38,936 bases of DNA, from contig CAIYZD010000743.1 of assembly GCA_903930585.1 (NCBI GenBank), positions 1 through 38,936 on the forward strand, read 5' to 3'. Position numbers and translations under genes: made by a program. This stretch comes from an uncultured Geobacteraceae bacterium (GTDB lineage Bacteria > Desulfobacterota > Desulfuromonadia > Geobacterales > Pseudopelobacteraceae). Positions 1 through 38,936 of this stretch are shown in pieces. Each line of letters begins with the position of its first letter. Positions within the stretch are counted from its first letter, which is position 1. A model generated the notes under the pieces. The model searched no databases. It was not told the DNA's origin and saw nothing but the letters and a program-made list of their open reading frames with translations.

Positions 1-47
1 ATGGCTCCGATGATGGCCGCAGCAACGGCCAGGCTCTTCTTCAGCAT
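1..47 (-). CDS. Exported protein, N-terminal fragment (runs off the left edge)
   Basis: Only the first 15 codons are inside the window. They read MLKKSLAVAAAIIGA: two lysines, then an Ala/Ile-rich hydrophobic stretch, which is the start of a Sec signal peptide. An AAGGAG Shine-Dalgarno sits 7 nt upstream of the ATG and overlaps the stop region of the ferredoxin-like gene, 13 bp away, so the two are probably co-transcribed. The mature protein is not visible and its function cannot be assigned. A periplasmic redox protein would fit the neighbour, but that is inference. Confidence 0.6.
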   Translation of the reverse strand, partial: MLKKSLAVAAAIIGA

Positions 48-60
48 GGTGATTCTCCTT

Positions 61-456
61 TCAGGGTGTGATATCTTCATGTAGTGCAGCTGTTTCAACA
101 GGTTTTGGGCGTTGCTGCATCCTGACGGCTTTCGGGGTTACCGGACAGACGTACTCACAGGTGCCGCAGCCGTCGCAGAGCCGCGGGTTGATCCGGATAC
201 CGACTCCATGAATAAGCTTGATTGCCTCCGGTTCGCACCGCTCCATGCAGGCAAAACAGCCGCTGTATTTCGCAAGACAGGTCTCGTTATACGCAACAGC
301 CGTCTGATCTTCATGGGGCACAGATACAAAATGTGCTGAATCCGGCATGCTCAGAACATGCTCCGGTGCGCTGTTAAGGACATTGGTCACCGAACAGACC
401 GCTTCTCCGAGTGAAAACAGACTTTTTTTAAAAAAATCTTTTCTGCTGATGTTCAT
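61..456 (-). CDS. 4Fe-4S ferredoxin-like protein, two clusters
   Basis: A 131-residue protein with two cysteine clusters. Around residues 60-75 the spacing is CX6CX2CX3C, and around residues 94-105 it is the classical CX2CX2CX3CP. Each could bind a [4Fe-4S] cluster, so a role in electron transfer is likely. The N-terminus (SRKDFFKK) resembles the start of Tat-exported NapG/MauM-type ferredoxins but has RK rather than RR, and the hydrophobic stretch after it is weak, so export is uncertain. The start ATG overlaps the stop of a small upstream ORF as ATGA. A signal-peptide gene follows after 13 bp. The redox partner is unknown. Confidence 0.75.
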   Translation of the reverse strand: MNISRKDFFKKSLFSLGEAVCSVTNVLNSAPEHVLSMPDSAHFVSVPHEDQTAVAYNETCLAKYSGCFACMERCEPEAIKLIHGVGIRINPRLCDGCGTCEYVCPVTPKAVRMQQRPKPVETAALHEDITP

Positions 457-602
457 TATTGCTTTTTGCCTTTTTTCTGTGGGTTGGCATTCTTGATCTC
501 GCTCTGGGCATAGATAAGGCTATCATCGTTTTGCAGGTGTACAAGGCGGTAATACGTATTGCCACACATCATGTACGGGATTGTTTGTAACAGTTTGCTC
601 AC
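453..602 (-). CDS. Small ORF coupled to the ferredoxin-like gene (hypothetical)
   Basis: An open frame too short for most gene callers. From GTG at 602 it encodes 49 residues; from the tandem ATGs at 572/569 it encodes 39 or 38. The product ends in a lysine-rich tail (PQKKGKKQI). Its TGA stop overlaps the ATG of the ferredoxin-like gene as ATGA, the arrangement of translationally coupled genes. No convincing Shine-Dalgarno precedes any of the candidate starts, and I recognise no family. It may instead be the untranslated leader of the ferredoxin-like gene. Confidence 0.35.
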
Positions 603-681
603 AAATAAACTTGATGGAAGTCAAAATTGTGAAGTTAATTATTCCGGAATGATGCATAAAAAATATGCAGATACTTTCTGC

Positions 682-709
682 TTGACGTTTAGAATGGTGG
701 TGGTAAAGT
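682..709 (+). promoter_or_regulatory. Candidate sigma-70 promoter for bcp
   Basis: TTGACG at 682-687 and TAAAGT at 704-709 are separated by 16 nt. This would place the transcript start near 716, about 30 nt before the bcp ATG. The -35 matches 5 of 6 consensus bases and the -10 matches 4 of 6. Confidence 0.4.
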
Positions 710-747
710 GGATAAAATTTGTCTTATATTGCCAAGGGAGGGTCATC

Positions 748-1209
748 ATGTCACTGGAAGGAAATAAAGCTCCTGAATTTTCATTGGCGGGGAGCGATGG
801 CACGCAGCACACACTGGAGCAGTATGCGGGAAAAACAGTGGTGATTTTTTTCTATCCGAAAGATAACACGCCCGGATGTACCAAGGAAGCCTGTGGTTTT
901 CGCGACAATTATGCCGGATTAACCGGTAACGGGATTGTTGTTCTGGGCGTCAGCAAGGATAGTATCTCGTCGCATGGTAAGTTCATAGCAAATTATGATT
1001 TGCCCTTTGTACTGCTGAGCGATCCGGATTGTTCCATGATGCAGGCGTATGAAGCGTTTGGCGAGAAGGTCATGTGCGGAAAAACGACTACCGGAACAAT
1101 CCGTTCAACGGTGGTTGTTGGTCCGGACGGCATGGTAGTAAAGCAGTGGGCAAAAGTTGCCAAGGCCGAGCAACATCCGGATCAGGTAGTGGCGTATCTG
1201 CTGGGGTAG
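748..1209 (+). CDS. bcp: Thioredoxin-dependent thiol peroxidase, Bcp/PrxQ type
   Basis: A 153-residue peroxiredoxin that reduces hydrogen peroxide and organic hydroperoxides in the cytoplasm with electrons from thioredoxin. The active-site segment TPGCTKEACGFRD holds the peroxidatic Cys44 and, five residues later, the resolving Cys49, as in atypical 2-Cys BCP enzymes. Length matches the family. The ATG at 748 is chosen because GGGAGG lies 5 nt upstream and the conserved N-terminus begins there; the frame is open further upstream but shows no homology. It is a single-gene unit ending in a bidirectional terminator. Confidence 0.93.
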   Translation: MSLEGNKAPEFSLAGSDGTQHTLEQYAGKTVVIFFYPKDNTPGCTKEACGFRDNYAGLTGNGIVVLGVSKDSISSHGKFIANYDLPFVLLSDPDCSMMQAYEAFGEKVMCGKTTTGTIRSTVVVGPDGMVVKQWAKVAKAEQHPDQVVAYLLG

Positions 1210-1236
1210 TTGTCGTTTGAGGAGTGCAGTACCGAT

Positions 1237-1277
1237 AACAAAAAAAGGCACCCGGAATCGGGTCGCCTTTTTTGTTA
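1237..1277. terminator. Bidirectional rho-independent terminator
   Basis: AACAAAAAAAGGC and GCCTTTTTTGTT flank an inner ACCCG/CGGGT stem, giving a long hairpin with an A-run on one side and a T-run on the other. It lies between the convergent bcp and sensor-kinase genes and can serve both. Confidence 0.85.
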
Positions 1278-1278
1278 T

Positions 1279-3339
1279 TCAGACTTCGATCCTGAATTCA
1301 ACTCCATCTTTGATGTTTCCGGCGGTAAGTCGCCCCCCCATATTCTGCTCAATGATTACTTTTGACATGTAGAGACCGATTCCGGTACCTTTATCCGGCG
1401 CCCGCGTGGTGAAGTACGGATCAAAAATTTTGGGCATGATCTCATCCGAGATTCCGCCGCAATTATCCCTGATAGAGACGACCGAACGTCCGGTTTCGCT
1501 GGTTACGCGGATATGGATACACGGTGCGGCAACAGAGCGTTCGACGCAGGCCTCACGGGCATTGGCAAGGATGTTGAGCAGAACCTGCGCATACTCGTTC
1601 TGGTAGCCGACAGCGGTCACTGCTTCATTATCTTCAAACTCAACCTGAACGTTATGGCAGGTCAAAGCTGCGGAGATAAATTCCAGCGTCTGATGAACCG
1701 TTTTTCCGACGGAAAAAACGCACTTCTGTTTGTCTTCGCGGAAGAAATTACGAAAATCGTCGATGGTGTGCGACATGTGAATGATAACATCCATCGCTGT
1801 GCCGATTTCCACTTTCAGTTCATCATTTGTTATGGTTCCGGCTTCGAATGAATACTGAAGATTCTGGATGATAAGGCCGATGTTGTTGAGCGGTTGCCGC
1901 CACTGGTGGGCGATGTTGTTGATCATCTCACCCATGGCCGCCAATCGCCCCTGCTGGATCAGAGTCTGATCCTTGTGCCGCAGGTCAGCTACCGCCAGAT
2001 CGATGCGCTCTTCCAGCGAATGGTTTAATTCTTCAAGATTTGCCTGTGCCGCCTCGCGCTCGGCTATTTCTTCTTCGAGCTCTTCGGTTTGTTCGAAGAG
2101 TTCATGCTCCATCTGTTTGCGGTCGGTAATATCCTGATTGCTGGCCCGCCACCCCCAGGGGAGGCCATCTGGCGTAAAAACCTGCTGGCAAACATGACTG
2201 ATCCAGCGAACCTCTCCTCCCTTGCACAGTATCCGCATTTCGATCGGGAGAATCTGCCCATGAGAGTCGGACTCATGAATGTGATGACGGAACAGTTCGC
2301 GGTCATCGAGATGTATGATTGTTTGCAGGAGTTCGCTGTTGTTGCTGAATTCCTCGATAGTATATCCGGTCAACAACATAACTGATGGCGACATGTAGAG
2401 GAACTTACCGTCCGGCAGACGCCAGTACTCCCAGTTGGAGGAATAATCCGCAACAATTTTAAGATGAGATTCACTTTCCTGTAACGACTCCTGCGCCATC
2501 TGATGTTCGGCGATTTCTTCCTCCAGTTGCAGGGTTTGGTGGTGAAGTTCGTTTTCGAACTGTTTCTGGGCGTGGGCGCTTTGAGACAGTTTGCGTGCTC
2601 CCGCTCCGGTTACCCCCAACCCCAGAATCCAGATCATGCCATGAAACGCGAGAGAACCGAGCATCTGACTGCTACCGGCATCCATCAGTGGCTGCAACGG
2701 TATGGAAACGCTGATGCCGCCACGCACGGAACCGACAGTATACCCCTGCGACGCGTGGCACTTCAGGCACGGTTTTTCGGTAATAAACGGTCTCATGAGC
2801 CGCATGTACGGCTTTTCATCAATGGTTACAACGGCGCTGACTTCATGTGAGCCGCTTTCAAAAGAACGAAGTGCGGCATCTTCCCATCGGTCGGCGGCGT
2901 TTTCGGGACGGAGCGGTTTCAAACTCGTGATGTGGGCTCGTCCGAGAAAAGGACTTCCTTCTTTGGAAAGTTCATTGACCTGACGGGTCATGTAAGCGGG
3001 GTTGATGAGCGTTAACTGTTTGCCGGAAGGAGTGCGGATATCGCGCTCCGCTATATGTGAGAGATACGGGTTGGGAGGAGACTGCTGCGTAACCGGAACA
3101 TACACACCGCCATGTGACGAGCCCCAGCGGCGATATAAAGCGTCCCGCTCGATAACGGCGCGTGCTTCAGCCAGTGCGACCTTGTGGAACACCTTTTGCT
3201 CGGCGTGGAGATTCCATAACCACGAGACACAGATCAGAAGTGTCCAGAAAACTGCCAATGTCCAGGCAAACAGCCTGATTTTGCGGGCGAGCAACGTATC
3301 TTCATCCATGAGGTTTCTTGTCAACTGCGGAGTCTGCAT
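1279..3339 (-). CDS. Sensor histidine kinase with periplasmic heme-c (DUF3365/Tll0287-like) domain and PAS domain
   Basis: A 686-residue membrane sensor kinase. Order: TM helix about 25-43; periplasmic DUF3365-type domain about 45-222 carrying a c-type heme motif CLKCH at 191-195; second TM about 226-246; glutamate-rich coiled coil; PAS domain about 291-409; second coiled coil; phosphoacceptor segment with His478 in AHQWRQPLN; ATPase domain with N-box [10 protein letters not shown]1 DNCGG and G2 [10 protein letters not shown]. It probably senses redox state or a small ligand at the heme. No response regulator is adjacent, so the partner is unknown. The ATG at 3339 has GAGAGG upstream at good spacing. 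Confidence 0.9.
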
Positions 3340-3433
3340 TGGATACCTCTCGTGGAGGGAGATCGTCCTGTCATGAGTGTACCATGCAAAATCCGCCTGG
3401 CAACAACGGGCCGGAAAAAATGGTCAATTCCGA

Positions 3434-3476
3434 GGATGAAAGATGAGGGATGAGGGATGAGGGATGAGGGATGAAA
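3434..3476. repeat. Heptanucleotide tandem repeat (GATGAGG)n
   Basis: About five imperfect copies of a 7-bp unit (GATGAGG, edge copies GATGAAA) sit 2 bp beyond the stop codon of the PAP2 gene. Lying outside the coding frame, slippage here would not alter a protein. Confidence 0.85.
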
Positions 3477-3478
3477 GG

Positions 3479-4372
3479 TCAAAACCGGTATTCTGCTGCC
3501 AGACCGAATCCCTGTTTACTGACCGTCGGCATGATATTCAGGGCCGTAGCATCGTGAGCGGTGTGATAGCGAACAATCGTCTTTCCGACAAAATACCCGA
3601 TTGCCCCACCCAAAAAGACATCGGATGCCCAGTGTTTATCTCCGTAAATGCGTGAAAATGAAGTGAGCGTAGCCAAACCATAGGCGATTGGAGGAACGTA
3701 TGGATTGTTTTCGTATTCTTCAGCAAAGACGGATGCAACTGAAAACGCTGCAGTCGAATGACCTGACGGGAATGAATAGTCACCCAATTTTCGGGAGGGG
3801 CCGTTCCAGGTAGTGGAAGATTTCCCGGTGTACGGGCGGGGCCGTTGGGCTATTTCCTTTACTGACCAGGTTAATGCGCCGCTGATGGCCAGGCTTTCCA
3901 GGGCGAGCAGGGATGTCTGGCGCGCTTTCGGATCTTCATGGAAGTGACCGTACAGATAAAACAGGCCGAGCGGAGGCACAATGTAAAGCGGGTCGCCAAG
4001 GGCATTGCCGACGTTTGCGACGGTATCCCCGCTTGAACTCTGATTTCTTTGCGCAACTTTTCTGATGTCGGTGTCGGCAAGATAGAGTGTTGCAGTTGCA
4101 CCGACGACTAATCCGGCTTTCAGCCAATCGCTTCTGTCCCAGTTGACGGGTGATACCAGCATGGTTCCGGTGTCGGTGACGTATCCCCTCACATATTCAG
4201 TATCGATCTTGTCGGCTTTGGCGGGCTGTGAGAGTGTTGTTTCGATGCCGATTCTTTCAACGCGGGAGCCACCGATTTCTTCTGCTGCCGAGACTCCGGC
4301 CAGGAAAGTTACCAATAGTGGTAAAGAATAAAAGATACCGAAACGATTTCGGAAAGATGAAAAAATACACAT
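3479..4372 (-). CDS. Exported PAP2-family phosphatase
   Basis: A 297-residue protein with a Sec signal peptide (hydrophobic core about 12-26). It has the three PAP2 signatures: KEIAQRPRP (KX6RP), PSGHS, and SRIYGDKHWASD (SRX5HX3D), holding the catalytic and proton-transfer histidines. Such enzymes dephosphorylate lipid phosphates or pyrophosphates such as undecaprenyl pyrophosphate or phosphatidate outside the cytoplasm. The ATG at 4372 is preferred because GGAGG precedes it closely; a GTG at 4399 overlaps the copA stop but has weaker support. The C-terminus ends GLAAEYRF, a terminal-Phe pattern reminiscent of outer-membrane proteins. It is the last gene of the UPF0158-permease-copA run. Confidence 0.85.
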   Translation of the reverse strand: MCIFSSFRNRFGIFYSLPLLVTFLAGVSAAEEIGGSRVERIGIETTLSQPAKADKIDTEYVRGYVTDTGTMLVSPVNWDRSDWLKAGLVVGATATLYLADTDIRKVAQRNQSSSGDTVANVGNALGDPLYIVPPLGLFYLYGHFHEDPKARQTSLLALESLAISGALTWSVKEIAQRPRPYTGKSSTTWNGPSRKLGDYSFPSGHSTAAFSVASVFAEEYENNPYVPPIAYGLATLTSFSRIYGDKHWASDVFLGGAIGYFVGKTIVRYHTAHDATALNIMPTVSKQGFGLAAEYRF

Positions 4373-4395
4373 TATTGCCTCCGGAAGCAGTATGC

Positions 4396-6609
4396 TCACC
4401 TATACTGGAGTGATGTATCAATTCGTTTCAGCAGCAGAGAGTTTAGTACGACTGATACGGACGAAAATGCCATTGCCAGACCTGCATATTCGGGTTTCAA
4501 TGTTATGCCGTAGCTCGAAAGCAGGCCTGCGGCCAGTGGAATGCCGAGTATGTTGTACAAGAGAGCCCAAAACAGATTCTGCTTAATTTTAGTCAGGGTC
4601 GCCCTGCCGATTGCAATCGCCCGTACGGCATCCATCAGATCGCTCCGCATAAGGACAATATCCCCGGTTTCTTTGGCCACATCGGTGCCTCCGCCGATGG
4701 CGATTCCTATATTTGCCTGTGCCAGAGCCGGCGCGTCATTGATTCCGTCACCGACCATTCCGACGATTTTGCCGCGGCTCTGATACTCCTTGACCACTTC
4801 CCGCTTGCGATCCGGCATTACGTCGGCTTCAAACGTATCAACTCCGGCCTGCTTCGCCACAATGGCCGCAACATCGGCGTGATCACCGGTAATCATGCAG
4901 GTTACTATACCCATACGACGCAGTTCGGCGACGGCCTGGGCCGATTCTGGTTTGAGGGTGTCGCTGAATGCTGCGACACCGACCAATGCGTTTTCGGCAG
5001 CAACATAGACCAGCGACTTGCCGGCGGCGGTCAATACGGAAACTTTTTTTGCCAGTGGTGTCAAGGAGATCCCGAGTTCTTCCATCAGTCGCTCGTTGCC
5101 GACCGCCAGCTGAAATCCTCCGTAACGGCAGGTCACTCCGATGCCGCCACGCTCCTCGAATTCATCAGCCTGTCCCGGCTCGACCCCCGCTTCCCGTGAT
5201 GCAGCAAGTGCAGCCTGGGCCAGAGGATGAGTAGAATATGCCTCAGCAGTGGCCAGACATTCGAGCAGCCGGGCTGGGTCGACAGAGCGGGAGACCGGTA
5301 CCAGATCGGTCATCTCCGGAGTTCCTCTGGTCAACGTTCCGGTTTTGTCGAGCAGCAGAACATTTATCCGGGAAATCGTTTCAAGAACGGAACCTTTTTT
5401 TACCAGTATGCCACGCCCGAGAGCGATGCCGCTCCCGACCATGATGGCCGTCGGTGTTGCCAGTCCCATGGCGCACGGACAGGCGATTACCAATACCGCT
5501 ATCGCAAACCGGAAGGAGGTCAGGAAGTCACCGGAAAAAACGGTGTACCAGAGAGCAAAGGTCCCGGCAGACAACAGTATTACTATCGGTACGAACCAGG
5601 CTGAGACGGCGTCGGCAAATTTCTGGATCGGCGCCTTATCTCCCTGCGCCTCACGTACCATTTTGATTATTTGCCCCAGAAGGGTCGCCTCGCCGATTCG
5701 GGTCGCCCGGATCCGCATGACGCCATTTGTGCTGACAGTAGCACCCGATACGAGATCCCCCGGTTTTTTCAGCACCGGCAGTGATTCGCCGGTAACCATG
5801 CTTTCATTGACGGCGCCTCCTCCATCAAGCACCTCGCCATCAACCGGAATGACATCTCCGGCACGTACCAGAACAACGTCGCCGACGCGGATAACGGAAG
5901 CGGGTACCTCCTTCTCGCCGTTTTCCGTAACCAGGCGGGCCTTATCGGCTTGCAGATGGAGCAGTTTTTTAAGTGCTTCGCTTGCTTTACCACGGGCGCG
6001 TGCCTCAAGATATTTTCCCAGGCGGATAAAGGCAATCAGCATGGCGGATGTTTCGAAGAATACGTCGCGGTGCGCGCCAAACAATCCGAAGTAGGCGGCC
6101 AGAGAATAAAAATATGCGGCCGAAGTCCCCAGGGCCACCAGGACATCCATGTTACTGCTGCGGTTTTTTAGGGCGCTCCATGCGCCACGATAGAAGATCA
6201 GACCGGCAGAGAACTGGATCATTGTGGCCAACAGCAGATTAAGCTGCATCACGGCATGATTTGAATGCAACTTCATCGTCAGCATGATCGGCAGGGAGGC
6301 GAACAGTGAGAAGATGAACCAGTTGCGCTGGGAGCGCAGGCTATCATCCTGGACAACTTCGGCTTCGTGCAGTTCAACCGGGGTGTATCCGGCGGCATGG
6401 ACGATGCTGAAGATGTCGGCGGCGCCAAGTTGCTTCGCATCAAAACGGACAAAGCCGGTTTCTACCGCCAGATTGACGATAGCCGTAGTTATGGCAGAGT
6501 GTTCAAGCAGCTTCTTTTCAAGGGTGGCGACGCAGGAAGCGCAGTGCAGTCCGCGCACGCCAAAAGTCAGTTCGCCGTCCGGTTCCATGGGGGGAGTTGC
6601 CTTGCTCAC
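4396..6609 (-). CDS. copA: Copper-translocating P1B-type ATPase
   Basis: A 737-residue P-type ATPase exporting Cu(I) from the cytoplasm. One N-terminal heavy-metal-binding domain with GLHCASC (Cys23 and Cys26), then paired TM helices, the actuator TGES, the metal-site motif CPC in the sixth TM (IACPCAMGLATP), phosphorylation motif DKTGTLT, the THPLA motif of the nucleotide domain, and GDGINDAP. The CPC motif and single CXXC domain are typical of CopA. Start is GTG at 6609 with AGAGG upstream. The gene begins 6 bp after the AI-2E permease stop, indicating one transcript. No CopZ chaperone or copper regulator gene is adjacent. Confidence 0.94.
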   Translation of the reverse strand: MSKATPPMEPDGELTFGVRGLHCASCVATLEKKLLEHSAITTAIVNLAVETGFVRFDAKQLGAADIFSIVHAAGYTPVELHEAEVVQDDSLRSQRNWFIFSLFASLPIMLTMKLHSNHAVMQLNLLLATMIQFSAGLIFYRGAWSALKNRSSNMDVLVALGTSAAYFYSLAAYFGLFGAHRDVFFETSAMLIAFIRLGKYLEARARGKASEALKKLLHLQADKARLVTENGEKEVPASVIRVGDVVLVRAGDVIPVDGEVLDGGGAVNESMVTGESLPVLKKPGDLVSGATVSTNGVMRIRATRIGEATLLGQIIKMVREAQGDKAPIQKFADAVSAWFVPIVILLSAGTFALWYTVFSGDFLTSFRFAIAVLVIACPCAMGLATPTAIMVGSGIALGRGILVKKGSVLETISRINVLLLDKTGTLTRGTPEMTDLVPVSRSVDPARLLECLATAEAYSTHPLAQAALAASREAGVEPGQADEFEERGGIGVTCRYGGFQLAVGNERLMEELGISLTPLAKKVSVLTAAGKSLVYVAAENALVGVAAFSDTLKPESAQAVAELRRMGIVTCMITGDHADVAAIVAKQAGVDTFEADVMPDRKREVVKEYQSRGKIVGMVGDGINDAPALAQANIGIAIGGGTDVAKETGDIVLMRSDLMDAVRAIAIGRATLTKIKQNLFWALLYNILGIPLAAGLLSSYGITLKPEYAGLAMAFSSVSVVLNSLLLKRIDTSLQYR

Positions 6610-6615
6610 AAATCG

Positions 6616-7677
6616 TTACCTCTGTTTAAAGTGACCACTCACGAAGTGTCCCCAGGTGATTTTGATTGCCGAAGCAATGGGGAGTGCCAGCAGGATGCCC
6701 CAGAAGCCGAGTGTCTCGCCAAGGGCCATGACCATGATGATGGTTACCAGCGGATTCAGGTTCATCGATTCTTTGAAAACGAGCGGCTTGATAACGTATC
6801 CTTCGACAAAATAGATCATTCCGAAGACGCCTATGGTTTGCCCGAGTGAGGCTGCCGTCTGGAATTTGAACCAGGCAAAGAAAAGGGCCGGCAGAGTCGC
6901 AATGATTACTCCGATGAACGGCAAAATTGAAGCAGCACCTGCAAAAACGCCGCAGAAGATCGGATGCGAAATGCCGAGCACAAAAAGAGCAATGGATGCA
7001 AGCAGCGCAACAATGAGGGAAACCATCACCTGACCACGCAGATATCCGCCGATACTGCTGTCGACTTCATGGGCGATGTCTACGATCTGGTCGCGCCAGC
7101 CGTCAGGAAGCCAGGATATCATGGTATCGATGACGGTCTGTTTATAGTAGAGCATGAAGAAAACCAGGATCGGGGAGAGGACGATGTTAAAGAGGTTGAA
7201 AAAAATGCGGGTTCCGAAGCTGTACGCCCAGAATCCGGTTTTTTCAGCTGCCGTGTCAATGTTTGCGGACGCTTTGTCGATCAGCCACTGAATTTCATCC
7301 GATCCGTAGCGGTCGGGGACACGGCTTTTCCATGACAGTGCGATTTGCTTTAGTTTCTGGATGTATGCGGGCAGATCAAGGACAAAAGAGTTCCAGCTGA
7401 TGGTTATGGCCGGAACGATGAACGTCAGAAAGAAGACGGTCAGAACCCCAAGGACGATATAGAGAAGCCCCAGAGCATAGATTCTCTTTACGCCGCGCTT
7501 TGAGGCACTGACGAGAAGAGGATCGAGCAGGTAGGCGATGACCCAGGAAAGCAAAAAGCATGAAATGGTGTGTTGCAGGGCATAACCGGCCGCGGCCAGC
7601 AGGCAGAACAGCAAAATAGTAGCGATAAACCGACCGTAATCGTTGCGTGGCGCATGGATGTGGTGAGTGTGTTCCAT
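6616..7677 (-). CDS. AI-2E/PerM-family membrane transporter
   Basis: A 353-residue polytopic membrane protein of the AI-2E transporter (PerM/YdiK/TqsA) superfamily. It shows the family pattern: N-terminal hydrophobic helices, a soluble segment about 105-150, then a block of TM helices with GGYLRGQ, SILPFIGVIIATLPAL and the late EGYVIKPLVF / NPLVTIIM motifs. Substrates vary in this family (quorum signal AI-2, Na+/H+ exchange) and cannot be read from sequence. Start ATG has GGAG closely upstream. It lies 9 bp after the UPF0158 gene and 6 bp before copA. Confidence 0.88.
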   Translation of the reverse strand: MEHTHHIHAPRNDYGRFIATILLFCLLAAAGYALQHTISCFLLSWVIAYLLDPLLVSASKRGVKRIYALGLLYIVLGVLTVFFLTFIVPAITISWNSFVLDLPAYIQKLKQIALSWKSRVPDRYGSDEIQWLIDKASANIDTAAEKTGFWAYSFGTRIFFNLFNIVLSPILVFFMLYYKQTVIDTMISWLPDGWRDQIVDIAHEVDSSIGGYLRGQVMVSLIVALLASIALFVLGISHPIFCGVFAGAASILPFIGVIIATLPALFFAWFKFQTAASLGQTIGVFGMIYFVEGYVIKPLVFKESMNLNPLVTIIMVMALGETLGFWGILLALPIASAIKITWGHFVSGHFKQR

Positions 7678-7686
7678 TTGCCGCTC

Positions 7687-8142
7687 CTAGGCGTGTTTCG
7701 CGCCCAGCAGTACCGCGTCCGCCGTGAAAAGGTTATTTTCCTCCATCCATGTTTTGAGGCGGTTGGAAAGAAAACGGTCCTTCAATAATACAAAGCGCTC
7801 TTCTTCGAGCGGATAAAAGGATAAAATGTCTTCAATTTTTCCGAAGGGCTTTTTTCCTGCCAGCGAGGTCTGCAGCAGGTTTCGTAATTCATGGTCGCCA
7901 ATCTGTACGACAAATTCAGTCAAAATCTGGCGCTCGCTCCGATAGTCAAACGGAGGGATTTCCAGGAAGCGTTCGTCGTTGTCCTGCAGTTGCCTGCGGA
8001 CGTCGTTACTGTCGGGAGAAGAGGGAACCGAGAATATTTCTCCCGTCAGCCGGTCGAGATAGTTGGCTTTATCAAGCTGGCCACTGGTAAATGCACCGAG
8101 GAGATCCTCCCATGATATTTCGACACTGTGAATCGTAGCCAT
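7687..8142 (-). CDS. UPF0158-family protein
   Basis: A 151-residue soluble protein matching the UPF0158 pattern from memory: N-terminal WEDLLGAF, YLDRLTGEIFSV, an IPPFDYRSE segment, a REILTEF-like helix and a terminal aromatic/charged region ending before WMEENNL. No catalytic motif is visible and the function of the family is unknown. It is the first gene of the four-gene minus-strand run and is divergent from lpxH across 62 bp. Confidence 0.75.
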   Translation of the reverse strand: MATIHSVEISWEDLLGAFTSGQLDKANYLDRLTGEIFSVPSSPDSNDVRRQLQDNDERFLEIPPFDYRSERQILTEFVVQIGDHELRNLLQTSLAGKKPFGKIEDILSFYPLEEERFVLLKDRFLSNRLKTWMEENNLFTADAVLLGAKHA

Positions 8143-8167
8143 CTCTGTACTCCTTGCGTTCTTCTTG

Positions 8168-8197
8168 TTGACATTTTACTCTTGATCAAAGCACAAT
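8168..8197 (+). promoter_or_regulatory. Candidate sigma-70 promoter placing lpxH on a nearly leaderless mRNA
   Basis: A perfect TTGACA at 8168-8173 is followed 18 nt later by CACAAT at 8192-8197 (4 of 6). Initiation about 7 nt beyond the -10 would fall on or next to the lpxH ATG at 8205, which has no Shine-Dalgarno. Confidence 0.4.
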
Positions 8198-8204
8198 CTG
8201 CGCC

Positions 8205-8942
8205 ATGCGAACCATTTTTATTGCCGATGCCCATCTCGTATCGCCGAGCGATACCAACTACTGTATGCTGCTTCGTTTTCTCCGCGAGCTGGAGGGGGAA
8301 CTGGACACTCTCTATATTGTGGGAGACCTGTTCGACTTCTGGCTTGGATTCCCGTCACATCCGTTCAAACAGTACGATTCCATACTTGACGCGTTAGAGA
8401 GACTGGTTATGCGCGGCTGCAGACTTGTCTACTTTGAAGGAAATCACGATTTCCATCTGGGTACGATTTTCTCACAGCGACTGAAAGCGGAAATCCGAAC
8501 CGGGCCGGCCATTGAGAGTGTACAGGGAAGGCGGCTTTATATCTGCCACGGCGATCAGATCAACAGTGAAGACCACTACTATCGCCTGCTGCGTCTCCTG
8601 TTGCGTACCCGCCTGGTTGCCGCGAGTGTCAGTCATTTTCCCCCGTCATGGGCGCAGAAGATCAGAGAGCGGTTGCAGAAACGGAGTCAATCCGGATATA
8701 CGCTAAAATCAGTCCGTTGGGACTACCGGCAGATCCTTCTTGAATTTGCCTCCCGTCTGCGGAGTCAGGAGTGTGACGGACTCGTTACCGGCCACTTTCA
8801 TCTTCCCCTGTGTGAAAAAATGCCGGACACTCCCTTCACCATTCTGTCTCTCGGAGACTGGATGGAGCAGCTTACCTATGGTGAGATGCTGGATGGTGAG
8901 CTTCGGTTGATGACCTATTCCGCCGATATTCCTATTTTTTGA
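8205..8942 (+). CDS. lpxH: UDP-2,3-diacylglucosamine diphosphatase (lipid A synthesis)
   Basis: A 245-residue calcineurin-like metallophosphoesterase that hydrolyses UDP-2,3-diacylglucosamine to lipid X at the inner face of the cytoplasmic membrane. Metal-binding motifs are in order: DAH near the N-terminus, GDLFDFW, GNHDFH, CHGDQ, and GHFH (GHTH in E. coli). The N-terminus MRTIFIADAHL matches the family start, so ATG 8205 is secure despite lacking a Shine-Dalgarno. The 3' end overlaps the convergent penicillin-binding protein gene by 11 bp. Confidence 0.9.
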   Translation: MRTIFIADAHLVSPSDTNYCMLLRFLRELEGELDTLYIVGDLFDFWLGFPSHPFKQYDSILDALERLVMRGCRLVYFEGNHDFHLGTIFSQRLKAEIRTGPAIESVQGRRLYICHGDQINSEDHYYRLLRLLLRTRLVAASVSHFPPSWAQKIRERLQKRSQSGYTLKSVRWDYRQILLEFASRLRSQECDGLVTGHFHLPLCEKMPDTPFTILSLGDWMEQLTYGEMLDGELRLMTYSADIPIF

Positions 8943-10320
8943 AAAACGCTTCCAAGGCCTGCGCGCCAACTTGCGGTGCTTTGACCTTCCATTTGTCAGG
9001 ATTGATAACCAGAGCAACCAGGGCTATACGGGGGTGCTGAATCGGTGCAAATGCAGCAAACCACGAGTAGTGCCCTTTAGGAGCGGTACCGTTTATGGAC
9101 CCCGTTTTGGCTGCTATCGGGACGTTGAGTAACAGTCGTCCCCGGCTGTCATGGAACGCTTTGCGGGAGGTCCCGGTAAGGACTGTGCTGGATAGCATGC
9201 GCGTTAATGACGCCGACGTCTCGGGTGTGACCAGACGTCGCAGTTCGTGCGGAGCAAACTGTTCCGTTTCAACACCATGGTCGTCGACAACGCTGCTGGT
9301 CAGTCCCGGCGCCATCATTTTCCCCCCGTTGGCTATTGCCGACATGATCACTGCCGCGTGTAGCGGAGAGATTTTCACTTCATGATCCAGACCGGCCCCC
9401 ATCAGCCTCAGTCCATGATTGCTGACCGGTTCTCCTGCCTGGCTCGGTTTTCCGGGAACGCCCGGCAGCAGTTTCTGGTTGAACCCGAAGCGGGAAACCA
9501 ACTCCATGACGGATGTTTTACCGGCGATGTCACTGGCCACACGTCCGTAAACCGGATTGATCGACTTGCTCATCGCATAGGTGGCATCCATGCGGTTATT
9601 CCTGCCGTGAGGGCTTATATCCCAATACCGCGGGTTTTCGGAATAAGAGCCGCCACGGAACTCGATCACGGATTCAGGCGTGATTTTGTGAGTTTCGAGC
9701 GCCGCAGAGGCGGTAATTATTTTGAACAGTGAGGCCATCGGATACAGTTCATAGGCAGAACGTTTTGCCCAGCCCGGATCGATTGATGAGTAGGCGGTCA
9801 TGCCGAGGATACGCCCCGAAGACGGCTCTATGGCGACAAAAACACCGTACGGCACTTTGTTCTTTGCCAGAAAGTCATAGACCCTCTGCTGCAGATCCCC
9901 CTGAATGGTGTAAATATGCTGAAGCCCGTCCGGAGTGCGGGCAGAAATGCGAGGTCCGTTAACTTGTGCCGTCGCAAGCAGGTCGCTGGCGATCTCGAAC
10001 CGGCTGACGGAAACGGGAGGTTTCGCGGCTTCGGCCGGTTTCGGAGTTGCTGCCGTGAGTGGTGCAATCAGGTTGTTGACGTGGGAACCGGCGGCCTTTG
10101 ATTGACGCAGCCCCAGAAAACAGAGCGGCGCAAGAGCCAGAACGATGGCAATGAACAGCAGTGCCAGCTTCAGCTTATGGAGGTGTCTCCCTGATGGAAA
10201 AGACAACCTGGAGCGTACCTCTTCTTCGACCGGTCTGAGTCGCCTGTTTTGGGAAGCGTCGCCGAAAAACCTCAAGCCGGAAGCGGATTTTTTTTGAGAT
10301 AAATGTTTTAGATCCTGCAT
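8932..10320 (-). CDS. Membrane-anchored penicillin-binding transpeptidase
   Basis: A 462-residue bitopic protein: basic cytoplasmic tail 1-50, TM about 51-70, Pro/Ala-rich linker, and a transpeptidase domain with all three signatures: SLFK (Ser197 nucleophile, Lys200), SIN at 253-255 and KTG at 405-407. It should cross-link peptidoglycan in the periplasm, or at least bind beta-lactams. It lacks the long N-terminal dimerisation domain of FtsI/PBP2, so it is a short class B-like enzyme rather than the main division or elongation PBP. A GGGA ribosome site is weak. Its 3' end overlaps lpxH. Confidence 0.85.
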   Translation of the reverse strand: MQDLKHLSQKKSASGLRFFGDASQNRRLRPVEEEVRSRLSFPSGRHLHKLKLALLFIAIVLALAPLCFLGLRQSKAAGSHVNNLIAPLTAATPKPAEAAKPPVSVSRFEIASDLLATAQVNGPRISARTPDGLQHIYTIQGDLQQRVYDFLAKNKVPYGVFVAIEPSSGRILGMTAYSSIDPGWAKRSAYELYPMASLFKIITASAALETHKITPESVIEFRGGSYSENPRYWDISPHGRNNRMDATYAMSKSINPVYGRVASDIAGKTSVMELVSRFGFNQKLLPGVPGKPSQAGEPVSNHGLRLMGAGLDHEVKISPLHAAVIMSAIANGGKMMAPGLTSSVVDDHGVETEQFAPHELRRLVTPETSASLTRMLSSTVLTGTSRKAFHDSRGRLLLNVPIAAKTGSINGTAPKGHYSWFAAFAPIQHPRIALVALVINPDKWKVKAPQVGAQALEAFFKK

Positions 10321-10418
10321 GGTATCCCGAAATAAGAGTTATTTATTGATTATATCTTTAAGCATCTATTGTTGTCAACGAACCAGGCGGTTGGCTCCCG
10401 GTTGATATGTCCGCGTTG

Positions 10419-11447
10419 TCAGAATGAATTTATGCGATTAATAAACGCAACCAGCAGCCCATAGTGATGATGATCGAACAAAAGGGAAATTCGCGGCAGA
10501 AGAGCGAGATCCGGTTCATCGATTTCTTCAGGGAATGCGGTGCAGGTATGGATATGGTCACCTTCTTTGATAAGTCCCGGAAACTCTTTGGTCAGTGTTG
10601 TAATCTGATCGTCAGAAAGTTTTTTTTGCAGACGTATAACCAGTCTGTTTTCGATAAATCGAAGCGAATGGTAGGTGCTGTAAAACGTGTTGATTACTTC
10701 GAGTGCTTCCTGATCGCTTTTGGTGACGGTAAAGATAGAAAAATCTTCGCCGGAGATAAAACCTTTGACCAGAAGACTCTCTTTAACAAAATTAATGAAT
10801 TGTTCCCAGTAGCCATCCTGATCGTCCATTAAAATAAGTGGTTTTGGAGAGGTTTTTCCGGTCTGTATCAGTGTAAAGACTTCCATCGCCTCGTCCAGCG
10901 TTCCAAAACCTCCCGGAAAAACGACAATCGCGTCAGCCTCTTTGACAAACGCCACCTTGCGATTAAAAAAGTACTTGTATGTGACCAGACGCGGATTGCG
11001 GTACATGACCGGGTTTGGCCTCTGCTCGAACGGGAGCCGGATGTTTACGGCGAACGAATTCTCGCTCCCCGCTCCCTCATTTCCGGCCTGCATTATTCCC
11101 GGGCCACCACCCGTAATAACCATATAATTATTTTCCGCCAGACGGTGACTGAAGCGGACACACTTCTTATACATTTCATCCGTTTCTTCAGTGCGGGCCG
11201 AGCCAAAGATGGTAACTTTCTTGCGATGACGATAGGGACCGAAAACCTTCGCAGTGTAGCGCATTTCCCGCAGGGTCCGGTTGATCAGCTTCAGGTCGGC
11301 CAGATAATCGACATCCTGGCCGATTTTGAGTGTAGACAGAATCATTTCTTTAATTATGGCAGGATGGTAGATGCCGCCCGATTCGTTGATTAAACGATTG
11401 ATAATATCGTCAATTGGTTCGTTACTTCTGGAAAAGCTCAATTCCAT
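10419..11447 (-). CDS. LOG-family (lysine decarboxylase-like) nucleotide-binding protein
   Basis: A cytoplasmic protein with a LOG/YgdH Rossmann-like domain: TIFGSAR near residue 80, GGGPGIM, and PGGFGTLDEAMEVFT. The last is the PGGxGTxxE signature of cytokinin-riboside phosphoribohydrolases, so nucleotide 5'-monophosphate hydrolysis is plausible. It has N- and C-terminal extensions beyond the LOG core, as in PpnN-type proteins. The start is uncertain: ATG at 11447 (342 residues) begins a conserved-looking N-terminus but has only a distant GAAGGG, while a GTG at 11603 would add 52 residues. A 71-bp longer upstream region separates it from divergent mglB. Confidence 0.8.
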   Translation of the reverse strand: MELSFSRSNEPIDDIINRLINESGGIYHPAIIKEMILSTLKIGQDVDYLADLKLINRTLREMRYTAKVFGPYRHRKKVTIFGSARTEETDEMYKKCVRFSHRLAENNYMVITGGGPGIMQAGNEGAGSENSFAVNIRLPFEQRPNPVMYRNPRLVTYKYFFNRKVAFVKEADAIVVFPGGFGTLDEAMEVFTLIQTGKTSPKPLILMDDQDGYWEQFINFVKESLLVKGFISGEDFSIFTVTKSDQEALEVINTFYSTYHSLRFIENRLVIRLQKKLSDDQITTLTKEFPGLIKEGDHIHTCTAFPEEIDEPDLALLPRISLLFDHHHYGLLVAFINRINSF

Positions 11448-11670
11448 AAGTTGAAAAGCCCTTCTTATGTTGGTGTCATGACGATACGATGAGCGACGCA
11501 CAATATCACAGCTGCTTTCGTAAAGCAAACAGCTGATTGATTCTGTGGTGACGGGCAATCGAATAAGCTTGAAAGGAGGCAGGAGGTTTGCTATAAGGCA
11601 CACCAGTATGTTTTTGCATCATAGTTGCGTGACATACTGTTGCCGCCTTACAGCCTTACAGGGAGATGGC

Positions 11671-12162
11671 ATGTCCAATTCACCGCTGGTCATGTACGAC
11701 GAAGAGTTTCAGGAACTCAATGCAGTTATTGGGCGTTTGCTTATCGAAGCAAACGCCGAGGTGATTTTCCTGGTAGACAAAAATGGCCAGCTCATCTCCG
11801 GTGTTGGAGAAACCGAACGCTTTGACACTACTTCGCTTGCTTCCTTGACCGCCGGCAACATCGCCGCCACCGGCGGACTCGCCAAGCTGATCGGCGAAAA
11901 AGAATTCTCGATTCTCTTTCACGAAGGAGAGAAAGACAATCTCCATATTTCCATTGTTGGCGGCAGGGTAATTCTCGTTGTTTTGTTTGACAACCGTTCT
12001 TCTCTCGGTCTTGTTCGCCTGCGTGTAAAAAAATCTTCGGAAGAGCTGGCGGTCATTTTCGAAAAATTGACGAAAAAGTCGGAAGAGCGTGAAAAACGCG
12101 GCTCTGCCGATTTCCCATTTGCCGAAATCACTGACGATGACATTGATAATCTATTCAACTGA
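11671..12162 (+). CDS. mglB: Roadblock/LC7-domain protein MglB (MglA GTPase-activating partner)
   Basis: A 163-residue protein with one Roadblock/LC7 domain about residues 8-125 and a charged C-terminal tail. In Myxococcus and Thermus, MglB dimers stimulate GTP hydrolysis by MglA. GGGAG lies 5 nt before ATG 11671, which is preferred over the open frame upstream. mglA follows after 24 bp, supporting the assignment. No motility genes are near, so the polarity process served is not evident here. Confidence 0.87.
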   Translation: MSNSPLVMYDEEFQELNAVIGRLLIEANAEVIFLVDKNGQLISGVGETERFDTTSLASLTAGNIAATGGLAKLIGEKEFSILFHEGEKDNLHISIVGGRVILVVLFDNRSSLGLVRLRVKKSSEELAVIFEKLTKKSEEREKRGSADFPFAEITDDDIDNLFN

Positions 12163-12186
12163 AACCAATGCGGGGAAAGCAACTAG

Positions 12187-12774
12187 ATGTCCTTTATCAA
12201 TTATGCTTCTCGTGAGATAAATTGTAAAATAGTCTACTATGGTCCCGGTTTGTGCGGGAAAACGACAAATCTTCAATTTGTCTATCAAAAAACCGCTCCG
12301 GATGCCAAAGGTAAGATGATCAGTCTTGCTACGGAGACGGAACGTACGCTGTTTTTTGATTTCTTGCCGCTTTCTCTGGGAGAAATACGAGGGTTCAAGA
12401 CCCGTTTTCATCTGTACACGGTTCCCGGTCAGGTCTTTTACGACGCGTCCCGGAAACTGATTTTAAAAGGTGTCGATGGTGTTGTTTTTGTTGCTGATTC
12501 TCAGGAAGAGCGTCTGGATGCGAATGTCGAGTCGCTTGATAATTTGAGAATAAATCTGAAGGAGCAAGGGTACGATCTGGACAAGTTGCCGTATATTATT
12601 CAGTATAATAAACGGGATTTGCCGGATATCATGACTGTTGAAGAGTTGCATCGTGAGTTGAATCCCACGAATGTTCCTGAATTCGAAGCATGTGCTACAA
12701 CGGGCGAAGGTGTTTTTGAAACGCTCAAAGCGGTAGCCAAATTGATTCTGGTTGATCTGAAAAAAGGAAAATAA
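12187..12774 (+). CDS. mglA: Small Ras-like GTPase MglA
   Basis: A 195-residue small GTPase. G1 is GPGLCGKT at 19-26; G3 is TVPGQ at 78-82, with Thr in place of the usual Asp, as is characteristic of MglA; G4 is NKRD at 141-144. In relatives it is a GTP-dependent switch setting cell polarity, surface motility and type IV pilus placement. Next to mglB, its cognate GAP. GGGGAAAG is a moderate ribosome site about 9 nt upstream. A tRNA gene follows 67 bp downstream. Confidence 0.93.
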
Positions 12775-12841
12775 GCTTGATTTATTTTGCGGAGCGTGGT
12801 AGGTATCACATCCCGCCATATTTGAAGATTGATACACATAC

Positions 12842-12934
12842 GGAGAGATGGCCGAGTAGGTCGAAGGCGCTCGCCTGCTAAGCGAGTATACTGGGAAACC
12901 GGTATCCAGGGTTCGAATCCCTGTCTCTCCGCCA
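12842..12934 (+). tRNA. tRNA-Ser (anticodon GCU)
   Basis: A complete 93-nt class II tRNA. Acceptor GGAGAGA pairs with TCTCTCC; the anticodon stem CTCGC/GCGAG (12870-12874, 12882-12886) encloses loop CTGCTAA with anticodon GCT at 12877-12879; a long variable arm TACTGGGAAACCGGTA and the T-arm CAGGGTTCGAATCCCTG follow. The 3' CCA is encoded at 12932-12934. It reads AGU and AGC serine codons. Confidence 0.97.
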
Positions 12935-12954
12935 CTATTGTATCGGATACCTCA

Positions 12955-13449
12955 TTGATTTTTGCTCGAAAAGCACAGCAGCTCATAATGATTGTTTTTT
13001 CGGTATCGGTACTGTGCTCCTGCCAGGAACGCACCGAAAGAACGCATGGTACCCTTATACCGCGCACTTCCCATCGACCCGGCAAAGAAAAAACGATTAT
13101 TGTCCCTCCCGAGGTTTCGCAGCGTTGGAAGGGTGTCAAGCTGGCGGTCATTGACAAAACGCGCGGAACGGAAAATATTTATGCCGTTCCCGTCGGAACA
13201 CCGTTCAAAGCCGCTTCTTCCACCCTTACCATAACGGTTGATGCTTTTCTCCCCGCCTTTACCATGGAAGGCACAACAATCACCACGTCATCAAATGAAT
13301 TGGTAAATCCCGGTGCAAAGGTTAACATCAGCGAAAACGGTATTCCGGTCTTTCAGGGATGGCTCTTCTCGAAATTTCCGAACACGCATGCCGTTACCCA
13401 CCCTAAATACGGGTTCAGCCTGATCGGCGCCGTTCCGCTTCAAAAATAG
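12955..13449 (+). CDS. DUF2155-type putative lipoprotein
   Basis: A protein of about 164 residues ending in a DUF2155-like domain: KTRGTENIYAVPVGTPF, a central beta-rich part with NPGAKVNISENG, and VFQGWLF...HPKYGFSL. The N-terminus has a hydrophobic stretch followed by LCSC, a usable lipobox, suggesting an envelope lipoprotein. Start is unclear: TTG at 12955 gives a signal peptide with an Arg-Lys n-region; ATG at 12988 would leave no positive charge. Neither has a strong ribosome site. The frame extends back over tRNA-Ser, which is certainly not coding. It ends 2 bp from convergent rnhA. Function is unknown. Confidence 0.7.
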   Translation: MIFARKAQQLIMIVFSVSVLCSCQERTERTHGTLIPRTSHRPGKEKTIIVPPEVSQRWKGVKLAVIDKTRGTENIYAVPVGTPFKAASSTLTITVDAFLPAFTMEGTTITTSSNELVNPGAKVNISENGIPVFQGWLFSKFPNTHAVTHPKYGFSLIGAVPLQK

Positions 13450-13451
13450 TT

Positions 13452-13895
13452 TTAAGCCGGAATGCCTTCCCGCGCCAGTTGGTCGCACCGCTCGTTTTCA
13501 GAGTGCCCGGCATGCCCTTTCACCCATTTCCATTGTACCGAATGCGGTTTTGTCACGGCAAGCAGCATCTCCCACAGGTCTTTATTGACAACCGGCTCCT
13601 TCTTGCTGTTGAGCCATCCTTTCCGTTGCCATCCGGAAATCCATTCCGTCATTCCTTTAACAAGATATTGAGAATCAGTGGTAATCAGTACCCGGCAGGG
13701 ACGCTTTAACTGGCGGAACGCTTCAATTGCCGCCGTCATTTCCATGCGGTTGTTGGTGGTCTCTTTGGCGCCGCCGCTCAGTTCTTTTTCACGTCCACCG
13801 AAGCGGAGAATTGCACCATATCCACCCGGTCCCGGATTGCCGCTGCAGGCGCCATCACAGAAAATCTCCACTACCTGTTCTTCACGCTCTGCCAC
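13452..13895 (-). CDS. rnhA: Ribonuclease HI
   Basis: A 147-residue RNase HI that cleaves RNA in RNA-DNA hybrids, removing primers and R-loops. The catalytic carboxylates are present: Asp14 in [14 protein letters not shown], Glu52 in NNRMEM, Asp74 in TTDSQY and Asp138 in NERCDQLA, with His128 of the KGHAGH loop and a basic-protrusion region with WQRKGW. Start is GTG at 13895 with AAGGAG upstream. It overlaps the end of plsC by 14 bp, so the two are co-translated. Confidence 0.95.
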
Positions 13896-14535
13896 AATCA
13901 GCTCCTTCTCCGATTAACAATGTTGCAATTGCCTGCATGACTCGTTCTACAATCAGCAGGTGAGTCTCTTTGCAATCCGGTAATTCGAACAGGTCGCTGA
14001 AATCGAGTGCCGTACCGAAAACAACGGCCGCATTCTGCCGGAAACCGGGAAATTTCCAGCCGTTCAAGCCGATCAGAGCGGTCGGGATGACGGCAGGACG
14101 GGTATCGTAAATAATTTTTCCGACTCCGCGGTTGCCGGCCCCCAATCGGCCATCTTTGTGCCGGGTTCCTTCCGGGAACAGCATGACTTTCTGATCAAGC
14201 AGCAGGTTGTTTAACGTGCGCCCCGCTCTGACATCCCGCCTGCGCTTGACCGGAAATGCCCCCCAGGACGTGTAGATCAGCCGCAGAAATGTCTTTTCAA
14301 ACAGCTCCTCTTTTGCCGGAGCCCAAAGCATCTGAAGCGGATTATGCCTGATAACGGCCCAGGGGAGAAATACGGTGTCATAGGCCGATATGTGATTGGA
14401 AGCTATCAAAACAGGACCGCCATGCGGGACGTTACGGTTTCCTTTAATAACAAACCTGTTCAGGCAAGATGCGTAGAATCCGATAACATATACGGAAAAA
14501 GTTACCCAACAGCGTTGCAGAAGAGATGCTTTCAC
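13882..14535 (-). CDS. plsC: 1-acyl-sn-glycerol-3-phosphate acyltransferase
   Basis: A 217-residue membrane-associated acyltransferase that converts lysophosphatidate to phosphatidate in phospholipid synthesis. It has the NHX4D box (NHISAYD), the glycerol-phosphate-binding FPEGTR motif and an N-terminal hydrophobic helix about 8-25. Start is GTG at 14535 with AAGGAG 5 nt upstream. Overlap with rnhA suggests one operon. Length and motifs fit PlsC; specificity between acyl donors cannot be told. Confidence 0.87.
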
Positions 14536-14710
14536 AGTACTCCTTTCTCGTTGGTACGTTGAGTATATTCTGCTCGTTTATACCATAGTGGAGCGAGTCA
14601 GGCAACATTCAGCCATACGGTGGAATCATATCTTGTAATTCAATGTGATGTGGTATAGGTACGTTTGGTGTGAAAATCCGCACCTATTCCAAAGTGGAGA
14701 GCAGTACCGC

Positions 14711-15058
14711 ATGCCTGAGTTTGCCGTGAGTGAGGAAAAAAACCGCTGGTTGCGGCAAAAGATGGCTGAGTTAGGTGTTCGTGAAGAAGATCTTGTGGAA
14801 AGCTTTGTGCGTTCGTCCGGAAATGGCGGTCAGCATGTCAACAAGACATCGAGTTGCGTTCAGTTGAAACATGCACCTAGCGGTATTCAGGTGACCTGTA
14901 TGCGTGAGAGAAGCCAGTCGGTGAACCGTTTTCTGGCTCGCCGCGAGTTACTGGAGCGAATTGAAGCTGCGTCCGGGGTGATTACTCCCGAGATGAAACG
15001 CATTGAAAAACTGCGTAAGCAGAAAGACCGGCGCAGGAGGCGAGCAACCGTGGCATGA
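14711..15058 (+). CDS. Peptide chain release factor-like protein (GGQ domain only)
   Basis: A 115-residue protein consisting of a class I release-factor catalytic domain: [18 protein letters not shown] with the GGQ that triggers peptidyl-tRNA hydrolysis, then RERSQSVNR, and a basic tail (KQKDRRRRR). It lacks codon-recognition domains. Such stand-alone GGQ proteins (ArfB/ICT1, C12orf65/MTRFR types) rescue stalled ribosomes or act on split 50S subunits, with the basic tail in the mRNA channel. The GGQ context resembles RF1/RF2 domain 3 and MTRFR more than ArfB. ATG 14711 has GGAG about 12 nt upstream; an ATG 22 codons earlier is less likely. Confidence 0.83.
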
Positions 15059-15072
15059 AACCATGGTGTGGA

Positions 15073-15102
15073 TTGACAGCACGCGGCGACATACTGTATA
15101 TG
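15073..15102 (+). promoter_or_regulatory. Candidate sigma-70 promoter for the liv operon
   Basis: A perfect TTGACA at 15073-15078 is followed 18 nt later by TATATG at 15097-15102 (alternatively TGTATA with a 16-nt spacer). Transcription would begin near 15109, about 60 nt before the livK ATG. Confidence 0.5.
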
Positions 15103-15171
15103 ACGAAATGCGTGGGTGCGGCTTTCAAGTTGCGTCTGCTGATACTTAAACCTGTTTTGGAGGTACGTCAC

Positions 15172-16341
15172 ATGAAGAAAACAGTGCTTATGACACTTTT
15201 GTTACTGTGTGCAGCCGCTACGGCATATGCCGAGCGTGCATCTGCTCCTATTCCCCTTGGCATCGCCGTCGCCCAGACCAGTAATGTGGCGCTGTTTGGC
15301 CAGGAGCAGATTATAGGAGCAAAACTGGCCGAGAACTATTTCAATAAGAACGGCATAAACGGGACGCCGATCCGTCTCGTTTATCAGGATACCGGTGGTG
15401 ATGAGGCAGGGGCAATAAATGCTTTTCAGAATCTCATCAGCCGGGAAAAGGTGGTCGGGATTGTCGGCCCGACTCTTTCCCAGCAGGCCTTCAGTGCCGA
15501 TCCGATTGCCAATCGCCTGAAAGTGCCGGTGCTTGCCCCTTCCAATACGGCAAAAGGGATTCCGCAGATAGGTGAATTTATCGGCAGGGTTTCGGCGCCG
15601 GTGGCCAAAGTGGCACCCAATGCGCTTAAGCAGGCGCTCAAGCTGAATCCGAAGATCAGGAACGTGGCGGTGTTGTATGCCCAGAACGACGCATACAGCA
15701 CATCGGAAACCGGGACTTTCCAGGAAGCGGTAAAAAACCATCATCTCCAGATGGTTACCCTGCAGAAATTCATGACCACCGACTCCGACTTTACCACCCA
15801 GGCAACCGCCGTACTCGGAGCAAATGTTGATCTGGTTATCGTCTCCGGCCTTGCCGCCGATGGCGGCAATCTGGTCCGGCAGTTGCGCCAGTTGGGGTAC
15901 AAGGGGTTAATCATCGGCGGCAACGGTTTTAACACCGCCAATGTTTTCCCGGTCTGCGGCAAGTATTGTGAAGGGATACTGGTTGCACAGGCATACAGTC
16001 CTGAAGCGGATACCCCCACCAATAAAGCTTTTGTCGCCGATTACCGTGCCGCATACAAGAAAGATCCCCCGCAGTTCTCAGCTCAGGCGTTTGCCGCGGT
16101 GCAGCTGTTTGCCGAAGGACTGCGCAGGGTTGAGGCCGTTACCAGGAAGAAAATAACCCAGATGGAACTTTCTATCGTGCGAACAGAGTTGAACAAAGCG
16201 TTGCGGAGCGGCCCGTTCAGTACTCCGCTCGGAGAGATATCGCTTGACAAGGATGGGGAAATCAACCAGAAGACATTCTATGTTTCCCGGATAAAGATGG
16301 ATGCTACCGGCAAAAACGGATCATTTGTGATTGTGAAATAA
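15172..16341 (+). CDS. livK: Branched-chain amino acid ABC transporter, periplasmic binding protein
   Basis: A 389-residue LivK/LivJ/BraC-type binding protein with a Sec signal peptide (MKKTVLMTLLLLCAAATAYA). The mature part begins PIPLGIAVAQTS and contains the two-lobed type I periplasmic binding fold with VVGIVGPTLSQQA and the late FSAQAFAAVQLFAEGLR region. It captures leucine/isoleucine/valine or a related ligand in the periplasm for LivHMGF. ATG 15172 has GGAGG 8 nt upstream. First gene of a five-gene operon; the exact ligand cannot be read from sequence. Confidence 0.92.
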   Translation: MKKTVLMTLLLLCAAATAYAERASAPIPLGIAVAQTSNVALFGQEQIIGAKLAENYFNKNGINGTPIRLVYQDTGGDEAGAINAFQNLISREKVVGIVGPTLSQQAFSADPIANRLKVPVLAPSNTAKGIPQIGEFIGRVSAPVAKVAPNALKQALKLNPKIRNVAVLYAQNDAYSTSETGTFQEAVKNHHLQMVTLQKFMTTDSDFTTQATAVLGANVDLVIVSGLAADGGNLVRQLRQLGYKGLIIGGNGFNTANVFPVCGKYCEGILVAQAYSPEADTPTNKAFVADYRAAYKKDPPQFSAQAFAAVQLFAEGLRRVEAVTRKKITQMELSIVRTELNKALRSGPFSTPLGEISLDKDGEINQKTFYVSRIKMDATGKNGSFVIVK

Positions 16342-16355
16342 TGAAATAATATGAC

Positions 16356-16386
16356 AGGAGAGCGGGAGTTCCCCTCCCGTACAATT
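16356..16386 (+). promoter_or_regulatory. livH ribosome binding site split by a hairpin
   Basis: AGGAG (16356-16360) lies 26 nt before the livH ATG at 16387, too far for normal use. Between them CGGGAG (16363-16368) and CTCCCG (16374-16379) form a perfect 6-bp stem with a 5-nt loop. Folding this hairpin out leaves about 7 nt between AGGAG and ATG, an ideal spacing. Confidence 0.45.
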
Positions 16387-17337
16387 ATGGACGCAGTACA
16401 GTTGCTACAGAACCTTCTCAACGGCATCAGCATCGGCAGTGTCTATGCCATTTTCGCGCTCGGTTATACGCTGGTTTTTTCCATCCTCGGTATCATCAAT
16501 TTCGCTCACGGCGCTGTTTTCACACTCGGTGCCTATCTGACGTACAGTATGTCGGTCGGACAGTTCGGTATCAGCGGACTGCTGGCCGGCCTCCAGATCC
16601 CGTACCAGTTTTCATTCTCCCTGTCACTGCTGCTCGGGGCCGTTCTTTCGGGAGCGGCGGGCGTTCTGGTGGAACGGCTCGCCTTTCGGCCGCTGCGTTC
16701 GCGGGGAGCCGACCCGCTTTTGGCGCTGGTGAGCAGTCTCGGTGTCGCTCTTGTTACCGTAAATGTCATTCAATACCTGGTCGGGTCGGAGAATTATTCG
16801 TTTCCTGCCGACGTGTACGGCGATCTTCCGCCCGCCTTCATGTTTCACTTCGGCGGCAAGATGGTCGTAATCCGTACCGTTCAGGTAATCATTTTTTCCG
16901 TCAGTATGCTGATTCTCGCGCTGCTCGGCTATTTGATCAACTTTACCAGAACCGGGAAGGCGCTCCGGGCCGTTGCCGAAAACGCTGCTACTGCCAGTCT
17001 GCTCGGGATCAACGTCGATCGTTTCATTCTCTACACATTTTTTCTTTCCGGATTTCTCGGCGGGATGGCGGGGAGTCTGGTCGGCACCAGTTTCGGCATC
17101 GCCGGACCATACTTCGGGGTTGCCTATGGCCTCAAAGGGTTGGCGGTGATCGTAATGGGTGGTTTGGGAAGTGTTCCCGGAGCCGTTGTCGGTGGTCTGG
17201 TGATCGGCCTGGCGGAAGCCTTTGTTCCGGCCGACTACAGTGCCTATAAAGATGCGGTTGCCTTTGCGTTTCTCTTTGCCGTGCTCCTTGTCCGTCCACA
17301 AGGCTTGCTGGGGCGCGCACAGATTCAAAAGGTCTGA
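16387..17337 (+). CDS. livH: Branched-chain amino acid ABC transporter, permease LivH
   Basis: A 316-residue inner-membrane permease with about eight TM helices. Family landmarks: ISIGSVYAIFALGYTL and GIINFAHGAVF near the N-terminus, the RPLRSRGADPLLAL segment, and the EAA-like loop with GKALRAVAENAATASLLGI that contacts the ATPases. ATG 16387 is preferred over 16351 because the conserved N-terminus starts there. It pairs with LivM, whose gene starts 3 bp after this stop. Confidence 0.9.
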   Translation: MDAVQLLQNLLNGISIGSVYAIFALGYTLVFSILGIINFAHGAVFTLGAYLTYSMSVGQFGISGLLAGLQIPYQFSFSLSLLLGAVLSGAAGVLVERLAFRPLRSRGADPLLALVSSLGVALVTVNVIQYLVGSENYSFPADVYGDLPPAFMFHFGGKMVVIRTVQVIIFSVSMLILALLGYLINFTRTGKALRAVAENAATASLLGINVDRFILYTFFLSGFLGGMAGSLVGTSFGIAGPYFGVAYGLKGLAVIVMGGLGSVPGAVVGGLVIGLAEAFVPADYSAYKDAVAFAFLFAVLLVRPQGLLGRAQIQKV

Positions 17338-17340
17338 GGG

Positions 17341-18264
17341 ATGGAAGAGTTTCTCCAGAATTACGGTTTTTTACTGGTGACCCTGGTGCAGCAGTCATTG
17401 CTGGCATTAAGCCTCTATTTCCCGCTGACCGCCGGTCAGTTGAGTCTCGCCGCTCCCGGGTTTTACTCGCTCGGAGGATACATCGCGGCTATCATGGCAA
17501 CTGCCGATTATTTCGCCCCCTGGCGCGACGCTCTCGGCTGGGCCATTTTCCCGCTTGAGTGGCTGATTGCGGCTATTGCCAGTGCGCTACTGGCATTTCT
17601 TGTCGGTATTCCGGCCCTGCGTCTCAGAGGCATTTATCTCGCGCTTGCTACCATCGCCTTTGTCGAAATTCTCCGGGTGCTCTGTCTGAATCTTGACATA
17701 ACCGGCGGAGCAGTCGGTATTTTCGGTATTCCGCAACTGTTCGAAAGCAGATGGGGGTACATATGGACATTTGGTCCGCTTCTGGCTGCTACACTCTTTT
17801 TTGGCTATCGGCTTGATCGTTCGCGGGTAGGAAGGGCGTTTAAAGCGATTCGCGAGGACGAGCTGGCGGCGGGTGCGATGGGAATCGATGCCACGCGCTA
17901 CAAGGTGCTTGCCTTTGTCATCGGAGCGGTGCTTGCCGGAATCGTCGGCGCGATGAGCGCCCCCTTTCTCAATACCTGGAATGCCCGCCAGGGGACCTTC
18001 GATGCTTCCATATCATACCTGGCATACGTCCTGATCGGAGGCGGCCGTTCCCTCTGGGGACCGGTGCTCGGCGCGGTGCTGCTGGCATCGCTTCCCGAGC
18101 TTCTCCGTCCGCTCAAGGATGCGCGCCTGATCATCAACGGCGTACTGCTGGTTATTGCCACCGTGTACCTTCCACAGGGGATTGTAGGGGCCCTGCACAG
18201 GCTGAAACAGATAGCTCTGAGTCGCGGTGCGGCAGCAAGGGGGGGCGATGGGCGTCATCCTTGA
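17341..18264 (+). CDS. livM: Branched-chain amino acid ABC transporter, permease LivM
   Basis: A 307-residue membrane permease, second channel subunit. It has GQLSLAAPGFYSLGGY, VGIPALRLRGIYLALATIAF and the coupling-helix region GRAFKAIREDELAAGAMGI that docks with LivG/LivF. GAGGG lies directly upstream of the ATG. Its 3' end overlaps livG by 17 bp, so the operon is tightly coupled. Confidence 0.92.
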   Translation: MEEFLQNYGFLLVTLVQQSLLALSLYFPLTAGQLSLAAPGFYSLGGYIAAIMATADYFAPWRDALGWAIFPLEWLIAAIASALLAFLVGIPALRLRGIYLALATIAFVEILRVLCLNLDITGGAVGIFGIPQLFESRWGYIWTFGPLLAATLFFGYRLDRSRVGRAFKAIREDELAAGAMGIDATRYKVLAFVIGAVLAGIVGAMSAPFLNTWNARQGTFDASISYLAYVLIGGGRSLWGPVLGAVLLASLPELLRPLKDARLIINGVLLVIATVYLPQGIVGALHRLKQIALSRGAAARGGDGRHP

Positions 18265-19012
18265 AGCGCGGGCTTTGCAGCGCAATTTTGGCGGGCTGGT
18301 GGCTGTCGACTCGGTTTCCTTTGCGGTGGAAGAGGGGGAAATATTCGGCTTGATCGGTCCCAACGGAGCCGGTAAGTCGACGCTGTTTAACCTCATGACC
18401 GGTCTTACGCCGGCAAGTGGCGGCACTTTTACCTTTCGTGGAGAGACATTGACCGGGATGCCACCGCATCGCATCGCTGCGCTCGGCATCGGTCGCACCT
18501 TTCAGAACATACGCCTTTTCAAGGGGTTGACCGCCCTTGAGAACGTCAGGATTGCCCGGCACAGCCGAACCGTTACGGGGCTCCTGGGTGGTGTTTTCGG
18601 CTCCGGAAAAAGCCGCATGGAGGAACTGTCCGTTGAAAAAAAAGCGTGGAAGATCCTGGCGCTGGTTGGCCTGGCTGATCGGGGCACGGAGCTGTCAGAC
18701 AATTTCTCGTATGGAGAACAGCGGCGGCTGGAGATCGGGCGGGCCCTTGCACTTGACCCGACGGTTTTGCTCCTCGACGAACCGGCTGCCGGAATGAACG
18801 CGGCCGAGAAACAGACGCTGACCGGTTTCATTCGTGAAATTCGCGCCCGGTTCAATCTGACGGTGTTGCTGATCGAGCATCATGTGCCTCTGGTCATGGG
18901 ACTTTGCGACCGGATTGCCGTGCTTAATTTCGGTGAATTGATTGCAATCGGCTCACCGGCAGAGGTGCAGAAGAATCCGGCGGTTATAGAAGCGTATCTG
19001 GGGGCGGAGTAA
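18248..19012 (+). CDS. livG: Branched-chain amino acid ABC transporter, ATP-binding LivG
   Basis: A 254-residue cytoplasmic ABC ATPase. Walker A GPNGAGKST, family motif IGRTFQNIRLF, a degenerate signature FSYGEQRRLEIGRAL, Walker B VLLLDEPAAGMN and the switch histidine in LIEHH. ATG 18248 follows an AAGGGGGG ribosome site; an upstream GTG at 18227 is in frame but poorly placed. It forms a heterodimer with LivF to power LivHM. Confidence 0.93.
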   Translation: MGVILEARALQRNFGGLVAVDSVSFAVEEGEIFGLIGPNGAGKSTLFNLMTGLTPASGGTFTFRGETLTGMPPHRIAALGIGRTFQNIRLFKGLTALENVRIARHSRTVTGLLGGVFGSGKSRMEELSVEKKAWKILALVGLADRGTELSDNFSYGEQRRLEIGRALALDPTVLLLDEPAAGMNAAEKQTLTGFIREIRARFNLTVLLIEHHVPLVMGLCDRIAVLNFGELIAIGSPAEVQKNPAVIEAYLGAE

Positions 19013-19722
19013 TGGCGCTCCTGGAACTTGAAAACCTCCGTATCTCCTACGGATCGATTCAAGCGGTACGCGGCGTCGATCTCACGGTTGACAGCGGCGA
19101 AATTGTGACGCTGATCGGAGCGAACGGAGCGGGCAAGAGCACAACGCTCCGTGCGATATCGCGGCTGCTCAAGGTACGGGAGGGGCATATCCGTTTCGAC
19201 GGCAGGGACATTACCGCTCTGTCACCTGACGCCGTGGTGCGTTCCGGCATTGCCCAGAGTCCCGAGGGGCGTCAGGTGCTGGCTCTGCAAAGCGTTCAGG
19301 ATAATCTGGAGCTGGGCGCCTACGTTCGCCATGACCGCGCCGCGATCAACGAGGACATTGCCCGTATGTATGCGCTCTTTCCGCGTCTGGAAGAGCGTAA
19401 AAACCAGTATGCGGGAACGCTTTCCGGTGGCGAACAGCAGATGCTGGCCATTGCCAGAGCGCTGATGAGCCGCCCCCGGTTGTTGTTGCTTGACGAGCCG
19501 AGTCTTGGCCTGGCTCCGCTCATCGTACTGGATATATTTTCGATCATTCGTGCGCTTAACGCCGAAGGGGTAACGATTCTCCTCGTCGAGCAGAACGCCA
19601 GGCTGGCGATGCAGCATTCCCACCGTACCTACGTCCTCGAAGCCGGCCAGATTACCTTTTCCGGCCGGTCACAGGAGCTTCTCTCGGATGAGCGTGTCCT
19701 GCACGCCTATCTTGGCGGGTAG
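19012..19722 (+). CDS. livF: Branched-chain amino acid ABC transporter, ATP-binding LivF
   Basis: A 236-residue ABC ATPase. Walker A GANGAGKST, SPEGRQVLALQSVQDNLELGA, signature LSGGEQQMLAIARALM, Walker B LLLDEPSLGL and LVEQNA near the switch region. The start codon shares one base with the livG stop (TAATG). Last gene of livKHMGF. No clear terminator follows; a GCGGG/CCCGC pair near 19717-19754 has a long loop and no T-run. Confidence 0.94.
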   Translation: MALLELENLRISYGSIQAVRGVDLTVDSGEIVTLIGANGAGKSTTLRAISRLLKVREGHIRFDGRDITALSPDAVVRSGIAQSPEGRQVLALQSVQDNLELGAYVRHDRAAINEDIARMYALFPRLEERKNQYAGTLSGGEQQMLAIARALMSRPRLLLLDEPSLGLAPLIVLDIFSIIRALNAEGVTILLVEQNARLAMQHSHRTYVLEAGQITFSGRSQELLSDERVLHAYLGG

Positions 19723-19764
19723 GTGGGAATCTTTATTTAGTTGCCCGCGCTGTTTCAGGAAATA

Positions 19765-20130
19765 TCAGTACCAGAAGCTGTCCTCAATGAAGTAACCGAT
19801 TCCGGAAAAGATGATTTCCCTGCAGTACATCTGGCACAGCAACCCTGGGGTGCAAATGTATTGGAACTGCCGGAATCTCGTGATCTGGTTGAAGATCTCT
19901 GTCGCTCGGAAGGCGAATAGCCCGTTTCTGAAGCACCTGAGGCGTTTAATTTCAGAGATGTAGGCGTTTTTCGCACGACGTACCAAAAGTATATACCCCA
20001 GGCCGGCACTTGGAGCGCACAGGATAGTGACGATTTTCTTCGTGCCACGGCAGTATTTGAAAAGGTGGATGAGGATATGTGGAAATAATTTTTCCCGGTG
20101 CCTGCCGTGCGCTAATGTGCCTCGCTCCAG
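19765..20130 (-). pseudogene. Coding-like stretch without a normal start (unknown family, possible gene remnant)
   Basis: Downstream of polA on the same strand, one frame stays open for more than 115 codons with codon use like a real gene (third positions rich in G/C) and ends in TGA at 19765. The product is rich in Arg, Phe, Cys and Ile and includes FAFRATEIFNQITRF, LLCQMYCREI and the C-terminus YFIEDSFWY. Between the polA stop and TTG at 19986 this frame has no ATG, GTG or TTG, although it already looks coding near 20090. Either a rare start (CTG at 20130) is used, the TTG is used and the rest is chance, or this is a gene whose 5' end was lost. I do not recognise the family. Confidence 0.45.
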
Positions 20131-22901
20131 TTGGCTCCGTAACTGATATCAACCTTCAGCGGTACCTTTGTTTCGACCGCGTGCTCCATTTCCTCTTCCA
20201 CCAGCAGCTCCATCTTCAGCAGTTCATCTTCCGGCACCTCGAACACCAGTTCGTCGTGTACCTGCATAATCAGACGACTTTGCAGCTGTTCCGAGCGGAT
20301 GCGGGAATCAACCCGGATCATGGCACATTTGATGATATCGGCGGCTGAACCCTGGATCGGGTAGTTTATGGCGTTGCGGCGGGCAAAGGCCTGTATGTTG
20401 CCGTTGCTGCTTCCGATGTCGGGAATCGGGAGCCGGCGGTTCAGGATTGTTCTTACGCAGCCGTTCTTTTCAGCTTCCAGTATGCAGGAGTCCAAAAATG
20501 CGATGGCCCCATGGTGCCGTTCTTTATATGCGTTGATGAAATCTTCAGCGGTTTTGCGGGCGATGCCGAGTTGCTTTGCCAGCGAGAAGGAACCCTGGCC
20601 GTAGATAATGCCGAAATTGATGGCCTTGGCCTGGCGCCGCATCTCAGGCGTGACCATTTCGGGAAAAAGCCCGAAAATCTCCGAGGCGGTGCGGGTATGG
20701 ATGTCTTCATCGTTCGCAAAGGCGTGACAAAAAACCGTGTCGCCGGAAAGATGTGCCAGCACGCGGAGTTCGATCTGGGAATAGTCGGCGGACAGGATAA
20801 CGTGCCTTGGCGGGGCGATAAAGGCGTGGCGGATGCGGCGCCCCTCTTCGGTGCGAATCGGGATGTTTTGCAGATTCGGGTCTGACGACGAGAGTCGTCC
20901 GGTATTGGTTACGGTCTGGTTGTACGATGTATGCACCCGGCCGGTGCGGCGGCTGACCAGGCGGGGCAGGGCATCCGTATAAGTCGATTTGAGTTTGGCA
21001 ACAGAGCGGTAATCAAGAATCAGGCGGGCGATTTCATGCTCTTCGGCAAGGGATGCCAGTACCTCGATATCGGTCGACCAGCCGGTCTTGCCCTTGTTTT
21101 TTTTGCCGCTTTTCAAGCCGAGCCGATCGAAGAGTACCTCGCCCAGCTGTTTGGGGGAATTAAGATTGAATTGTTCTCCCGCCAGAGCATACACCTGCTC
21201 TTCAAGGGTTTTCATTCGCCCGGCGAAGTCGGTTGACAGGCTGTTCAGGAGCGTGCTGTCCAGAAGAACACCATGGTTCTCCATTTCTGCAAGGATAGAC
21301 AGCAACGGCATCTCGACCGTGTGAAACAGGATGTCGTCACCCCCGGTCGTCAACAGCGGGCCGAATTTTTGACGCAAAAGCCATGTGGCATCCGCATCTT
21401 CCGCCGCGTAGCGTGCCGCCGCTTCCAACTCCACTTCGGAAAAGTTCTTTTGCTCTTTGCCGCTCCCGACGACATCACTGTAACTGATCATGCGGTGATT
21501 CAGCTGCTCCTGCGCCAGGGCGTCCAGGCCGTGCCCCTGACGTGACGGATTGAGCAGATAGGAGGCCAGCATGGTGTCGAACCAGACCCCGGCCAGCGTG
21601 ATGCCGTTGTTGGCCAATACCTGCATGTCAAACTTGATGTTCTGGCCGACCTTGCGCAGGGCAGGATTCTCCAGCAGGGGGCGCATTCGGTCGAGAACGC
21701 TGTCACGGGGGAGCTGGGTGGGGTCCAGGTGCCCTCCCCCCTCCCGGCCCCCCCCCGCTGGGGGGAGGAGCACATTCTTTTCATCTGCGTAGTGAGCAAA
21801 TAACGTTCCCTCCCCCAGCGGGGGAGGGGCAGGGAGGGGGGGAGTTGTCACATGACCGACCGGGATATAATACGCCTCATGGTCACGGTATGAGAATGAA
21901 AGTCCGACAATTTCCGCTTGTCGCGGGTCAAGACTGGTCGTCTCCAGGTCAAAGGCAAACTCGCCGGCCTGCTCCAGTGCGGTTATCAGAGCTTCGAGCC
22001 CTTCCGTCGTGGTAACGGTATGGTAATCTTCCGTGGAAAGGGTGGACGTACCGGTTAATTCCTTTATTAGGGAAGTAAACCCGTATTTTTTGAAGAACGC
22101 GTTCAGTGTTTCCTGGTCCGGTTCGCGGGCTTTCAGCGTCTCCGGGTCAACTTCAAGAGGGACATTGCACTCTATCGTTGCCAGCCGCCGTGACAGCAGA
22201 GCCTGCTCACGGAACTCACGCAGCTTTTCACCATTTTTCCCTTTAACCTCTCCGGCCCTTTCCAGGAGTCGCTCAAGCGAACCAAATTCGACAATCAGCT
22301 TGGTGGCTGTTTTTTCTCCAATGCCGGGAACACCGGGAATGTTATCGGATGAATCGCCCGCCAATCCCAGGATATCGGTTACCAGTTCGGGGCCGACACC
22401 AAAACGCTCAACCACCCCGGCAATCCCCGTCTCCTTTCCTTTCATGGTATCCAAAAGGGTGACACGATCGGTTACGATCTGCATCAAATCCTTATCGCCG
22501 GTAACAACCACCACCTTGCCACCACGGTCAGCAAAGCGCCCGGCCAGGGCACCGATAATGTCGTCAGCTTCGTATCCCTGAAGCTCCAGCGTCGGAATGT
22601 TGAACCCCCGCACAACCTCACGAATCGGCTCCATCTGCATGCGCAGGTCATCCGGCATTGCGGCGCGGTTGGCCTTGTATTCCGGGTACATCTCGGTGCG
22701 AAATGTAGTTCTCCCGGCATCAAAGACAACGGCAACATGCTGCGGGTTGTAATCCTTGAGCAACTTGAGCAGCATCTGGATAAATCCGTAAATAGCGTTG
22801 GTGGGATGACCGGAAGGGGAGGAAAGGTGACGGATGGCGTAGTAGGCGCGGTAGATATAGGAGGAGCCATCAACCAGATAGAGTGTTTCATGTGTGCTCA
22901 T
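20112..22901 (-). CDS. polA: DNA polymerase I
   Basis: A 929-residue DNA polymerase I for primer removal and repair. The 5' nuclease domain spans about 1-290 (LVDGSSYIYRAYYA, TGDKDLMQ, GDSSDNIPGVPGIG). The 3'-5' exonuclease keeps its acidic residues: Asp318 and Glu320 in FDLETTSLD, Asp425 in NIKFD, and Tyr/Asp in YAAEDAD. Polymerase motifs A (SADYSQIELR), B (RRQAKAINFGIIYGQG) and C (QVHDELVFE) are intact. ATG 22901 with GAGG upstream overlaps the stop of the DUF4177 gene as ATGA. Residues about 351-396 are an extra Pro/Gly-rich insertion encoded by a palindromic repeat, replacing a short loop in relatives. Confidence 0.96.
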   Translation of the reverse strand: MSTHETLYLVDGSSYIYRAYYAIRHLSSPSGHPTNAIYGFIQMLLKLLKDYNPQHVAVVFDAGRTTFRTEMYPEYKANRAAMPDDLRMQMEPIREVVRGFNIPTLELQGYEADDIIGALAGRFADRGGKVVVVTGDKDLMQIVTDRVTLLDTMKGKETGIAGVVERFGVGPELVTDILGLAGDSSDNIPGVPGIGEKTATKLIVEFGSLERLLERAGEVKGKNGEKLREFREQALLSRRLATIECNVPLEVDPETLKAREPDQETLNAFFKKYGFTSLIKELTGTSTLSTEDYHTVTTTEGLEALITALEQAGEFAFDLETTSLDPRQAEIVGLSFSYRDHEAYYIPVGHVTTPPLPAPPPLGEGTLFAHYADEKNVLLPPAGGGREGGGHLDPTQLPRDSVLDRMRPLLENPALRKVGQNIKFDMQVLANNGITLAGVWFDTMLASYLLNPSRQGHGLDALAQEQLNHRMISYSDVVGSGKEQKNFSEVELEAAARYAAEDADATWLLRQKFGPLLTTGGDDILFHTVEMPLLSILAEMENHGVLLDSTLLNSLSTDFAGRMKTLEEQVYALAGEQFNLNSPKQLGEVLFDRLGLKSGKKNKGKTGWSTDIEVLASLAEEHEIARLILDYRSVAKLKSTYTDALPRLVSRRTGRVHTSYNQTVTNTGRLSSSDPNLQNIPIRTEEGRRIRHAFIAPPRHVILSADYSQIELRVLAHLSGDTVFCHAFANDEDIHTRTASEIFGLFPEMVTPEMRRQAKAINFGIIYGQGSFSLAKQLGIARKTAEDFINAYKERHHGAIAFLDSCILEAEKNGCVRTILNRRLPIPDIGSSNGNIQAFARRNAINYPIQGSAADIIKCAMIRVDSRIRSEQLQSRLIMQVHDELVFEVPEDELLKMELLVEEEMEHAVETKVPLKVDISYGANWSEAH
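21732..21845. repeat. REP/BIME-like inverted repeat pair inserted in frame inside polA
   Basis: Two GC-rich palindromic units face each other. The right one contains CCCTCCCCCAGCGGGGGAGGG (interrupted palindrome at 21808-21828), and the left one (about 21741-21770) is its inverted, slightly diverged copy. About 35 bp of AT-richer DNA lies between. The reverse complement of 21802-21844 aligns closely with 21732-21776, so the whole element has long imperfect terminal inverted repeats. It contributes roughly 38-45 codons to polA without a stop or frameshift. Confidence 0.85.
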
Positions 22902-23089
22902 TGTTTTTCCTCGTCGCAAGAGATTTGCTGTGTGAACAGGGCAAATGCCATTGCAGGGCGTTTGCTCGATTCGCGCATCGCAAACTGTAACCCGTCGAAG
23001 CGCCATCCCTTGGAACTCCAGCTGTTGAGAACGGTTTCAATCTCAACATCGGTGACCATTGCGATTTCAACAACTTTATAGGTCAGCAT
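22898..23089 (-). CDS. DUF4177-type small protein
   Basis: A 63-residue protein with the DUF4177 pattern: YKVVEI at the N-terminus, a helix ending LNSWSSKGWRFDGLQFA, then a strand AFALFTQ. The GW after the helix is the family hallmark. Function is unknown. GGGAG sits about 9 nt before the ATG. Its TGA overlaps the polA ATG as ATGA, so polA translation may depend on it. Confidence 0.75.
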   Translation of the reverse strand: MLTYKVVEIAMVTDVEIETVLNSWSSKGWRFDGLQFAMRESSKRPAMAFALFTQQISCDEEKQ

Positions 23090-23124
23090 GGTGGTGTTCT
23101 CCCGCTATTCAGGCTCCGGCATCA

Positions 23125-23152
23125 TAAAAAAAGGCGGCCCGAAGCCGCCTTG
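23125..23152 (-). terminator. Rho-independent terminator after the IclR gene
   Basis: On the minus strand AAGGCGGC, a TTCG-type loop, GCCGCCTT and a T-run follow the iclR-type stop codon by about 20 bp. It separates that gene from the DUF4177-polA unit downstream. Confidence 0.85.
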
Positions 23153-23173
23153 TAAGAGTCTGAGTGCAGCGTG

Positions 23174-23956
23174 TTATTTTTGGAAACCAAGCTTGGTGGA
23201 AATCTCTTCTCCCGCTTTCAGTACCAGTGGAACCAGTTCATTTTTGATCCGCTCGTCGGAGAAGCGCATTGACGGCCCGGAAATACTGACGGCACCGATA
23301 ATGCGGCGGGTATAATCACGAATGGGAGCGCTTACACACTTGACACCGGTATCAAGCTCTTCATCGTCATACGCATACCCTTGCTCGGAAATTGTTTTCA
23401 GTTGTTTTTTCAAGGTATCGCGATCAGTAATAGTATTGGCCGTATAACTTTTCAGTTCTTTCGACGGGAGATAGTATTCAAGTTCTTCATCGCTCATGTG
23501 CGCTATCTGTACCTTGCCGGCGGCGGTACAGTAGGCCGGCAGTCTCGAACCTACCCGCGGAACAACCCTGACGGTCATTGCGGTTTCGACCACATCAAGA
23601 TAGACGATGTTGAAGTCTTTCAAAATTGAAACGTATGTTGTTTCATTGCACTCGGCAACCAATGCTTCAAGCACCGGTTTCGACTGCCTCAGGAGTCCCA
23701 TCTGTTTGATGAAGGTCTGGCCGAGCTCAAGAGTTTTGAGTCCGAGACGGTAGTTCTCCGTCACCTTGTTCTGTTCGATGTAACTGCGGGATTCAAGTGT
23801 CGCAAGCAGCCTGAACACATTATTTTTGTGAAGCTTCAAGCGCTTGCTCAGTTCAGTGACACCCAGTTCATCAACTTCACCATGAAACTGCTCCAGAAGG
23901 TCGAGTGCGTGGGACACTGCCTGTATAAGATATTCCGATTTTTCTTTTTTTGCCAT
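23174..23956 (-). CDS. IclR-family transcriptional regulator
   Basis: A 260-residue regulator. The winged helix-turn-helix spans about 10-70 (ALDLLEQF, LGVTELSKRLKLHKNNVFRLLATLESRSYI), followed by the IclR effector domain about 80-255 with ETTYVSIL, AYCTAAGKV, GYAYDDEELDTGVKCVSAPI and GAVSISGPSMRF. These proteins repress or activate genes for aromatic or small organic acid catabolism; the ligand here cannot be told. It is transcribed divergently from the universal stress gene, and the 225-bp region between has palindromes that may be its own operators. Confidence 0.92.
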   Translation of the reverse strand: MAKKEKSEYLIQAVSHALDLLEQFHGEVDELGVTELSKRLKLHKNNVFRLLATLESRSYIEQNKVTENYRLGLKTLELGQTFIKQMGLLRQSKPVLEALVAECNETTYVSILKDFNIVYLDVVETAMTVRVVPRVGSRLPAYCTAAGKVQIAHMSDEELEYYLPSKELKSYTANTITDRDTLKKQLKTISEQGYAYDDEELDTGVKCVSAPIRDYTRRIIGAVSISGPSMRFSDERIKNELVPLVLKAGEEISTKLGFQK

Positions 23957-24002
23957 GACGACGAGTCCTTTTCATGAGTGAGAATGATAGAAAGTGAAAT
24001 GC

Positions 24003-24057
24003 AACATATCAATATGTAACATATAATTTAATAACAGGCAAATTGCCTCACTTATTA
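24003..24057. promoter_or_regulatory. Two palindromes upstream of the IclR gene (candidate operators)
   Basis: ACATAT-CA-ATATGT (24004-24017) is a perfect 6-bp inverted repeat, with a further ACATAT half-site at 24020-24025. A second palindrome, AGGCAA-A-TTGCCT (24036-24048), is flanked by TAATAA and TTATTA. Both lie 50-100 bp upstream of the IclR start in an AT-rich region, where a regulator could control its own and the divergent usp promoter. Confidence 0.4.
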
Positions 24058-24093
24058 CACTCTTTTCCGAAATGATAGAATAATGTTTTACAA

Positions 24094-24122
24094 TTGTCAA
24101 GGACGAAAAATTACTTTATATT
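24094..24122 (+). promoter_or_regulatory. Sigma-70 promoter for the universal stress gene
   Basis: TTGTCA (24094-24099) and TATATT (24117-24122) are separated by exactly 17 nt, each matching 5 of 6 consensus bases. The transcript would start near 24129, about 50 nt before the ATG. Confidence 0.6.
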
Positions 24123-24181
24123 AAAATTTCGAATAAGATCGACGTGTCTGCGTGATGGCGGCGCAGTCAGACGAGGATGCT

Positions 24182-24637
24182 ATGCTGAACCTTCGTAAGA
24201 AAATACTGGTGGCAATTGACGGTTCTCCACAATCCGACAAGGCTGCTGAAGAAGCTGTCCGGCTTGCCGCCGGCAATCAGAGTCAATTTAAAAGCCGGAT
24301 TTACGCGTTGCTGGTGCTTCCGAATGCGCCGACTTCGACCTACACAGACTTCGTGCCGTCAGTGCCGATGACCGAAACAAAAAAATGGGATGAACTTCGG
24401 GAACGCATATTTTACGTCGTTGAAAAGTGCGCGGCTGAACATGATATTCCCCTGGAGATGATTGTCGAATATGGTGATCCGGCAGATAAAATCATTACAC
24501 TTGCCAAACGTGAAGAAATCGATGTGATCGTTATCGGCAGCTCAGGAAAAGGCTTTATCCAGCGCCGAATCAAGGGGAGTGTTTCTCACAAGGTAGCCAG
24601 TAATGCGGCCTGTTCTGTTTTTATCGTAAGAGGCTGA
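24182..24637 (+). CDS. Universal stress protein, UspA family, ATP-binding type
   Basis: A 151-residue single-domain Usp. The N-terminal strand KILVAIDGSPQSDKA and the C-terminal GX2GX9GS motif (GSSGKGFIQRRIKGS), followed by VASNAACSVFIVRG, indicate the nucleotide-binding subclass. Such proteins help survival under starvation or redox stress; the mechanism is unclear. ATG 24182 has GAGG 7 nt upstream; ATGs at 24155 and GTG at 24152 are less likely. Confidence 0.9.
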   Translation: MLNLRKKILVAIDGSPQSDKAAEEAVRLAAGNQSQFKSRIYALLVLPNAPTSTYTDFVPSVPMTETKKWDELRERIFYVVEKCAAEHDIPLEMIVEYGDPADKIITLAKREEIDVIVIGSSGKGFIQRRIKGSVSHKVASNAACSVFIVRG

Positions 24638-24691
24638 TGCTGAATGGATCCCTGTTGATACGTCCTTCCGTTCATCCGGGCGACATGGTAC

Positions 24692-24880
24692 GTGAAAATG
24701 TCCGATGATACTCCGAAAAAACATCCCTGCGCTGATTGCCAGTGCTGTCAGTGGTGTTCGGATGACCGTTGCCGCCTCTGCCTGAAACGAACCGACTGTC
24801 GCCGGCGCCGGCGTTCCATTGCGGAACAGATTGCCGTGTACGATGCCCTGAACTCCCCGGATGGTGACGGGCTGACATAG
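24692..24880 (+). CDS. Cysteine-rich miniprotein
   Basis: A 62-residue protein (60 from ATG 24698) with eight cysteines at 13, 16, 18, 19, 22, 27, 30 and 36, arranged CX2CXCCX2CX4CX2CX5C, followed by an arginine run (DCRRRRRS) and a short helix. Pairs of CX2C suggest zinc or iron-sulfur binding. No signal peptide, so it is probably cytoplasmic. The ribosome site is weak, and the gene lies 54 bp after usp. I recognise no named family. Confidence 0.6.
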   Translation: MKMSDDTPKKHPCADCQCCQWCSDDRCRLCLKRTDCRRRRRSIAEQIAVYDALNSPDGDGLT

Positions 24881-25035
24881 CCACTTCGCACCGTTTGTCC
24901 CGTTGTCGCAGTTGAATACAGGTAGATGACTATCAGGGAGATAGTGCTTTATTGTCGAAGGCCAGAATATTTCACTTGGAATGATAAGGCGTAATATGGT
25001 AAAAAGTAGGATATTAAAAATTCAGGAGGTCGCAG

Positions 25036-25455
25036 GTGAAAAAAACAGCATTAGTAGTTCTCAGTATTGCCGCTCTCGCCCTTGCAGGATGCAAAGACAA
25101 ACCAAAAACTGAGGCTCCGGCCGCAGCTCCACAGGGACAGGCGCCGGCTGGGCAGCCGGGGGCAGCAGCTCCGGGCGGAGATCCGCACGCTGGTATGAAA
25201 GCACAGGAAATTGCTGCTGGAGTGGGTAAGAAGGGAACTGTTACCCAGACCATGAACTCCGGTGGTTATACCTATGTGGAAGCGGCTGACGAAGCAGGAG
25301 CAAAAGTATGGATGGCGTTACCTGAGTTGAAAGTTGCCAAAGGTGACAAGATTGAATACCCGGATACCCCCCCTCTGACTAACTTCCAGAGTAAAACACT
25401 GAACAGGACTTTTGAAAAGATCCTCTTTGTGCCTGGTATCAGGATTGTAAAGTAA
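25036..25455 (+). CDS. NrfJ-like periplasmic lipoprotein
   Basis: A 139-residue lipoprotein: signal peptide with lipobox LAGC (Cys19), an Ala/Pro/Gly-rich linker about 27-50, then a small beta-rich domain (GTVTQTMNSGGYTYVEA, VWMALPELKVAKGDKIEY) resembling the OB-like domain of NrfJ-related proteins near cytochrome c nitrite reductase. A role in envelope heme/redox handling is possible, but no nrf gene is adjacent. GTG 25036 is preceded by a strong AGGAGGT. It ends at a clear terminator. Confidence 0.75.
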   Translation: MKKTALVVLSIAALALAGCKDKPKTEAPAAAPQGQAPAGQPGAAAPGGDPHAGMKAQEIAAGVGKKGTVTQTMNSGGYTYVEAADEAGAKVWMALPELKVAKGDKIEYPDTPPLTNFQSKTLNRTFEKILFVPGIRIVK

Positions 25456-25478
25456 TCTTCAGGATAATCTGCACCTGA

Positions 25479-25506
25479 CGGGGTCACGAAAGTGACCCCG
25501 TTTTTT
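25479..25506 (+). terminator. Rho-independent terminator
   Basis: CGGGGTCAC, a GAAA loop, GTGACCCCG and TTTTTT follow the NrfJ-like gene. The T-run overlaps the last codons of the convergent radical SAM gene. Confidence 0.93.
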
Positions 25507-27043
25507 ATGGTGTTTGTGCCGCCTTTGATGGGGCGTGCTCCGGAACGATACTGAGCACCCTCTCATAGCACACCTTTCCTTTTTTTATTCTTCCACGTCC
25601 GGTAAACAGATCACCCAGTAGCAGCCACCCCCACGGATTTTCCGGCTGCCGTTCCGTTACCTCCTGCAATTCCTGTTCGGCCTTATCGTATTCACGACGC
25701 TGACGGTACCATTCTGCCGCTAGTACGTTCGTCGTAAAGCAGTATCCGAGGTGTTTCTTCTGGCGTTTGAAACGCTCAGGATCATTCAGGCGATTGTTTG
25801 TCAGTTCTTTGAGAAGGCGAACAGTTGAAGGTCCACGCGTAGATGTGACGTAAAGTGCCGCCGGGCGGGTATCCGCAAAAATGCCGGGGGTTGCCGCTCC
25901 GGTTGCAATGGCGTCTTTATAGAGTCTGGTACCCGGATAATAGGCAAGCGGAGAAACATAGCCGTCATCTGGATGGATATGGCGGACAAGGTCAATGGTC
26001 TGCCGGATATCCTCGCTTGTTTCTCCCGGAACGTCACTGATCAGGTAAATCGACAGATTGATACCGATCTCGCCGACCAGCGCACAGGCGTGCTCAATCT
26101 GTGCCGGAGCGATGTTTTTACCCAGTTGCCGGAGTATACGCGGCGAGCCTGATTCGACGCCGAGCTGAATGCATTCGCAGCCGGCCCGTTTCATTTCGAT
26201 TAACAGCTCTTCGTCAATCGCAGTGACTCTTGACTGGCAGTTCCACAGTATATGAAGTTCCTGCTTCTGCAGCAATGAGCAGAATTCAAGGACACGCTTC
26301 CGGTCGGCGGTAAAGGTGTCATCACGGATCGAAAAATAGATCAGACCGTATGTGTGACGAATATACCGAATCTCTTCAACAATTGCATTCGGTGAGCGGA
26401 ACCGGACTTTTCTCCCCCAGAAATCGGGTGAGCTGCAAAAAAAGCAGGTGGAAGGGCAGCCACGGGTTGTCACAATAAACTCGGATTGCAAATCGATATC
26501 AAGGCCGACCGATATGTCAAAGTAGCGTGCAGGCAGTGGCAGACTGTCAAGATCATCACGGTTTTTCCGTTGGGGAGTGATCGTGATTTTTCCGTTACGG
26601 CGAAACGCTAGTCCCGCGATAGTGCGCCATTCGGCGCCGGTTGACAGTTTTTCCGTCAATTCCAGCAGCGTCGACTCTCCCTCGCCCAACACCACGATAT
26701 CCACCGGTGAATCTTTTACCAATATGTCTTCATAGCAGAAGGTTGCGTGTCCCCCCCCCATTACAATGGTGCTGCCCGGGAGAAGGGCACGGCACGTTCG
26801 TGCAAGTTCCAGTGACGTATGCCTGTTATGAGTCCATTGGGAGATTCCGATGACATCCGGTCTGAACGTCAGTAATTCATGGGAAATATCGGAGGACGTC
26901 CAGCCGGAGAAGTTGGCCAGAAGCGAGTCATATCCGGCTTCGCGCAAACAGGCGTGCAGGTAGCATACCCCGGTCGGGACGAGACTTATATACGGGTCAT
27001 TACGGTGTGGTAACCCCGATTGGTAGGTGAGCAGGATCTTCAT
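25505..27043 (-). CDS. B12-binding-domain radical SAM protein with C-terminal TPR-like tail
   Basis: A 512-residue enzyme. Residues 1-135 form a cobalamin-binding-type Rossmann domain (PTGVCYLHACLREAGY, VIGISQW, IVMGGGHATF, VVLGEGE). The radical SAM barrel follows with C196, C200 and C203 in RGCPSTCFFC (CX3CX2C) for the [4Fe-4S] cluster. The last 70 residues look like a TPR pair (AEWYRQRREYDKAEQELQE, WGWLLLGDLFTGRG). The methylated or rearranged substrate is unknown. Its ATG lies 4 nt after the T-run of a terminator and has no Shine-Dalgarno. It is convergent with the NrfJ-like gene. Confidence 0.87.
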   Translation of the reverse strand: MKILLTYQSGLPHRNDPYISLVPTGVCYLHACLREAGYDSLLANFSGWTSSDISHELLTFRPDVIGISQWTHNRHTSLELARTCRALLPGSTIVMGGGHATFCYEDILVKDSPVDIVVLGEGESTLLELTEKLSTGAEWRTIAGLAFRRNGKITITPQRKNRDDLDSLPLPARYFDISVGLDIDLQSEFIVTTRGCPSTCFFCSSPDFWGRKVRFRSPNAIVEEIRYIRHTYGLIYFSIRDDTFTADRKRVLEFCSLLQKQELHILWNCQSRVTAIDEELLIEMKRAGCECIQLGVESGSPRILRQLGKNIAPAQIEHACALVGEIGINLSIYLISDVPGETSEDIRQTIDLVRHIHPDDGYVSPLAYYPGTRLYKDAIATGAATPGIFADTRPAALYVTSTRGPSTVRLLKELTNNRLNDPERFKRQKKHLGYCFTTNVLAAEWYRQRREYDKAEQELQEVTERQPENPWGWLLLGDLFTGRGRIKKGKVCYERVLSIVPEHAPSKAAQTP

Positions 27044-27045
27044 GG

Positions 27046-27080
27046 CGAAAAAAAATCCGGGTCAGGTGACCCGGATTTTG
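27046..27080 (-). terminator. Terminator hairpin directly before the radical SAM start codon
   Basis: On the minus strand AATCCGGGTCA, a short loop, TGACCCGGATT and eight Ts end 4 nt before the radical SAM ATG and about 30 bp after the NlpC/P60 stop. It should end the NlpC/P60 transcript. Confidence 0.9.
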
Positions 27081-27109
27081 TATTCATGCGCATGCAGATA
27101 AGGCATGCG

Positions 27110-28138
27110 TTATTTTGCAAGGTTGAGAGACACGCCAAGCGTGTCATTGGTCAAGATCTCATTTTCATTTTCTTCTTCGACACCAAGCAGAAGATCATTG
27201 AAATTGATAGTGTCGGAGGCCGTATTCGTCATACGCCGGGCCCCAAGATAGCGCGACAGGTAGTAGGGGGTGTCCATGGTTGAGATGACAACGCGGTGTT
27301 CGCGTGAAGAAGCGTGGATCATCTTGCGGTTGCCAAGATAAATACCGACGTGTGAGGGAAAGCTGGCATAGGTTTGGAAAAAGACGAGATCCCCTTTTTT
27401 AAGATCACCGCGCACGACCTCATTGCCGACATAAAATTGTTCACGGGCGGTTCGGGGCAGCTTGACGCTCTGCTCGCGAAATACCTGCTGGGTGAAACTG
27501 GAACAGTCAAGATCGCTACGGCTGGTACCTCCAAAACGATAACGGGCGCCAAGAAAGCTGTAGGCGCTTTTTTTCAGGCTGCTGATAGCCTGGTTGGCTT
27601 CAAGGTTTTTTGCGAGGTCAACCGGGTGGTCCGATTCCAGATCGGTTAACTCGGCAAGAGTAGTGGACAGTTCTTGCTCATTTAATAGATCCTTGTTGAT
27701 CAGCTGAAGTCTGTCGTTGCTGACAACGGGATATTTCGGCGTATCGTTGGCCGCCACAAGGAGCAGAACCTGACCCGGTTTAACCCTGTTCCCCTTCAAA
27801 CCGTTCAAATTTCTGATTTCAGCCATTTTGACGCCGGTCTTTTTGGCAATTTTTGGGAGCGTATCTCCCTTGAAAACTTTATACGTATCCTGGCGTATTG
27901 CAGCTGTGCTCTTCTGAGATTCGGCGTGTGACGGTATGATCAGGCGTGTACCTTTGGAAACGTGGGAAGCGGTCAGGTTGTTGACGGATTTAAGTTCATC
28001 AACGGAAACGTGATATTTCCGCGCAATTGACTGAAGCGATTCGCTTCTTCGTACGACATGGGATTTTGAAGCCAGAACCAGCTGAGGCAGTGACAGGAGT
28101 ATGAGGCAGATCGCAGCAACAATACGAATATGGGCCAT
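27110..28138 (-). CDS. LysM-NlpC/P60 cell-wall hydrolase
   Basis: A 342-residue exported peptidoglycan hydrolase. Signal peptide 1-24; LysM 1 about 27-70 (HVVRRSESLQSIARKYHVS) and LysM 2 about 85-128 for glycan binding; a helical linker; NlpC/P60 domain about 188-300 with catalytic Cys212 in DLDCSSF and His263 in PSHVGIYLG. It should cleave gamma-D-glutamyl-diamino acid bonds in stem peptides. ATG 28138 has GGAGGG just upstream, against an in-frame start 19 codons earlier. The acidic tail after residue 310 is unusual. Confidence 0.9.
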   Translation of the reverse strand: MAHIRIVAAICLILLSLPQLVLASKSHVVRRSESLQSIARKYHVSVDELKSVNNLTASHVSKGTRLIIPSHAESQKSTAAIRQDTYKVFKGDTLPKIAKKTGVKMAEIRNLNGLKGNRVKPGQVLLLVAANDTPKYPVVSNDRLQLINKDLLNEQELSTTLAELTDLESDHPVDLAKNLEANQAISSLKKSAYSFLGARYRFGGTSRSDLDCSSFTQQVFREQSVKLPRTAREQFYVGNEVVRGDLKKGDLVFFQTYASFPSHVGIYLGNRKMIHASSREHRVVISTMDTPYYLSRYLGARRMTNTASDTINFNDLLLGVEEENENEILTNDTLGVSLNLAK

Positions 28139-28257
28139 GTTCCCTCCGGTTTGTTCTTTAATTTGACAAGGAAGAGTTTTTTTATATAACAACAAGCAGT
28201 AAAAGTCAATTCTTTGTTACATCTTCGGGATAACCATAAGCAACAAATGCGCCAATT

Positions 28258-29679
28258 CTAACGCCGCGGACGCCTGTCACGAGCAGAAAGTGTAATTACG
28301 ATCGGAGTATCGCGTAGCACGGATACCTGCTTTTCCGGAACCCGCAGATTTTTCAGGTACTCTTTTCCCCGTATCAATTGAGTCGCATCGATATCTTCGG
28401 TGGTAACCGAAGATATATGCGAGACCTGGCTGGCGGGACCCTCTATATCGACCGAAGCGGGCTCGCACGTGATGCGTAAAGATGCCTGTCCCAATGGCAG
28501 TCTCCCCTTGATCGCCGCTTTTATAGGCACATTCTTGCGCAGTTTTTTTTCTGCTGAAACACGAATGCTGGAAGGGGATACTGATGTTATGATCATGCCG
28601 GACGGGACGACGATATCGGCGTGATTGACTCTGATTGCCGTGGTTCCTTCCGATACTCCGGACGCATCGACTTCGGCGGTAAGGTCGAGTTTTGAGGGTG
28701 GCGGGGCAAGGCTTGACATGGCTTTCAGTTGAACGGTCACATCCTCGGGAAGTGTGTGGAGCAACACGATGCTGTCCGGAACGCCATGCAGTCGTACGGG
28801 GGCGGTTACCGTGGTAATCTGTCCCTGTCGAGTCGTTATCAGTCCCCAGAAGACGCAGACGCCAAGCAGAAGCGCAACTTTCGGGAATAAATTTGAAAAA
28901 AATCGTTGTCGCAATGTGATGCGGGGAGCTTCGAGTTCGCTTTTCAGCAGTTCATCCAATGCCAGAATCAATTCGGATGGGGTGCTCATTCGGCGCAGTG
29001 TTCCACCGGTTACCAGAGAAACTTCACCACGTTCCTCCGAGATGGTGACTACAACAGCATCGCTCCGTTCCGACAGGCCAAGAGCTGCCCGGTGGCGGGT
29101 GCCCAGGTGTTGAGGGACATCGGGGCTGACCGAGAGCGGCAGGTGGCAGGCCGCCTTTTCGATCCTGCCGTTATTGATGAGTGCCGCGCCATCATGAAAC
29201 GGGGCGCCATCATAAAAAATCGATTCCAGCATTTGCGGTGAAATCTCGCAGTCAAGCACGATTCCGTTGGTCAATAAATCGTGCAGGGATTCATTTCCCT
29301 GGAAAACAATCAGGGCTCCAGTTTTGTTGGCTGCCATCCGGAATAGTGTCTCGGCAATGTCCTGAAACTGACCATGCTGGGTTTCCTGCCGGCTGTCGAG
29401 GATATGGCGCAGGAGGCTGAATCGGTACAGTGCCTGCCGGATTTCAGTCTGAAAGACGACTATTATGAGAATAATCAGGACAGTGCCGAGTTCCTGCAGT
29501 ACCCAGCTGGTCATATACAGATCGAGAAAGCGGGTTGCAAAGTAAATAAGGGTTACAATACCCAGTCCGATCAGTACCTGAATGGCACGTGTGCCGCGAA
29601 ACCAGGAGTACAGCTGGTAGAGCAGAAAAGTCATGATCAGTATGTCTGCAATATCCTGAATGCGGATGGTGGGTATCAC
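28258..29679 (-). CDS. cdaA: CdaA-type diadenylate cyclase fused to YbbR (CdaR-like) domains
   Basis: A 473-residue protein. Three N-terminal TM helices (about 10-28, 33-50, 60-77), a DAC/DisA_N domain about 105-230 with the catalytic DGA at 163-165 (FHDGAAL) and RHR at 195-197 (GTRHRAALGLSE), then a fourth TM about 266-284 and an extracytoplasmic region with YbbR-type repeats (VTAPVRLHGVP..., VPIKAAIKGRLP...). It should make cyclic di-AMP from two ATP. In Firmicutes the cyclase CdaA and regulator CdaR are separate neighbouring genes; here they are one chain. Start is GTG 29679 with GGAG upstream. No glmM is adjacent. Confidence 0.88.
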   Translation of the reverse strand: MIPTIRIQDIADILIMTFLLYQLYSWFRGTRAIQVLIGLGIVTLIYFATRFLDLYMTSWVLQELGTVLIILIIVVFQTEIRQALYRFSLLRHILDSRQETQHGQFQDIAETLFRMAANKTGALIVFQGNESLHDLLTNGIVLDCEISPQMLESIFYDGAPFHDGAALINNGRIEKAACHLPLSVSPDVPQHLGTRHRAALGLSERSDAVVVTISEERGEVSLVTGGTLRRMSTPSELILALDELLKSELEAPRITLRQRFFSNLFPKVALLLGVCVFWGLITTRQGQITTVTAPVRLHGVPDSIVLLHTLPEDVTVQLKAMSSLAPPPSKLDLTAEVDASGVSEGTTAIRVNHADIVVPSGMIITSVSPSSIRVSAEKKLRKNVPIKAAIKGRLPLGQASLRITCEPASVDIEGPASQVSHISSVTTEDIDATQLIRGKEYLKNLRVPEKQVSVLRDTPIVITLSARDRRPRR

Positions 29680-29799
29680 TTAGTTACGGCTCCTTTTATG
29701 CACGCGGGGTGGTTTTTTCTGGTTAATGACGGACAAAATGTGCTACATAGACACGCCGTTTTTATAGCACTTAAATCCGTTAAAAGGTAGTGGAAACGA

Positions 29800-30510
29800 A
29801 TGTTCAGGCTTTCTGATAAAGGGGAAAAAATTCAACAGATGTTCGGGGCAATCGCCCCGCGCTACGATTTTCTGAACCGGCTCCTGAGTTTTGGTATTGA
29901 CCGGCGGTGGCGTACGAAAGCAGTGCGGTTGCTCAAATACCGAGAAGGCTCCCGCATTCTGGATGTGGCCACCGGAACCGGTGACGTGGCACTGGAAATT
30001 GCTCTCAGGACACCTGAGTCGGTTAAAATTACCGGCGCCGATTTTTGCAAGGAAATGGTTGATCTCGGGGTGATAAAGGTAGCGGCGTCGCCGTATGCCG
30101 ACAGGATTGATCTGCGGGTCGCTCCCTGCGAGGATCTGCCGTTTGCCAATAATACCTTTGATTCGATCACCATTGCATTTGGCATCAGAAACGTTGTCGA
30201 CAGAAAATTGGGACTTGCCGAGATGTGGCGGGTGCTCCGTCCTGGCGGCCGGATGATCATCCTGGAGTTTTCCACGCCGCGTTCCACGCTGTTCAGGCAG
30301 CTCTACTATTTTTACTTCCGGCGGCTGCTTCCGGTGGTCGGGGGGCTCTTTTCCCGCTATAACGCCTACAAGTACCTGCCCGACTCCGTTCTTGAATTTC
30401 CGTCACAAGGAGAATTCTCGCAGATGATAGCCGATACCGGTTTCCGCAATATTCATCTCCATGAACTGACATTCGGGATTGCCACGATTTACGTCGGTGA
30501 GAAAGAGTAG
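29800..30510 (+). CDS. ubiE: Demethylmenaquinone/ubiquinone C-methyltransferase
   Basis: A 236-residue SAM-dependent methyltransferase of the UbiE/MenG family. N-terminal FGAIAPRYDFLNRLLSFGIDRRWR, SAM-binding DVATGTGDVALE, the GIRNV segment and FSTPRSTLFRQLYYFYFRRLLP are all family hallmarks. In an anaerobe without ubiquinone it would make the last step of menaquinone synthesis. Divergent from the cyclase gene and followed by a terminator. Confidence 0.93.
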   Translation: MFRLSDKGEKIQQMFGAIAPRYDFLNRLLSFGIDRRWRTKAVRLLKYREGSRILDVATGTGDVALEIALRTPESVKITGADFCKEMVDLGVIKVAASPYADRIDLRVAPCEDLPFANNTFDSITIAFGIRNVVDRKLGLAEMWRVLRPGGRMIILEFSTPRSTLFRQLYYFYFRRLLPVVGGLFSRYNAYKYLPDSVLEFPSQGEFSQMIADTGFRNIHLHELTFGIATIYVGEKE

Positions 30511-30535
30511 CAGATTCGGCAGAATGGTTACATTG

Positions 30536-30570
30536 ACAGAAAAGGCGGCCACTTTGCCGCCTTTTCTGTT
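30536..30570. terminator. Bidirectional rho-independent terminator
   Basis: ACAGAAAAGGCGGC, a 6-nt loop (CACTTT) and GCCGCCTTTTCTGT form a perfect 14-bp hairpin with A- and T-runs on its two sides, between convergent ubiE and the YchJ-like gene. Confidence 0.93.
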
Positions 30571-30584
30571 TTGATTCTCCGGGA

Positions 30585-31067
30585 TTATTTCCCGCAACAC
30601 TTCTTGTATTTGAGGCCGCTGCCGCAGGTACACGGATCATTGCGACCGATCTTCGTTACCGTCACCGGTTTCGTGCGAACCATCTTCCCGTCGGTAAAAT
30701 ACCAGCGCCCATCTTTTCGCTTGAATTGTCCCGCTTCGTGATGTTCCCGGTTAGTGCCATTTTCGATGAAACGGGCGATGAATTCAACTTCTCCGATCGA
30801 ATCGTCAACTCCGCCCCTGTGTGTGCCGATGATTTCAAGCCCCTGCCACTCGGATGATTCGGCCCAGGTTTTGGTGCCGGCATGATCGTACCCCTGGCGG
30901 TGGTCAGGGTGCGTCGTTTCAAAGATAAAATCCATCCGGGCGAAAACATAGGCTGAATAGCGGGCACGCATGAGTTGTTCGGCACTTTGTGCCGGCCGGT
31001 TGTCGTTTATTATCTGTTCACAACAGTCGGCGTAAGGATTTCCGCTTCCGCAGGGACATAGGGTCAT
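30585..31067 (-). CDS. YchJ-like (UPF0225) protein with two SEC-C motifs
   Basis: A 160-residue protein with a zinc-binding SEC-C motif at each end ([13 protein letters not shown] at residues 4-16; [13 protein letters not shown] near 147-159) around an NTF2-like YchJ domain ([42 protein letters not shown]). SEC-C motifs are found in SecA and other proteins; the function of YchJ is unknown. The pattern and length match the family. Confidence 0.88.
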
Positions 31068-31211
31068 GGTTGATTCTCCTTAAGGGTAATGGTTGTTTTG
31101 GTGACACATTACCGGTTCATTTGTCAAATACTATCTTAAAATAGAGCTTGTCTGAAACATGTTTTCTCTGTATCGTTAACGGTTCGAAAAACCGAGAAGG
31201 AGTACGCCCGC

Positions 31212-32363
31212 TTGAAAAAACTGCGCACCATAGGTACCCGAGCAGTATTGATAATTATTCCGGTTGTCCTTGCGGCGTGTTCCGACGGCGCCGTTATCGA
31301 CCCAGGGGGGAAGAGCCCGCGGACCGCCACGGCAGCCTTTGCAGCCGCGACGACTGCAACCAGGAAGGCTGCGGCGTTTGCCGCAACGACTACCGCTGCC
31401 CGTAAAGCTGCGGTTTTTGCCGCAACGACTACTGCTGTGAGGAAAGCAGCGTCTTTTGCGGCGACGACCAGTGCTGCCCGCAAGGCAGCGGTTCCCAAAA
31501 TAAAATATAACGCCGGCGAGAGCCCGGAGTATGCCCAAAAATGCGGCTGGCCGGTCAAATGCCCGCCACCGCTTCCCGGTTCGATTCTGCCGGATAAGCG
31601 TATTGTAGCCTACTATGGTAATCCGCTCTCGAAAAAAATGGGGGCGCTCGGGGAATATCCCAAGGATGAAATGCTGAAGCGTCTGAAAGGTGAAGTGGCC
31701 AAGTGGCAGGCGGCTGATCCGGCAACTCCCGTACAGCCCGCCCTGCATCTGATTGCCGTAGTGGCGCAGGGGGAACCGGGAAAAGCCGGTAAATACCGGA
31801 TGATTATGCCGGACAAAATTATAAACCAGGTGTATGGATGGGCCAAAGAAGCGGGGGCGCTCATGTTTATCGATATCCAGACCGGGCATGACGATATCCG
31901 CTCGGTGCTGCCCCGTTTTGAATGGATTTTGAAGAATCCCGACGTACACCTCGGGATGGATCCGGAATTCAACTTGATAAAAAGCGGCAAAAAACCGGGG
32001 AAGAAGATCGGTACCTACGACGCGGTGGATATCAACTACGCTTCCGGGTATCTGAAAGATCTGGTCAAAAAAAACAATCTGCCGCCCAAGGTATTTACGG
32101 TGCATCGTTTTACCCGTAATGGCGTCACGAATGCGAAAAAAATCGTGCTCCACCCCGAAGTGCAAATGGTCATTCATATGGACGGGTGGGGCGCTCCCTG
32201 GCTGAAGCGCGATTCGTACAAGGATTATGTCGTTGCCGAGCCGGTGCAATATACCGGTTTTAAACTTTTTTATCACAACGACACGAAAAAAGGTAACCCG
32301 CTGCTGACCCCGAAGGAAGTGCTCAAACTGAATCCAAAGCCGCTTTATATTCAGTACCAGTAG
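31212..32363 (+). CDS. Lipoprotein with a four-unit Ala/Thr/Lys repeat and a TIM-barrel-like domain of unknown function
   Basis: A 383-residue protein starting at TTG (AAGGAG about 11 nt upstream). The signal peptide ends in lipobox LAAC (Cys23). Residues 42-93 are four 13-residue repeats of the type FAATTTAARKAA, a flexible basic spacer. From about 110 the globular domain has KRIVAYYGNPLSKKMG, HLIAVVAQG, ALMFIDIQTGHDD, LGMDPEFNL, VFTVHRFT and VIHMDGWG. The alternating strand motifs with Asp/Glu/His ends look like a glycosidase-type barrel. I recall similar secreted proteins in actinobacteria without known function. It lies 15 bp before a radical SAM gene. A candidate promoter is TTGTCT/TATCGT at 31148-31176. 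Confidence 0.75.
   Translation: MKKLRTIGTRAVLIIIPVVLAACSDGAVIDPGGKSPRTATAAFAAATTATRKAAAFAATTTAARKAAVFAATTTAVRKAASFAATTSAARKAAVPKIKYNAGESPEYAQKCGWPVKCPPPLPGSILPDKRIVAYYGNPLSKKMGALGEYPKDEMLKRLKGEVAKWQAADPATPVQPALHLIAVVAQGEPGKAGKYRMIMPDKIINQVYGWAKEAGALMFIDIQTGHDDIRSVLPRFEWILKNPDVHLGMDPEFNLIKSGKKPGKKIGTYDAVDINYASGYLKDLVKKNNLPPKVFTVHRFTRNGVTNAKKIVLHPEVQMVIHMDGWGAPWLKRDSYKDYVVAEPVQYTGFKLFYHNDTKKGNPLLTPKEVLKLNPKPLYIQYQ
31335..31490 (+). repeat. 39-bp minisatellite, four copies, in a lipoprotein gene
   Basis: Four tandem 39-bp units code for 13-residue repeats (consensus xFAATTTAARKAA). Units differ at a few bases, mostly at the first residue of each unit and the Ala/Val/Thr positions. Each unit is in frame, so copy-number changes would only lengthen or shorten the spacer. 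Confidence 0.9.
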
Positions 32364-32378
32364 CCGGCCAGTACTCTG

Positions 32379-33884
32379 ATGTTGCTCATATTCCCACCCG
32401 TTGCCAAAGCGTGCGAACCTCCGGCCGGCATAGCCCGGCTGGCAGCCTTTTTGAAAGTTCATGGGGTGCCGTGTCGCATGCTCGATGCCAATCTGGAGGG
32501 GCAGCTCTGGCTGGTGGAGCAGCCGCCGGTCACCTCAGATACATGGAGCCGCCGGGCATACAAGGGGCGGGCGCGCAACGTGGCCGCGCTGCGTGATATA
32601 ACTACCTACCGTGCTCCCGACCGTTATCGGCGGGCAATCAGCGATGTAAACCGTGTTCTGGCAATCTCGGCGACCGGGAGCGGTGTCGTCACCGGGTTGG
32701 CTGACTACCAGCACGCTACGCTTTCGCCGCTCCGGAGCGCGGACCTCTGTACTGCGGCGCAGCAACCGGAACGGAATCCGTTTTTTCCCTATTTCAGTCA
32801 GCGCCTGCCGGAGCTCCTCGCCGGTGTCGAATCTGTTGGTTTTTCACTTACCTATCTTAGCCAGGCGCTCTGTACGTTTGCCATGATCGGGTACCTCAGA
32901 TCACGATATCCGCTGCTGAAAATTATCCTTGGCGGCGGTCTCGTTACCTCCTGGATGCAGCGTCCCGGCTGGTGCAGCCCGTTTGGGACGCTGGTTGATC
33001 ACCTGGTTTCCGGTGCGGGTGAGGAACCGTTGCTGGCCCTTTTGGGGGGTGCGGGAGAAGCATATCGTCATGTCATCCCCGACTATTCCGAACTGCCGCT
33101 GCAGAATTATTTTTCTCCCGGCTTGATCCTTCCCTACAGCGCGTCACGTGGCTGTTATTGGAATCGGTGCTCATTCTGCCCGGAGCGGGCCGAAGGGAAC
33201 GCCTATCATCCGGCGCCGGTTGCGCAGGTGTTGTCGGACCTGGAGCTGCTGATTGCGCAAAACGAGCCGCTCCTGGTTCATCTTCTGGATAATGCCATCA
33301 GTCCTGCTCTCCTACGTGCGTTGGCGGAACATCCGCCGGGAGTCTCCTGGTACGGTTTTGCACGCATTGATGAACAGTTGGCCGATCCGGATTTTTGCCG
33401 GGCGTTGAAACGCTCCGGTTGCCTGATGCTCAAACTGGGATTGGAGTCGGGCGATCAGGCGGTGCTTGACCGGATGGGCAAGGGGATCAATCTCGGCGTG
33501 GCCGCGCGGGTACTTCACAACCTTACGGAAGCGGGAATCAAAGTCTACTGTTACCTTTTGTTCGGAACGCCGGGGGAAACAGTGGAGGCGGCCCGGCGGA
33601 CGCTGGACTTTGTTGTCAGTCACCAACAGGCGATTACGTTTCTCAATCTGGCCATATTCAATATGCCGCTTTATGGCGATGAGGCTGCGAAATATGGAGA
33701 TACGCCGTTCTACGAAGGGGATCTTTCGCTCTACACCGCCTTCCGGCATCCGGACGGGTGGGACCGCAATCAGGTACGTCGCTTTCTGGAGGGCGAATTC
33801 AAACGTCACCCGGCCATCGCTGAAATAGTCCGGCGCGATCCGCCGCAGTTCAGTTCCAACCACGCCGCTTTATTAGAGTTCTGA
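32379..33884 (+). CDS. B12-binding-domain radical SAM protein with CX4CX2C motif
   Basis: A 501-residue enzyme. The first 230 residues resemble a cobalamin-binding-type domain (PPVAKACEPPAGIARLAAFL, VESVGFSLTYLSQ, KIILGGGLVT, SGAGEEPLL). The cluster ligands are C259, C264 and C267 in RGCYWNRCSFC, a CX4CX2C spacing instead of CX3CX2C. Barrel landmarks follow: LLDNAIS, FARIDEQL, LKLGLESGDQAVL and LFGTPGET. The substrate is unknown. It follows the repeat lipoprotein by 15 bp with no good ribosome site, so the two are likely co-expressed. Not similar in its first half to the radical SAM protein at 25505-27043. Confidence 0.85.
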   Translation: MLLIFPPVAKACEPPAGIARLAAFLKVHGVPCRMLDANLEGQLWLVEQPPVTSDTWSRRAYKGRARNVAALRDITTYRAPDRYRRAISDVNRVLAISATGSGVVTGLADYQHATLSPLRSADLCTAAQQPERNPFFPYFSQRLPELLAGVESVGFSLTYLSQALCTFAMIGYLRSRYPLLKIILGGGLVTSWMQRPGWCSPFGTLVDHLVSGAGEEPLLALLGGAGEAYRHVIPDYSELPLQNYFSPGLILPYSASRGCYWNRCSFCPERAEGNAYHPAPVAQVLSDLELLIAQNEPLLVHLLDNAISPALLRALAEHPPGVSWYGFARIDEQLADPDFCRALKRSGCLMLKLGLESGDQAVLDRMGKGINLGVAARVLHNLTEAGIKVYCYLLFGTPGETVEAARRTLDFVVSHQQAITFLNLAIFNMPLYGDEAAKYGDTPFYEGDLSLYTAFRHPDGWDRNQVRRFLEGEFKRHPAIAEIVRRDPPQFSSNHAALLEF

Positions 33885-33900
33885 ATCCGTCACGGATTCA
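33882..33900. repeat. Perfect 19-bp palindrome at the radical SAM stop codon
   Basis: TGAATCCGT-C-ACGGATTCA is a perfect inverted repeat beginning with the stop codon. No T-run follows (GGAGGGTTTC), so it is not a typical terminator. It could be an operator, or a 3'-end hairpin protecting the mRNA. Confidence 0.7.
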
Positions 33901-33984
33901 GGAGGGTTTCACACAATAAATTATCACCTTAACATTTTAGCGGTACCGTGTTATAAGGAGTACTTATTTTCGCGGGAGACGTAT

Positions 33985-34338
33985 ATGGAAGCTTTTGGCG
34001 GTTTTATGGTAATGATGAGTATCATCAGCCTGTTCCTGGCGGTGGTATGGTTGATCATGCCGTTTGTCGTTTTTGCGATCAAGGGGAAGCAGGACCGGAC
34101 TCTGGAAGTTCTCGAAGCGATTGAAAAGCGGCTTGCGGTTCTTGAAACTGCTCTCAAGCCGGTTGATCCGGAGCGTAACCGGACCGTTTCGCCGGGACCC
34201 GGCGACAACACCGCCCAATCGGTTGATGATACATCATGTGAACATCCGGTGGAAAAGGCAGTATTTCCACTTCGCATTCAAGACGATACCAAGGCGGCAA
34301 GGAGGAAGCGACGTAGACGTACATATTTAGTACGTTGA
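33985..34338 (+). CDS. Small membrane protein with coiled coil (hypothetical)
   Basis: A 117-residue protein: an N-terminal hydrophobic helix about 7-32 (MVMMSIISLFLAVVWL, IMPFVVFAI), a predicted short coiled coil about 39-58 (LEVLEAIEKRLAVLETAL), then a Pro/Asp-rich tail. GGGAG lies about 7 nt upstream of ATG. The last 22 codons, including the arginine-rich end (ARRKRRRR), are encoded by the inverted-repeat element at 34271-34381 and do not look like part of the original gene. I do not recognise the family. Confidence 0.65.
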   Translation: MEAFGGFMVMMSIISLFLAVVWLIMPFVVFAIKGKQDRTLEVLEAIEKRLAVLETALKPVDPERNRTVSPGPGDNTAQSVDDTSCEHPVEKAVFPLRIQDDTKAARRKRRRRTYLVR

Positions 34339-34381
34339 GGAGCTGACGACGCAGCCAACGAAGGCGCCGCTTGAATGCGAA
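34271..34381 (+). repeat. Structured element with 12-bp terminal inverted repeats, upstream of fabI
   Basis: TTCGCATTCAAG (34271-34282) and CTTGAATGCGAA (34370-34381) are perfect inverted copies bounding 111 nt. Inside, GCGGC (34294-34298) can pair with GCCGC near 34366-34370, and ACGTAC (34317-34322) with GTACGT (34330-34335) form a central hairpin with a 7-nt loop. GAGGA-rich stretches flank the central hairpin on both sides. The stop codon of the small membrane protein lies in the element. It may be a dispersed repeat or a structured RNA. Confidence 0.75.
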
Positions 34382-34467
34382 TTGGAATAACACCGACTGA
34401 GCCTGAAACCGGGATTAACAGAGCCGGAAGCGGTACCCGTAGTGTAGAAAACTGGAGGATTGTAGCG

Positions 34468-35235
34468 ATGCTGCTTCATGGAAAAAAAATAGTCATTTTT
34501 GGAGTTGCCAACGATAAAAGTATTGCCTGGGCGATTGCCCGGCTTTTTCATGAACAGGGAGCCGAGCTGGCGATAACGTATGCCGGAGAGGCGTTCGAAA
34601 AACGGGTCCGTCCCCTGGCGGAGTCAATCGGCGCCGTTGCAATACTCCCCTGTAATGTTACCAGCGACGATGAGATCGCTTCAGTATTTACCGAACTCGG
34701 CAGAGTCTGGGACGGTGTTGATATTGTCATACATGCGATTGCTTTTGCGAACAAGGAGGAGCTGAAAGGGACGATTCTGAATACAACCCGTGATGGCTTT
34801 GCCACCGCTATGGACATCAGTGTGTACTCTTTTCTGGCAATCATGAAGGCTGCCCAGCCGATGATGCAGGGGCGGGGCGGTTCTGCCGTGACGCTCAGCT
34901 ATTACGGCGCGATGAAAGTATTTCCGAGCTACAACGTCATGGGTGTTGCCAAAGCGGCGCTGGAGGCATCGGTGCGCTATCTTTCCGAAGCGCTTGGCCC
35001 CGAGGGCGTCAGGGTAAACGCGATTTCGGCCGGTCCGATCCGCACGCTGGCTGCGGCGGGAGTCAACGGTTTTCATAATATTCTCAATCACGTCGAGTCG
35101 AAAGCTCCCCTGCGACGAACAATTACCCAGGAAGACGTGGCAAAATCGGCGCTCTACCTTTGCAGCGACATGGCCGGCGGCGTCAGCGGTGAGATCCATT
35201 ATGTCGATGGCGGGTATAACATCATCGGGTTGTAG
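34468..35235 (+). CDS. fabI: Enoyl-[acyl-carrier-protein] reductase (NADH)
   Basis: A 255-residue short-chain dehydrogenase-type enzyme doing the last reduction of fatty-acid elongation. The N-terminus GKKIVIFGVANDKSIAWAIA binds NADH. Catalytic residues are Tyr145, Tyr155 and Lys162 in SYYGAMKVFPSYNVMGVAK, the YX6K spacing of FabI. GGAGG lies 10 nt before ATG 34468; the open frame runs further up into the inverted-repeat element but shows no homology. Its TAG stop is in the same frame as hflX. Triclosan and isoniazid-type inhibitors act on this family. Confidence 0.95.
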   Translation: MLLHGKKIVIFGVANDKSIAWAIARLFHEQGAELAITYAGEAFEKRVRPLAESIGAVAILPCNVTSDDEIASVFTELGRVWDGVDIVIHAIAFANKEELKGTILNTTRDGFATAMDISVYSFLAIMKAAQPMMQGRGGSAVTLSYYGAMKVFPSYNVMGVAKAALEASVRYLSEALGPEGVRVNAISAGPIRTLAAAGVNGFHNILNHVESKAPLRRTITQEDVAKSALYLCSDMAGGVSGEIHYVDGGYNIIGL

Positions 35236-35250
35236 TTCCGGAGTATCCCT

Positions 35251-36954
35251 ATTAAAGAAATATTCGGCAATCTTGCAGGCTTAAAATCAAGTCAGATCCA
35301 GTCTCTGGAGCGCCTGTACCGAAGGCGGGTGCCGGTAGCGGAGTTCTGTTCCCATGATCTGGCGGTTCGACTTGTCGAGCTTTCCAGCGACCTGCGCCGT
35401 CAAATAGGCATTCTCATCAACCGCGCCGGCAGTGTCGAATATGTCATTGTCGGTGATGAAAAAGGGGTGGTAATTCCCGAACTGCGTGACTACCCGCTCG
35501 GCAAACGGGTCATGCGCGGTCTACGTTTGATCCACACCCACCTGAAAAACGAGCCGGTCTCTGAAGATGATTTAACCGATCTTTCCCTGCTGCGCTTTGA
35601 CCTGCTCGCCGCCTTGTCGTATACCCCCGGTACGTCCCGAATTTACGCCCAACTGGCCTGGCTCTCCCCTGATCAACGAGGAGCAAGCACGGTACTCGAT
35701 CCGATTGCCCCGCTCGAACGCATTGACGTCGACTGTATTCACGCCATACCGGAACTGGAAGCCGATCTTGAAAAAGCGGCTCGCTCGGTAGTGAAGAACA
35801 AGGATATTCTCGAACGAGCCATCCTGATTTCCGTAACCACGTCCGGGACACGTCAGGACGCTGAAGATTCGATGGCCGAACTGCGCGAGTTGGCCCGCAC
35901 CGCCCAGGTGGAAGCGCTGGATGAATTCATCCAGCGGCCGAAAACGCTTAACCCACGTTTTATGATGGGTGAGGGGATGATGCGTGACGTGGTCATCAGG
36001 GCGATGCAGCGTGGTGCCAGCATGCTGATCTTCGACCAGGAGCTGACGCCGGCCCAAATCCGGAGTATCTCCGCAATGACGGAATTGAAAGTTATCGACC
36101 GCAGCCAGTTGATCCTTGACATTTTTGCCCGGCGGGCGAAAACGCTGGACGGCAAAGTGCAGGTCGAGTTGGCCCAACTTAAATACCTGTTGCCGCGCCT
36201 GACCGGTCGCGGTGTGCAGATGTCCCGCCTGATGGGGGGGATAGGGGGGCGAGGGCCGGGTGAGACAAAGCTGGAAACCGACCGGCGCCGTATCCGTGAC
36301 CGGATCGCAAGTCTGGAACGGGAACTCAAAGAGCTTTCCCAGGGGCGCGACCAACGGAGAAAGCAGCGGGTTAAGGCCGGGGTTCCGATCATTTCGATCG
36401 TAGGGTATACCAACGCCGGAAAATCAACCCTGCTGAACGCCCTGACCAAGAGCGATGTCTTTACTGAGGATCTTCTCTTTGCCACACTCGATACCTCAAG
36501 CCGCCGTCTCCGTTTCCCGCGCGAGAGAGAGGTGATCATCACCGACACGGTCGGATTCATCCGCTCCCTTCCGAAATCGCTGCTGGGCGCTTTCAAGGCA
36601 ACACTGGAAGAGATGCGCGATGCGGACCTGCTGCTGCATGTGGTGGACGCGTCGCATCCCCGTTTTGAGGATCAGATCGCTCAAGTGCGGGCTATTCTGG
36701 CGGAGCTGGAACTGGGAGATAAACAGGAATTACTGGTGTTCAATAAGTCAGATCTATTGGATGTTATGAGAAAAAAGGATACGGTGGGGTTTCTTAAAGT
36801 TCGTCAGTCAGCCAGGACACAGTTCAGTGTCACGGTGTCGGCCCACGATAGAAAGAGCCTTAAACCGTTGATGGACGAGCTGCAGCGGCGCTTCTGGCCG
36901 GAAGATGGAGTAGAGGTCGGGGATAGTACGAAAATTTCTCAACCGGTTTCTTGA
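35251..36954 (+). CDS. hflX: GTPase HflX, probable ATT start
   Basis: A ribosome-associated GTPase of 567 residues if begun at ATT 35251. HflX splits stalled or heat-damaged 70S ribosomes. Motifs: the N-terminal domain with LERLYRRRVP, the glycine-rich GGIGGRGPGETKLE, G1 GYTNAGKST, G3 DTVGF and G4 NKSD. The first conventional start, GTG 35329, would remove 26 residues that match the conserved beginning of HflX (IKEIFGNLAGLKSSQ, then LERLYRRR). GGAG (35240-35243) sits exactly 7 nt before ATT 35251. No ATG, GTG or TTG occurs in frame between the fabI stop at 35233 and 35329. Confidence 0.9.
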   Translation: MKEIFGNLAGLKSSQIQSLERLYRRRVPVAEFCSHDLAVRLVELSSDLRRQIGILINRAGSVEYVIVGDEKGVVIPELRDYPLGKRVMRGLRLIHTHLKNEPVSEDDLTDLSLLRFDLLAALSYTPGTSRIYAQLAWLSPDQRGASTVLDPIAPLERIDVDCIHAIPELEADLEKAARSVVKNKDILERAILISVTTSGTRQDAEDSMAELRELARTAQVEALDEFIQRPKTLNPRFMMGEGMMRDVVIRAMQRGASMLIFDQELTPAQIRSISAMTELKVIDRSQLILDIFARRAKTLDGKVQVELAQLKYLLPRLTGRGVQMSRLMGGIGGRGPGETKLETDRRRIRDRIASLERELKELSQGRDQRRKQRVKAGVPIISIVGYTNAGKSTLLNALTKSDVFTEDLLFATLDTSSRRLRFPREREVIITDTVGFIRSLPKSLLGAFKATLEEMRDADLLLHVVDASHPRFEDQIAQVRAILAELELGDKQELLVFNKSDLLDVMRKKDTVGFLKVRQSARTQFSVTVSAHDRKSLKPLMDELQRRFWPEDGVEVGDSTKISQPVS

Positions 36955-36978
36955 ACTCCCCGGCTTCCGCTTCCAAAC

Positions 36979-37380
36979 TTACTCCTGTCGCAAAAAGTCG
37001 ACCAGATCCTTATCCATTTTATGAAAGTGGTCGTTCAGCCAGTTACACATCATCTGGACTGCATTGAGTACCAGGATCGTACTCGCTCCTTCCTCCGCAA
37101 ATTTTTCCTCCAGCCGTTTTACCTCACGAAAGAATTCGTCATGCTCCATTTTATGGACGTGGTAGTCGGGGAATCCGCACATTAATTGCAGTTTTTCCTC
37201 ATCACGAAAATGTTTCCTGACGTAACGCTTCAGGAACCAGAGTAGTCTCGCAATCTCTTCCTCTCCCTTTTTAGCGCTGACAGCTTGCAGTAGATCGTCA
37301 ACCTTGCGCAACAGTTCAATGTGCTGCTGATCGATCTCGGTATTGCCGGTTTTCATTTCATCCTGCCAGGTTGTAAGCAT
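36979..37380 (-). CDS. Bacteriohemerythrin
   Basis: A 133-residue single-domain hemerythrin binding O2 at a non-heme di-iron site. All seven ligands are present: the first His in IDQQH, His and Glu in KHFRDE (HX3E), two His in HKMEH (HX3H), and His and Asp in HFHKMD (HX4D). In anaerobes and microaerophiles it serves as O2 sensor, scavenger or carrier. ATG 37380 begins the usual MxTW start; a TTG at 37404 would add eight residues. It is convergent with hflX, 24 bp apart. Confidence 0.92.
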   Translation of the reverse strand: MLTTWQDEMKTGNTEIDQQHIELLRKVDDLLQAVSAKKGEEEIARLLWFLKRYVRKHFRDEEKLQLMCGFPDYHVHKMEHDEFFREVKRLEEKFAEEGASTILVLNAVQMMCNWLNDHFHKMDKDLVDFLRQE

Positions 37381-37418
37381 GGTGTTGTGATCCCCCACGG
37401 ACAACTGATCTTGTAAAA

Positions 37419-37709
37419 TTACTCAAACTGTTTTTTGAACTCTTCAATCAGCTGTCGTAATTCCGCTATTTCCTCGCGCAATCCGGCCACTTCCGTCTCA
37501 AGGTGTGCTATCCGCTCATTTTCCGCCATTACCCGTACCCGTGCAGCCTCGGGCGAGGCTTCGTGCTCTTCCGTCGGTGTATCCGGCATCCCGGAAAAAA
37601 GCTGGGCATAGCGCCCCTCTTTCCGTCCCGGCTGGCGGGGCAGCAGGGTAAGGAACGGCGTTTCCCGCTCAATTAATTCCATTTCTAAATCAAACATGCT
37701 ATAATACAC
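37419..37709 (-). pseudogene. yceH: yceH (UPF0502/DUF480) C-terminal remnant cut by an IS630 element
   Basis: The remaining frame encodes ELIERETPFLTLLPRQPG, then RYAQLFSG, an acidic linker, and a coiled-coil tail ending EEFKKQFE, all hallmarks of the YceH C-terminus. Intact YceH is about 210-220 residues; only about 85 are left. The first ten residues of the open frame (from ATG 37709) come from the left end of the insertion sequence. On the far side of the element there is no yceH sequence, only a different gene. The remnant may be translated but is almost certainly not functional. Confidence 0.8.
37700..37705 (+). promoter_or_regulatory. Transposase -10 box
   Basis: A perfect TATAAT lies within the left inverted repeat about 30 nt before the transposase ATG. 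The -35 (TTCCAT at 37677-37682, 17-nt spacing) is poor. Confidence 0.5.
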
Positions 37710-37733
37710 TCACTTTCCCAAGGGGGTGTGGTT

Positions 37734-38787
37734 ATGGCACGCACAGCAAGTGGTCTTCATTTGCTCGACAAGGCAAAAGAACTTTTGGCTAATGCCAAGA
37801 CGGTTAAGGAACTGAGACAAGCGCAGTCGGTCATTCTTCCTCTGGAGTTAAAGCTGTCTCTTGATGAGACAGCGGTTGTTACTGGTATATCAAAGAAATG
37901 GGTTTGTCAGCTCCGCAATGAGTTTATTCACGCTAATGGCATTATTGAGCGCAAGACCTCTCGCGGGGGCCGACATCGTGAGAATTTGTCATTGACACAA
38001 GAGTCTGATTTTTTAGCACCTTTTATTGAGAAAGCCAAAACTGGCGGCATATTGGTTGCAAACGAAATCAAGGATGCTTTGCAAATCCGATTGGGTCGAA
38101 GCGTTGCCTTGGCATCGGCCTATAATCTTCTTCATCGCCATGATTGGCGCAAGCTTGTTCCGGACAAGCGGCATCCAAAATCTGATCCGGAGGCCCAAGA
38201 GGCCTTTAAAAAAACTCCCGGAAATGCTGATAGAGATCAGCACAGAGTGGCCAGGAGAAGGGCCCATAAGGCTGATGTTCCAAGATGAAGCCCGTTTTGG
38301 CCGCATATCGGATGTCCGGCGCAGTTGGTGTCCCAAGCCATACCGACCGATGTGCCAGGCAATGATGACGCAGGAATATACTTACGCATATGCGGCTGTT
38401 TCTCCTGCTGACGGTATCCTTGATACCTTGATTCTGCCCCACGTCAACACCGTCTGTATGCAGATCTTTCTGGATGAAGTCGCAACACGGCATCCTGAAG
38501 ATCGGATCGTTATGATTACAGACGGCGCTGGCTGGCATAATTCAGAATCACTGCTGATTCCAGAAAACATGCGTTTGGTAAAGTTGCCACCATATGCACC
38601 AGAACTTAACCCGGTTGAGCATATTTGGGATGATCTGAGAGAGAAGTCCTTTCATAACCGGGTTTTTAGCAGCATAGAGGCACTTGAACAGCATTTGTCC
38701 TCTTCGCTACGCGAAATGGAGTTGGACAATCAACGTGTACACTCGATTACTGCTTGGCCATGGATTATAAATGCACTATTGAATTAG
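37734..38787 (+). CDS. IS630-family DDE transposase, split over two frames at an A7 run
   Basis: First frame from ATG 37734 (AGGGGG upstream) encodes the helix-turn-helix part (LDETAVVTGISKKWVCQL, SRGGRHRENL, NLLHRHDWRKLVPDKRHPKS) and stops at 38288. The second frame, from about 38215 to 38787, encodes the catalytic core: first Asp in FQDEARFG, second Asp in MITDGAGWH, and Glu in LPPYAPELNPVEHIWDDL, an intact DDE triad. The frames join at TTTAAAAAAACTC (38205-38217); skipping one A restores one chain of about 350 residues. That may be programmed slippage or a mutation. Confidence 0.88.
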
Positions 38788-38835
38788 AAATGGAATAAGC
38801 CGGGTCGGTGACAGCGCTGGTTATCCCGGTTTCGG

Positions 38836-38936
38836 CTATCCGAGTCCGGCACTGAGAAGGAAATTATGCAGCAGTTGCCGGGAAGTTGCGGTGTATGAAT
38901 CTGCTTCGCGGGCAAACGCCGCGACCAATGCCCCGG
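38836..38936 (-). CDS. C-terminal end of an unknown protein (runs off the right edge)
   Basis: The last 32 codons of a minus-strand gene ending at TAG 38836. The peptide ALVAAFAREADSY, then SRQLLHNFLLSAGLG, has codons and composition of a real protein. It is not part of yceH, so the IS630 element now separates two unrelated genes. Too little is present to name a family. Confidence 0.5.
   Translation of the reverse strand, partial: GALVAAFAREADSYTATSRQLLHNFLLSAGLG

Follow-up and report, generated by a model that had tools for sequence, protein, structure and literature searches.

The polA gene of an uncultured Geobacteraceae bacterium was found to carry, in frame, an inverted dimer of two palindromic units, referred to here as REP-A alpha and REP-A beta, within an enlarged loop of the 3'-5' exonuclease domain of DNA polymerase I. 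Judging from comparisons of gene and protein sequences, we consider it reasonably likely that this loop is a tolerant tether for a docking motif, probably a clamp-binding one, and that it has been entered repeatedly by palindromes. The comparison of translated polA genes showed the loop to be expanded in every genome of the genus in which it could be read, to be hypervariable, and to be host to two or more palindrome families that are unrelated to each other. The literature already describes REPs lying in frame, both in genes of Geobacter and in that of DNA polymerase I. What appears to be new is the shared loop hot spot for two palindrome families together with its core, which was not found among the open-licence papers listed, supplements excluded.

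The palindromic dimer and the polA loop that holds it

The window, i.e., the whole stretch of DNA analyzed (38,936 nucleotides of contig CAIYZD010000743.1), contains the features given below. The match counts for the two units are partly circular because the reference units were hand-written from a copy listing that included polA copies; the two-frame argument made further on is unaffected by this.

20112..22901, minus strand: polA, DNA polymerase I, 929 aa, with ATG at 22901 (from translation and Pfam domains)
21717..21851, minus strand: expanded loop of the 3'-5' exonuclease domain, residues 351-395 (from translation, alignment, and Klenow match)
21736..21770, minus strand: REP-A beta unit, codon phase 0, 34 of 35 matches to reference unit CTCCTCCCCCCAGCGGGGGGAGGCCGGGAGGGGGG (partly circular count)
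21771..21801, minus strand: spacer between alpha and beta, the length of which differs among species
21798..21809, minus strand: core GTLF, residues 365-368, of which LF is the conserved part; overlaps the alpha-unit shoulder
21802..21840, minus strand: REP-A alpha unit, codon phase 2, 36 of 39 matches to reference unit CCCCCTCCCTAACCCTCCCCCGCTGGGGGAGGGAACTTT (partly circular count)

Pfam domains for the 5'-3' exonuclease, the 3'-5' exonuclease, and the polymerase (DNA_pol_A) were all present in the window PolA, and the reading frame was open through the palindrome pair, where it translates as ...PVGHVTTPPLPAPPPLGEGTLFAHYADEKNVLLPPAGGGREGGGHLDPTQLPRD.... By translation, 45 residues separate H350 from Q396, and the Klenow match begins at residue 394. 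E. coli Pol I has 7 residues between H387 and Q395, leaving about 38 extra residues in the window loop, as the preliminary description had stated. Its statement that the catalytic motifs are intact likewise held, in that the exonuclease acidic residues D318, E320, D425, and D502 were all present in the window PolA and were at least 90% conserved in a 53-row alignment.

The palindrome pair consisted of inverted arms of 33 nt each (21736-21768 and 21809-21841), 82% complementary and with 40 nt between them. A 21-mer from the inner hairpin had three matches in the window at three or fewer mismatches, all within the polA element, versus none in 100 shuffles, and the predicted DNA fold of the element strand had an energy of -43.1 kcal/mol (z = -4.65), with 1 of 200 shuffles equally good. 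The inverted palindromic pair originally described as lying in frame in polA was thus confirmed. Along the coding strand alpha comes first, followed by the spacer and then beta, and these three parts make up most of the 45-residue stretch. In size and layout the element resembles REPs, which are dispersed palindromes of 20-40 nt that often lie in inverted dimers: its units are 35 and 39 nt long, dispersed, and arranged in inverted dimers.

The GTAG/CGTC REPs are short palindromes, mostly in dimers, that lie in frame in DNA repair and replication genes, including that of DNA polymerase I; flexible linkers or loops have been proposed as REP-tolerant sites, and the recB genes of X. campestris and X. 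oryzae harbor REPs that differ from each other in nearly the same position (PMC3733652). By eye, the GTAG or CGTC tag was absent from the unit ends in the alpha and beta references and in the window copy, and REP-A and REP-B differ from the published REPs in that their ends, as read here, carry neither tag. In the portions of PMC3733652 at hand, neither a conserved core in the receiving loop nor a family exchange within one genus is described, and the word "Geobacter" has no occurrence in the text. In-frame multicopy repeats inserted in Geobacter genes (PMC2996986) and repeats within genes of Geobacter (PMC2700814) are likened to REP-A and REP-B by description, not by sequence, and polA is unmentioned in the portions of those two papers at hand. 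The RPE of Rickettsia are in-frame palindromic insertions in genes likely to encode functional proteins (PMC3733652); compared by description only, they are like the polA element in their in-frame insertion and belong to another lineage.

Loop expansion and two palindrome families in relatives

The loop was expanded in all 37 genus genomes with a readable loop, of 39 in the genus; the loops read were L031-L060, L161-L167, and L109 (taken as genome G059), and those left out were G024, in which part of the gene is missing, and G058. The material consisted mostly of metagenome bins, and alignments of the hypervariable loops are rough. In another genus of the family, genome G143 (locus L272), which is listed as one contig, carried a clear alpha-beta dimer at the same place in polA. 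Loci L141-L144, from two genera of another family, had inserts that were shorter or different, with an alpha-like hairpin in L142. No insert was present in L085, placed with the family by the tree, in the remaining order members read, or in 12 further loops; the second locus set gave a readable loop in 14 of 29 loci, and L159 gave no PolA frame. In the close relative L032, the loop was open, in frame, and devoid of a recognizable palindrome. Expansion of the loop throughout the genus led us to reject a one-off insertion of the Rickettsia kind in this genome. The event that the preliminary description had placed in this genome must accordingly be given up, since genus mates, G143, and the two genera of the other family are expanded at the same site.

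When 55 long loops were scored (L098, L109, and L272 having been added by hand), the alpha unit was above the shuffle maximum in 13 and the beta unit, for which that maximum was 22 of 35 matches, in 8. In every one of the 13 loops, alpha was in phase 2 and lay 5 to 20 nt from the loop start. The spacers of the window, L034, L038, L044, and L045 looked related by eye.

A search of the whole genome, as proposed at the outset, found that the 120-nt element matched 7 further places at an E value of 0.014 or less, including a pair on contig C4 that makes up a single dimer; with the alpha half plus spacer, 6 matches were obtained in the same genome, 2 of them in polA. The alpha half plus spacer gave matches at an E value of 0.001 in 28 of the 39 genus genomes, polA copies counted, and the highest REP-A count in one genus genome was at least 23 matches. 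Outside polA, the same alpha and beta forms occurred as inverted pairs, the two units being separated, as judged by eye, by some 8 to 43 nt, a layout that agrees with the earlier view of a BIME-like dimer in a tolerant loop. As with RPE, the polA frame was intact around the element; other copies lay outside long frames (C222, C4, C618, and C277), where two long frames meet (C124), or, at three sites on C495, within a 2329-aa frame with two ketoacyl-synthase and two FabA-like stretches. It had been stated beforehand that similar insertions of unrelated DNA in all close relatives, or a lack of further copies, would refute the reading as a mobile repeat. The former was found in part, in that relatives carry the insertion and some have REP-B or palindrome-free DNA, whereas other copies of the repeat do exist.

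A Y1 transposase gene (PF01797, Y1_Tnp) was present in 35 of 39 genus genomes. Intact REP-A or REP-B patterns were found beside none of 30 Y1_Tnp loci (92 kb in total, with at most 1.5 kb per side and less at contig ends); as a yardstick, the same patterns gave 9 matches in 428 kb of polA neighborhoods, polA loops counted. Mobilization by a neighboring RAYT, a link the preliminary description had raised, was therefore unsupported.

The second palindrome in the same loop, REP-B, had its core in 24 of 39 genus genomes, compared to 1 for the reversed control. BLAST with the 141-nt REP-B gave 8 matches, spread over 6 of the 39 genomes; judged by contig and position, 5 of the 8 matches lay in polA. 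The dispersed copies became visible only with the short pattern. In the polA genes of L051, L082, and L083, which represent three separate supported clades on the tree, both REP-B arms scored above all 2,200 shuffles. Seeming alpha remains were seen by eye ahead of REP-B in L082, where the alpha match (20 of 39) was within the shuffles. REP-B was accompanied by a Q-type core, also where its arms were decayed or indistinguishable, and these cores were scattered over the tree. On a PolA tree built without the loop (71 of 74 rows entered; L092, L153, and L163 were lost to parsing), the core type, LF versus Q-type, changed at least 9 times over 48 rows, and the count was still 9 with L146 and L147 left out. 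The AU test, made on a quick tree in which long branches were present, rejected the grouping of all 13 Q-type rows in one clade (P value = 1.98e-5) and, with it, one common origin of these loops. Switching of the core type could also reflect exchange of loop segments between species.

The loop core and its likeness to clamp-binding motifs

Among 52 long loops parsed, LF was present in 37, Q[TIS][GD]F[DN]F in 14, and neither in 1 (L089), these being post hoc counts, as the regular expressions used for classing were applied once the pattern had already been noticed. The count was made on 110 rows, of which 13 were dropped: L098, L141, L109, four short loops, the further short loops L107, L150, L152, L153, and L157, and L163, which is long and has ESLF. 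With lost rows added, the tally was 39 LF, 15 Q-type, and 2 neither (L089 and L098) of 56; the loops of L098 and L141 had GGFEL. All six Leu codons and both Phe codons were used for LF in the 37 loops, and shuffles of these loops contained LF in 5.4 on average and in 14 at most. Most other loop positions were widely variable, the G and T preceding LF less so. Because the LF core is kept while codons and filler vary, we take the core to be under selection at the protein level. Selection thus seems to act on the LF or QxxFxF core and not on the palindrome-encoded Pro/Gly stretch.

In the genomic REP-B copies listed, the codon equivalent to the second Phe of QTGFDF was, by hand count, Ser in 115 of 132, Phe in 16, and Tyr in 1. 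The B-type polA loops had Phe at this position in 14 of 14, Phe having been part of the defining pattern. A REP-B arm can encode GFDF given one base change from the usual genomic copy.

One form of the beta-clamp-binding motif is QxxLxF, and the polA loop cores, which end in LF or FxF, resemble beta-clamp motifs in that ending. The bacterial consensus for this motif is QL(S/D)LF (PMC9690074), which is nearly fitted by the QMSLF core of L137, the PolA of an Anaerolineae. The window core EGTLF differs from the consensus in having no Q, and the A-type (LF) loops taken together are also devoid of it, position -3 being E in 23 of 37. All 14 B-type (Q-type) loops had Q plus FxF, the pattern by which they were chosen. 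Among 29 distant PolAs, the loop was short in 24 and long in 5, the long loops having ELF (L116), GFNF (L124 and L127), SDLF (L135), and QMSLF (L137). Nine alphaproteobacterial PolAs (L300-L308), from few genera and drawn from 12 plus 25 listed of 76 plus 65 matched plasmid-collection records, had, in order, ELSF, DLF, GLF, DLL, DLL, QLDF, DLF, DLF, and DLF. The DnaE of the source genome has AQVSLFG, with QVSLF. The sliding clamp has an effect on E. coli Pol I, the word "motif" having no occurrence in the paper describing this (PMC6010275). Because similar cores occur at the same site in distant PolAs and QVSLF occurs in DnaE, the loop is read as probably a docking tether, with the sliding clamp as its likeliest partner.

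It is possible, though on balance doubtful, that the loop has no partner and that LF or FxF instead anchors a disordered or locally packed loop to PolA itself, the palindromes being neutral filler. Such an intramolecular anchor would also predict a conserved core amid variable filler, and the lack of the clamp-motif Q from the window core would be consistent with it. However, distant PolAs whose loops have nothing else in common show similar cores at this site, including the canonical QMSLF, and the two dissimilar cores GTLF and QTGFDF interchange.

Preservation of the palindromes and its implications

Outside the loop, codon identity at unchanged residues between the window and its relatives was about 51%. 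In the alpha unit, the corresponding identity was 10 of 10 in L045, 10 of 11 in L044, 8 of 8 in L043, 6 of 6 in L034, 5 of 5 in L039, and 5 of 6 in L038. Only L045 and L044 are strong cases, with 6 of 878 and 11 of 889 twelve-codon stretches outside the loop, respectively, reaching the alpha identity; ordinary stretches often reached it in L043 (114 of 895), L034 (371 of 906), L039 (564 of 917), and L038 (517 of 895). No alpha codon identity was apparent in L032, the nearest PolA (87%), or in L033 (1 of 3 and 3 of 5, respectively). The beta DNA was near identical in the window, L034, L038, L044, L045, L079, and L272 and less so in L043. Its phase was 0 in the window (34 of 35 matches), L034 (31), and L043 (27), whereas phase 2 was used in L038 (31), L044 (35), L045 (34), L079 (33), and L272 (33). 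Because the frame in which beta is translated differs between species, conservation of the encoded stretch at the peptide level was rejected, and comparison of these genes showed the beta palindrome to be kept as DNA, not as peptide. Preservation at the DNA level would be accounted for if polA copies were either inserted anew or converted by copies elsewhere in the genome. Many phase switches of beta were not supported, since the 8 phased rows need only 2 changes; with alpha in a single phase in 13 loops, a single old dimer insertion that was later repaired is therefore possible.

Site-preferring transposition, which would insert REP-A or REP-B independently in separate lineages, is another explanation that has some, if limited, plausibility. 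It would fit the loops with both REP-B arms in three separate clades and the scatter of Q-type cores on the tree, the two frames of beta, and the near identity of the alpha units of L044, L045, and the window although synonymous sites are saturated. Yet independent insertion sits poorly with an alpha unit held in one phase and 5 to 20 nt from the loop start in 13 of 13 loops above the shuffle maximum and with the seemingly related spacers (by eye). Moreover, no transposase was seen adjoining the repeats (0 of 30 Y1_Tnp loci with patterns), and conversion from genomic copies accounts equally for the pristine units. The proposal that the palindrome is kept for a nucleic acid role in the polA message or gene, e.g., as a hairpin slowing translation ahead of the polymerase domain, we regard as very unlikely: the strong predicted DNA hairpin and the DNA-level preservation speak for it, but close relatives such as L032 have an open loop with no recognizable palindrome, and only 13 (alpha) and 8 (beta) of 55 long loops were above the shuffle maximum. 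An assembly or binning artifact, although the source genome is a 5.9-Mb draft in 854 contigs with 5.3% contamination, can practically be set aside in view of the open frame, the same element in relatives, and the dimer at the same place in the one contig listed for G143.

According to the explanation that we favor, namely, a docking tether entered by palindromes, the loop would be a disordered tether around a docking core, most likely for the beta sliding clamp, and its length and filler would therefore be nearly free to vary. GC-rich palindromes have few stops, and none in the frames used, so that insertions would survive in frame; once inserted, they would be renewed, either through fresh insertion or through conversion by genomic copies, and would then decay. 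Their effect on the enzyme would be mainly on tether length, the residues flanking the core being cheap. The GTLF core may have come from the alpha unit itself, the shoulder of which (GGGGAGGGAACTTT) can encode GEGTL, or alpha may have landed beside an older LF core. A bolder version, in which a clamp-docking PolA loop exists in several bacterial groups and has been rebuilt repeatedly by palindromes in Geobacter relatives, with REP-A yielding GTLF and REP-B yielding QTGFDF, would be speculative, and we consider it improbable. The contrast between Ser in most genomic REP-B copies and Phe in the B-type polA loops would speak for it. Overall, the interpretation in the preliminary description was partly supported.

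The loop is proposed as a place at which some bacterial Pol I enzymes may bind the sliding clamp; no motif for this contact was found among the literature matches listed. If the bolder version were true, selfish DNA would repeatedly have supplied an important enzyme with a short motif for docking to another protein. The loop also provides a natural series, in which one enzyme loop has received different mobile palindromes across a genus, such that tolerance, decay, and possible exaptation may be measured.

REP-A-type sites in a long frame and REP-A units beside a recurring flank

In the draft genome of the window polA, one frame of 2329 aa whose domains are of ketoacyl-synthase and FabA-like type (locus L267, G000:C495, 2973-9959) contains three sites of the type of REP-A, the dispersed GC-rich palindromic repeat. 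The peptides at these sites include HLNPPPLGEGDF, PTPHPSPAGEGSALPLSPVGKGGI, and PPSQPLPAGGRSKLPP.

L267, 4388: REP-A-type palindrome site
L267, 7500-7547: REP-A-type palindrome site
L267, 8796: REP-A-type palindrome site

A recurring flank (GTTGCAAC ... GCCATGAAATCAGCATGTTGCAACTTC-like) adjoins REP-A units near position 1500 in eight loci (L180, L181, L183, L185, L186, L190, L194, and L196); it is less clear in L194 and L196 than in the other six. Several genomes thus perhaps share a composite palindromic element that is larger than REP-A and includes this flank.

The polA loop in another family and the window neighbors of polA

In L141 and L098, from another family of the same order, a distinct GC-rich palindromic stretch, CTCCCTCGATGGGAG, occupies the same polA loop and is followed downstream by LPLPTSRQGMG. 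It possibly represents a third palindrome family. In the window, two genes upstream of polA both look ordinary.

23174-23956, minus (as polA): IclR-type regulator, adjoining polA
25505-27043, minus (as polA): B12-binding radical SAM protein, beyond the regulator

Clamp-motif-like sequences outside the loop

In a Rhizobiales PolA (L135), the linker preceding the exonuclease domain, which is not part of the loop, bears a second motif, GGDLFAPPP. AQVSLFGTEE occurs in DnaE of the window genome (L270, G000:C709) and is a canonical-looking putative clamp-binding motif.
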